This document shows, in pieces, positions 1 to 64,000 of a stretch of 64,000 bases of DNA; the stretch's first letter is position 1; each line of letters begins with the position of its first letter. The stretch lies in assembly GCA_027919835.1 (NCBI GenBank), contig JANVFP010000017.1, positions 1,054,001-1,118,000 of the forward strand, written 5' to 3'. Source of the DNA: Lentinula raphanica (taxonomy: Eukaryota > Basidiomycota > Agaricomycetes > Agaricales > Omphalotaceae). The notes under the pieces are model-generated. The model made no database searches. It saw only the letters and a list, made by a program, of their open reading frames with translations, and had not been told where the DNA came from. Position numbers and translations under genes: made by a program.

Positions 1-751
1 AGGGAAATCGTTGGTTTCTGAGATTGGGGCTGCCTCTGCAATTTGGGGTGAAAATCCGCCCACAAAAGAATCAGTAGCTTGACTTGAGGAAGTATCTCGT
101 CTTCGACTCGATGTACTTGCAGCACTTCGACGAGACGTACTATCCCGCTCATTCTCGCCGGTGCTGCGAGATACTTGTCTCCGATGTTTCGATGAACGAG
201 AGGAGCGGGATTCGTGTTTGTCACTGCCAATTTGTCGATAGATTGATTGTTTACTACGAAGACCTTGCAGTAAGCCTGTGATGATTTGCCTCACAGTTGG
301 AAGGTAATATTCGAGGTTTTCCGGGGTAGCATCTTCAGCTAGACACTGTTCCAGTACACCTCGCAAGTCATCTGGTACCGACATTAATTCGCTGCAATAT
401 TGATCAGTTCAAGATGATAAAAGAGCCACAGATCACAGACGCACCTCATATCAATGTTGAAGGCACCGAACGCGGCCACAGCAGCGTTAAAATCATTCCC
501 TAAACGCACATATACGTCGCTCACGTATGTTTCAGGGACTTCTGTCTTGCTCCATTGTGTAAGCGACTCCAGAAGCTGCTTGATTGCTACTAAAAGACGG
601 GTGACTGCTGTCTCTACTGCAGGCTATATATGACGCAACGTGAGCGAAAAGTATAATCCCAGGATGATGTTGAACAACATACATTTGCAGTCCGTGTACT
701 ACGCGAAGATGATGAAGATTGTCGACCATTGCTGTAGGAGGAGCTTGACAT
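1..751 (-). CDS. Bud6/Aip3-like actin-interacting polarity protein, N-terminal part (runs off left edge)
   Basis: Three exons are readable on the minus strand: 683-751, 445-623 and <1-391. The start at 751 gives a Ser-rich leader (MSSSSYSNGRQ). An in-frame ATG further upstream (near 862) would lengthen it by about 37 residues. Exon 2 encodes the family signature TAVTRLLVAIKQLLESLTQW followed by VSDVYVRLGNDFN. This block is the conserved N-terminal region of fungal Bud6/Aip3. Exon 3 continues with a predicted helical stretch (VPDDLRGVLEQCL, YYLPTVRQIITGLLQGL) and then a long Ser/Arg-rich linker. Known family members bind actin and formins and help nucleate actin cables at growing tips. The C-terminal actin/formin-binding core lies outside the window. 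The assignment rests on motif recognition, not a search. Confidence 0.8.
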
Positions 752-999
752 TGTAGCCAAGTCAAAGAGTAGATGATTGTCGAAGCTGAAATGTGAAGAT
801 TGAGGCGGTGAGGAGGAAGGACATAAATCGGTTTCTCGTGGAAGCCTCAAACACAAAAGCAAACTTCGAAAGATGGTATACGATGGTCTACGTGGGAACT
901 ATCTTAGGCCGAGAGTAATGCCGAGAATCACACAACAATCTTCTCCAAGTTCAAACTTCAAATTGTACGATCATGATGTTGGATCAGTGAATAAAGGCT

Positions 1000-2560
1000 A
1001 AGCAGAGGAAGGACAAGCAAAGATGGCAAACTTGATCATGAGTAACTGATCCACCAACTCACGACCGGCTTCATCTTGTCAAAATTAAAAGTGGACACCG
1101 CATGTACGATTCTCGATCTTAGCCTGGACGCTCAGCTTGTGGTCGGTACAGACTGCGATAATTTTCGAATTGTCTACAACACCTGCCTAAGTTCTACCGA
1201 AGTAGTCCTCAAAAACAATGTACTCGTTGGGAACGAAACCATTGGAAGCAACAGTGAAGGGGTCCGAATCTAACGCAACCCACTTTCAAGGGCCGCTTGG
1301 AGTCGTCAGCCGTGATGGAAGCACTGGCAGAGGGGTGGTATGCCGATACCATGCAACCATAAGCTGAGGAAGTGGTGGTGAGCAAGTAGTCCAAGCAGCA
1401 AAGAATAAGGTGCAAACTGACCGTCCGCGTCAAGAGTCTTTGCTCAGTGGCGGCAGTGTATCGTATGACATCAGTAGGGATAGTATATTCGATGGCCTTC
1501 CTCACTCCTGGGAGGATCCAAACAGAGGGATCGATCATCAGTAATGGTAGCAGCAGCTTCAACATGCCAGATCTCAAATCCTCGTCCTCAATCGATAAAA
1601 CGACGACCTAGATATGACGCTCGTCCAGGCAAATACAACAAATTCAATCATCCAGTGCATCGTTGGCAGAAGACGTGATTGACGGAGCGTTGAATTTCCC
1701 CGAAGTTGTAGCTCCGTAGGGAATGAATCGAGTAAAGCAGAGCCATCATCGTGGAATGCATCAACAAAGATTAAAATGAATACCTCAAATGCCTGAACCT
1801 CGTCCGAGTCCTTCTGATGAGGGAAGACAATCATCAACTTTGTGGCTTGAATTTCGCGAGATGATCAGTAGCACGTTTGCCATGAGTAGCAGCGATAACG
1901 GGCTCAACACTTTGGCCTATATCTTTGAGGTAGCAACCTTCCCAATGTTCCCAAAAGGTGGGATCCGTCCGGTCTGAATCAACAAGCTCGAAGCAAGCAA
2001 TAACGAACGCGGGCATGAAAGAAGTTACAGGAGGTCCTTCGAGAAAGGGGGGATTCAGCGAAGAGCACAGGGCGTCGTACCGGTTTCGAAATAACGTTGC
2101 AGGAGTTTCATAGTAGAACCAGCAAAGGACCGGAATGTCGATGTAAATTTCCAAGAGAGCGTGGGAATTTGCAATTCGCTCGACGCTTTGCCTTCGACCC
2201 TCATAGTAGCACTCAGATCAAGCTCAAGCCGTCCAAACCCTGTCTGCGAACCGCAAACGAACTTTGGGTCTCAGGTAACAAGATTCCCTTTGCGCCGCAA
2301 AAGCGAATAGAAATCTCAACAGAGTTCCGTCACTGTTGGTGTGGACTATTTTTCCTGATACGGAAACTCGGCTTAATGCACTGTTCCGCCATTGTACCAA
2401 GCTTGGAAAGTTTGGTTTGGATGTCAGGAGAATGAGCCTCGTTCTGACGCAGGATAGTGAAGTAATTCTGGCGATGAACGGTCTCTTACTATGTTTGGGT
2501 TCTACCTTCCCCAGACATCCCAGGGCTTTCGGTCATCGACAGGGTATCTGAATAATGCCA
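1000..2560 (-). CDS. Unresolved multi-exon gene or gene remnant, product not recognised
   Basis: Several protein-like blocks lie on the minus strand but in different frames. One spans about 1910-2250 (includes YYEGRRQSVERIANSHALLE and LCWFYYETPATLFRNRYDAL). Others are near 1780-1850 (KLMIVFPHQKDSDEVQAFE), 1440-1600 (LRSGMLKLLLPLLMIDPSVW) and 1090-1290 (DPFTVASNGFVPNEYIVFED). Plausible GT/AG sites separate some of them, but no single set of introns gave a continuous frame. It may be a real gene with unusual splice sites, two genes, or a decayed copy. I do not recognise the family and give no function. Confidence 0.3.
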
Positions 2561-2772
2561 GTTACGATACTACGTGGTGGGTTTACTAAGATAAGAGCTC
2601 AAAGGTGCTTGTATGTAAAGGTTATCCTCTCATCCACGACTGCTGCTGACATACCTCCAAGTTTGTGTTCAAACGGACTAAGACCGGATCTACCGTCATA
2701 TAGAGTCGAATGATATATAAACGGTACTCATGTTGAAAGAGGAATCTTCAATCTCATTTCCTTGTGCCCACA

Positions 2773-5359
<2,587 letters not shown>

Positions 5360-5464
5360 TAATACATAGTATAATGTGTGTGCAATGTGCATGGAAATGG
5401 CGAAAGACTGGAGGAAAACCAAAGCATACATGAATAGCAAATACATAGAATGAAAGGGGATGTT

Positions 5465-8289
5465 TCATATTTTCCGTCTGCGTCCAACTGGTGGAGCATC
5501 TGCGCTACCAACAGGAACTCTTCGCGGCGCGCTAATACCTCGTCCGAAATTTGGAGCCCTTGTATTCGTGCTCTTGATTTCTCTGTCAGCAACCCTCGAA
5601 TCTGGATTAGCGACTGCAGAGGAATGGCCTGAATTTTCTTTTTCATTATCTTCCGTGATCGTCAGGTTTACATGTTCTCTCTTCGACGCTGTCTTCACAA
5701 CTGGAGGAGGACCTGTGGATCTTGCTTTTGTCTTCGTCCCCACTCCTTTATCGACGGAAGCTCGAGATTTAGGCACTCCCACAGTGGAACCAGAGGAAGG
5801 TAGTCGGGCTCTGTTTGTCGTCGATTTAGATGAACGAGGTTTTCGGGTGGCGTTACTGGGCACCTCTTGCTCTTGCGAAGACTTCGGCATTTTGAACACA
5901 GGAGGTTCTGGTGGTGAGTCCGAGATACCTAGCTGTTGTGCTAATGTCAACCCTCCTTCGTCGTCAGACGATGCCCTTGACCGAGATACTGGTGGGAATA
6001 GTTCAGCTGCTATTAGCTCATCTTCCTCTATGAGGGCTTCCAAGCCCCGAGATCCAGAATCAGTCTCTGAGGCGTTATTGGAAGGCGAGTCCGGCGAATT
6101 TCCTAACATGAGTATACGGCTTAACGGACTAGGTCTGACGGGCGAATAAGCGTGTATCATATGGTTCGCGAGAGGTTTGGCCACTGGGAAGGGGAAAGCG
6201 CGACGAGCTTCAGCCAAGGGTGTACTGGGGCCCGGAACCGCGTCTGATGCAGGTGACGGGGCGGCATGAGTTCTGTGATCTTCACTCGGTTCATTAGATG
6301 TATGAAGTGATGGCGTAGGGAGTAGGATAGTGGGAGCGGCGGAAAGTAGTAGAGAGGGCTTAGGAGGTGGTAAGGAAGCACTGGGAGACGGTGGAGGTAA
6401 CACAAATGCCGTTGGAAGTAAAGATTCTGTGCTAGAGCTAGTGGGCAGGTTGAGCGGAGGGGCCTCGACTGATATTGAAGGCAGCAGTCGAGGTATGAAT
6501 TCAGTTTCAAAGGATGGCTCGGTATCCTTTCTCGTCTTAGATGGAGAAAGGGAAAATGAAGATGTAGAAGATCGTCTTCTGGCATGACCCACTCGCGTTG
6601 TCCTTCTGTGAGCCTTGCCAACGTTTACTTGGAATGTCTTAGCAGAATATTGTGTTTTTCGTGGGGACGATCTAGGCTTGTGTGTAGACGTCGCTGCTAG
6701 TTTTGCAATGGTATTGGTCTCTATATCATCTTCTGTGGGCAAGTGTTCTGTATATGTCTCGATATGTGCGGACTCATGCGTTATTCGAGGGCGGGTTCTT
6801 TCATCCTTCTAGAAAAAGAGAATCAGGCTCATGGACCGGGAAGCAAGACGACAAAAAAGCACACACCTCAACGCGAACTAGATCTTTCCCAATTTGGACG
6901 GTTGTATCAGTTTCCGTCAGACGTTCATCTTTTGAATTCCTTCGGACGGGCAAGGTTTTCCGTTCTTTGTTCTGCGAAGAGGCTGCAACAATTTCTGGTT
7001 CACCACTCATAGTCTCTCGTACCCTCGAATGACCTGGATACCCGGTCATTCGTTTAGTACGCGATGTGATTTCATTTGCGAAATACCTACGTGAATCATC
7101 TTTCGATGGCTTGATTGCTTGATCCAGTTGCTCGATTTCAGATTGTGGAGGTGCAGGGGATATTGAAGGTGAAGGAGTGGTTGAGTTTGTGGAAGAGGAC
7201 AAGATGTCGAGGACTTCTCGTAAACGCGCAAGTGAGGATGACAAAGTCGCAGAGGTGAAGTCTGGAGGTGATAGCGGGAACAGTTCCGGTAGCGTCATAG
7301 ACGTCGGCTGTCAACGGGCATTCATACTAGCGCAGATAGATAATGAATGATTAAACTCACGACCTCTACTCCACAAGCTGGCTGCGAGGAGTTTTGCTGC
7401 ATCTGAAAAGCGATGTTTTGAACTTCGTTGACAGCCTTCAAGAGCATTTTCCTCAACCCCAAGTTGTCTTTGCCTAATTGCTCGCGTGCCTTTTCGGCTT
7501 CCTCAAGTGCAACCTCCAAGTAGCTCTTGCCTTTCCCAAAAACCGGAACTGCTGGATCAACGGCAGCATTGATACTCGGACCGAAGCGTAGTCCGCTAGC
7601 AGTAGAACTGAGTTTCGCCTGGGCATCAGAAATTTTGGTCCATCTGTCCATAGTGCGCTCGATCTCCTTCTCCTTCTTCTTGAGTTCGGCTTGGTGGGTA
7701 GCTCGAATTGTTTGCAGAGCAGAACGTGTGCGCTGTAGTTCCGCATTAGAAAGTTTGTGTGCTGCTTCAGCGGCTCGCAGCGTCTTTGTAGTCGAACTAG
7801 GGGTTTGTCAGAAATACCCAATGACTGTAAGAAGAAACCACACACGCAAGACGAGATTTTTGCAAATTCACTTCACGTTCCAAGTTCGCTGCAGATTCTG
7901 AGGCGGTTTTGTGCATAGAGGTCATTCTTTCGTGATCATATCGGAGAGTTCGCAGCTCGGTTGTCAGTTGCTCTGTCCTTGACATATCTTTCTATCATGA
8001 CTTTCAGAAAACACGAAGGATTGATTGAATCGAAACTGACCATCCTTTGAGCCAGCAAGTCTAAGAAGCATTTCACTGTCTTATCCATATCCTCTTTTGG
8101 TATTCCAGATAAACAGAGTCCTGGAGTTGAGGCGAACCCGTGAGCAATGAGCTGAGAGTTGACATATTGAAGACTCGATGTCGAAACGAATGAATCGTCG
8201 GAAATTTGAGAAGAAGGAGAACCGAAGCCAGAAGTTTCAGAGCCTTCAGAGTTCCAATGTACAGTTTTGGTTGCCACCGGCGTCGCCAT
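5465..8289 (-). CDS. Msd1/SSX2IP (ADIP)-like coiled-coil microtubule-anchoring protein
   Basis: Six exons (8041-8289, 7846-7991, 7361-7796, 7091-7307, 6867-7033, 5465-6808) join to 852 residues. The start is the ATG at 8289. The N-terminus has a segment typical of the ADIP family (LQYVNSQLIAHGFASTPGL). It is followed by long coiled coil in exons 2-3 (EQLTTELRTLRYDHERMTSM, ELKKKEKEIERTMDRWTKI, SYLEVALEEAEKAREQL). The C-terminal half is low-complexity, rich in Ser, Pro, Arg and Lys. Known relatives (S. pombe Msd1, human SSX2IP) anchor microtubule minus ends at spindle poles. The family call rests on the N-terminal segment and architecture. The last exon is unusually long and unconserved-looking. 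Confidence 0.7.
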
Positions 8290-9460
8290 TGTCGCCAAGC
8301 TCTGCTTTGTCGTTCTAGTCGACGTTGAACAGTCTGGCCCCTGGGAAGTTCGAAGAAATTGTTCGATCCGACTCGGACCGGGGAAGGAACGCGTTCGTCA
8401 TGTGATCGAGTACCCGTGTGACCCGTGTCTCTAGCCTGGCTAGCCGTCTTGTAGTTCAAGAAGAAAAAATCGTTCTTGAATAAAGCCTGGTGGTAAGGGT
8501 TCGAAGGACCCCCATGGGTACATGCCGTGACGTTGCCGCTGAAGTAATATATTGATGACATAAGATTTCAGGAACACAATCTGTGCAACGGTGAATGAGC
8601 AGCGAAGAAAATTTCGAGAACAACGAGCAAAAGCCTTCGACAGTGCTTATTTCAGCTCAGAAAATGCTCTAGGAGGTGTATCTGTGCAAAACCTAATGCT
8701 ACCATGACACTGGGCTGCTAGATCTTCTCTGAGAGAGTTTTCTAAAGTTGCACCACCATAAGAGTTCAAATGACCGCCATTAACCACAATGTAAGCCAAA
8801 AACATCTTACTGTACATGCAGTAGACTCATGTAGGAGTAAGAGCTGTGTATCAATAATGAGTCAGGTTCTAGGAAGCAAAGCCAACGACGTTCAAACGAT
8901 AATGTACAAAAGGTCCTCGGCCGGCAAGACAGCGGAGTTTCAACTGGGGACCCATGGGGGTCCCTCAAGCCCTTGCAATCAGTCTACCGTGTCTCAGAGT
9001 CAGTGGCACTGGCAGTGCCGCTGCCCGCATGCTGCTTAGAACGACCTAAGAACGACTCTGAGTCTTCACAGCTCTTCACGAACTTCGACGTTACTCTCTG
9101 GTATAACCCTTCGGGACCAGCAATGGCCTAAAATGGAAAACTCAGGCTACTGAATAATGCGATGGATCATGGCTCTGGCTGCCTCTTTCTCTCTTTTGGC
9201 CCGGTGATAACTGAACGATTATCCACAGTACTCGAACACTCGGCACACTAATACTGATAGTCGATGAAGCCGTACAAAGCAACGTTATCCAGGGATCAAG
9301 AATTGAAAAAAGCAGATGTATACTAGCTATTATTACTAGGTAATACATCCCGAAGTCAAAGAGATAATCGATGATAAAGTCCTCCTTGATCTTCGCCATT
9401 GAAGGCCTGTCGTGTATGTAAGTTCAACAGTCTCTCTCTATCCTCAGATTCCTGCGCGAC
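8290..9460. repeat. Intergenic region with a 25-bp inverted repeat (8495-8519 / 8950-8974)
   Basis: No convincing gene is seen here. Two arms of 25 nt, centred on CCATGG, are inverted copies of each other with 22 of 25 matches and lie about 430 bp apart. This is the layout of a foldback or MITE-like relic. No clear target duplication was found. A hydrophobic 85-codon ORF at 9142-9399 (-) shows no intron or family signal and is not called. Confidence 0.45.
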
Positions 9461-10065
9461 TTAGTTCTCGGCCTAGAACGCAAACGTCAAAAAGTGTTTC
9501 AATCCAAGATTTTTTGCTCACTTTTGCGTAGTATGTCGTAAAAAATTCATCAGGATCAGCAACCGCTCTAGCAGCAACCATGACCTGTTCAAAGTTCGAC
9601 ATCTGTACGTTCAAGAGAATGTGAGCAAAAGGACTTACATCATCAGCAAATGCTCTTTTGGCACGTTCGACTGCTTTTGCATAATATGTGGTGAAAAATT
9701 CGTCTGGATCAGCCACAGCCCGTCCAACAATAGCTCGTTCCGCGATAGAACGCTCAACTTCAGAACGTTCTACAGCTTTCGCGTAGTAGGTGGTGAAAAA
9801 TTCGTCGGGATCTGCGACAGCGCGCTCTACAGCTTTGCTGTAGTAGGTGGTGAAGAACTCGTCGGGATCGGCGACGGCCCGTTCGACAGCCTTGCTGTAG
9901 TAAGTCGTGAAGAACTCATCGGGGTCGGCGACTGCACGAGCCTTCAAGGAAGATAGGTCAGCTTTTTCTGAAGCTCGTGCAAGGGATACTGACCGCTTTC
10001 TCGAGAGGAGCGGCGCAAGCTACCGCAGCGCACAACAGGAGACTAAACGCGGAGGTGAACTTCAT
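9461..10065 (-). CDS. Secreted repeat precursor protein, candidate dikaritin-type RiPP precursor
   Basis: Four exons (9994-10065, 9639-9941, 9522-9584, 9461-9472) encode 149 residues. Residues 1-19 or so form a classical signal peptide (MKFTSAFSLLLCAAVACAAP). Then come five copies of the unit AVADPDEFFTTYYSKAVER, at 27-45, 46-64, 65-83, 99-117 and 132-149. The last is cut short and ends AKAEN. Ser alternates with Ala after YY. Between copies 3 and 4 are three pentapeptides ending in Arg (SEVER, SIAER, AIVGR). A single dibasic site (AKR) occurs at 118-120. Fungal dikaritin precursors such as those of ustiloxin, phomopsin and asperipin share this plan: signal peptide plus repeated Tyr-containing cores beside UstYa genes. 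The likely core is FFTTYY or a flanking extension of it. No domain homology is needed for the call; the repeats and neighbours carry it. Acceptors for exon 3 are ambiguous (AG at 9585 or 18 nt upstream). The sequences of all copies differ almost only at silent sites. Confidence 0.85.
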
Positions 10066-10903
10066 CTCGTATCTTCTGGATGTTCTAGTGAGGATTCTAG
10101 AACCAAGGTGGCCTTTTATAATCCAAATAATCACACTTTGGGGCCAAAACTTTTGTCACACCAGCAATACTACTCAGGCTCCTCCTGGATTTGTTATTTT
10201 TCAACTTATACCATCAACCGTTGAGGGATAGATCTTCGTCAACGGCTTTCTGGTAGCACCGGACGTCCGTATGTGTACTTGCAAAGTTCGTTCCACTGGT
10301 AGAACTCCAATCGATTGCGATTGTAGTGATGCCACTCAGTCCATTGACCGCGACATTTCCCTGAACAATGAACATAGCCGTCCCTTCCCGGTGCATACGG
10401 CTATTAACCCCAAGGGCCAAAATTCTAACACTGCAATACATATGCATAGGATTTCAGACGATGATCTATCGCAGCAAATACAAATGAACAGAGGGGCTCC
10501 AAACATTGCAGTGTAAAAACTTACAGAGGTGGAGAGTCTTGGAGAGCTTGGGCCAGCGCTCAACGTGGTATGTGATGTTCCATATATTTCGAACGGGTAT
10601 CTCTGATCGCTGATTTGCTACTTTGAACTGAGAACATTCAAAAGAGTAACGACAAAGAGATCTAGCAATCGGTAATCCTGCACGCCGCACGGGGTTTTCT
10701 GACCGATGACTTTTCCTTTGAAAGGGTCATTGTAGGTCATTGCTATCCTGAGTGGATGATCCTCAACTCATTCTATTTCGCTACACATTTTCTTCGCAGT
10801 GAGAATTGACTCTGGTTGCTAATTTGGCAACTTATGTTGGTCATTCTCTTCCTTCAAGCTATTGCTCCTGATCACCCCCACCAGAACCCTGGAGTTCTCA
10901 TTC
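10066..10903. other. Divergent promoter region between precursor and first UstYa-like gene; no resolved gene
   Basis: This 838-nt stretch should hold the promoters of the precursor (leftward) and of the UstYa-like gene at 10904 (rightward). On the minus strand, 10228-10447 contains a protein-like ORF (GNVAVNGLSGITTIAIDW) with possible upstream splice sites near 10510-10560. I could not join it to a start codon in frame, so it is not called as a gene. Confidence 0.4.
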
Positions 10904-11853
10904 ATGGACACTCAGCATTCAAACTGCTACCCACCCGTACAGGACGATGATATCACACCCTTCCAAAAACATCGATATCGTCCACTGACAACCTGGATTG
11001 GTTGTGGAAAGTATAATAACGAGGAGATCAAACTGCTTTTCCTGTCGACACTGATCGGATTCGCCTTGTTCTCTGTCTGTGGTCTTGTTGTTTTCCTTCA
11101 TGTCCCCGAGTGTATCCCCACTGCACCCGGGGAGTACTTCTACTGTGAAGAATCCATACCATTGTCGTTTCTCCATTGGAATGCTGACTGCGACTCTGAT
11201 TTATAGCTCCTGCGCAAGACCAGGTCAGATATGAGGAACGCCGATTTGACTTGGCCCGAATGCCAGATGCACCGACGCCGTTTCAAGCGACGCCTTCCGA
11301 AGAGTTAGATGAACTCTGGAAGGATCTATTTCGATGTCAGCTTTGTCTCACGGGCCTTTGGTTCGCATCGGACTCATGATTTGACTTTCGTTTGTTTGTA
11401 GATAGCGTCAATCAAATACCCAAGACTCAAGCTCGTTTTCTCCAGCCCAAAACCGTACCAATACCTGGCGATACGAGCAACTACATTGTCGGTCTTGATA
11501 TGTTTCACCAGATTCACTGCCTTGTACGTATGCCCCTGTAATGTTTGCCTATCCGAATAATTCATCTTGAAGACCCTCAGTATTCTATTCACAAAGTTCT
11601 CAACCCGGACTACTATCCAAAGATCTGGGAAGATCATTCCAGTCATTGCATTGAGCTTCTTCGAGAGGCCATCATGTGCTCTGGCTCCATTACGCCTTTG
11701 GTTTGGCAGTGGAACGATACGCTGGGAGAAGCAGAAATGAGATGGGACGTTGTTCATACTTGTAGATCATTCGATTTGGTACACAAATGGGCGAAAGACA
11801 ACCAGCTAAGGAGGTTGTTCTTGACTGACGTACACGTAGAGGATGATTTGTAG
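10904..11853 (+). CDS. UstYa-like (DUF3328) oxidase, cluster copy 1
   Basis: Exons 10904-11144, 11207-11335, 11402-11523 and 11581-11853 give 254 residues. There is a short cytosolic leader and a transmembrane helix at about 43-66 (LLFLSTLIGFALFSVCGLVV). The DUF3328 region follows, with the two hallmark HxxHC motifs: HQIHC at 159-163 and HSSHC at 183-187. The family block LVWQWNDTLGEAEM and a C-terminal HTCRSF are also present. UstYa-type proteins catalyse oxidative cyclisation, hydroxylation or halogenation in fungal peptide pathways; the histidines probably bind metal. The intron positions (phases 1, 1, 0) are shared with the other copies. It is divergent from the repeat precursor, as expected for a co-regulated RiPP pair. 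Its substrate is inferred from position only. Confidence 0.88.
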
Positions 11854-12040
11854 AAATTGGGATACTATCCATTGCGTCGACTTAGGAGTTGACCCATTTT
11901 ACGTCTCAGTGAGCATCCAGCAATGAAAATTAGTTGGTTCGGGATATCGCGACTTGCTCAATCTCCCTCTCGACCGTTTTAGGTATGATTATATGAGCCA
12001 ATGAGTATGTATAACACGAGAGCCTGTGGGCATACTATTT

Positions 12041-12949
12041 CTACCAATATTTCGTGTCGTCAACATCCAGAGTCATTTCTACTCCTGCGTCCAGCTGTCG
12101 CTCCTTCGCCCACTGTCGTATCGCTCCAAAATCTCGACATGTATATGCATTCGTATCAGAGAGCTCAAATTCTTTTGTGTCGGGATTCCGAGAATATACC
12201 ATAGAGTTGATATCCGTGGTGCACATGAGTGATTGTCGAAGGCTATCGATACACCAAGATAACCTGGCAGAGGATGGTTGTTGAGAGGGGTATTCGTTCG
12301 AGTGGACGAACCTCCGGATGTCATCCTAGGAAATCAGCATCAATGAAGAGACTGTACATCATTGATAGGGGAGGAAGTATGACTAACGAGGCAATGTAGT
12401 TGGCTGAAGACATCAAGCTCGACGAGGTACACCGGTTCAACATGAGCACTTGCACTAGCTGCTCGACTATGATGTCCATGCGATTTGAATGCACTTGTAG
12501 GATATAATGGATCTGGTTGATTTGAAAGCAAAGAGGCCTCGTCCTTTGTGAGCACAGATTTGCTGACTACAGTAAGAGCGTTGAGCTCGAGTTGACATCA
12601 TGGATTTGGAAAGCCCTCTCACAGTTGTACAGCTCAGCCCAAGCTTGATCTACTTCATCTCCGGCCCCTTTGTATGGCGTGACATGTTGAAAGGTTAGCT
12701 CCTGGACTTCGTAGTGAACGATATCATCTGCGGGTGCTGGAAGAAAGAAATGATCATTCAACGTTGAGCTATGTAAGTTCAAGAGAAAGATGACGAACAC
12801 ATAATGTGATTCGGTCTCAACGGAGAAAACTCTTCGTATAAACGATGCCTGAATACGTTGAAAGCAGTGAGAAACACAATGAGCACCCATTGGACGACCA
12901 AGACTATCCGAAGGGTGCGAGTCGGAATGTTGAACGAGGGGAAGTTCAT
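12041..12949 (-). CDS. UstYa-like protein, cluster copy 2, with degenerate metal-binding motifs
   Basis: Exons 12799-12949, 12623-12736, 12388-12566 and 12041-12325 give 242 residues. The first donor is GTTCGT, needed to keep the frame. The N-terminus is short, followed by a membrane helix (IVLVVQWVLIVFLTAFNVF). The family fold is recognisable (SPADDIVHYEV, CIDSLRQSLMCTTDINSMVY, TCRDFGAIRQWAKERQL). However, the first motif reads SQLHC (143-147) in place of HxxHC. The second reads RLSWC (169-173), losing both histidines. The gene is otherwise open and correctly spliced, so it is not an obvious pseudogene. It may be an inactive partner subunit or have changed chemistry. It lies tail-to-tail with copy 1. 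Confidence 0.82.
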
Positions 12950-13680
12950 GGTATTCTGTCTTCGTGTTCCTTTCGAGCCAAGGACTATGTTGACGGAGCC
13001 ACTTTCCTGGTCACTTCCAGAGTCATTATCTTGGTCAATCGGGACGGCTCAGCCCTTGTGGGAAGCGCTGGTAAAGGGCTGTAGGGGGTTAAGCAAATTT
13101 ACGGGTTCGAATGGACCGGCGATAGATTCTCCTTCAACATTTCCGCTTTACCCCGGCTGATAAGCTATGAGCGCTGAATACAGAATCGACAAAGAAGAAC
13201 CTAGCACAGCTTTAGCGATAACACCAGTACCGGTATTCACTGAGTTTTGCAAAGCTCCACAGACTGGGGTTAGTGACTTGCTGTTACTTGGCGTTGTCAT
13301 ATATTGTAGAACATCTGTATAGAATTGTGGAACAGTAGGGAGCCCATCCTAGCCCATCCCGCGTTTGGGAGAGAGACCCTGTGCAAGTGTTTAGCGGACA
13401 AAAACCAGACAAATGTACAGCATGATCAGATACCTAGACAGAATACAACAGTTGAGCAAGGACTCCTCTCGGTTCAGAGCAGAACAGTGCATACGTACAT
13501 ACAATTCGTTGACGTTGTAATTTCCTTAAAATATTGCCCCCAGATTTTAGTAAATCTAATCATCAAGAAACATCGGCCATAAAGATTGTCACTCGTCACA
13601 GTAAGAGAAACGCAAATATGCAAACCTGAGATAATAACCCGAATTCAGGTTTCTCGTCCGTTCCACTTCTGTTCTCAAGC
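12950..13680. other. Divergent intergenic region between UstYa-like copies 2 and 3
   Basis: This 731-nt region separates two divergently transcribed genes and should contain both promoters. I see no ORF with family features, no repeat and no RNA gene in it. Confidence 0.5.
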
Positions 13681-14644
13681 ATGCCCGCAACCACGAAGAA
13701 AGACGAGTACTCTGAAGAGGAGCACCTGTCGCTCTTACCAGACGAGTCGACAGCCAGTTTAGATTACGAAAAGCAGGGAATTAACAAGAACATCCCGAGG
13801 CCTGCTGGACACATCTTACTCAAAGCTGCCGCCATTCTGGGGGTTTTCATTTTCGCATCCGTAGTCCTCATCTTGTCCGTCCACGTCAAGCCGCAAACTT
13901 GCGCCTTTCAGCAATTTCCTGAAGGAGCCTATTGTGAGTATTTGAGGCTTGGTTATGTGGGGCAGAGGCAGACCTTGACTGTTTCATCACAGCTCCTGCT
14001 CACGGAAGCGTCTCATATGTGACAAAGCGCTTCAATGGGTCCTTCCCAATGACTTTGACAGAGTATCAGGGCGAGCCAAGCCCAGAGCTCGACGAGAAGT
14101 GGGAACAACTCTATGCTTGTAAGTGGCCACTCAAAGGGGCAAATCTATGTTAACGAGGCGACAGATGCTATTAGCCAGATTCCTCGCGAAGAAGCAATGA
14201 AACTCACTGACAAGACGGTTCCGATTCCTGGAGATGAGAGCAACTACATTGTTGGTTTGGAAGTATTCCATCAACTGCATTGTCTGGTAAGTTCAATGAG
14301 CAACGATTCTTTTTTTTTCGCGACTTCTAGTCTCATTGCTGTCCATTTAGGACTCGATCCGCAAGTCCTTGCGTCCTGATTACTACCCTTCGATGCCGAA
14401 CTTCCACACGAGTCATTGCGTAGACATTATTCGTCAGGCCTTGATGTGTACTGTGGATATTTCGCCCATCGTTTGGGAGTGGCGCGAGAAGGAGCAGGTG
14501 TCAGATGGAAGACTAGACGCAATGCATACTTGCCGCAACTGGGACCAAATATTGGAATGGGGGAAGGAGCATCAGATTCAAACGCATTTCGATATCAAAA
14601 CCAAGGCAGTCGATATATTGGCAGAAAGTGGTAGATTATTGTAG
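13681..14644 (+). CDS. UstYa-like (DUF3328) oxidase, cluster copy 3
   Basis: Exons 13681-13933, 13993-14118, 14165-14286 and 14351-14644 encode 264 residues. An acidic N-terminal tail (MPATTKKDEYSEEEHLSLLP) precedes a membrane helix (ILLKAAAILGVFIFASVVLI). Both catalytic motifs are intact: HQLHC at 162-166 and HTSHC at 186-190. The conserved TVPIPGDESNYIVGLEVF and MCTVDISPIVWEW are present. It shares all three intron positions with copies 1, 2 and 5. It is most similar by eye to copy 5 at 16415 (shared KTVPIPGDE, YIV-LEVFHQLHC, RQALMCTVDI-like run), which suggests a local duplication. Confidence 0.9.
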
Positions 14645-14825
14645 AGAACAATGAGCAGACTTCGTGCGTTTAGATTCTAGAACGTGTCGCAGATTTTCCC
14701 ACAATCAGCCCTCTGAACGTTGGGACCTTTGACAGCCTTTGACCACAACAGTGACAACACAAACTTTGCATCGAACTCAAAGGTTCCTTTCATTATCATC
14801 ATATTAGATACTACTACGACTACTA

Positions 14826-15997
14826 TCAAACTTCGGGAGCCCTCTTCATTGCCCATTCTTGTACTCTATCGAAATCACGACACTGGTGGATCACACTCGC
14901 ATCTCGCATCGCTGTCGCCATTGCATAATTCCATCGCCAAACTACGGGTGTTATGTCGCCAGAGCACATAATAGTCTGCCTGAGCGCGTCAATACAGTGA
15001 TCCATGTGCCACGTTCCAAGCAGAAGTGAAGGGTCCGTGTAGTAATCTGGAAAAAGTCGTTGGCGCAACTTATTCTGGAGAGACGACGTTATAATGGGCA
15101 ATGCATGAACAACAGCGAAAACTACTTACAACACAGTGCATGTCATGGAAGACTGCAAGCTGTATCAACTTCTCCGGCCTTCTCGCAATCTCATCTGCGT
15201 CTACACCAACGAGTTGCAGATTGGTCTGCTCTTCAGGCGTCAGAGACGAAATTCCCGCTGTTGGAGGATGGCGCTTAGAATTTTCCTCGAGTAGGCCCGA
15301 CAGTCGACGAACTTCATACTCACCTTTATATAAACTCCTCCAGAGCTCATTCACTTCGTCAGAAGGTCCTCTGCTATAATCGGACGCATTTTCCGGAGAC
15401 AAGTCGAAGACCTTAGCTTGACCGAACGCCACTTCCTTCGCCGGGCTATCGAAACAAACATCAGAATGGCTTCATGTAGAATTCGATTGGTAATGCTCAC
15501 AATACACAAGAACCTGTCTTTCGTCGATATATCTGTCTTCGTACGCCGAGCTTCCCAATGCAGTCAAAGCCAACACTATAATACAGAGCGTTTGGGCGAA
15601 GATGACTAGGTTTTTTTTTTTTTTTTGTATCATATTTAAACACCTTTGTGCCGTAGCATATAGTAGTGTATAGTCTGCAATAAGTATGTACCACTCCATA
15701 TTATCAGAATGTATATGTGTCCATCCAACAAGTGTCGTTCCCGTGAGGGATACATGACGCGAGTGCGTCTGACCCGAGGGTCAAAGGTATATTTGCCGTG
15801 AAGTCCGTATACCGTTAGGTATTAGTGAAAGCTGTAGTGGTATTAGTTGGATGCGGTGGTAGGATTAGATGTCGTTTTTCCCAGATGACTAGGTAATATC
15901 CGGTATGCGCAGGTTGGTCCTTTGTCACGACGACAGTCGTTACTTTCTCTTCTTCAGGGTCTGTACTGAGCGGAATGTAACTTCGAGCGGACGGCAT
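14826..15997 (-). pseudogene. UstYa-like (DUF3328) gene, cluster copy 4, 5' exon split by a retroposed insertion
   Basis: The downstream exons are 15324-15445, 15130-15257 and 14826-15074. They carry HDMHC and HMDHC, so both HxxHC motifs are intact. The first exon is broken. Its original start is the ATG at 15997 (MPSARSYIPLSTDPEEEK), reading in frame to TAC CTA GTC ATC at about 15883. There an insertion with a 16-nt poly-A run enters. The original frame resumes at 15610 with CTA GTC ATC TTC GCC (membrane helix LVIFAQTLCIIVLALTALGS). A shortened protein of about 208 residues could still start inside the insertion at 15633 (MIQKKKKNLVIFA) or at 15699. Its exons would be 15506-15633 plus the three above, which is in frame. 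Whether such a form is made is unknown. Confidence 0.75.
15611..15882 (-). mobile_element. Poly-A-tailed retroposed insertion (SINE-like or transcript fragment)
   Basis: The segment is flanked by direct repeats AGATGACTAGG at 15600-15610 and 15883-15893 (12 bp if the adjoining T is counted). On the minus strand its 3' end is a pure run of 16 A. Target duplication plus poly-A tail is the signature of LINE-mediated retroposition. Taking out the insert and one repeat restores the first exon of the UstYa-like gene in frame. The roughly 272-nt body matches no snRNA, 5S or tRNA that I recognise. Confidence 0.75.
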
Positions 15998-16414
15998 GAT
16001 GGACGTATGCCTAATTGTCCAAAGCGATAAGGTCACTTTTTGTCGTACTTATGCGGAGTTCGACTCTTCGCTCACATTGTGGTCTTTTCTCTAAGAATGT
16101 CAGCGGCGATCGTTACCCTATGCTTGGTATTCTTGCGCTTGGTGATTTCAATGGTAAACGACTGTTGAGTTGTGTAGAATCCACCTGATAGCAATACTGA
16201 CACTTCCAGATATCACCGGCGTTATACCGTTCGCGAGTGCACAGGAATGCACGTATAGCGTGACTCTGCTCCGTCACAGTTAGGGAAAAAGGGAAAGTCG
16301 AATTACATACGATCCAAATCTCGGTGTCGATACGATCGGGGACAAGCAGCTTTTTGGTAGTGAACCAGTTTTCACAAATACTCACTCGAGTATCTCTTCT
16401 CTTCCCCCACAACC

Positions 16415-17429
16415 ATGAGATTCTCTCCGCCGCGTCTTTCTTCTTTGTTATCCTGGCAGGACTCAGAGAAGTCCAGGGCGTCCACTGTCTACGCCCCGCT
16501 TGTTGCAGATGAAGCTCGCCGAAGCGAGGTCGATCTCCCTCTCCAGCCGAAACACAACAAACATACGTTGACAAGATTAGCCGTCGTTGTGTTCGTCTTC
16601 CTCTTCGGTCTGCTCATGGGGATTGTCGTTGCGCGCGCGCCTCAGATCGATATCATCCATTGTAATGTCTCGAGTGCTACGGAAGGCGAAACACTGTTGT
16701 ATTGTATGTGTTTGCATTCCCTTTATCGTTGGTGCGTTTTGTTGATACAAGGCTCATAATTCTACTCCTAGCTCCTGCTCAAGACGCTGTGCAATACGAA
16801 ATCCGTTATTTCAACGCCTCGTTCAGGACCGATATCACGAAGTATCAGGGCACACCTACCCCAGAAATCGACAAGAGCTGGGACGACCTATATCAGAGTA
16901 AGATCTATTCAGATGTCCGCATGAGCTACATTGATGATGATTCTTACCTCAAGACGGTATTAACCAGATCCCAGCCAGCGAGGCGAACAAGCTGGTAGAC
17001 AAAACAGTGCCTATCCCAGGTGATGAAAAAAACTATATCGTGACTCTAGAAGTCTTCCATCAGCTCCATTGCCTAGTAAGCTCTCCTATCCATCCTTCTA
17101 CGGTGGAGCTTGGTCGATTACTCAACTCCCTTGCTTATCTGTAGAACCTGCTTCGGAAATCCCTGTATCCTGATTATTACCCAACGACACTAGTCGACCA
17201 TCTGGACCATTGCGTTGACATCCTTCGCCAGGCCCTCACATGCACGGTTGATATCAATCCCTTGCCATGGTACTGGTACGAACCTCGCCAGGCAACTGAG
17301 ACAAAGCTCGATGGGGCACACAAATGTGTCGATTTTGGCAAGATCCAGGATTGGGCTTACGAGCATAGGCTGCAAACCAAGTTCAACGATAGTGTGAACC
17401 TGCAGTTGGGCCATCATCATCATGCGTAG
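16415..17429 (+). CDS. UstYa-like (DUF3328) oxidase, cluster copy 5
   Basis: Exons 16415-16703, 16772-16897, 16954-17075 and 17145-17429 encode 273 residues. The N-terminal tail of about 55 residues is followed by a membrane helix (LAVVVFVFLFGLLMGIVVA). HQLHC lies at 174-178 and HLDHC at 198-202. The motif KTVPIPGDEKNYIVTLEVF is fully conserved. The last residues are GHHHHA, a short natural His run of unknown meaning. It stands head-to-head with copy 4, and the second precursor gene follows 440 nt downstream on the same strand. Confidence 0.9.
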
Positions 17430-17867
17430 TACGATTATATGCCAATATCCTAGCGGGAGGAGGTAGTATCGCAGAAGCTGAAGAAACCTTGACTGGCAGG
17501 GCGGATACATGATCCTAGATAGTCGCTTCGTCTAACCAATCTTCACTCGTGTGCACATGGCAAGAGATGAAGCTCAGTGCTTCAAGTTCGAGCTTCCGAA
17601 GGGCGTCAGCTGAGTGCGAGTTACGTGCCCTTGTGCAAGGTATCTCGGATGTTGGGTGCACGAGAGAGCTACGGCTATCTATCATAGCTGTCATTCTCAT
17701 ATCATCGTACAGGTTCTCACCCAAACTGGAAGTCGTGAAAACCTTGGGGACTCTAGCAGCCCTGGCCGTAATATGACGTTGTCAAACGAATCTCTCAGTT
17801 ATAAAAGGCCAACTGGGACTCCCTGATCCCCAACATCTACTACTACTGTGAACTCACAAGTCTCGAG
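17430..17867. other. Intergenic region upstream of the second precursor
   Basis: This 438-nt spacer should hold the promoter of the gene at 17868. Small ORFs on both strands overlap here but none has family features. A TATA-like stretch (TTATAAAAGG) lies at about 17800, some 70 nt before the ATG, and fits a promoter. Confidence 0.45.
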
Positions 17868-18304
17868 ATGAAATTCACCCTCACCTCGATTCTCTACTTA
17901 GGTCTCACGGCAGTCTGTGCTGTACCCATCGAGGAAGTGAGTCACCAACTTGGTAACTACTATCTAGTATTCAACTTATCTGATCGAGCTTGATGCACCC
18001 ACCAACTCTTCAACGGTGCCATAGACTAGTGCAAGCGGCGTCAATCTCTACACAGACCACGGTGCACGAGCTTCTGATGGGCTTATTGCGAGTACAGACG
18101 ACGCCTTGACCAGATATTGGTCTAAAGCCAGTGTGAGAGCCGCCAAGCGCGATGCGATAGACATTTCCATTGCAGAACGTGAAGTCGTCAGTGGGCGTTC
18201 CAACATAGTAGATGACACTGACTGTGCGTCCTTGAATTTTCTATGCGGTTTTACATGAGGAGTTGAACGAACGTTGAACAGGCCCTGGTGGCTTTTGCCA
18301 TTGA
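17868..18304 (+). CDS. Second secreted precursor peptide, single-core relative of the repeat precursor
   Basis: Exons 17868-17936, 18025-18223 and 18282-18304 give 96 residues. The signal peptide (MKFTLTSILYLGLTAVCAVP) resembles that of the five-repeat precursor and begins with the same MKFT. Residues 46-67 (STDDALTRYWSKASVRAAKR plus DA) align with the repeat unit of the other precursor followed by its AKRA site: D, T-x-Y-aromatic-S-K-A and R-A-K-R all line up. SIAER (71-75) is also shared. The C-terminus is DDTDCPGGFCH, with two cysteines. It therefore looks like a sister precursor with one diverged core (TDDALTRYWSK or part of it) and a true dibasic cleavage site at 64-65. Alternatively it is a small secreted protein that only shares ancestry. 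Confidence 0.72.
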
Positions 18305-18850
18305 AGAATATGGTGAAATTCGGGGTACTACGAAGTAGTCAGGACTCAGGAGCGAAAGTCCCATGCATCATGGACACAGTGTATCGAACTTAGTGCATGG
18401 GACTTACATTGATATAGTAGGACGAGTCGTAGAGAAAATCATAGAAAAACAATACTTGGTCGAAAACTTGGATACCTAGCGTTCTCAAATCCGAATATTC
18501 GAGTTGAAGACTTGAAGTTGTATTTGCTGATCGCACAGTGAATGTTACGGTCCCTCAGTGCGTCCGTCGTGAAATCGGTCCTGAAACACCAACGAGGTAG
18601 TAATAAGTTATGTGTGAGTTCGTCGAGGGGTTCGTCATTGAGTTCATCATGAGTGCTATCTAAACTCGCACTTACCTTGGACCAACTAGATACATAATCA
18701 AGACCTCCAGCCTAGTCGTCAGAGTAATTGACTGATTTCCACGCTATCTCTGTCCCACATGGTCACCAAACTTCACGTTCTTGCCTTCGAGTGTTCGACA
18801 ACAGTGTTCTAAGTTTACAACCGATGGTCAATAGGAGTACATTATGGCGA
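18305..18850. other. Intergenic region with a 12-bp perfect hairpin (18356-18367 / 18394-18405)
   Basis: Both flanking genes end here (tail-to-tail). Arms AAGTCCCATGCA and TGCATGGGACTT are perfect inverted copies around a 26-nt loop, 52 nt after the precursor stop. It could be a 3' UTR structure or a small foldback relic. No gene is seen in the rest. Confidence 0.5.
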
Positions 18851-20555
18851 TTACATTTCTGATTTGTGACTTAGCCATCTCGTTTCAACTTTCTCACCTC
18901 TCCATTTGCTGGACAAGCGCACAGGTGTCATCATGACCAACCAGCTCTCGCCTTCCGCCAATTTAGCTTCTAGCCCCCGCACTGTTATTCCTACATCCTC
19001 TCCCTTCCAAACATCCTGAACATGATATGCTCCAGGTTGGATACCCAAGGCATTCCATGTCGCCGATACAACTTGTTCACCAACAAGATTGGTGTCAAAT
19101 CCACCTTGGCCTCGATCCGGACCATAGTTCGCTAGTAGAACCATCACTTTCCCTGTGGTGTCGGGTCCGCCTACCCACGCTTGAAGTTGTCTGGCGAAGG
19201 AAAAGCCGGTCTCAGGGTTTCGTGGTCGCATGGGATACTTGGATGCGAAGTCGGCGACAGAGAGAGCTTGCGTATTTGTGAGTATCTGTATTCCAGTCTC
19301 TGTCCATGGTCTTGAATAGAGTAAAACATTCATAGGAGAAGAAGCGGCTCACCATCTAGATTCGTAAGGTCGTTCCCGAGCATCAGATTGGACGCGGCAC
19401 CCATCCAATGATTCATGATCGTGAAACGCTGGGCGTTGCTCAGAACATCCCGATCCTCCACAAACGAGTTCTCAAGCGAGTTCCCAATATAGAGATTATC
19501 CATATCCGGAAATAGAGTCAGCGTCTCATCCTTTCCTGTATGTAGCACAACATATTGCCTATAGTTATCAATCGCTCTCTGTACCGTAGCCCAAGCAGCA
19601 AAGGTTGAGTTTGAACCGCTTTCGTTGATATCTTGGTCCGTACGGAAAGAGTCGGCGTTCTTGGACCAGATGTCAAAGTGCCTTTCGTCGCGAGCAAGTT
19701 TCCAGCTGATATCCAGACGCATAGGTCTAGAGGCGTTGTGGATGGCTTTATGATAGGCAATCACGTCGTCACTGCTGTTCAAAGGAAGATGGGCACCGTT
19801 GTCGGGAGAACCTGGAGTGATGAAGTCAAGCTTGATGAAATCTACACCCCTAGCAAGAGGCGTTAGAACGGGTTTATTCAACCTACAGGAGCTTACCATT
19901 CCGCGAATTGATCGACAACCGAGTTATGCCATTGCTGAACGCCATCCATTGTATGATTCCAATTACACCGAGCCATCCCATTATCACCATGACATACGTC
20001 CCCGATCCGAATATCCGTACCCGCGATGGTCTTGTGTCGATCAGCTCGGAAACCACCCGGAACAACATAGATACCTAGATGGAGGCCTTGGGATTGATGG
20101 TGAGGAACACTGAAGGCAGCCTCTAGGACATGAAACTATACCTTGAGCATGTAAGTGATCTGCGAGCTCTGTCATATTGAACAGACTCGTATCGGGAACA
20201 ATACGACCGTGTTCATCTCCCCGATACGGGTGAGACCATCCACTATCTAGTGAACAATATGTAAAGCCATGTCCTCCAAGTGTCGAGGCGAGCTGATCGC
20301 ATTGATGGATGATGCCTAGGCAGGTAGATTCGACAAATGCCAATGCGATTGAGACCAAGCCAACCAACCTCTTTGATTAAAGACGAAATCTGGATTCAAA
20401 TCCGGATTCGCTTGAAGCCCAAACGAGTTCCATCCTCTCGCTGGAGTGTTGAATCCGTTGGCGGTTGTGCTGATCGTGAGCGAGTGTAAAGGGGGAGGAA
20501 ACCCAGGAGACAGCGGGGCTTGGACCATAGGGAAAGCAGCGACATTGAAAGGCAT
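18851..20555 (-). CDS. GH27-type alpha-galactosidase-like glycoside hydrolase
   Basis: Five exons (20369-20555, 20142-20315, 19897-20074, 19353-19849, 18851-19299) encode 494 residues. The N-terminal part has the clan-D barrel start (RGWNSFG) and YCSLDSGW. The nucleophile region is GVDFIKLDFITPG, with the usual Tyr-x-Lys-x-Asp replaced by Ile-Lys-Leu-Asp. Further family features are RLDISWKL, FPDMDNL and the C-terminal beta domain with the run MRPRNPETG. GH27 enzymes remove terminal alpha-galactose or related sugars. No clear signal peptide precedes the catalytic domain, although several Pro/Leu-rich residues do. Substrate cannot be set from sequence alone. Confidence 0.8.
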
Positions 20556-20959
20556 CCTGCCAGTAAATGTTGGCTATGGATGAACCGGGGGGACAACGGA
20601 AAGGAGACAGCAGTGTCTCGTTCCAGCAGATGATGATGGAGGTAGAGAACAAACCCCAACGGCACCCTGTCAATGTAGCTCCGACATCTTGATGAGAGGT
20701 ACATAACAACCGGGGCACGTGAACGGCGCTAATTTTCTATGCCCGGATGCCTCCGACGTCATCGACCAACCTCCCTCGCCCTTAGAAGATCAAGTATACA
20801 AGCATCGGTCTCTTATGGTCTGCCCGTTTGAGATTCTTCTGCTCGCTAGTATATACTATATCTAAGTACTATCCCAGGCTCTCAATCTAAGCATGGGTCA
20901 CAGAAACGGCACGTATGTATATACATGCAGCCTCAGATCTCTCCTCATCCCTACAGCTC

Positions 20960-22922
20960 TCAACGATTAGCTCGTTCGCTTCTAACCTCCAGTACAGTTT
21001 TCCTCAATCGCTTCATCGCTTCTACCACTTGTTCTTCTGTCAAAAGACTAAACGACGCTCGCACATAAGGCGTTTTGGAACCATTAGGTAGAAACACTGT
21101 TCCTGGTAAAGCTAACACCCCATTGGCGTAGGCGTGGGTTTCGATGAGTGTACGCGAGTCTTGTTCATCTTCATTTTGCGAAGAGTCGGTACTAGGCGGA
21201 TCAACGAGTAATTTGAACCTATCGAGAAAGGGATTAATCAATCGATACTAGAAAGTAAGGAAAACAATCAGATAGCTTACCAGAAGAACATCCCGGCTTC
21301 TGGTGAGACCCATTCTGCCAGTCGTCCTTCGTCACGTTCACCTTCTTCAGGAATACCACCGCCTAGCCATTTCTTCAGCCCGTTCTCGAAGACGTCCCGT
21401 TTCTTCTCATAGAACGCCGACACGTTCTTGGTGTGCACAAAGAACTTGTCATATCCCCAGCTATCGAGTAGGCGAAAGGCAATGAGCTGAGTAAGCGACG
21501 ATACCTGGAGGTTCGCATTGGCTGTCTATAATTTAGAATCGAATACGATAAGCTTTTGAATCAAGAATACTAACGGTCGACGGGACGAACCAGCATATCC
21601 ACTACTCTCAAAATCGTCTCTGGACCCGTGGCAAACCCAATCCTCAAACCGGCAGAGAGAATCTTTGACAACGAGTCGAATCTTAACACTCTTCCAACTT
21701 CTGCATACGGCTCTCCTGATTCTTCGCCACATGGTTCGGTGGCCTCAAGAGCAAAATAGGACGATGGTCTGGTTGCTTTTCCGTAGTAGAGGTAATAGTA
21801 AGGGTCATCTACTCCACTATCAGACACGTATACAGGTACTCGGTGAAGGTAGAGCGTTACTCACCCTCTAGTATGATAAAATCGTATTGTCTTGCCAGTC
21901 TGAGGACCTCCTTCCTACGCTCGAGAGAAGCTGTCATTCCCGTAGGGTTGCAGCCATACTAATATCAACGTAGGCACGTTGAATGAGTGAAAGAGAGAAG
22001 GAGGGGTGGGTTTCAGGATACACACAGGGACAGTGTACAACAGCTTTGGCTTCTTCTCGCCTTCAGGCCAATTCTCTAGGATTTCTTTCAACGATGACGA
22101 GCGAATCCCTTGTGAGTCTGTGGGTACTTCTGTGTACATCGAAGGTGGATAGGACCAGTTGATGAGCGAATGAAGATTATCCCAACGATGTACGGACCGA
22201 TTTGTTTGCAATCCATGTGCTTGAATATCGGAATGACTCCTGCATAAACAGGTGATTCAACGAGAATGCAATCGCCTGGGTCGATCAGCGCCGTCGCTGA
22301 CTAGACAAGATTCGAGGCAGGTCATACTCTCATTTGAAGATGAAAGTACCTTAGAAATCAGATCCTGCGACCCAGAACCCATACTAACTCTCCAACCTTC
22401 TTCTCCTGCTCCAGATGAATTCATACCATGTTTCCTTCCATGCGCAATCTCCTGCAGAGTTGTGATCCACTTCAACAAATCCGGTATCCCAGCCGTATCG
22501 CTGTATTGAAGTCCTGGAGAAAGTTGATCCTGAGGGATCGTGATAGTCGTGTCACTGCCATCTGTCTGTAGAGGATCTTTGACAGTAAAGGATAGAGATG
22601 TGAAAGGGAATGTAGACGGTTCAGGTTTCCCGGCGAGGAGGGAGATGACACCCGGCTTTTTTTCGAGAGGATAGAGACCACGAACTAGTAGAGTTTCAAG
22701 GGGTGAGATATGTCAGATTAGCTCGTTGATGGAAGAAGATTAGGACATACTTGGACTAGGTTTTTGCTGCTTTCCTTTTTCCGATAGAAACTTATTGTAG
22801 AAGTTCGCTGGAAGAGCTTTGATTTTGATATTTCCGTTCAACGTCGTCCTCGGAGATCCAGAATCATGGGAGTGTTCGGGAATGAGCGGTATACCATCGC
22901 TATGCGTTATCTGCGTGGTCAT
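20960..22922 (-). CDS. PLP-dependent aminotransferase, aromatic/2-aminoadipate type (Aro8-like)
   Basis: Eight exons are readable, from ATG 22922 to the stop at 20960. The fold-type I signatures are in order: ISLLAGKPEPSTFPF near the N-terminus, the cofactor-pocket SMGSGSQDLISK, YGCNPTG, and the Schiff-base lysine in RFDSLSKILSAGLRIGF. The C-terminal small domain includes EAGMFFWFKLLVD and RASFSLL. This family transaminates aromatic amino acids, kynurenine or 2-aminoadipate with 2-oxoglutarate. It is probably primary metabolism. A link to the Tyr-rich peptide cluster next door is possible but unsupported. Confidence 0.85.
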
Positions 22923-23359
22923 CGTCGAAATAGCTTCCTAGTCGTGGATATTGATTGAGTGAAAAATTGCTGCCACGGGGCAGAGAAACAGAAGTTCTGT
23001 CGCAACAATCGTATAGAGTTCCTTGAATAAGAGTTGGATTTCCCGGCGCCTATGTATTTGTATATTAGACGCCCTTCTGAGCACGCTTGTCCTTTTGCAC
23101 TTTCATTGAACTTATCCCTGGACGCTCCTGGACGTTGCTCAACGTTGAATGAAGTCTATGCTCACTGAAAAATCAACACAGCTGTTTGATGCTGACAGTG
23201 ATATAGGGTAACAACCTCGATCTATTATGATCGATCACGTAGGTCCAGATTTTCGCTGGTTGAAACCAACCTTTCAACTTTTCATCTTCAAGTACGACCA
23301 CCACCTCGTTGCCCTCAAGGCGACTTCTTTTCTTGTCACTGACACCTGTCGACTACTTC

Positions 23360-24562
23360 ATGAACATGTCAAGGCTTCCCTACAACCACTACTCTTTCTT
23401 TTTATACCTCTTCACATTACTCTCGTTTGGGTTTTGCTCGCCGCGTCCTGCGACGAGTCCTCGTTACACAGCAGGTCCTCTTCAAGTGAGATCTTCCTCT
23501 AACCACAACTCAGAACACACTGTACCCTCTCTAAACTCTGCACACTCCCTACATGGACGTGATAACCCTCGCCATTGCCAACCTTTCCACACAAGCTTTT
23601 CCGATCCATCTGCGGTTGCGGACAGTAATGCTGATCCATCAAACTCGCCATTCGTCGCGCTTTCTCCTCCAGAGACGTACGCTATTACTGAGAATGGCTT
23701 GGAGATGTATCTTCGAAGACCTAAAGGCGAGGTACATAGCGCGAACGGGATGAATGACAACCTAGGCGAGGCTGCCACAATCAATTCTACTTTCTCCATG
23801 TAGGTTTGCTCTCTCGTTTCTGCTGATTTCTGCATGGCGGTTTCGAACTTGCTCATCAGGGTCTGTGTTACCAGTCAGCTAACCGAACTCGATCTTTAGG
23901 AATAGTGGGAAAGTTACCTATGAAGTATCCTGCGATTTCGTGCCCGGTGTAGTTTGCGCTTTCATTCTGATTGATTCCGTAGAAGGTAGTACTTTTCCCT
24001 CCTTCTTCGTTGTGGTCTAATCTCCATCGTCGATCGCTGACGCTCTTTACTCTCTAGCCTCCGATGGCGAAATGCACCTCGACGAAATCGACGTTGAGCT
24101 CGTTGGATCAGGATCTGCCCGCTGGCAAACAAACATCTTCAAACCTTCCAACGCTGATCCAGATCCCCATTATGGACATTACGATACTAAAGAACAATAT
24201 CCACAAAACCCGTCCTACACATCGCTTCACAATTATTCCATCTCGTGGGATTCGGACAAGATTGTCTGGGGAGTAGATGGGCAGGACACGCGGACCATGC
24301 GGAAAGGTTAGCGGTTTGCGCGTTCTTTCGAGATCATTACTTGTTCTTTGTCGTTGACGTTAATCTATCATCTCTAGAGGATACGTATATCAATGGTGCC
24401 CCTCATTTTCCTGGAGAAACGGACTCTCTTCGTCTGCAGTTGGGTATTTGGGACGGCAGTGGCGCAGAGGGAACCTCAAGCTGGGCTGGTGGTCCTGTGA
24501 ATTGGGATAATGCCCCTCAGAAGATTGTAGCTACTGTTCGCAGTGTTTCGGTTGAATGTTAA
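23360..24562 (+). CDS. GH16-family secreted glucanase/transglycosylase
   Basis: Exons 23360-23799, 23900-23985, 24058-24306 and 24378-24562 encode 319 residues. A signal peptide (YSFFLYLFTLLSFGFCSP) precedes a Ser/Asn-rich linker of about 70 residues. The GH16 active-site motif is HLDEIDVELVGS, with both catalytic glutamates (E-x-D-x-E). The acceptor loop contains DPHYGHYDTKEQYP. The DEIDVE form is typical of fungal cell-wall transglycosylases of the Crh group. Substrate is inferred. It shares a divergent promoter with the aminotransferase. Confidence 0.85.
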
Positions 24563-25057
24563 ACGATGGACGTGAGGGATTCAAGTATAGACTAGGTTAC
24601 TCGATTCAATCATAATGGCCCGGGTTCACTCAAAGTATGACTATGTAAACACCATGATGGAGCCTGCTCTGAATGGACCACAGGGTCTGGACTATGAGAT
24701 AGACCCGTGTCCTCTCGAGTCTCATGTGTATGCAAATCAGTGACGACGACATACAGAGTTCTTCTCCTTGCGAGCGGTAAAGAACAGGACTCGCCCAGCA
24801 GTTCTATTTTTGGTCATCTGGGTTGGCTGGTTGGAACTTGGATTGACGAAGTTTGAGCAGGTAGTAAAAGAGGAAATGAAGAGCAAGGTAGGTAAAGTGA
24901 GGAAAATTACCGGCTTGAGTTATTTCGAGTCATCAGGCCGCGCGGATCCAGCTGTGTCTACATAGGTCTACATAGTCTGCGCCGGGTTGTGTTCCCGAAT
25001 GTATCCACGATGCCACTGAGGGCTCTCGGAAAGCTACGCTCTTCTCTATGATAGTCT

Positions 25058-25988
25058 CTACGGGGACCTGAGGTGTATTTTGTTATGAATAAAAATAGGG
25101 GTCATCAAATCAAACGCATGGTTGATTTCATCCTCAGTCAGTAATTTTCTTTTTTCCCGCTCATCCGCTTTGAGCTTCTCCATCTCTTTCTTAAACATCT
25201 CCGTGTTCTCTACTCTCAGCATCTCCTTGACTCGGACATTCCACTGATCAATCTCCCCTTTCTCGATAAGACCTTTCTCCCAAAGAAGTTGCATGATGCT
25301 GTCGGGAACTTGGAACGGCCCTCGAATAGGCAACGAAGCTATGAGAGACTCTAGTTGTTTCAACCCGTCTTGCCACGTTGGGGGCGACTGGTTTGAAAGA
25401 CGGACCAATTTTTCCTTGTCAAGCGTAGCTATCGTCTCGTAGTAGTTATTCAAGGGCCTCGATTTGGCAGGTCGGTGCAGAGATTCCATATGAGAATACC
25501 GTTCCCTTATCCATGGCCAGTCCTCCCATGAGTCCACAAGCGCCGCATTACAGAGCATGGCTGCACTGAATCCGAATGATCCAGTGGAACCAAAGTAGAT
25601 TCTCCACTGGTCTGAGGGCAGAACGGGCTCGTCCTTGAGTTTGAGGTCTTCACTCCACCCATATCCGAGCTTTCGAGAGCGAATAAGATAAACTCCCACA
25701 GACGGACCAGCTGTGAACACGAGTGTCATTGGCGAATTCTGTTAGAATACATGGTTATTTCAACAACTCACTGGCACTGTCGGGCTCTATGGGTTGAATA
25801 TCCTGAGAAGTACCAGATTTCTGAACACGACTCTTGCCAGCACGATCATGACCATCACCGTGACGATAATCTTGGTCGCTGGCAGGGAAAGGTAGGGGGC
25901 TGCTCATGACATGGAGTATGAGCAAGCTGGAGGTGAGAAGGAGGAGAATGAGGAACCGCAATGGATACGGTCTGTCGTTGGATGCCAT
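25058..25988 (-). CDS. Unknown protein with N-terminal signal or anchor helix
   Basis: Two exons (25772-25988, 25058-25710) join to 289 residues. The intron is 61 nt with a good branch sequence (TCTAAC). An alternative reading that starts at 25729 is ruled out because the intron covers it. Residues 10-30 (LRFLILLLLTSSLLILHVMS) are a signal peptide or membrane anchor. The rest is soluble, helical and charged at the C-terminus (MLRVENTEMFKKEMEKLKAD). I recognise no domain. Confidence 0.7.
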
Positions 25989-26910
25989 GATTGTGATATT
26001 TTAGTATTCGAGTGAGAAATGAGAATTATATCCAAATGTATGGACGTTGTTGATCCCGAGATTTAACACTAGAGGGAAAGCCAACTTGTCAGTCAACCGG
26101 TCAAAGGTCATGGCTCAGTGCAGACAGCTCACAGATGAGTGGAAATCGGCTCGATTTTCAGTGGGGTGAAGTCCCTGAATTCGACCAACGTGTTGTATAC
26201 GCGCAAGAGGAGAAGGGTCGGAAATGTTCAAGTTGTCTGGTAGGCCAACAAATGGAAAACCAGCGAAGGCACTACGTGTTTTATTCGAATGGACGGTTTG
26301 TGTCTGAAAAAGTGATGCGGGACTGTCATGGTTTGGAAACTGCACGTATAAGGCAACTATATGTAACATACCTGCGAAAGATAGATCGACCGGCGAGTCT
26401 ATCTTCAAGTACCCAAGTTGACAGTTTTCAGCACGTCGTAGTTACTAGTAAAGAAATGTGCTGGGGTAGAGTTAGGGAGTTAAATCGACTCTTGGCCGGG
26501 GCCCACCTTTTGGGCAAAAATCCCTCCGGACGCCTTGATAAGGACTGATAGTGCTGTGTTCTGAATTGGCTCTTATTGGCTTCCCGGCGCTACAGCCTCC
26601 AACGGTGCATATGAGACGGAGGGTTTAACGAGGAAAGAAGCATATTGTCTGGCAAGCAAGGGTATTGTCGAAATGCAGAAAGAATGGAGCTGATAAGTAA
26701 CATTATATGATTGCGTACAATACTGAACCAACGACCCAGCAGTTTGGACGTTAAGGCCTAACCAAAAGAATTATGATATGATGGAAGTTGGAACTGTGAA
26801 AAGAGTGAAGATGATTAAAAACAGAGTCCAAATGTTTTGACAATCCGATTCGCCGTCCGACTACATTGTCCGTTCAACCTGATACACAAGAGGTCGGAAG
26901 AACTACGAGC
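25989..26910. other. Intergenic region, nothing found
   Basis: This 922-nt region lies between the start of one minus-strand gene and the end of the next. It has short ORFs on both strands but none with splice sites or family features. No tRNA or repeat was seen. Confidence 0.5.
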
Positions 26911-29442
26911 CTACGAGTGATGTCCACTCATACATATGATGCCCTTTGGACAGGTTGAAGTCGAGCTTGCCGTGGCTGTCGTCATGCTGCTGCTTGTAGT
27001 CGTAACGCTTGCAGTGGGCGTAGGGGATACCAGGAACTGGTCTGCCACAGATTGTATGTAGCTAGTCAAGGGGTTCATTATCATGAGACTGTGTCGATGG
27101 GCGGAGGAACTCACTCGATCTGTTCCTTTCGGAAATTATCCACAATCAGTTTTGTTGAGTTTGAAGACATGTACAGCGACTTTTTGAGGGCACCGTACTG
27201 TGTCCATAATGGCGCACCAACGGTGAGGGCAGCGAGGTTTGGGTTGAGGTGGGTGGCAAAAGAAAGCCTGTGTCAACGATATTATTATTAAGTCTTGATA
27301 CGGGTTTGTATTTTTGTAGAGTACATACCAATAAGCAACAGTCTGTTCGGCCAAAGCGAAATCGGGACTTGTGGAGGGAAGTTCCAGGAAGACGAAGAAG
27401 ACATCGCTGGCATGGAATACTAGTAACCAGTAGGCAAAGTGTTATTAGATCTTGCGATAGACGAAACAAACGGGACATACCTCCGGTCCACTCTGGGACA
27501 GATGGAAGAGTTTGAGCAAATTCGTAACACCAAGCAGTCATCCCTTTAGACTCAGCAACTCCCAACCAGTTCCTTCTTGGTGCATGGAAATGAATGTCTT
27601 GGAACGATAAATCAGGATGTAATTTGATTGAAATTAGAAAAACATGCCACTTACCTCCATACGTCGAAGCACCCCTCTTGAACTGTTCCCCAAAGAAGCT
27701 TACGTTTCCTGTTCCGTAGGGAGAGCCGAGAGCCTCTACGTCCGGATAAAGCCTCTCGAGCTGAGTCAACGTCGTTTGGTTCGTGATGAACGGCGCGTTG
27801 CGACCGACGTAGTCCAGACCCAGCCAAGTGATATAATCGTCTGTGGTGTTAAGGGCTTGGGGTTGGACGAATACGGTTCCTTCGTCTTGAACGTCGCCTA
27901 CGATGAATGGTTTGTTGGCACTGCAAAAAATGAAGGCTGAGTTTGAGACTCCTCTAGAAGATGTCTCACTTACATTTTCCCTTGAGCGGTCAAAACAGCA
28001 GGACTATCGGGAATGATCTCGCCATCGATAGCTGCGGCCCAGGGCTAATAGGGCAAACTCAATATCGTTGTGATGATTGCAGAAAAAGGGACTCACTCTG
28101 GCGCTATATGAATTCGGGTCACTCGCAATCGAGTTGGCTGCGTCGGCGAGAACGGATTCATCGACAGTTTGAAGGCAAGAGAATGTATCCGACGAGTTGT
28201 TGCAGCCTGCGAGGTTGACGAGGGCATCATACACAAATTGGCTGGCTGAAGCATCGAGGACCGGGACAGAGGTTGATACACCGGATTCGAGGATCTGGAT
28301 ACAGAGATTAGTCTGATAATTGCAAGATGAATCTCATAGAAAAGAACATACTGCAGCACGGAAGAGGTTGGTATCTTCGGTCAAGAAATGATATGCGATC
28401 GACATCCTGGATAGGGAATCGGGTGAGGGGAAAGTTCAACGACAGAAAAGACTGAGGCAGGACGTACGACCCAGACGATTGTCCAAAGACAGTCACTTTG
28501 TCTTTATCTCCTCCGAAATGCTCGATATAATTTTGAACCCATGTCATAGCATCCCTTTGGTCGTATAAGCCCAGATTGAGAGCGCCGTTGTCCTCTGCTT
28601 CTTTTCCGCCCCTAACAAACAAGTATTTTCAGTTCCCCATATACCCCAACGATGAAAAACCATCTCTCACAGGAAACCCCAAAGCGCAAGCCGGTAGTTG
28701 ATTATGACCTGCACAGTTGAGACGGATCAAACTTCGAAAGGCCTATGCACACAGCTTCTCGAAACATACGGTAATGACAGGAAGTTCCTGGACGAAACGA
28801 AAGAAGGTTTAGCACAGGATGATTCTCAAACCGTGTGGTATGCGATACATACCATTTTGGATGACGCAGCCACAATTCCGGTGCCCGGATAAGAGAATGA
28901 GGCACCTTGGATATATCCTCCACCATAGATCCAGAGCATTACCGGTAATTTTGAGGCGCTAGTGGTGTTGTGGGGTCTATAGATATCGAGGAATGTACAA
29001 TCTTCTCCAAAACCGTATTCTGCAAATACGAAATTGAGTAAAGGGTCATAAAAAACCTTGTTGGGCTTATCAAGACAAGCTCACCTCCGTAATTTGTTGT
29101 TGTGAGTGAGCTCTGTCGTGCACAAGGATTGATTTTGTTGATGAGGACCGTGATCGACACAGATGAACAGCTCAAACTCACCGAGCTAACTGTAACCTGC
29201 GGGCAAGCAACACCAGGTGCAGTCGCATTTACGACTGTAGCATTATCTCGATCATACGAAGGGGCGACAGTCCTCTTGAATCGCTCCGCCGTCCCATAAC
29301 TGATCCCACGGAATGTGTCCACACCCAAAGTCGAATTGTACGTTCCTACGAAAGAAGTTTTGTTGATGGTGACATTGACAAGGCTGACTTGAGCGTAGGC
29401 GGAACCGAGGGCCGACAAAGCGGCGAGTAACGGAAGGAACAT
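26911..29442 (-). CDS. Type-B carboxylesterase/lipase (alpha/beta hydrolase), secreted
   Basis: This is a multi-exon gene from ATG 29442 to the stop at 26911. The signal peptide is [18 protein letters not shown]. The oxyanion-hole region is [18 protein letters not shown]. The nucleophile elbow is [11 protein letters not shown], in which GQSSG replaces the more usual GESAG. The acidic residue is in [10 protein letters not shown] and the catalytic histidine in VFHASD. A Ser/Thr-rich C-terminal tail ([14 protein letters not shown]) ends CMSGHHS. The family hydrolyses carboxylic esters; substrates vary widely. Confidence 0.85.
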
Positions 29443-31311
29443 GACGCCTACAAACGAGGGACACTGGAGAAGATAAGTTTGTAGGGAGGGGGGAGGAAGT
29501 GAAAAAGGGTGAAAGGGAAACTAGCGTTGCCTGTTTTATAGCGCGTGTAGCACCCGGTGTCACCAGATGAGAGAGGAAAAAAAGTTCCGCCCACGTTCCA
29601 TGTCCGATAGTTGATTGTCCGACGGAAGGAAGTGCAATTGAGAACGACACGAAACACAAAACAGTCACATCAGTCACGAATGGGTGACTGACGTGATGCG
29701 GTCCGTGCTATCGCGTACGCGACTCGTGTTCCGACGACGGGAGCAAACGAGTCGGCGTACGAACGGGTGATCGACGGCGATGGGAACGACGGAAACCGAT
29801 CATTCGAGCTTGCACGAATGAATGTGTCGCGTCGCGTCAAGCGTGCAACTCTGAAGCAACTCTGAAGCAAGAGGTGGAAAAGCGAGACTGGTACATGTAG
29901 TAGAATAGAAGTTTGAATAGAGAACATAGTACAGTATTATGCAAAGTTAGTGGAACAATCAAAGCTGGAAACTCACAAACTGAGATGGATCGGTAGTGTT
30001 CGAGCCATTTAAGGTGAGTAGAGAAAAGGAGATGACAGTACAGAAAGAGTTGGGAGCTTGTATCAGAGTCTAACCTAGTCTAACACGCTTTTGAACGCTT
30101 TTGATTCATTACGGTACATGATTATGTGACTTTTATGTCATTGTAAACGTATGTCGGCAACCCTCATTTCCAAGGATTCGTCTTGCTGTCAGCCATGAAT
30201 CGTGTTTCGTAGCCCATACACAACGACCCAGCAAGATCTCCCTGCCAAAAAAAACACGAAGTTTTGCTCCCAGGTAGGAAAGACGATTCAAATGAAGCGC
30301 TGGCAGGGAAGCGCTCACTCACGCCCTCCAGGTCTCCCTCAACTCCCTCTGCATCGCGTACTTTTCTCTTCCCGACGGCTTCATGTCCACTCTTGCCACT
30401 ACACCGCACACCATACATATCTCAGCTTGGCCAGGCAGGAACATTTATGCACTCCTTCAAGTTGTCGTACTCGGAAGCACTGGTAATCTCCAGGTAAGTA
30501 CATCCACAGTTCCCAATACTATTTGTGTTCTAAATGATCCCTTCGACTAGCGTCAATAATCCCTCAGCCTTCTACTCGCTTCTCTCGGCTTTCTCATACA
30601 CCCAACTCAACATATTCATTACTCTCGACTCTCTTATGCACCCAACTCAACCGACTCCGAGCTGTTCATAACTCTCTTATACGTCCAACTCATCCGACTC
30701 GTTATCTTAGCTCTCTTATACACAACTCAACTGACTCGTTCACTTGGCTGAGAGCTCTCTTATACGCCCAACTCAACCACATACTATATCCGTCCTCTTG
30801 CCCGGTGGGCTCCTAAGGTTGCGTCTCGACTCTGGCAATCTTCCTCCTTCTGGTTCTATAATACGACTCTCGACTCTCGTGCTAGGGTCAGGTGGCAACC
30901 TTATGACAACCTTCCTCCTTCTGGTTCTACTCCTCCGAGTCCCTCAGCTCCCTACTCCCTCTCAACTCTCGTGCTAGGGTCAGGTGGCAACCTTATGACA
31001 ACCTTCCTCCTTCTGGTTCTACTCATCCGAGTCCCTCAGCTCCCTCCTCATCTAAATCTCCTTCATCACACTGTGCTATGTTGGCGTATGTCTCCCTTTT
31101 TCCTCCTGTCTACACCCAGCTCACAAATTCCTGCTCTGCAGCCAAACCAAACAAATTCCCACATTCAACACTACAGCCCCCGAACGGCAAGCGAGAATTG
31201 GAGCCTATGTTACACCTGCGGCAGTGAGCAGTACTCGAGCGTATTGAAGGACTGATTCCGATATAAGTATACATAATACATTGATTTCAAGTTCATTAAC
31301 GTGCGCCCAAA
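29443..31311. repeat. Gene-free region with minisatellite-like repeats (about 30580-31060)
   Basis: From about 30590 to 30790, imperfect copies of CTCTCTTATACACCCAACTC recur every 45-60 nt. From 30871 a unit beginning ACTCTCGTGCTAGGGTCAGG is repeated once with a 92-bp period (copies near 30879 and 30971). ORFs here are only translations of these repeats. The left part should hold the esterase promoter. Confidence 0.6.
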
Positions 31312-33238
31312 TTATTCACTTTCTGTGAGCTCTATAACAGAGTCTTCACTGTCGCTATCGGTGAGCTCGATGACTGGATTCTGTTTTGAGCTACCTGTTG
31401 GAGATGTATAAGTGAGCATGAGAAGAATAATATATAGAGAGACGGACCTGCAAGAGCTGAATGAATCGGCGCCGTTTTCGATACAACTTCAGGATCTATA
31501 ACCTGTATCAAATAACAGAGTATGTAATGAAGCATATGAGACGTCACCGGTACCATTTGAAGCCTTCCGATGAATTGTACCAGGCTGTTTCATGGCCCAT
31601 GCAAGGATGACAACCGAGACATTGAATCTCCTGCTGTGTTTCTTCACCTTGGAGTCTGTATGACAATGCCCTGCAAGACCGCAGAGAAAATCGGTGCTGA
31701 ACTTGACGGAGACCATGTCATGAACATCTTTCCCAATGAGGGTCAGTTTCTTGTGATTCAGTATTGCGGTTGAATACGTAGGAATGAATTCAGTCCCCTT
31801 GCTATCAAGACGGACGTTGCTTTGAAGCGGCTCCAGCTGAGGTACAAAAAACTCCGAAGTTTCGGGTTTGTATGCAGCTAACTCCTACACCATGCAGACA
31901 ATGAATGTGGTATAAGCAGTTGAGATGATTTATGGTACATACTGAGCAAAGCATCCGAGTGATGACAGCAGGCCAGAGATCCGTATGAAATTTCTTGATG
32001 GTAAGCTCGGAATTCCAACCAAACTGCTCCCGACAAAATCTTGTTAACCCTATGATATCCGGCAGGGTTGAGGCGAACTGATGAACAAAGGAAGGATTTA
32101 TCGGCGGCATTACAAAAGCCTCAATGTCGCTCAAGATGCCGAGAGAAGGGAACTTTGCGTCGCGAAGAATTTGGGCTCTGGTGAAACTAATCGAGCCGAG
32201 CTTACCACGGGAATCGGATTCGAGTTCCAAAACCATGTCGTTGTTCAGTTTTTGGAAAGCAACCGAAAGCAGTGATGGCGCAGTTGAAAAACGATTATAA
32301 GCTTCGAGAAGTTCATCGCCGAACCCACACTGCGCGAGGGAGAATGCAGTCTTCGAGCCAATACCATTGACACCTTGACTAACATCGCTGGGCAGGAGAA
32401 GGGCAATCAGCAGAAACCCTCCACGTGAGATTCCTGTAGAGCACTGAATAGCATCTGAGCGGTAAACATCGACGCTAAGGGCCTTGCTATGCGAGGCGCT
32501 GAGTACTGTTAGTATGCTATACATTAGCTCATAAGTAGATCGATGCTCACTGAGATGGGTAACGCAGAATACACTCAGCTCCGAAAGGAAAGACATCACT
32601 ATCCTTCGTTAGGACACTGTCAATTATTCCGTTCTTGTTCAAATTGGCCAATTCTGCTTCAGCATCACCCGTTGCCTGTAAGTTGAAAACGTCTCAATAT
32701 AAAAAACCCCAAACAAGAAACCGCAATTTACCGTCCGTGAAGAATATCCGAACAATTCAATCAATGTTTTTGCATGCTTGTAGTAGTCGGGTTCCCGGTG
32801 GATCACCTTCTTACCACGTTTGTATTCTGGACGTCCTGGGCCATCGAACAAAAACAAGCAGTCTACTCCTGCCTCTGAAAGCTGGCACAAGAATTGCTGT
32901 AGCTGAGTAAGAGTTGTATCTGACGTGTGTAGTTGGCGTTTCCGTTTCTGCATGCCCCTATCAGCTGCATGGAATGTACTAAGTATAATGCTGTATTGAA
33001 ACAGCAATTCAGACTTTTTTACATCGATACAGATAGTTTTACAGCACTAACCTAGCATCAACTCCAATTCGAAGTGCACGAGGAGCCTGCGGGGCTTTGA
33101 TAAACCCATGCTCTATATTGAAATCCTTGAGTTGATATGCAGAGGCTGAGCTTTGTAGAAGCTAAAAAATCTAGTTGAGATGATTACAGATGAAAGAAAA
33201 GGCTCATGACATACAGGCCAGAGACCCTCAATCCCCAT
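31312..33238 (-). CDS. XPG/GEN1-type structure-specific nuclease with C-terminal SUMO-interaction-like motifs
   Basis: The multi-exon gene starts at 33238 with MGIEGLWP, the XPG family N-terminus. Active-site features follow in order: LRIGVDAR (first Asp), CLFLFDGPGRPEYKRGK (second Asp), TGDAEAELA (two Glu), VLTKDSDVMSF (two Asp) and LLLPSDVSQGVNGIGSKTA (last Asp and helix-hairpin-helix). The block GSKTAFSLAQCGFGDELLEA is close to GEN1/Yen1-type Holliday-jun​ction resolvases. The last residues, VIELTDSDSEDSVIELTESE, hold two copies of a hydrophobic-plus-acidic motif typical of SUMO binding. It lies head-to-head with the dioxygenase gene. It could be a cellular resolvase or a paralogue carried by mobile DNA. 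Confidence 0.8.
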
Positions 33239-33686
33239 GTCGCAAGGAAATATCGAGGTCGAGGTTTAGTTCGGAGATGGGCAAGGGATAGGGGCTAGTG
33301 CGGCTCAAGTCATGTGCTGCGGTTTTTGCCATGCCGAGGTCTCAGTCTGTTGATCCTCTAGCTCTGCTTTTCTCAACCCACCACCACCCACCGCAATTCT
33401 TTGTTTCAGCTCTTAGGCAGCAATATTGAGTGTCTACTTATAGGTACGCCTTGTTTCTACAGTTATCACCTAGGATATCATCATAGCCTTCCTTTCTGCT
33501 TGCTGTACACAAGCCAACGCCCAGCCCCTCATCTAGGCAAGGCTTGGTACGTGTCTACAGCTTGCGGATTGGTGGTGCTGTGTCTGTACTCTCCTTCTTC
33601 ATCTTCTTAACTCGAGAATCGCGGAACTCCACGTAATTTCACGCGTTTCTTTTCCCTCTTCACAGCCGACGCCAGTGTTTCCTCAA

Positions 33687-35348
33687 ATGCATTTTGAATG
33701 CAGTCAAATTCGGATTCCTTCGTTCGACCTCGCGAAAGCTCTAGAAGAGGATTACCGCGCGCGTTTAGAAGTCGAGGAATCCGGCGGAACATTCGAGGAC
33801 GGAGAATTCGAGTTTGAGAGCAGCGCCTCGGAGTCAGAATGTGAAAGGCCAACCAATACGACGACGGCCACAAACCATGGCCCTCATGAACCCTCTGGGC
33901 CTTCTGCAGCACCACAGGCTCTTGAAACCTTAGAGCAGGACAGGCTCGCTTCCCAGACAGGGCTCGAAGCTCACCTACGCCGCAAGAAGAAGGCTCGCAA
34001 GCTCACGGAGAGGTCTCGCGCCAAACGCGTCGCGGCAGCTGTCAAACGCGCTTCGGAGTACGAGCTCAAGCCGCATGTGGTCAGCCTGGCTCAGGGGGCT
34101 GAACGTATGGCCTTGAAGGACTTGGACCTGCGAAATCTTCCCATCTCAAGCACGGGATGGACTGCAAATCCTCGACACAAGCTTCCTCCTGGGTTGCAAC
34201 GAATGTGGAAGGACCTTCAAACGCTGACCGCGAACCACCACCTAAAGTTATTGGACTGGGATGGAAAGTGCGTCGCCGATCCGTTCCTTTTCTGAAGCCT
34301 GCTTATCCCTTGTCTAGAAGCTCCGCTGTTCTCTTGGATAAACATGATCGAATCGTCACCGTTCTCGGCGGAATTCCACCTGGCTCAGCTGGTCAAGATT
34401 GGCAAAACCTCGTTTCAGATGCTGCTGAGGCAATGAGGCAATGTCGAACGCTGAGTAGTTTCTCAAAGATTCAGCTTCATGGCCGTCGCGGTGATTTTGC
34501 CAGCCGGACCGTCGGTTTTGGCTATGGAAATGGCCGCTCGAAACCTCAAAACTTCAAGGTGACGGGGAAGGCCAACCAAGCTGCCACAACGGAACTACTG
34601 GCGCAGAGGTCTATTCGACGCATCGCCGGCTTTCAGAGCTGTGAGTCTTCATGTAGCGGATCCTGTTTCTTCAAGTGACTAACCTCAGCCCTCGTTAGCT
34701 TTGTTCAACGTCTTCAACCACAAGAACTATCGCGAGCACATGCAGACTAATTCAGAGTTGCTGCGCCTCCAGCCAGAACTCCAGCTCAACTTTCCGCGCT
34801 CACCCTTTGCCGCTCTAACCTTCAACCTAGGCCCACAGTCTTGGTCTCCGCCTCATATGGATGCTGACAACTTGGCTTCGAGCTGGTGTGCCGACACCAA
34901 CGTTGGTTCTTTTGACCCCGACGAAGGCGGTCAACTCATTCTTTGGGACTTTGGGGTTGTTATTCGATTTCCTCCCGGCGCTACCATTCTTTTCCCTTCA
35001 GCCCTTGTCACTCACTCAACCATGCCAGTAAAACCACATGAAAGCCGTTATGCAGTCATTCAATACTCTTCGGGCGGACTTTTTCGTTGGCGATCGAACG
35101 GCTTCCAATCAGATAAAGACTTTCTCCAAAACTCCTCCCCTGAGCAAGTTCATGCATGGCACACGAAGCGGGCGTCTCGATGGAAGACCGCGCTGCAGAA
35201 ATTCACCTACTGGGATGACCTAGTTAGAGGTGATTGGAGAGGTGTGGTAAGAACAGAGGCAGGGCTCGATGAGCTCAGTGATCTTTCTGAGCTCGAGGAT
35301 GCTGAGAGCTTGAAACCACCTGTTAGAAAACGTACCCGCCATCAATAA
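33687..35348 (+). CDS. 2OG-Fe(II) dioxygenase-like protein (resembles basidiomycete TET/JBP-type proteins)
   Basis: Exons 33687-34267, 34318-34640 and 34699-35348 encode 517 residues. The N-terminal third is charged and basic (LRRKKKARKLTERSRAKRVA). The catalytic part has H-x-D in SWSPPHMDADNLASSWC. A distal His lies in ALVTHSTMPV, and an Arg that could bind 2-oxoglutarate lies in HESRYAVIQY. GGQLILWDFGVVIRFPPGA forms the barrel strands between them. Basidiomycetes carry large families of such proteins, some linked to DNA transposons and to 5-methylcytosine oxidation. That function is an inference here. Confidence 0.65.
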
Positions 35349-35492
35349 TCCACGGGCAGTATGTAGTAGAGAATTTCATTTCGTTTTGTAACTCATGCTC
35401 GCTTCGCTGTGAACACATGTAGATGTGATAAGCCAAGTACTAATTTATAGGAGGTATGTCTTGAAATTCTCTTTCTTCCCCTCTATTCTGCT

Positions 35493-37234
35493 ATGGCTCC
35501 CCATTTTTTGGAAGACAACGCTTATGCAGGTGTCCTCAATTCTATCAAGGAAGATACTGCCAATCGGGCAGCAGAGCTTCTAGATGACTTAGAGGAGATC
35601 CAGGACCATGTTGGTCTGGACACTAATAGCGAAGACAAGACTAGCAGTGAAAACCATGAAGATATTGAAGATATTGACATGGTTGACATGACTGAGCTGT
35701 CGGACAGTATAAAGGAGGTATCGAAAGGAGTATCAGAGAAAACTGCTCGCGAATATGCACGGTAGGTGGCTCCTTATCTCTCTCTCTTCCTCCACTTATC
35801 CTCCGTCTATCCAGACTCATGCAGCAGTGCGAAACCTTTGTTCGCGAGCGCAAACTAATACCCAATGGTCGTTCGTTCTTTACCAATGAACCTCATCCCC
35901 GGTCTGCTCAATGCCTTGCAGCATGGATCATGGACGTGTAAGTACTGTTCACTCCCGATAAATTTTGAGTTCTCTCTTAGCGAAACTTAGATGCGATGAA
36001 ATAAATCTCGATAACACACCAAAGGATTCCTCAATTACACGATCAACCTTCACACATGCGCAAAAGATGAGAGCTGCAGCTACCTTTGGATTTGGCCGCG
36101 TACATGGCTTGGGAATGCAAGTCTGGCACCAAAGCGAGATCACAGGGAACTGGGTTGGAAATCCATCTGTCTCAGAAACTCTGTCCTGCTATATGTTGAG
36201 CCTTCGTCGCCGCAAGGTTTGTGGTTCTTTTGCTTGTCATTCAGCATTTTTGAGATTGATATGTTCACAGACTCAAAAGGGGGAGACGGCAACAAGTGCA
36301 AGGGCAATCAGCTCTGTAAGTGCAAAGTAATATCATATAGACAAAGTAAGAATATCGGAATAACATCCTTTCAAGGACCTACTCAAAAGGCTTTATGATT
36401 TCAACACACAGCCCGAGCTACAGGAGCAATACAGCTATGGACCGACTCCACGAAATGGCTTTAAAAATCCAACAGATTGGGCTGGCCCTCGCGCTCGGCT
36501 CCTCTTAAACTTGGGCTATGCTATAGCATTCTGCGGTCTGCTTCGAGTTGATGAGTTACTGAAGATACAGATACACGATATCCACCCAGAGCAGATTGAT
36601 GGACGTACGAAGCTCACTCTCCATCTTCCTATGAGGAAAACCAGCCAATTCGGTGGTATGTAGTGTCGATCAGTTTCAATCACTCTATTTGCTGATACAT
36701 CAGTGGTTCTTAGACATCAAACCATTCGTATTCTGGGAGATGCCTCTAAATTATCGACATATATGTGTTGTTCGAGCATTTGCAGATTGGATTGCCGTTG
36801 CAGAAATACAAAGTGGATTCCTTTTTCGCAGACTTCGAGCTAATGATCGAATCGCAGCAAAGAATGAACCAATGGTGAGGGCTAAGATTCTACTATCCAA
36901 GGCTAGATCACTCAGTTATTACTCATAGACCTCAGAGAAATTCCTCGAGTTGTTTCGAAACAACCTTGTCGACATCTCAGTAGATCATGCACCATATGGT
37001 ACACATTCGTTTAGACGGGGAGGGTGCCAGTGGTTATCTGTAGAGAGGCGCTGGCCTTTGCGACAGATTTGTGAGTGGGGGGGTTGGAGCCAGGAGTTCA
37101 CTCACCTCACTATTGTCAAGTATCTTATCTCGTGGAATGACAACCCCACTGTCAACCGCGATGATTTTTTCAACATGAATCGTCCACCTACTGTAGCTTG
37201 TCCTACTTGTAATCGGACCTGCCATTGTGCTTGA
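35493..37234 (+). CDS. Crypton-like tyrosine recombinase
   Basis: Seven exons (35493-35761, 35815-35937, 35991-36216, 36271-36315, 36376-36655, 36714-36874, 36929-37234) encode 469 residues. An acidic N-terminal region is followed by a core-binding helical domain (KTAREYAR, LAAWIMDV). The catalytic domain has the first Arg in FCGLLRVDELLKI and the H-x-x-R box in YGTHSFRRGGCQW. A Trp-rich box (ICEWGGWSQEF) and a candidate nucleophile Tyr in IVKYLISW follow. The tail ends in a Cys/His cluster (ACPTCNRTCHCA). Eukaryotic tyrosine recombinases of this kind belong to Crypton transposons or domesticated relatives. No terminal repeats were identified around it. Confidence 0.78.
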
Positions 37235-37297
37235 ACAAAACAAATATTATTTGTGATACTCTATAAAGAACTATATGTAGGTACTCCTAAGAATTAA

Positions 37298-39173
37298 TCA
37301 GTCCGTAGAACCCTTCAACATTAGGTATCGATTAGCAATGGCATTAATGTCAACCATGACCTTCTTGCGATTCGAGAAAACTTCTGCAAACTGATCACCG
37401 TATTCTGCCTTTGCTCTTTCCACGAGCTCGTTATTGCGACGTTCACGTTCGTGTCGCAACTGGTTACAAATTTGCTGCCATGTACAGGAGTCAAACTCTT
37501 TCTTGAACGCATCGGGACCACTCAAGCGGTAGCGCTCGGCAACCCACTGGCAAGGAAAACCAAGTTGAACAAAACAAAGCTTGATGAAGAAAGCATGACT
37601 CACCTTCCACTCTGTCCAAGTACTCTTGAGAGCTTGCCACCTCTTGTCTTTCTTGCGGCTAAAAACATCGGGCCAATAACGAAGCGCGATAGGTATACCC
37701 TTGATAGATAGGATGTTCGTTCCACAGTCGATTGGGTCCCAGTTTGGTCCTTCATCGTCCCATACACGATCGAGACGGGGGATGTCAGGGGCGAAGGTCA
37801 GCTGGTCGGGCACACGAACATCAGATAGCTTGAAGCTGAAGGTTTGTCCATGGGCAATCCTGAGCACGAAGGACCTTTCCTCACTCGCTATAGAGTCCAT
37901 TAGTTGGTCGCAGCGGATGCTAGTGAAGGAAGCACTTACCTGCTGACTCATTTCCAGTTTTGGATACTACGTCCGCTTGTGGATATAGGTTGTTGACAGA
38001 GGATGGGTCAGTAGTGTTCTGGAGTGATGGAGGCTGGGTGGGAGCAGGTGAAGCTGGGAGAGAGGGCAAATGGCCTGCAACATGCAGAGGTGCTGCTATG
38101 AGAGGCATGGCAACAGGGAGAGGCAAGGTGGGAGCAGGAACTGAAGAGGTTGGCAGCGGCGGCAGCGGCGGCGGTGGCATCGACAGCACCAAGCCAGGTG
38201 CATTTGAGCCAGCTACGTTCGTAGGCCAGCTCTGAACCAGTGTTCCGATCATTGAAGTGAGGCCATCAATCCTCTTGTTGGTTTCTTGAAGTTGTCCATT
38301 GATAGCAGCCTGCCAAAAGTCGAAGGTCAGAAATGTGCAGGTTCCCAAGAACCCCAAAACGTACAGGGTCCGAAGCCTTCGCATCCGTCTCCGTCTTAAC
38401 AAGGCGGTCGCGCTCATCAGGGGGAATGTAGGGATGTTTCTTGATGTACTCTTTGGCCTGCCACGGACAATCAGAAATGAGCAACGACGAAAAGGAATAC
38501 CGCTTACCCATCTCACAAGGTCGTTCTTTTCCTCCAATGTCCTCATATCTTTCGAGCGTTGCACCACGAACGACGTCTGGCCTTGCGAGTCCGATGGAGA
38601 GATTCCCATCAAATCGTTCCGCCGTAACATTGAGAGTTTTTCCTTGGGTTTCTTGTGTTTGCTGTCTTTCTTCGCCTCGTTCTTCTTGACCATACCATCA
38701 CGAACCCCTCGGTGAGCACGTTTGGCGCCTGGGACGACACTTGATGTTGGTGAGAAACACGGAGAATAGTAATGAGTTGCACGACGTACATTTTCCATCT
38801 AACGAGATTTTCACTGAACCCCACCAACCTTTCACGCAGCATCTTCATGTTCTCGTTTACCCCTAGCTGATATCCCTTACAGAGGTCGACCAAATCGGCT
38901 CGTCGCAGGCCAGTCCTGGGGCAAGTGTTGAGTGAAAGCTGTAAAGATAGAGGAAGCAAAGGAAAACACTTACACGTTCTGGTACATCACATAGAAAACA
39001 CCGTCTCGATAGGATTCGGGGAGAGCAAGCGTATCCGGAGGTTGAGCTTTGACTGGACGGCGAACGAGCATCGTCTCGCCTTCGACATTGACAGCCTCAA
39101 CTGGCAGATAGTCGTCAAAAGCGGCAGGTGTATCAGAAGGAGTTGGTGGCGGCATTGGCTGGTCGACCTCCAT
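37298..39173 (-). CDS. SAP-domain protein of unknown function
   Basis: This is a multi-exon gene from ATG 39173 (MEVDQPMPPPTPSD). A SAP-like DNA-binding helix pair is clear (GLRRADLVDLCKGYQLGVNE followed by MLRERLVGFSEN). Next come a Lys-rich stretch, a short coiled coil (QLQETNKRIDGLTSMIGTLV) and a Pro/Ala-rich linker. The conserved-looking C-terminal domain includes LTFAPDIPRLDRVWDDEGPN, IALRYWPDVF and a Tyr near the stop. It is tail-to-tail with the tyrosine recombinase (64 nt apart), suggesting the two may travel together. A GGT microsatellite lies upstream (about 39280-39305). Confidence 0.6.
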
Positions 39174-40117
39174 AGCGTACCGAAATTTGCAGAGGGCCCT
39201 GAAGGCGAAAAAGGTTACGGCGACAAGAAGGATGTACTGAATTAGGAAGAGTGAGGACGCGTCCCGAACGACCACGTCGGTGGTGAAGGTGGTGGTGGTG
39301 GTGGTCCGAGTCACTGGAGTCGAATGCGAGCGGGCGCCATCGTCGATCAATCTGTTGTTGAGGCCGGACGTCAATACATACATGGTTTACATTGGCAGGG
39401 ACGGAAGTAAAAGAATTGGGAACGTTACGGCCAGCGACCGGCGAGTGGTAAAACGAGAGAGAGAGAATATAGGTTACATAAGAAATCGGGCGCTCGTGAA
39501 AGGTCTTACGACCGAAACGAAAACGTATGGCCGATCAAATCCGACCGGACCTGATCACCCGGGCGTGACAGAAATGTATTTCCCTAGAGAGAAGGATAAT
39601 TAGGGCTATTTATAAGTTGAAGAAATCGTTCTTCACCTGTTTCTGAAGTTGGATTGGAGAAACTGGGAGAATACTTTTGTAAAATCAGATGTACACGCTA
39701 TCAGTGGTAAGCTCTAGAAGTACAAATGTGATACAAAATACGAATGGACGAGGATCATAAGATCAATGGGCAGCGGAAAAAGCGCACTGAGTACGATCGC
39801 CGCTCGCCGCTCGGTGTGATGCGCACTGGCGGTGGCGGTGCTCACTGCTTTCCCAATGTTTCCACGCCACACCGACGCGGTCCCGAGCTTCGAGAAGACC
39901 AGCGCTCAAAGCTGAACGCAACGAAGGCCGACTTTTGTTCGACGTCCAGCAGCTCACTTCAATGGTAAGACGGATAATCAAACGTTAGGGGATGAGAAAA
40001 TCATGCCCATATCTGGATGGACTCGTCTTCACCGTTGACGGGCCGGAGCTCGGCGATAGAGGCCGGTAGTATGTCGTTGCCGATCGGCATCGTTTTTGAT
40101 TTTGTTTCTCTGCGTCG
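39174..40117. other. Intergenic promoter region between SAP gene and uL23m gene
   Basis: Divergent promoters are expected here. A (GGT)n microsatellite lies at about 39280-39305. Small ORFs are present but none is convincing. Confidence 0.45.
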
Positions 40118-41140
40118 ATGTTTAGACAAGTCTACCGCGTATGTTCTAACTTGTCCTCCTCTCGTTCATACGCTACTCGACAGAGTCCGAAAGCTCTCGC
40201 TGCTCGTACTGCCTCTACTCCTCTTGCTGTCCGTGAGCGACGCGAGAAAGAACTCGGTTCAGCACCTGGTCCAAACGAGACAGACGCTACGCCAGACGGA
40301 CTTTCGCCGTCTGATTTTGCTCGGTATCAGCGACACAAAGCTCTCGGTACTATACCCAAAAACGCAGACGGAACCCACCAGTCACCAACAGAATGGGTTT
40401 TGCGCCGAAATGCTAGAAGGTCACGGATTCGTGGATTCAGGACTGTTAAACGAACTGTCTCGACAAAAAAGAATTCAGGTGTAACGAAAACGTTGAAGGA
40501 AGTCGACGTGGTGGGTCAGCCTGTATACCTTCCCAATATCATCTTCCGTCTCGTCCGAAATCACACACCAGAAGGACAGGATTACAACCCTTTCGAAGCC
40601 ACGTTCCGCGTTCCTCTTTCCATCACAAAAACTGATATTCGCTCCTATCTCATGGCCGTATACGGTGTCGAGACCACGTATATCCGGACAGACCTGTACT
40701 ACGGACGTTCCAAGCCTCGAGGTCCCAGTAATCGCAAGATGCGGAGCACATACAAGCGCGCTGTCGTGGGTCTCGTCCATCCGTTCTACTATCCACATCG
40801 GTTAGAAGATATGCCAGAGGAGGAGAGGACAAAGCGGGAACAGTACATCGAGCAGCAGTATTTCTTGAAAGAAGGACAAGCGATGTTTGCCCAGAGTCGG
40901 TTCAGAAGCGCTGTCGTGTCTGCGAGAGGAGAGGATTCCTCGAAGTGGAAGTTTGATGCGGGGAGTGTGAAAGGAAGAGGGAAGATTTTGAAAGAGGTTG
41001 CGAGAAGGAGGCAGTTGAAGGAACAACTGATCGCTGGCATGGTCGGAGACTGGCAGCGAACGAGAGCGGAAGGAAAGGCGGTTACGGTGGATATGCCAAG
41101 GAGTAGGAAACCGAAGGGGTCGGATGCACAAGTAGAATGA
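40118..41140 (+). CDS. Mitochondrial large-subunit ribosomal protein uL23m
   Basis: A single exon encodes 340 residues. The N-terminus is a basic, Ser-rich presequence (MFRQVYRVCSNLSSSRSYAT) fitting mitochondrial import. The uL23 fold is seen in VYLPNIIFRLVRNHTPEGQD, FRVPLSITKTDIRSYLMAVY and TYIRTDLYYG. The C-terminal extension is long and basic, as in fungal mitoribosomal members. It is the only sizeable intronless gene in the host part of the window. Confidence 0.88.
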   Translation: MFRQVYRVCSNLSSSRSYATRQSPKALAARTASTPLAVRERREKELGSAPGPNETDATPDGLSPSDFARYQRHKALGTIPKNADGTHQSPTEWVLRRNARRSRIRGFRTVKRTVSTKKNSGVTKTLKEVDVVGQPVYLPNIIFRLVRNHTPEGQDYNPFEATFRVPLSITKTDIRSYLMAVYGVETTYIRTDLYYGRSKPRGPSNRKMRSTYKRAVVGLVHPFYYPHRLEDMPEEERTKREQYIEQQYFLKEGQAMFAQSRFRSAVVSARGEDSSKWKFDAGSVKGRGKILKEVARRRQLKEQLIAGMVGDWQRTRAEGKAVTVDMPRSRKPKGSDAQVE

Positions 41141-42719
41141 ACGGTCAGAACAGATACCTAGCTCGATCTACATAATTGCTAAACGACGTTCTCATCCCCA
41201 TCAATAGCCGAGTGTCATTAATCTAGATTTTTTACTAAGTACTATGCAGACCTTGCAGCTCGAAATCAACGATCTAATCTGATCAAAAACGCGTCGTTCT
41301 ACGGTGCTAACAACCTACATACATGGACCCATCGACCCTATCGAAGCAATAATGGAGCTCCCGAAATTTTGCTCGTGGTCGAAAAGATACAAGGGATGCA
41401 GAGTCACGATGCGATTTTACGAAAAAATAGCAAGCGAGGGGAGAGGGTGACTGTAAAATGTCCAAAAGCACTACATAAAACATCCTGCATCTGTCAAGGC
41501 AGTCCTTGATTCTCCCGGCCAAGGAACCTTGTACGAACCTTGAGCAGACATGAGGCTATTCTCCCTTCAATTCCCGATCGAGTTGACGCTCAAGTTGCCA
41601 ACAGTTTCTAACAAACTACGTGGAAATCTTCATCATGGCTCCCCCTCATATCGAAGCCAGCCAGTGTAGCGCGCTACTAGATTTTCGCTCGTGTTTACAG
41701 GGATACAGGAGTGCAAGCAAATCGACGAGAATAGGCGAAAGAACATAAGACGATGGAATCCCAAAGCGAATATGTACCCTGCGACAATCAAAATCCGGGA
41801 TTTTTCAAGCCAAGGGATATAGTCGGAGCTTACAACTTTCAAGCACTGGACGGAAATTAGTACCTGTCAATGTTCAATCGGAGCGAACACTGAACCTGCT
41901 TGATATCATTGCTGGACAAGACGGAACTTTGTAGAAGTAAAAAGTGGGTACTGATTATTCGTTGATGAATTTTCAACGCATACTATCTACCAAGGCCTAC
42001 GGTCTGAGTGTAATGAACACACACGTCGCTGTCTTGAAATATATGCAAGCACTGGTATTCGGTGTCTGTCATTATTATTAACGGGCTTCGTTGAGGTAGT
42101 AGTACCTCACCATTGGAATTTCTTCCTGATTTTTCCGAGCACTAAGGTATGTGGGCGGTGACCGGTGACGGTCTTATGAGAAAAAACCATATCGATTTCG
42201 TAGTTGATCACCGCAGATAGCATGGCCCCTCCATATATACGCCCACAACTCGAGGCCTTGCATGTCTAACACGATCAGCACGATCAATACAAAGCATTCG
42301 AATTTTTTTTTCAACGTGGCCGATAAAACGTTGGGAGTATATTTTATGAACGCTAACATCCACAGGATTTTTGACACTGGTATACTAGTAGTATATTTGC
42401 AACATGGTAAACGCAAGTTCGACAAGAACCCCGATGGAAAACACACCTCTTGTCAACTGGGCCCATACATTGGACGGTAACTTGTGATTTATTCTGTGAT
42501 GCATTCCAGCCGCATGATGATTCTACATTTCGGCTAAGACTCATTGGGCTGACGCAATGAGTCTGAGGCTGGGATTCTAGATAGTCCAAGAGTAAGTTCT
42601 CGCGCCGTCTATCATGTATAAAAAGGAACATGCCTTACGCCAGGACTCTGCAGGCCTTTCTGAAACCACCCACCCACCCCCCAACTGGCTTTCTTGCACA
42701 ATCTAATTCTCCCTTCGAA
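41141..42719. other. Intergenic region, nothing found
   Basis: This 1.58-kb stretch has only short ORFs on both strands, with no splice-supported gene, tRNA or clear repeat. It is moderately AT-rich. Confidence 0.45.
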
Positions 42720-43616
42720 ATGTTTATCGAAATGATGTGTCCTTGTCATTTTGAAGTAAGTACGACTATACGTTGTGACTTTGCCGATGGCTGACGATCA
42801 TCGATTAGCAAACGGATTCCATGTCCACAACCTATGATCGCCAAAGGGGAACTCACAGTTGTCTTCGTCATCTCGCTGCGATGATTATTCAACCCCGCCC
42901 TTCGCCCTACCCTGGGAAACCATCCCAGGGGAAGATTCCACAGAGTGGAATGTCGACATCTTCGACTTGTAAACGACCAGAGTCCGATCATCCCCCTCTC
43001 GCATCTCGTTCAAGGAGACGCAATCATTCTGGCTCCAGTGTGCGAGGTCATTCCAGCACTTCTTCCGAACATAGTTCGACCAGTTCTAAAAGAAGCACGC
43101 ACGAACGACGAAAGCGTAGATCCACGGCCAATGTCTCTGTCAACTCAAGGGATAGTAAGAAATCCAATACCAGTTTCATCCGTTCTCCTCTAACGGCGAG
43201 TGTATCCACTATTGTCCGAGCTGAGAACACCTAATAACACCGCTTGTTATTTCCAGGATGAAAGTAACAAACAGTGTTATTACATGCAGGGGACCATGAC
43301 AGAAAATCCTCTGCAACCCAGATCCGATATCGTCTCGTTCTCCTGGACCACATATGTTGGATTCTCCTGTGAGCCTTATGGCTTTCCTGAAGGATCCATC
43401 AGCGACGATACTAGATCATGGGCCGCACTAGATTCTGCTCACGATCCACGCGATCCAATCGTGGAGCAGACACCTAAGCGGACCATTCGACGACAGCGTG
43501 AGCACGACATCGAAAAGCTCACCGCGACTACCAGCTCCAAGCCTAGCTGGACCCCCAAGCCAGCTAAGTCTCTCGGGCTGGCACTCCACTGGCTCGAGAA
43601 ACTAGCAAAGAAGTAA
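42720..43616 (+). CDS. Unknown Ser/Arg-rich protein
   Basis: Exons 42720-42755, 42809-43201 and 43257-43616 join in frame to 262 residues. The middle is a Ser/Thr/Arg-rich, probably disordered stretch (GHSSTSSEHSSTSSKRSTHE). The C-terminal part has RTIRRQREHDIEKLTATTSS and ends LGLALHWLEKLAKK, a likely amphipathic helix. I recognise no family. The continuous frame over two introns supports a real gene. Confidence 0.55.
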
Positions 43617-44107
43617 AATTTGAATAGATCAACAATGTTGATTCTGGTATGAACATTGATATGATTCCTGTTCTTTATGCTTTTGTTAATCAAACATTGT
43701 TTACCGCTTCATCGTTGTAAAAAAATTGTCTGTAGAAAAAAATGTCATGTCGTGAATGTTGAAAGAGAAGAAGCGTGCGAGTGTTGTAGTGGCAGTGAAA
43801 ATTTTCATTGCCCTCCCAAATTTGGGCTATCCTGGGGCTATCAGTGGCATGAATTGAACATTGAAGTTCATCGATAAATAGATGGCATGGCTAGTCAATG
43901 TCATTGTGCAATTCATTTGTCACCTCAAGGCGATTTGAGATCAAGTTTTACAGCTTTTACAGAACTTACTGCTTTCCAGTAGATCAATAGGCCCGAGAAT
44001 TATATTCGATATACTACTGACAGTCTTCTGAGATGGGTAGGAATAATGAATATCATGTCAGAGAAGTGAGCACACTTGGGAAACGAGGGGTTTGTTCACG
44101 TTCAAAT
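43617..44107. other. Intergenic region, nothing found
   Basis: An AT-rich stretch of about 490 nt lies between the gene ending at 43616 and the HAD relic. No gene or repeat was recognised. Confidence 0.4.
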
Positions 44108-44112
44108 CACCA

Positions 44113-44659
44113 TCATGAAAGGATAGTAAACATAGGCTGTCCATTGACTAATTCACACCTAACCTGTTCCATGTTGTCAACCACGAAGTATGCACCGCAA
44201 TTCTCGATCTTTGAACGTTCGTGGCTGGTGCAAACAGCAATGACCGTAGCGCCACTTGCGACACCTGCGCGTATCCCACAAGGGGAGTCTTCAAATGTGA
44301 CACATTTCGTCGCGTCAAAGCCGAGGCATTCAAAAACGGGTCTGGCGCGGGCTTTCCGGCCTTCCAATGCTTGTCGTCGGCAGTATTGGTCACTGGCGGA
44401 GGGGTGATGTCAACACGAGTCAAGCATTCATGAGCCGCGGAAGCGAGGACGAGTGAGCAGTCTGAACAGAAAATAATAATTTGCACTGACCGTAAGTCTT
44501 TGCTTCAGAGGCGGCGACATCAGGAATAGAATCATTCATCTTCCTGCCAGTGACCCTTACCCCCGGAAAAATTCCAACAGAGCGATCGACAGCTGCAGCC
44601 TCAATTAGCCAGGCTTCGAGCAGGTCAAGATCAGCCTCATTATTACATTGCTTCCTCAT
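44113..44659 (-). pseudogene. Truncated, frameshifted HAD-family sugar/glycerol phosphatase relic
   Basis: The block AAAVDRSVGIFPGVR, then VDITPPPVTNTADDKHWKAG followed by KPAPDPF, then ECLGFDATKCVTFEDSPCGI and GATVIAVCTSHERSK, are HAD phosphatase segments in the right order but in different frames. Between PDPF and ECLGF the frame shifts with a few residues lost. The N-terminal half with the nucleophile DxDGT motif is absent. Relatives dephosphorylate glycerol-3-phosphate or 2-deoxyglucose-6-phosphate. This copy lacks the catalytic start and looks dead. Confidence 0.7.
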
Positions 44660-44807
44660 CGTGAAGTTGAGATGTGATATGCGTGCAAATTGATGAAAAA
44701 AAGAATGCCTGCTTTATATACTACACATCTTACCTCCGCATCCGTCCCATATAGTTATTTAACTTGTGAAATACACACCCATCCGATGCTTTGAACAGCG
44801 ACATAGA

Positions 44808-47377
44808 TTATGGTGTAGCTCCGGTTCCGACTAACACCATGTCATCCACAACATGCCCCTCAGGTTCAGCTTCAACTCCCTCCAAACGCTTCCAAGTGCG
44901 GATTTTCTCTCCATAGTCAGAGATCTCATACACTCGGAATCGACGATCGAATCCGACCTTGCCATAGCCAGAATATGATCTACAAAAAAGTCAGACGAAA
45001 GACGAGAAATTTCGCGCCATGGAATACTTACCCTCCCCCTCCGAAACACATCCAAACACCCTTTACGCGGCGGCAATTTTCTGTTACTATGAGGCGAGGA
45101 AACGTGAGGACAAGAATATACAGATGGGTCTATATCGAACGTACTATGGCAATGACCGTTAGCAACTACCTTCACCTCCTGCTTCGAGGACTCTGCTGCA
45201 TTGACGTGGTTGCTCTCTGTGGCATTCAACAGGGCCTTTGCGAAGAATCCATCAGAGCCTTCGGCGTTCCCGTTCAACTCTAGCCCACTCAGACCGACAT
45301 CCAGTGGTCGTTTTGTGCTGGGATTCTTATCAGGTGTGGAGTAGGCTTCAGGTCTAGAATGGAGAACAAAGCGGGGCGAATCATGAGCTTTTGTGTAAAG
45401 AAATGGAGAATTTGGGAAACGTACAGGGGAATATGGAAGAACATCATAGCGTTGGGCTTAGCGAGTCTACGTGTTTGCGGTGTCAATTGGTCAGTTTGAC
45501 GACGCCAGTTTATTGAGCCCAAGTCTTTAGCTCCGTCTGGGGTAAACGGTCTTTCGATCATGTTTATCGAAGCTAAAGAGAGGATCGAATGAGATGTGGT
45601 TACTGAGGCAAACACAACAAAATAGAACTGACCACTCTCCCGCAAGAACCAATCAATCTGATCCTGCCTTATCCAGTCATACGCAGTCGGGGTGAACATT
45701 CCCCAGAAGTTATAGAACCCCTTCGAATAAGACCCAGAATCGAGGAAGTAAAGAGTGAGAAGGTGAGTCATGGAACTGAGGAGCATGAAAAAAGCGTAAG
45801 CTAGACCTGAACGTGATAATGGAATTTGAAGATATCACTGACGGATCTGCACTGCGAACCTTGAGCAGATAATTGCCCACCCCGTGTAGATCGTGAGGTC
45901 CCCTTTGCGCTAGGCTGTAAGGCATGGACTCCATCAGCTTCATCTAGATATTTATGTCAGTCTAAAAACACGACCACTATTCAGAAATGAAGGACCACGA
46001 CTGACTTGCTCATCTCTACCCATCCCTGTCTCAGAATCATGGTTACCAAACACAGCGGCCCACGGTATACCCCTCCGCCAAACTTCCTTAGAAAATTTAG
46101 CTAGAACACTCTTCGGATCCCAGGATGAATCTTGTCCGTTGAGCTGATCTCCTGTGAACACGACAAGATCCGGCTTCTCCACGTCCAACATACGTCCTAG
46201 AAGGGTGTTGGTGAGATTGTCCGACCCAGGTCCGTCTGGCGAGGTGCACAGTTCGTTCAGTTTGGTGCCTTCGCGCATGTCCTGGCAACTACCAACAGAT
46301 ACAGAGTAATGCAAATCTGCGATCTGCATGATCTTGAACTTGCCATCTCTGGAGAAATGCAACGGAGGAGCTTTCGGTACTGGATGTACACCTTTCCGAA
46401 TGGTGACATAGGTTCCTTCTGTGATTCCTTCCTTTCTGTACGTAGTAGGTGGCTCGAGTTTCTCGAATCCCCACCATGGCACATCTTCTCCGAACAGGAC
46501 ATCCATCTCTGTGATGATGTTGTTCTTATCTTCTGGTGTCATATCGCTCGCTGTTTTTCCAACATGGTACCAAAGAAATAGTGGATTGGCGTGATAGACA
46601 CCTGTGCGGAGGGATTTATCGACTTTGGTCCAACCATCGAGAGGAGATGGTTCTTCTCCAGTAGGAAGGAGTCGGATTGAGTCGATGAGGTTTATGTCCA
46701 GCCGACGGGTGCGACGGTACCATAGACTCTGAGTACAGCGCATAAGTTGGGCAAGAAGGAAACGTGGCAAGCAAAGAGACGTACAAGGAAGCCACTCATG
46801 TATCCTGATTCATCATTGAGATTTCGGTCGACACGAACCCATGGTCCACGAATGGCATCCTTTTCTGTCGTGGTAGATGGCGCACATAGATCTCCAGCGA
46901 ATACTGGATCCATATAGCAGTGAGTGACCGATATCTCTGATACTAGAGATTTTATGTAGTGTGAGAGGCAAGCTGCAAAGATCATGAAACTGAGTGCTCA
47001 CGTCCTGTATCGTGGGGCAATAATGGAGCCCAGACATCTAAAGGCAGACTGGAGGTATCGACTTTGTCTTCTCCCAATCCTGGAATACCGGTGACGTTCC
47101 ACCAATCAACACCTTCCGGGAGTTCAACTGTAGCATGATCTCCTTCGCTCTGTCCACTAGTACTTCCGGTATTCGTGGAAGATACTGCAGCCAAATCCTC
47201 GCTGCTCATGGATATTGAATCCCAGCTCTGCCATCCCAGTCGTTGTTTGATCCCGGGCCCAGGTGTTGGTTGATATAGAATGAAAATGAATGTGAGGAGA
47301 CATGAGAAGCAGATCACTGTCGTTATAGGTGCGCACATTGAACGCAGAAAACGGAAGAAGCGGCCGATGAATGCCAT
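44808..47377 (-). CDS. Dcr2-like calcineurin-type metallophosphatase, membrane-anchored
   Basis: This is a multi-exon gene from ATG 47377 to the stop at 44808. Residues 13-35 are a membrane anchor (APITTVICFSCLLTFIFILY). The metal-binding boxes are KIMQIADLHYSVSVG (D-x-H), DLVVFTGDQLNG (G-D) and WAAVFGNHDSE (G-N-H-D). A C-terminal ANGHCHST (G-H-x-H) completes the set. The tail VGFDRRFRVYEISDYGEKIR with TWKRLEGVEAEPEG closes the protein. Yeast Dcr2 acts in cell-cycle start and in ER stress signalling. Orthology to it is inferred from motif spacing. Confidence 0.85.
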
Positions 47378-48887
47378 ATCGATGGGGTGCAGCCTTCGGG
47401 CTGTGGTACAAGAGAAAGGTTATTCGAGTGCAACGCGGCGAATGAGAGAAAGAAATAAGAATAGTGAGAAGATATGAGGAAATGTGAAATGTTGGTGAAA
47501 GAGTTGTGAATGCAAGAAGAATTATTGGGCGCCTGGGCCAGCCACTGCGGCCCGACCTAATTTTTGACTTTTCTAAAAGTTTTGCCAAAAGTTTTGCCAA
47601 AGATCAATTTTGGCAGTGGGTTTTGACCTTGTAAAAATACTATATATGAGTTTTTCAAATACACTGACAATGTAGTCATTTTGCAAAGTAAATGGTATTC
47701 TCAGAAAGCTTTGACAAATCTCCTATATTGAGGATTCAAAATCTTCTTTTTTGCAGTAAGTTTAGCCGTGGCCAAAGACTTTGACATAGGAATTCAATTG
47801 CAAAGCTTTTCGACGGAGACAAATATGAATTTTTGACTCTGCAAAAAAATGTTCAAAAGTTTCCTTTTTGAAATTTCAAAAGAACATTTTTGGAAATCCA
47901 GAAATAAATCGGGTTATCATCGGGAGACGATGGGGAGACGACGGGGCAGACAGCGGGTCCTCGTCGTACAACTGACGGGTTTGCAGTGGTCGCCAGACGT
48001 GTACGGGCTATGGTCGTGCATTGATCTTGGCTCTCACGTTGCGCTTAGCGCATCTCAAGTTCCGCCCATCGACCCTTCTTCTACACAGCAATCATCTACC
48101 ATAATCCCCTCTTTCTCTTCTGCCTGTCCACCGCGAATCTTGGAGTGTTCGCAATATACATAAGCTTGGAATCTGTTCTATTGAGTACCCGGTAGAGTCT
48201 CCGATGCATCTGTTATAGTAGCTACAAAAGGGGTCAAGTATTCACTACACTGACTTGAATATAACCTATGAACCATCCAACGATACAATATTCTCGCCGT
48301 ATCCTTGGTCTCCCAACGTCCTGTGACGAGATGGGTGCAGTGCGAGGAGCCGTGCTCGGATGGAAAAAATAGGTGTTGAACGATTTCGAATCGGCCGCTG
48401 TTCGATAGCAAGCCCGTCGAGGAGATACAGGTCCCTTTGCCAAAGAGGAGGATCCAGAGTCGCATATGGAGGAGCTAGATCAAGACAGAGACGAGACGAC
48501 ATATCTAGACAGCCAGTAAGCATGAAGACTTAGTGAAATCAGTTTCAGCCGTGCGACTGACCTGCTGCTTGTTGGGGTTCTATGTGTCTCCGTAAGCTGA
48601 CGAAAATGGAGCTGGACCCGAGGATGATGAGGAGGGGCACGGTTTGATGTTTTCGTGTACATCGTGGAGATTCAACCTGGAATGGCCTCATCAACAACCA
48701 ATACAACTTCATGTCTAACGGGGAACCTATCTTTTTCTCAGCGTTTTCATGTACATAGCGATTTTTGTGATATTGTGTACTTGAGAGTTATGTGCAAATC
48801 AATACATCTGGTAGTAAATATGCCTTTCACTATGACTATTTTGAATCAGTTGGGATATTTCAAAGTAGATAATGGTAGCCACGTACC
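47378..48887. repeat. Gene-poor region with an AT-rich block of repeated TTTTG/CAAAA motifs (about 47555-47895)
   Basis: The block starts with two tandem copies of AAAAGTTTTGCC and then repeats TTTGAC, TTTTGCA and GCAAAG motifs in both orientations. It ends in a short inverted repeat (AAATGTTC ... GAACATTT, about 47847-47890). It may be a decayed non-autonomous element. The rest (to 48887) holds short ORFs on the minus strand (48178-48523) without family features. Confidence 0.45.
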
Positions 48888-49390
48888 TTACGCCCTTGCA
48901 GCCCTAAGAAGGCGTGGACGGATTATCTTCTTCCATGCGAACGACCGATTGCCAAGAAACACAAACTTCTCGAAATGAGTCTTCCAGTTTGAAGAGAAGT
49001 TTTTTGTGCGACCATTTCACAGACGATGGAGCGACGTACAGCGGTGACAAAACTCGCGAGGCCGATCTTTGCACACTAGCTCCAGCAAGAGATGAGCAAG
49101 TGATTCTGAAAGAAGGAAGAGGGCTCAGTATATTGGAATAAACGATTTCAAGACTGACCAGCTCTCCTTCTCCTTGCCACCCAAATAGGATGCATCCATC
49201 TTTGTTTGGGGTAAGGGCATTGCCTATTCCATTCGGCCTTTCGTCGCGCGAAGTTACGCGCCATGCCAATTTTCCATTGGCGACCATTGAGGAAAGCGTA
49301 AAGATAACCGGGCCCATCAGCAAGCGACACTGAGCGGGAGCTTCGAGAGGCGTAAACGGTGCGTAGTTTTCGATTGGATCGCCGGCCCAT
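48888..49390 (-). CDS. T5orf172/GIY-YIG-like domain protein
   Basis: From ATG 49390 the frame reads a Ser/Arg leader. Then comes GYLYAFLNGRQWKIGMARNF and ARRKAEWNRQCPYPKQRWMH, the T5orf172 (GIY-YIG-related) signature. After an intron, ESLAHLLLELVCKDRPREFC and a final segment ending IIRPRLLRAARA follow. The splice joining the last two blocks is not settled. Upstream minus-strand blocks (49516-49728, LDLGQLPAVIAGQVEAFAKQ) may be an extra 5' exon. The family is common in agaricomycetes; function is unknown. Confidence 0.65.
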
Positions 49391-51409
49391 CGTCTGAGGT
49401 GTGAAATTGGTACAAGATTCGGAATTGGAATGGCGTCTGAAGAAGCAAATTCGTACGAGGACGGAGACGATGAAATTCGATCTGTATTGTCGATGGGATC
49501 AAACAGAAGAGCTGGTTAAGGCAGACGAGAAGAAATTTGCTCTGTGGTTGATTGGATCAAACAGGGCAGCTGGTGGATGCAGCTGAAGAGGATTTTGCAC
49601 TGTGAAGTCGATGGGATCAGGCAGAGATAGTTGTTTGTAGTCGGTTTTCCCTGCTTGGCAAACGCTTCAACCTGACCAGCAATGACAGCTGGGAGTTGAC
49701 CGAGATCGAGAAATTGATTATCGTTCAAAGGCTGTTGTCTTGTATGTCGGCGTCATAGACAACGTTGCAAGAATATTGGGATGATTCTCGCGATAATGGA
49801 TGATAACGGGCGAACGTGGACGTCGGGGAGGTGAATATTCGTATTTCCTCACTCGTTCTCCCTTCCGCTTGGAGATGCGAGGTGAGATGCGAGGTGAGAT
49901 GCGAGGTGAGATGCTGGGAAAACGAGAGGTGATGAGCCAAATCATCACATGTAGTAAACACGTCGATGAAGTAGATGTAGACGACAAGAAGGATCAAAGG
50001 GGATTGGTGAAGACTCGGACAGTCATTGTCTGTGTTCGGGTGCAATCGCGATCAACGAAGAAATCTCAGGCTGAAGAGGAAATTAGAGAGTGGGAGAGCG
50101 GAAGAAAAAAAGACGTACGCAATGCCTCGGAGGCTTATCCTCCTCTCCTCCTCTGATTTCTTGGGACTCGTGTGGGGAATTGGGGTCAAATCAGAAGGAC
50201 GAGAAGTCTCCTGCGTCGTGGATTGTCTGATTTGTTCGGTGGTTGGCCAAATCCTTCACCCACTCCTCTAGCCCTTGGGCTTGAACGCGTGAATATCGAA
50301 GAAAACAGTTTGGTTTATGATGCAGAGTCAGCATCCCTGATAAGGGGGCGAGAACACGTATACGTTAGCTTTTGGTGGGGTGGATAGCAATAGGGTTGGA
50401 GCTCCATGGGGTGCGGATAAGTGTCGAGGGTGAAGGGGTGGAGGGTGAACGGCTCGGGGAGTATTACGCTGATGCGATCAAGCGAGGTAGATTTTGGAAA
50501 CTGGGCGATGAGATTCCGGTGCTTTCATGTGTATTGCGAGGACTGGGCGATGAAATTTCGCGGTAGGTTCAAGCCTTCTATTCATGTAGCAGCACAAGGT
50601 TGGAAAGCAGTCCGACTGGTGCCACCATTTGGGCACACATTCTGGATTGTTGAATGCACAGCCCGAGATCGTCCTCAACCATCCATCACCGACATTCTTG
50701 AAGTGGAGGAGCGGGAGGGGGAGAAAATCCGCCTGCGGTTCTGTCAGGCTGTCCTGGTGTGAACGAGAGGGCCTTTAGTAGAGAAAGCTGACAACGGCAG
50801 ACAAAACCACGCACCTGCTCATCGTTGTGATCATTGAGAGAAGAAAATCGCACGACTCATGTATACAAAATTGAGACGGTTCGCAAATATTTCGAGACAA
50901 GCATGTCGAATACGCCCAACAGGAAGTTCATTGCAGCCAACGAAGCCTTGCCTAAATGAGGGGCTGGGCGTCCGTTGGCTGCAAAGAAAAATGTTGAGAT
51001 CTTGGAACACGTTCCAACCGAGAAGGCGATTAGATTGCCTTAGGAAAGGGAACGTTTAGATGGGAACGTTTAGATGGAAGCAGAGATATGAGTAGGTTTT
51101 ATTTTTGTTGGATTTTGGAGATGACCGCAAAGGTAGTGGTTTCAACCCGGTTTCAACACAAAGACCGTCGGGCCTATTCGGGAAAGTTCGGGAAACGATT
51201 ATATGACGGTTTCACGGTTCAACGTCAACACTTGGCAAGAGCGGTCAGAGTCTCAGAGAGCGGTCCGAGTTAAAAAAAATTCTTTCAACGACGGTCGAGT
51301 AATACACAGATTCAGGATAAGAATACATAAGTTCATGATATTGCGAATATACAATACACCACCATATACATCTTCGAGACGTTCAAGACTATCGATGAGA
51401 TACTCAATT
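49391..51409. repeat. Gene-poor region with small tandem repeats
   Basis: Three imperfect copies of a 57-65 nt unit centred on GATGGGATCAAACAG lie at about 49470-49630. A 12-bp unit (GAGATGCGAGGT) is repeated three and a half times at about 49872-49914. A 15-bp unit (GGGAACGTTTAGATG) occurs twice at about 51045-51080. ORFs at 50026-50271 and 50421-50762 (+) are open but I recognise nothing in them. Confidence 0.5.
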
Positions 51410-52260
51410 TCAGAATTCCATGCCAAAACCGCTATCGCCACTCCCAGACGCAGACGATGGAGTAGGCTGAGTTCCAGATGGTTGGGCGGGGCCGGAAAAC
51501 GGTTGGTTGGGGTCGAAGCCTACAAAATTGTAGACCGGAATTTCGATGTTAGATATCTGTAGGTCTGCTCGATCGACTGGATACAGATGCTCCAAGTAGT
51601 CCGGACGAAAGTATGACACCGAAAGCCCTACGGGAGGCGGCCTGAACGTGGCTTCGTCAACTGGGATTCGAAGTATATGGGCGCGGCCAGCTCGATGAAA
51701 GATGAGCTTTTCGATTGCAGGAGCACTGTCCACGATTCGGAAGAGATCTTTAAACCAAGGATGGCGCCAATGAAGTACCATGATTTTCTTGACACCGTGG
51801 TTCCGGGTAAGTCCTCCAACAGTCATCGGTACCTCCCCATCCTCTTCATCTGACATACCGTCATGCTTCAAGGTGTCCACAACATGCATAACATAATCCC
51901 AGAAAGCTAGACCGTGCGGGTCGTTACGCTCTTGGCAAAGACGAGACATTATCGTTGCTATGTCTGCACGCGTTCGGTATTTCTAGAGAGGATATTAGCT
52001 TACACTGGTAATGATGGGCATAATCAAGATAGCCTACAATATGTCAGATAGTCGTCATGCCTTGTTTCCTGTTCGTTTCGTCATGGTCATTCGCGAGACG
52101 GAGAATGCGATCTTCGTGGCTTTCACCAGGGCGAGGCCGAGATTCCACTTCCCGTCTTAGTACCTTGTTGACACGATCTTTGAAGAGGCCCTCCCAGTTG
52201 AAGCCCTGATCACCATATTGCCCATTCGGTAACGAGGTATAAAGTCGGTTCTTAGTATAA
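51410..52260 (-). pseudogene. 3' part of an agaricomycete hypothetical gene, cut by the LTR element
   Basis: The last exon (51410 to about 51985) reads KYRTRADIATIMSRLCQERN with DPHGLAFWDYVM, VKKIMVLHWRHPWFKDLFRI and a C-terminal Ser/Pro/Gly tail. An upstream exon (about 52080-52255) reads LYTSLPNGQYGDQGFNWEGL and VNKVLRREVESRPRPGE. It stays open up to the LTR boundary at 52267. These blocks belong to a repeated family of unknown function in mushroom genomes. The exact splice between them was not resolved, and the 5' part must lie beyond the retroelement if it survives. Confidence 0.6.
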
Positions 52261-52267
52261 TGCCTTA

Positions 52268-53928
52268 TGACAGGTCACTTAGCACGAACACAGAGTACGA
52301 CTTCACGGATTCGTCAATCAAATTGTATTTATAGCGAGGTGTGGGGCGTTGTCAGAGATTCCGCACTATCTTATATCTCGAGTCGAACGCAGTCTTGTAA
52401 GATCTTTTAGATCAGCAATACTGGTCAGCAGAACGAAGTGACACGGATATACCAGTCGTAAGATCTGGACTAAGGGGTTTGTTTTGAGTGGCTTCCACTC
52501 GGATAAGGGGTTTTAGGCTCGGAAAGCAACGGGGTACCAGACGTTATGGTAGACCAATCGATTCCGCTCCCGGGTGAAGCAGTACTGATCACTATTCTCA
52601 GTAAAACCTCGAAGATCACGCAGATCACCAATCACTACGTGTCAACTTGAACAGAGCCACCAAAACTCTGCACGTTCACTCGGCACAACCTGAGACCAAG
52701 TCCTCTGTATCTCCGGAACGGAGTCTACCTTCAACTAGCAAGTGACAGACACCAAGTCAAACCACTCAAAAGTCGGGCTTATCGCGATGAAGTAACACAC
52801 TTAATCTGCAAGGTCCGGTACGGCTTAGAAGCCTTTACTCCCACGTATGGATGAAAAGGATTACCAGTTCAGAGAGATCTGGGCGCGAAACTTATTTCAT
52901 TTGTGCGGATACAGGTCTTTAAGTACACTACGAAAAGTCCAATACCCGTATTTGTCCTTGATCTAGTAGATCTAGCTATTTCTACGGACGGAGTCCGATA
53001 ATATACACTTACATAGTAAAATATGACTGAAACGATACAAACACGCAAGGAAATAGTAAAGAAAACAGAGAAAAAGATGAAACTTGTCCGTATTCCGTCG
53101 TACTTTCGCCAGATCTAGAAGACCAAGCAAGTTCCGACCATGGTCTGTGCGGCATCCACATGCTAGGGTGCCTAACTCGTCAGAGTGGCGCCTGCCTGTG
53201 TTGCTCAAGTGTTTCCGACGAATTTGCTTCCGCGGAATAGTAGTGGTCTCCCCAAGTTAATGAGATAGACTCGTCACAGTGGTTGATCTCACGGATCAGG
53301 TAGGTCTGGTCCGTAGCTTTCGAACGGTATGCATATAGCCTGGTGTTCTGGAGCGGACAACGAAGATAAATGCTTCAGAAGTGTTTTCCATAGGTTTCCG
53401 CGCGTTTCCGTGAGTGCTGGTCAAAGCTGTACATAGCATACGCTATATCCCAGTTTAGAACGTGAACATATGCGTGTTTCCGCTGCGGGTTTCACCCGTA
53501 CTGCCACGGAAATGCTAGATCATCATGTTTCCGACGGTTTCCGCTACTTTGCGTAGGGTTTCCGTGTGGTAACTCGTCCGGATAGGCTCTCATCGTGTCT
53601 GATCTGCTAGATCAAGTGAAATTTCCGTCATCACAGCCAAGTACCAAACTCAGTTGTGCCGATCCGGCAGATCTTGATACTAAGTCGATATTCCCTTGGT
53701 GTGCTCGTACCAGTAGTCAGCATTCTTGAAGGATCCCCGACCAAGGGTGCGAGCAATAGCTCTAAGTGGATATTCATGGCTGATCCTGCCAAAGGATCTG
53801 TATCCTAGCTTATACTGATACAAGTTTGACTGCTAGTTCGGGCTCACTACAGTCCTTATTGATACTATGCAACGGTCTAAGTTGATCTTTTTGATCATTG
53901 CACGCCTGCGCGGAAAAACCGCGCAACA
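52268..53928 (-). repeat. 3' LTR (1,661 bp) of the retroelement
   Basis: On the plus strand it starts TGACAGGTCACTTAG and ends CCGCGCAACA. It is directly followed by TCTCCCCCAAACTAAAG, which on the minus strand is a polypurine tract (TTTGGGGGAGA) abutting TG. No coding region is present. The segment is rich in TTTCCG hexamers (53190-53640) and GATCT palindromes. The partner LTR is out of view, so the boundaries are provisional. Confidence 0.6.
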
Positions 53929-54384
53929 TCTCCCCCAAACTAAAGATCTGACCGTCCCCGGTCATCGCTATGGGTAGTGTAGGCTCGTATCCCTTGAAAG
54001 GAGTGGTACTGTAGCTGATCCGACAGATCAATCACTTCTCCGCAACATTCTGACTTGATTATACCCGGTGATCTAACAGATCAAGTTGATCCGTTGATCT
54101 TAGCACCCGTACCGACAACTCCGCTGTCTTCCTGTCGAAGACGCTAAGTCCTCGGTTTGTTATCGGCGCTTAATTTCCGAGTGTGATATCATGACGTAAA
54201 TCACGCTTCTAATTCTATCACATCACATACACACTTCCTCGAAACAACTTCTTTTCAACATTTTACATACTATCCCTATGCCTAGGCCTGGGATTAGTAA
54301 GTGCTGACAAAGGTTCAACGGACTTGGAAAAATTTCTAAGTTCGTTTCTTCCTTCCTTCCATCGTTGTCCCCATCCTCGACGCG

Positions 54385-57206
54385 ATGGCTGCATCTTCCC
54401 GTACTGCTGCCACCAAGCCATCGACTACGAAGAAGGCCACTGGAAACCGAGTTTATGGAGTAGCGCCAATCCGTCCTCCGTCGTTTTCACCCGATTTCGA
54501 AGAGCCAGCTTCTGCTACTTCGGTCATGGTTTACAACGCTGTTCGTGCAGTAGGCGACACTCCCTCTGACAGGTCTGCACTTTTTCTCCCAGCTTCAGCT
54601 GAGGAGTGCTCCGTCCTCGTTAATAATTTTCGCCGATACCCCAATTCTGCCCCTCCTGCCTTTCATCTGGCACGTTACACCAGTCCCGAGAGACTCGACT
54701 TTCGCAATGTAATGGCCGCGCTCAGCACTTCCCCGGCGCCGGCCACTTTTTACCCACCACGCTATGTTCGAACTTGTTCGGTTTTCGCAGAGGGTCGCGC
54801 TTCCACCAGTGAGGGTCTCCATCTATACCAAGCGCTGGTGATTTTGCAAAAGGCCTTCGTCAAGATCATCGGAGGTCACCATGCCAAAGCTGAGAATGGT
54901 CGGCGCGTCTTACAATTCACGAACCATCCCAATTTTTCTGAGTGCTTGGTACGTACTCTCTACCGCCGAACCTTCTTTTCCAGCCGCTAACCATTGCCCA
55001 GCGCTATTATCACGAACATTGGCATTATACCAATAATTGCCCTCTATTTGCACCACTGCTTATCGCCCTCGTTTGCGATTTCTGCGAGGAACACTTATCC
55101 CCTGCCGAATACAAGAAGCGTGTTTACGATAGCAAGGCGCGAAAAGGGCTTGGTATGAGCTCCAAGACTCGCGAGCGGGTCAAGGTAGTAGTAGTTCCGG
55201 CCCTGCCCATCTCATTCTTGCTCATTCGTCCACCCTCTAGGCCTGCGTTGAAGACCTTCTCACCCTCAAGACCCTAGCCATTCCCATTCCCTTTGATCCC
55301 AATACACGAGAGGGACAGATCATTGTGACTGTAGCCAGCAAGGGCACCGAGGCTGATCAGATTCGGCAACCCTATACCAACGTTGCTTTTCGGCCAGATC
55401 CAGCCAAACGCGTCCTGACACCCAAGCCTGAACCATCCGACAAACCCTCGAAATCTTCAAAGGCCCTTTCGGCCCCGCCACGCCCTGACACCCCCGAGGA
55501 GGAGGAGGACACGGAATCCGATGGTTCGTCTTTCCACGGCGCCTCTGTACGCCCTTCCCCCGAGCGGTTTCCTGTCCCCAGTTCACCGATTGCCGTGGAC
55601 GAGAATGACGAGGAGGCGAATGATCTATTTTCTCCCTTTCCCGAACCTCCGGTCTTGGGACAACGTCAGAGTATCGCTCGCGCAGCTAAATCGAAGCCGC
55701 TGGTGCCCGAGGTTATCATGAAAGCCCCGGGCCCCGCTCCTAAATGGTCAAGAGTGTCTCCTGTCGAAGACCCCGATCCCGTAAGCCGTCTCCTATGTCT
55801 ATCCTCTATTGTCTTCTCATGCTGTTTCCTCTGTCACCCCTCACTAGCCCTTTCGCGAACCTCCTGCCAAGAAACGTCGCACTGCCGTCAAGGCTCAGAC
55901 CGCTATGCCTGCTTCTCAGGATCCGTCTGGTGCATCTCTCCCCACTCGGATCCAAGAAGGCGAGCCCGATTACTTTGACGACGACGATATTAAAACATCT
56001 GGCCATCAACATTTCCTGACCAATCCCGACTTCAAACCCAAGGCTCCCTTTTCGCAGTTGATTCGCAAGACCATTGCTCAAAACCCTCGAGCCCCCAAAC
56101 TTCCTTTCCTCCGGCGTCCCAAATGGCAGATCTCAGAGGAAATGAAAGACTTCGGCGCCTTTATCAATTCGGCGGATACTTCGTTCTCTTTGCAAGGCCT
56201 TAGCCGGTACAACTATCTCACCTCCAGACCCTTGCAAGCCTCCGCCAGTAACACCCTTCCTTCTCCGGAGGCGTTACTTTCTCCCAACAATTGTTTGACT
56301 TGTCTTAGTCGTGGGATGGTTTGTGAGGGGGGCACCAAGATTGGCGGGCCTTGCGGTCATTGTGACCGTACCCATCGCAATTGTCCCAGCTGTCTTGGCC
56401 TGGATGAACACCGGGACCGCTTTCTAGCCATTCACAACACCGTCCAAGGATACCCAGCAGGTAAGCCTAGTACTCATTTCTTCTAATCTGCTGCTTAACC
56501 GGTCTTAGGGTACTCTGGTTCACTAGACCGTTTCCGCAGCACGCTCGACGAAATGCGCAACGTAGCTTCTTCTTTTGGTACAATCTTCGGGGATGTCCGT
56601 CGTCGCCTCGCGCTCAATTTGCAGGAGATACACTCGAACGGTTTTGACTTCAACGTCGTCCTTTCCAAATGGGTGGAGGACAACCCCAATCATCCCCTCG
56701 ACTACGACCTCCTCACCTGGCTGGCAACCTTCTTCGGTTGGGATTCCGCCTGTAACCTGTCTTCTTACCTGGTTGATCCCACCGATTCGGCTCGCTTGGA
56801 GGAGTTCCTTCGATCTAACGAGCTTCCTACGACCGAGGTTACTGAACCGGGTGCACTGGACCCCATCGTCCCATCCTCCTCGGTTCCTCAGCTTCACCAC
56901 GACTCTCCTGTGTCCCCTGCCAAATCCGCGATCCATGTCCCTGCCTCCCCGCTTACATCACGTCGCCGACCCCTCGCCGCGGTCCCTGACAATTTTAGTC
57001 AGGACCGCAAATTCCACACTCCCCTCCCCGAATCTATCACCGTTGACAATGAGGAGTTGGACGGGGAAGAAGGAACTTCCCGGACCTCGGTAGGGCGGAC
57101 TTTGCTAGCAGAGCATGACGACAGCGACGAAGACGATGACCTGGATGTGGAAATTATCAACGACGACACCTCTGGCCTTTCCAAACCCAAAAAGCCTCGT
57201 AAGTAG
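54385..57206 (+). CDS. Retroelement-borne antisense gene 1: acidic protein with Cys-rich zinc-finger-like motif
   Basis: Exons 54385-54948, 55002-55184, 55241-55780, 55848-56460 and 56509-57206 give 865 residues in a continuous frame. The N-terminal third is globular (SALFLPASAEECSVLVNNFR). The middle is Pro/Asp/Glu-rich and disordered, with a basic PAKKRRTAVK that could be a nuclear signal. A Cys cluster (NCLTCLSRGMVCEGG, then CGHCDRTHRNCPSC) follows at about 650-690. The C-terminus is acidic (DDSDEDDDLDVEIINDD). Mobile elements in agaricomycetes often carry such proteins; function is unknown. Confidence 0.65.
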
Positions 57207-57971
57207 CACATTGAACGGACTCCTAGTATGAGCCTTCTATATTACTTTGAGAATTTTTGCGACCTTTTGTATATATCCACGCTTGCTCGGTCTCTAGTAT
57301 ACACCTAGTAGACCATTTTGTTCTGAATGCATATGCCCATGTGGGCCCTCGTATCTTGTCCTTTTACAGTCTGATCCCATCCTTAAGAGCCTATAAGTCA
57401 CTTAAGATCCTTGAGATATTGTCTAAGTTATCCTTGTGAGTTTAGGGCCCTTGTCCTTGGCTTTTACTTGCTAAACAATATAAGTATCTTTATTGATAAC
57501 TTGTTGTTCTGCACAGTGTCCGCCTCGGTCATTCTATGCCCTGTCTAAGTCTTTTTGCATTATATTTTCCGTCGATTTTTAAGCCGAAGTTACGTTTGAT
57601 CTGCTAGATCATTTTGGTCTGCTAGATCAAACCCATCAATGTTGATTCTTCGGTTATCAAGTTGGTGGTTGCAGCCTCATATGGCATGTTAAATCCATTG
57701 GGCTTTACAAATTGCAAGCTGCGTCGGTTTTAGATCTAAGTCTTTTGCGTTGTACGCATGCTTAAGCTGTCAATGAGCACAGGTCTTTTAGATCTCGTAA
57801 AATTTTCATGAAATTTTCTGAAATTTTCGAAATTCTTGAATTTCGAAATTCTTGAAACACCATGTGTCCCCTCCCCCAAACTAAAGCTCAGCAGTCCCCT
57901 GCTGACCCGAAGCATCAGAAAAGGTATAAAAGCCCTTGATCTAAGAGATCCGACTCCCAACTCAACGAAAA
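57207..57971. other. Intergenic spacer inside the element with GATCT palindromes and a PPT-like motif
   Basis: No gene. Two TCTGCTAGATCA palindromes lie at 57598-57630, and a CTCCCCCAAACTAAAG motif lies at about 57868. The latter is 100 nt before the next gene and matches the motif beside the LTR. Confidence 0.5.
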
Positions 57972-59993
57972 ATGGCTCCCAACTTCGAGTACCACAATCT
58001 CCCTATCTCGCTTGAAGCTGACTTTGCCAACTGGTGCGTCGACGCGGAGTACTGGGCTGCTCGTGTTAGCGATGACAAGAGCCTGGCCTGGCAAGGTGCC
58101 AAGTACAGTTCCAGCAAGGACAAGGTCGAGTTCACCACGTCCAACAAAACGATCTTTCTGAACGATGTCCGTTGCGCATACACTCATCTGGTACGGAAAT
58201 CGTTTGATCTGCTAGATCTAACAAAACTAACCATTTTCCGTTAGCTCATTCGAGTGTCCCGCGACGCTGCGTGTATGAACAAGGAATATCTGCGGGCGTA
58301 CGACAATCTCGCGGAGGAATTACTTTCCGCCGTGAATGCGTACCGCACTATCCGTGACGAGATCCCTAAGCAGTTTCCCAAACTCTCTGAAGAGGGAGGG
58401 AAGAACGCTGAGATCGTCAGTTTCTACATTCAGCTGAACGACCTTCGTCGCAAAAAGCTCCGTGAGGACCAAGGCAGACAGGGATCTCCTGCTGTCAGTA
58501 CTCGCGGACCTAGTGTTCCACCTGCTGATCCTGAAGGACCGTCGAAATCCAAGTCGAAAGGCAAGGAAGTTGCGACTGATCCAGCAGATCCAGCAGTTTC
58601 TGATGCTGACGCCAAGTTCATGGCCGAGGTGGTGCGTTTCCGCAACTGTTTACGAAGATTCATTTACTAAGTAAAGGTCCCAGGATGCTGATCTTGCAGA
58701 ACATGGTCCTTCTCCTCCAAAAGGTCCTCGAGGCGCACTTGCTAACCATTTACGAGGCCGCGGACTTCCCATGCGAGGCCACTTCCGTAGTCCACGCGAG
58801 CAACGCTTTGAAATGCAAGACTCACTGCGTATGGGTGTTCCTGTTCCGCGGTATGACCCTCCGGTAAGTATTGGACCTTGATCTGTTAGATCAGCTGCTA
58901 AATGTTTATCCAGCCTCGTCGTGCTGAACTCGTCATCGATCATATCATTGGTATGGACGAAAGGATCAAGCACGCCAAGGAGGAACGTGAAAAAGGCGAG
59001 AAGGGGAAGAAGACCGCGGAAGCGACTCCTCCTCCTCCTACCAGGCCCTCTACTCGTTCCAAAAGCAAGAAGAAATCCCCTGACGACGAACCGGCTGCTC
59101 TGGCAGATCAGGATGTCTCTGTACGTGGCTGGTCTTGTAGATCAGACAAGTTTATGACTAACCCGTGCCATAGATGGCTGACGAAGTCGAGGATTCTACT
59201 CCTGCGAAGGCTAAGACCAAAACCAAAAAGCGCGACACCGTCGACGACGACGATGACACTCCGAAGTCTTCCAAGACCAAGAGCAAGCGCAAACGTTCCG
59301 AACGCGATGTTGGTCCCGCGGACGGTGATGAGACTGAGCGGGCTCTGTCTCCTCAAGCACATAGTACTGTGCACGCTGTAACCGCGATCTCCCAGCCTCG
59401 TGCTGTTGGTGAAGATCTGATTAAGAGGGTGAAGTATTCGTTGGAACTCGCGGATACTAGTGAGTACCACTTCCATTTTCCGCTTTTTCGTACGGACTTC
59501 TACGGAAACTCGTTGATCTGCTAGATCACGCATTTTCCGTTAGATATTTTCGCTTTGCATAGTCCGGAGTCCTTCCGCAAATCTTCGTCGTTTGCTGATT
59601 ATTGTTACAGGTACCCCCGACGATACAGATCATCGAGATCTCGTGCAACTTCTTCACAACATCGGACTCGCCCACAACCCGGAGGTTGAATCGTACACCG
59701 AAGAGCAGTACAATGCTTTCATCAACTTCCATACGACCCAACTCTTCGACTGTGTTATGAAAGCTCGTTTCTATGCACACCGTGGGGAGGCTAGTCAACG
59801 GATCATCGACAACGCCCGGGCTGCTCGGAAGGCTGGTGAACCTCTGCCCAAAGACGAGGACACCACCATGACTCCTGCCGGCGTTGAAGAGGTGTACGTG
59901 TTTTCCGCACCACCGTCGCTGCCACCCGTAATTAAAATTGCGCAGACAGACTTAGAGGATCCCGAAATGCAAGGGCCACGCTCCGCACCTTAA
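57972..59993 (+). CDS. Retroelement-borne antisense gene 2: Lys-rich protein of unknown function
   Basis: Exons 57972-58190, 58245-58631, 58684-58863, 58914-59120, 59174-59459 and 59611-59993 give 553 residues. The N-terminus (MAPNFEYHNLPISLEADFAN) is followed by a helical domain. Long Lys/Ser/Pro-rich segments (KSKSKGKEVAT, KAKTKTKKRDTVDDDDD) follow. A C-terminal block (DLVQLLHNIGLAHNPEVESY) looks folded. Several introns contain the GATCTGCTAGATC palindrome. Not recognised; may be a structural or nucleic-acid-binding protein of the element. Confidence 0.6.
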
Positions 59994-60204
59994 GCAAGTG
60001 CTTATCGAGGCTGACCATCTAGATCATCGTTCATTCTGCCCTGTCGCCTATTTTTATACCTGTACTTTTGTCAAGTCAAGTATCATTGGTAGTTTTTGAG
60101 GTAATCCAGTGGCAACTAAATTCCTCGAGTGATTATTAAGATAGAATAAGTTGAAACATCGCGGAAACTCCCCCAAACTAACTGATCTGTTGGATCAGGC
60201 ATGT
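59994..60204. other. Convergent spacer between antisense gene 2 and pol, with a PPT-like motif
   Basis: The 211-nt spacer holds ACTCCCCCAAACTAACTG at about 60168, a third copy of the polypurine-tract motif, 37 nt past the pol stop. Confidence 0.5.
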
Positions 60205-63200
60205 TTAGAAAGATTTCCGACGACCACTTCGTCGTGGACCCTTCGGTAGAGACGGATTCGCCTCTTCCTCTTGATCTTCGGACTCAGCAGCCTTCAGATC
60301 CTCCGGATCAAGCTGTTCAACAGGCGGAACCAGTGGTGGTTCAACGGAATTCGACTGATCATCACCGGAAATGTTTATTCGAGGGACAGTACTGAAAATA
60401 AAGTCCTCCACTTCCTCAGGTTCGTCTTCCTCATCCTGTACCATAGATTCTAACTGCTCGGGCGACAGATCTATCAGATCATGTATATTTTCCGGCAGTT
60501 CAATCGGTTCGTAACGAGCATGATGCGGGATCACACGGAAAGCACCCACTTTGTCTTTAAGTACAGTGCCATCCATTTCCGCAATGATATATGCACCTCC
60601 TCGTGTCCTCCGGATAACAACCATAGGTCCACGATATCGAAGGTACATTTTCCGATCCAAATTCTTCTCGATAGCAGTGTTCCGTACCTGTACTAAGGTT
60701 CCCGGTTTGAAATCCCAGTCCTTAATGGTGTACTTGTACTTTTCCTCGAAAACTCTCGCTTCTCGACGTTTGTTCTCGTCGATCCGTGATTTCATGTTCT
60801 CGACGAAGGAACGATGTTTGGAAAGAGCCTGAGCCCGGAAGCCCAGTAACTCTTCCCGTGATAGTATTCGATTTGGTGGATTGACCAAATATGTAGATTC
60901 AACAATATCGAAAGGTAGCAGAGGTTCAGTACCGGTAGCTACGAAGTATGGCGAACAGCCTAAACCTCTCCGTGCAGTAATACGATCAGCCCAAAGTATC
61001 GGTTTCAAGAAGTAGTACCATTTTGACAGATCTCCCGCACACGCTTTCGCAAGTGCTTGTCTCAGATCAAAGTGAGCACGTTCAATCTTTCCGTTAGCTT
61101 GTGAATTGTAAGGCGATATCTGTATTCCACGGATCCCGTATTTCTGTTCGAGCCATCTCAACATAAGCTTCATCTGTGGTGCATTGTCCGAGACCACGAT
61201 TTCCGGACATCCCCATCTACATATGATGTCTTCAAAGAACCATTCCGCGAGTGATCTCGCGTTTTCAACTCTCAGTGCCCTAGCTTCCGACCAACTCGAC
61301 AATGAATCCCTTCCGTGAACGATATATCTACAACCATTACTAGCCGGAGACATAACCATAGTATCGATATGTATCTTTTGGAACAAGGACGGCGTGAAGG
61401 TCACCGTTGGAGGGATCCGTACCAAAGACCTAAGTCGATCTTGGCAGGCTTGACATGTTTTCACATACCACTCCACGTCTTTCTCCAGATCAGGCCACCA
61501 AAACCTCTTTTCCAAGAAGTCTTTCGTAGCATATGTGCCCTTGTGTCCCAAAGCATCATGAGCACTGTGCAATAGATACATTCGTTTTTCCGGTTCAACC
61601 ACTAAACGCAGTTGATCTGTGGATGGTTTCCGATGGAACAGTCGACCTTCCGAGTCTATTGAAAAGGACAGCGTTTTCCGGTCCATTTCCGCTCGTTGTC
61701 TCTTGTCCAACTTCGCGAATTGTTCAGCATTCGGGTCCTTAAGCCATGCTCGAATTTCCGGTAACTGCTGATCTAGACGATTTCCGCCATCCGATCTATG
61801 AGATATCGGATATTTGTGATCAGGTCCCCAAGTAGCATTGTCGGGGATCGCAGTATACTGCAGAAACTGAGAGGTTAAAGGCATTCCCGAGGCCTCTAAA
61901 CGTTCTTTGAGGAATGCATGCTGGATCTCTTCCTCCCGGGCAACTTGAAGATCTTCCGCAAACTCATCTTCAATGGTCTCGCAAAAGTATCCTGTCCGGG
62001 GATCTATATGATCTTTGAATGATTCAAAGGGCAATGGATCATCCGCTTCGTCCGCTTTGAAGAACCTAACGTTGTTGGAGTCATCTGCATCTTCTGCTAG
62101 ATCCTCTTCGGTTTCCCGACGAGGGTAGTCCAACCTCCCGGAGGTCTTCGAGACAAACCATCAGGTCCAAAGGTTGCTCCTTTGACATGGATCAAATCGA
62201 AATGGAATTTACGGATATCTTCAATCCAACGGTTGATCGTAGCGTTTGGACCACTACTCGGATTTTCAAGCATTCCTTGAATATAGCTAGCATCCGTTTC
62301 CACCGTGAGTTTCCGACATCCATAAAGAAGATAGTGTGTTGCTCGGAGAGCAACCTTCAAACCATAGAGTTCACGCTTAGATTGAGAAAACCGAGCTTCA
62401 CGTTCATTATACGGGATGGATCCGAAGTAATTATAGAAATCTTCGTCTGATCTACAGGATCAATCTGATAGATGTAAAATCCCGTACCCATGTAAGAACT
62501 ATCCACTGCTAAGTGTGTTTCCCAGTCATATACTATGACTCTTAAGGCTGGTGCATTACGGACTCCGTCTTTCAACAGGTCCATGGCTATGACATGCTCA
62601 TCCTTCCACTCAAACGGAATATTCGCCGTTAATTTGGTCAAAGGTGAGGCTTTCTTAGCGTAATTGTGAATGAACATCCGGAGCTGACCAACAGTTCCCA
62701 GAAAGGCTCGGACCTGTGTCTTAGAAGAGCACGGAGGCCAAGTCAGAACCGTAGTTGCGATTCTATCTTCCGGTTTCTGTCCTTCGTACGTGCAACGGTG
62801 TCCAACCACTACAGTTTCAGCGCAACACAGGAATGCTTTAGGTCCCGAGAAGGTTCCGCCGCAATACCGCATCCGCTGAATGATTCGGTTCACATTTTGG
62901 AGATGCTCCCAGACAAATCGTCTGATCAAAGGATTTTCAGGGATAGTTTCGTATCCGCCACCCGGTAATTCATAACGAGTCCCGGGGCCTCTGATAGGAA
63001 CATCATCGACGTATGGAATAGTATATTCCGGAATTTCATCTCGCATCATGTAAGTTACATCGTCATGGAATATCGGAACAGAGTTCGTCCAACCCATAGG
63101 CAACTTTACGAGACGGTGTGGTCCGTACGGAGTTTGGAATGTCGTCAGATCTCGCGAACTAACATCGAGTGGTCGTTCATCATAACCCACATAGATATCC

Positions 63201-64000
63201 AACAAACCACCACAGGCACGACCCGCAAAATGACGAGCAATATCCGCGGTAGCAGGAGGAATCCCGGAGTGTTGAATGGTCACCTTGTTCAAGGGTTCCA
63301 AACTATGTACTAAACGAAGACTCGTTCCATCCTTCTTGACCACACAAAACCATTTTGAACGATAGCTCGAGCAGGATGGTTCATAAACTCCAGCATCAAT
63401 CTTATCCTTGATGATCTTACAAACCTTTTCGAAGATTCCGGGAGGAATTGGAATATTTCGTTCGACCCAGGGCTCATGAGGTATGACCGGAATTTTCACG
63501 GGAGGAAAGAAGTCCTCTCTGAATGTTCCGCCCTCGGAAGCTTCCCAAGCAAAACCCATTTCCTGCAACTTCATCATATGATGAACTAGCTTCATTTCCT
63601 CGTCCGTAAGGAAACCTTCCGCATGGTTTTTCTCGATGATCTCTTTCCGTTCTTGCGTATACCGAATACCCGGCGTGAATTCCGGAGGATGAGTTGGTAG
63701 ATCTGGTAGATCAGCCAAAGGATCCCCGTAAATGTGTCTCCGCACACGGAATTCTTCCGGTAGATCAGCCTTGACAGGGCGAACTTTCACCGCTACAGGC
63801 TTATATTTTCGAGAACCGAAGACCGAAACTGGCTGATCTGGCAAAAACACATCATTATAGGCGCATATATGCTGGTCAATCGTCTCGTTCTTGAGTTCCC
63901 AGAGCTTAACACGATGCATCGCAGCCTCCAAATCTTGGGTCATTGAAGACAATTCCGCATCTTTTGTTTGATCTACTTGATCTGGTAGATCTTCCGTGTT
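60205..64000 (-). pseudogene. Ty3-like pol: reverse transcriptase, RNase H, integrase (two frameshifts, partial)
   Basis: Three frames are joined by position: 62357 to beyond 63952, 62097-62450 and 60205-62133. The RT palm has LLDIYVGYDERPL, LPMGWTNSV and the catalytic IPYVDDVPIRGP. RNase H follows with LAVDSSYMGTG, then LTVETDASYIQGMLENP and GPDGLSRRPP. Integrase has the zinc-binding region (GTYATKDFLEKRFWWPD, CQACQD). Its DDE residues lie in IHIDTMVM, VVSDNAPQ and NGKIERAHFD. The frame breaks near 62445 (between YQIDPVD and SDEDFYNYFGS) and near 62130 (between RRPPGG and DYPRRETEE). The upstream part runs off the window. Two frameshifts suggest an inactive copy unless they are sequence errors. 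Confidence 0.82.

Follow-up and report, generated by a model that had tools for sequence, protein, structure and literature searches.

What might be made by five UstYa/DUF3328 genes and two candidate peptide precursors lying within 9 kb (9461..18304) of the 64,000-nucleotide stretch of Lentinula raphanica DNA analysed here (the window), and why would so many related genes lie together? We consider it moderately probable that the locus is a dikaritin-type RiPP cluster, in which a repeat precursor would be exported and cleaved behind single basic residues, the UstYa proteins A, C and E would cross-link its FFTTYY core, and B would act as a non-catalytic dimer partner. The initial annotation had proposed a dikaritin-like system; the architecture, the selection on the precursor repeats and a similar gene pairing in Stygiomarasmius scandens agree with this, but the proposed make-up of five oxidases needs correction. 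The features of the locus are the following.

9461..10065 (10065..9461), minus strand: precursor 1, exons 9994-10065, 9639-9941, 9522-9602 and 9461-9472, 155 aa
10904..11853, plus strand: UstYa gene A, four exons, 254 aa, both HxxHC motifs intact, PF11807 1.2e-42
12041..12949, minus strand: UstYa gene B, four exons, 242 aa, motifs SQLHC and RLSWC, PF11807 6.1e-35 (as P0006)
13681..14644, plus strand: UstYa gene C, four exons, 264 aa, both HxxHC motifs intact, PF11807 3.1e-51 (as P0004)
14826..15997, minus strand: UstYa gene D, last exons with both HxxHC motifs, first exon split by an insert
15600..15893, minus strand: insert in gene D, 16-base poly-A end at 15611-15626, 11-base direct repeats at 15600-15610 and 15883-15893
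16415..17429, plus strand: UstYa gene E, four exons, 273 aa, both HxxHC motifs intact, PF11807 1.7e-51
17868..18304, plus strand: precursor 2, three exons, 96 aa, signal-peptide-like start, one core-like stretch LTRYW

The spliced models of both precursors have exactly the ends given in the initial annotation; in precursor 1 the start of exon 3 is uncertain, an alternative acceptor 18 bases on giving a better fit to the Lentinula relatives. The five annotated copies are confirmed, AVADPDEFFTTYY starting at residues 27, 46, 65, 99 and 138 within a full unit AVADPDEFFTTYY[S/A]K. The self-repeat score (201) is the highest among the 736 stop-to-stop ORFs of at least 45 aa in the window and is reached by 0 of 300 shuffles (shuffle maximum 47); the runners-up (114 and 107) come from alternative frames of this same DNA, and outside it the best-scoring ORF reaches 46. 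The annotated repeat length of 19 residues applies to copies 1-3, which lie head-to-tail, but copies 4 and 5 start 34 and 39 residues, respectively, behind the start of the preceding copy. The 10 copy pairs together show 89 synonymous versus 14 non-synonymous differences (pS 0.95, pN 0.039), with synonymous sites saturated and Ser/Ala as the sole protein change: the copies are under purifying selection. Pfam matches of precursor 1 to Exog_C and ACAS_N barely reach the curated cut-off, no stretch passing alone, and were discarded as artefacts of the repeats or of composition.

Precursor 1 has two features expected of a dikaritin precursor, a signal-peptide-like N-terminus (MKFTSAFSLLLCAAVACAAP, judged by eye) and repeated Tyr-containing cores; the dibasic KEX2 sites between cores by which such precursors are also defined (PMC9769878) are absent. 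The residues ahead of copies 1-5 are AAR, VER, VER, VGR and AAR, that is, single arginines, and the only KR, at residue 119, does not lie between adjacent copies 1-4. Precursor 1 also falls outside the definition of Kex2-processed repeat proteins (KEPs) in the Umemura survey (at least three tandem repeats of at least 8 aa between KR, KK, RK or RR), and since its copies follow single arginines this published dibasic rule would miss it. When repeat precursors of mushrooms were produced in Pichia, peptides ending at single Arg were observed (PMC9769878). Computed [M+H]+ values for candidate products, each followed by those minus 2H and minus 4H, are 841.377, 839.361 and 837.345 for FFTTYY, 1085.446, 1083.431 and 1081.415 for DEFFTTYY, 1753.796, 1751.780 and 1749.764 for AVADPDEFFTTYYSK, and 1737.801, 1735.785 and 1733.769 for the Ala form of the latter.

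The second precursor, annotated as a related one-core gene, is indeed related to precursor 1 (BLASTP 3e-10; score reached by 0 of 1000 shuffles), but its core stretch is LTRYW, not FFTTYY. Its likeness to the Lentinula relatives of precursor 1 is weak (score reached by 2 and 27 of 1000 shuffles). Searches of the genome, one of them with a 145-aa model, found no further copies of either precursor beyond this locus. The genome has a second repeat-precursor locus, on contig C19, where one of the two UstYa genes is without the second motif; kinship of its repeat ORF with precursor 1 or precursor 2 is not claimed, the scores being reached by 29 and 833 of 1000 shuffles, respectively. In about 20 kb around a lone UstYa gene on contig C12 no repeat precursor was detected, the top self-repeat scores of 35 (103 ORFs) and 39 (110 ORFs) being background, which indicates that UstYa genes do other work too.

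UstYa/DUF3328 proteins are class-defining for dikaritin RiPPs, as described in PMC12048977. As annotated, five such genes adjoin precursor 1, with PF11807 matches in all of them, above the curated cut-off (25 bits) in A, B (as P0006), C (as P0004), E and both pieces of D. Residues 1-259 of C are identical to L. raphanica P0004. A sequence search for a solved UstYa structure returned no match at E <= 1. In an alignment of 147 sequences, the HxxHC(x)nHxxHC copper site is present in A, C, E and the pieces of D and absent from B. Of the five oxidases originally proposed, A, C and E are intact with both motifs, whereas B has lost the motifs and D is interrupted. The two pieces of D match PF11807 at 6e-23 and 1.6e-5, and the frame across its first intron looks irregular; the gene is probably disrupted. 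The element inserted in it occurs at four further places in the genome, and D is probably the casualty of a mobile-element insertion.

In gene B, three of the four predicted copper-ligand histidines are replaced and a fifth conserved histidine is Tyr, while all four cysteines are kept. The public L. raphanica protein P0006 has the same 242-aa structure and differs by 2 substitutions (99% identical). Orthologues in L. aciculospora and S. scandens harbor the same His to S/R/W/Y replacements and the four cysteines, so that B-type proteins are found in three species of two mushroom families; they stand apart in a search with B (502-555 bits versus 113 for the next match) and form a clade with support 1.0. 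Invariant residues number 21/26 and 25/30 in the helices of the former motifs, 20/22 near the C-terminus, and 15/50 and 37/81 elsewhere, which places the former active-site helices among the most conserved stretches of these proteins. The structural model of B (pLDDT 86.5) has the same order of elements as that of C, each with one N-terminal membrane helix; a fold search with it against solved structures gave 104 matches at E <= 10 and none at E <= 0.001. An orthologous family without catalytic residues but with the fold kept, the mark of a pseudoenzyme, is what the three species and the model present. Since B has been retained across two mushroom families despite the loss of its predicted copper histidines, it is likely a pseudoenzyme acting as a non-catalytic partner, as judged from sequence and modelling. 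We found no mention of mixed UstYa dimers or of dead UstYa proteins among the papers listed in literature searches, judged partly by title, and earlier mention elsewhere is possible; PMC12186524 was set aside as such a report, the material in question concerning plant BURP mutants.

No reductase or transporter gene was identified inside 9461-18304, where gaps between gene models are at most 0.85 kb, nor outside it in 40 ORFs scanned with Pfam, a scan that intron-rich genes can escape; the ORF list of the window comprises 194 ORFs of at least 90 aa. Pieces of a FAD monooxygenase at 3570-5114 were excluded from the cluster because ORFs of another gene, ADIP-like though below the cut-off, lie in between. 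Relatives of precursor 1 occur in L. aff. detonsa, L. guzmanii and S. scandens, with Tyr-Tyr kept and a basic residue two places on. The S. scandens precursor (VKT23_002687) has the same FFTTYY core and lies six locus tags from the B-type protein VKT23_002681, the contigs of both being 3,440,586 bases long. In L. aciculospora the orthologues of B and C are likewise on contigs of one size (1,173,297 bases), and the search for relatives of precursor 1 returned no precursor from this species. L. aff. detonsa and L. guzmanii yielded no UstYa protein on a contig as long as that of the precursor among the 120 of 171 matches listed, where annotation is perhaps incomplete, and no B-type protein among the 30 matches listed.

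On the favoured reading, precursor 1 would be secreted and cut at R|AVADPD, and probably also after YYx[K/R]. The predicted role of A, C and E is a copper- and oxygen-dependent cross-linking of the FFTTYY core; by likeness to CctR, this oxidation would take place in the secretory lumen and be carried out by dimeric binuclear-copper UstYa proteins (PMC12435403). CctR is a disulfide-linked dimer in which His or Cys to Ala changes abolish all activity (PMC12435403). The products would be small ring peptides with a ring system like that of asperipin-2a, whose core is FYYTGY (PMC6514808), and precursor 2 would yield a minor, Trp-containing variant. B would pair with A, C or E through its kept helices and cysteines, holding the substrate or tuning the active half. 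Several observations run against the favoured reading: CctR is a homodimer, B is more diverged than C between L. raphanica and L. aciculospora, two precursor-bearing Lentinula species gave no B-type protein among the matches listed while L. aciculospora gave B and C but no precursor, no reductase or transporter was seen in the ORFs scanned, and the lone C12 UstYa gene has no repeat precursor nearby. A more far-reaching version, which we hold to be tentative and rather doubtful, is that a peptide-crosslinking UstYa machine evolved in mushrooms from a live copper subunit and a dedicated copper-less one, with B as an obligate pseudoenzyme half that holds the single-Arg FFTTYY precursor or controls access to the active site of its partner; the C19 locus would then be an independent case.

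That the cluster makes an oxidised peptide while B is a functionless relic heading for loss seems unlikely. The divergence between L. raphanica and L. aciculospora is 0.50 for B and 0.14 for C, the adjoining gene D is visibly broken, and the two precursor-bearing Lentinula species gave no B-type protein among the matches listed; yet B has an open four-exon frame that differs little from the other L. raphanica record, and orthologues in two families share identical replacements and intact cysteines, with conservation strongest in the former active-site helices. Decay of the whole cluster, with no product in this strain, would account for the interruption of D along with the lost copper site of B, but it is highly improbable given copies of precursor 1 that are still near-identical in protein, and given that the spliced frames of A, C and E stay open and encode both motifs.

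The nature of the oxidation is a separate matter, since UstYa proteins hydroxylate and halogenate besides cyclising (PMC12435403) and cross-linking is not given by family membership. Hydroxylation, desaturation or halogenation of the core in place of a cross-link would fit CctR, which hydroxylates, and the naming of DUF3328 proteins also for halogenation, oxidation and isomerisation (PMC12435403), as well as a cited paper that by its title reports UstYa-made dehydroamino acids in phomopsin synthesis; we judge this quite unlikely, as the Phe/Tyr/Thr hexapeptide resembles the asperipin-2a core, described as cyclised by one UstYa (PMC6514808). Slightly less probable again is that precursor 1 gives plain linear secreted peptides, for signalling or defence, and that the UstYa genes act elsewhere. 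Linear or minimally modified repeat-precursor peptides are described from mushrooms, including one L. edodes peptide (PMC9769878), and 78% of surveyed repeat precursors are reported without a nearby UstYa (PMC7329392), but here two precursors and five UstYa genes share 9 kb, and the pairing of UstYa and precursor recurs in S. scandens.

We know of no characterised dikaritin product from a basidiomycete. The closest parallel is the asperipin-2a pathway of Aspergillus flavus (aprA, aprY, aprT and aprR), likewise with a repeat precursor, a six-residue Phe/Tyr/Thr core and a UstYa protein, as reported in PMC6514808. It has one UstYa gene and dibasic sites, whereas five UstYa genes and single arginines are present in the basidiomycete locus; its reductase and transporter genes have no counterpart inside 9461-18304 or in the ORFs scanned outside. 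The ustiloxin and phomopsin clusters also combine a repeat precursor with several UstYa genes (two and five, as given in PMC7329392), but have a tyrosinase and further tailoring genes as well as cores of the YxI type, and nothing of this kind occurs inside 9461-18304. Basidiomycota KEPs share the signal-peptide-like start and the repeated short peptides. The pairing of UstYa genes with repeat precursors, initially presented from ascomycetes, is not limited to them: 103 of 1680 Basidiomycota KEPs were already counted with a DUF3328 gene within 15 genes, according to the survey in PMC7329392. To that count the present locus adds a concrete candidate with masses, and it illustrates a single-Arg sort of precursor that dibasic-site rules overlook.

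The burpitide cyclases (BURP domain), described in PMC12186524, are copper enzymes as well and join aromatic residues within ribosomal peptides, and His changes inactivate one of them, ArbB2; these are plant proteins of a family unrelated to UstYa. For the role proposed for B, a parallel is the prozyme of trypanosome AdoMet decarboxylase, a dead paralogue reported to activate the live one (PMC5201418), although its fold is unrelated to B and the activation shown for prozyme is only inferred for B. CctR, a binuclear-copper DUF3328 hydroxylase, shares the UstYa fold family, the two HxxHC motifs of A, C and E and the single N-terminal membrane helix that the models of B and C have, but it acts as a homodimer on a non-ribosomal peptide, and B is without most of the copper site. 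With UstYa proteins understood as copper dimers, the locus makes it testable why clusters have several UstYa genes and whether copper-less and live subunits form mixed dimers.

Contig JANVFP010000017.1 (C17), within the 49-Mb genome of Lentinula raphanica (family Omphalotaceae), carries the window, and seven gene models are packed into positions 9461-18304:

9461-10065, (-), precursor 1, 155 residues, five repeat copies
10904-11853, (+), UstYa gene A
12041-12949, (-), UstYa gene B
13681-14644, (+), UstYa gene C
14826-15997, (-), UstYa gene D
16415-17429, (+), UstYa gene E
17868-18304, (+), precursor 2, 96 residues

The initial annotation was right in observing a five-repeat precursor, a second precursor and five UstYa-like genes; its dikaritin-like interpretation is partly supported and needs correcting, as B lacks the copper motifs and D is probably disrupted. 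Three GT-AG introns interrupt each of A, B, C and E, at positions that match by eye. The first 259 of the 264 residues of C are identical to an L. raphanica protein, and B and E have L. raphanica counterparts of 99% and 98% identity, the latter over 180 residues. Another L. raphanica record holds, besides the 98% protein, a UstYa 82% identical to E (P0008, F5880DRAFT_1488868), so E-type genes may vary within the species. The genome has at least eight UstYa genes, a lower bound from grouping 13 exon matches: five in the cluster, one on contig C12 and two on contig C19. Elsewhere in the window, 3570-5114 holds fragments of a monooxygenase that resembles FAD-dependent phenol hydroxylases (FAD_binding_3, Phe_hydrox_dim); ADIP-like ORFs separate it from precursor 1, about 4.3 kb away. 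Long ORFs with integrase zinc-binding domains at 60208-64000 (-), where reverse-transcriptase RNase H scored below cut-off, read as a retroelement at the window's end.

Precursor 1 contains AVADPDEFFTTYY five times. Across its five 15-codon units, the 10 pairwise comparisons gave 89 synonymous against 14 non-synonymous differences, the only protein changes being Ser/Ala. With pS at 0.95 and pN at 0.039, the repeated peptide is under strong purifying selection, and the copies do not stem from a recent DNA duplication. A protein search (7992 candidates scored) found relatives at E <= 1 in three proteins, from L. aff. detonsa, L. guzmanii and Stygiomarasmius scandens, and none from L. raphanica, whose public protein sets thus apparently lack the precursor. 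The relatives contain the core-like stretches SFTTYY, FFSRYY, IFARYY and FFTTYY, with one SY variant in L. guzmanii; in precursor 2 the stretch is LTRYW. Constant features are a Tyr before Tyr or Trp and a basic residue two places further on, a pattern from which a second, partial unit of the S. scandens protein deviates. The public model of the latter (P0003, VKT23_002687) starts with two precursor units followed by unrelated-looking sequence, and is perhaps a fused gene model.

The five copies of precursor 1 are preceded by AAR, VER, VER, VGR and AAR, and its sole dibasic pair is KR at residue 119. A kingdom-wide survey of repeat precursors (PMC7329392) demanded KR, KK, RK or RR between repeats, so precursor 1 would have gone uncounted there. 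For Coprinopsis repeat proteins produced in Pichia, PMC9769878 describes peptides apparently ending at single Arg residues. We infer that precursor 1 is likewise cut at single basic residues.

The characterised DUF3328 hydroxylase CctR is anchored in the membrane and forms homodimers joined by disulfides; each monomer binds two coppers at HxxHC(x)nHxxHC, and changing a motif His or Cys to Ala abolishes activity (PMC12435403). Both HxxHC motifs are retained in A, C and E; those of B read SQLHC and RLSWC. We aligned 147 sequences (139 database proteins of at least 150 residues and eight of our own models), leaving out three precursors, P0006 (a duplicate of B) and the short proteins P0132 and P0141. 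The set was collected with profiles including B and so does not sample the family at random. In it, the four motif-histidine columns hold His in 143, 144, 141 and 142 of the 147 rows, and His precedes the last Cys in 142. The three B-type rows lack most copper-ligand histidines: in L. raphanica and L. aciculospora three ligands are gone, in S. scandens all four. None of these rows has His in front of the last Cys either. The four positions that all three have lost carry S, R, W and Y, and Cys is kept in each of its four columns. Fewer than four histidines were also found in a C19 gene and P0140 (two lost each), in P0025 and P0122 (one each), and in P0136, whose first motif is unaligned.

The three B-type proteins, from Omphalotaceae and Campanellaceae, form one clade (support 1.0) with scores of 555, 505 and 502 bits versus 113 for the next match. 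Invariant residues amount to 21/26 and 25/30 in the two former active-site helices and 20/22 in a C-terminal stretch, compared with 15/50 at the N-terminus and 37/81 in between. In AlphaFold models of B and C (mean pLDDT 86.5 and 79.4) the elements follow in the same order, with two additional short helices at the end of B. Against conservation of B counts its divergence between L. raphanica and L. aciculospora, 0.50 versus 0.14 for C. The S. scandens genes VKT23_002681 (B-type) and VKT23_002687 (precursor) are on contigs of equal size (3,440,586 bases), which we read as one contig; a second family thus also has a copper-less UstYa linked to an FFTTYY precursor. No B-type protein of L. aff. 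detonsa or L. guzmanii was among the 30 matches listed; in L. aciculospora, B and C occur on contigs of equal size, and the search of 7992 candidates gave no precursor. These missing partners could be explained by annotation gaps, but they count against an obligate pairing of B and precursor.

The pieces of gene D match UstYa, and its first exon is split by an insert (15600-15893) that has a poly-A end of 16 bases and, at either side, an 11-base direct repeat. Relatives of the insert occur at four other places in the genome, on contigs C29 (98% identity), C52 (81%), C31 (80%) and C15 (82% and 78%). The frame over the first intron appears irregular by eye, and disruption of D is probable. In the present sequence a shorter start inside the insert stays open, and a product may be made from it.

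Contig C19 holds a repeat ORF and two UstYa genes within about 4 kb:

L012:6844-7164 (L012 being the C19 locus), (-), repeat ORF preceded by a signal-peptide-like exon
C19:142015-142353 and C19:144336-144653, UstYa genes, on one side of the repeat ORF

The ORF's self-repeat score of 69, reached by none of 300 shuffles, is followed in the locus by 40 (opposite strand, same DNA) and 36. The signal-peptide-like exon lies upstream, and units start AFAG, SFAA, NFGS and AFAG after RR, GR, RR and ER, respectively. In one of the UstYa genes, neither His of the second motif remains. This is a second case in the genome of a repeat ORF with a motif-losing UstYa, two loci being too few for a rule. The lone UstYa gene on C12 (about 1384720-1385448, locus L004) retains both motifs, and no repeat precursor was found in about 20 kb around it. 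It clusters with proteins of Moniliophthora, Marasmius, Tetrapyrgos, Dendrothele, Collybiopsis and others, and is thus widely kept among marasmioid fungi.

In the most likely mechanism, the precursor would enter the secretory pathway and undergo cutting at single basic residues. UstYa dimers in the lumen would then oxidise the core, whether released or still attached. B would pair with a live UstYa through its retained helices and cysteines. The nearest chemical model for the putative product is asperipin-2a, which derives from FYYTGY with one UstYa and has Tyr joined to beta-carbons by ether bonds (PMC6514808). The cluster is of a known kind, a UstYa with a repeat precursor. Mushroom dikaritins are not new as a general idea, because developmentally expressed UstYa genes of Pleurotus are described as probably involved in dikaritin production (PMC8893723). 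New in this cluster are the absence of dibasic sites between copies, the conserved copper-less paralogue and the mushroom host.
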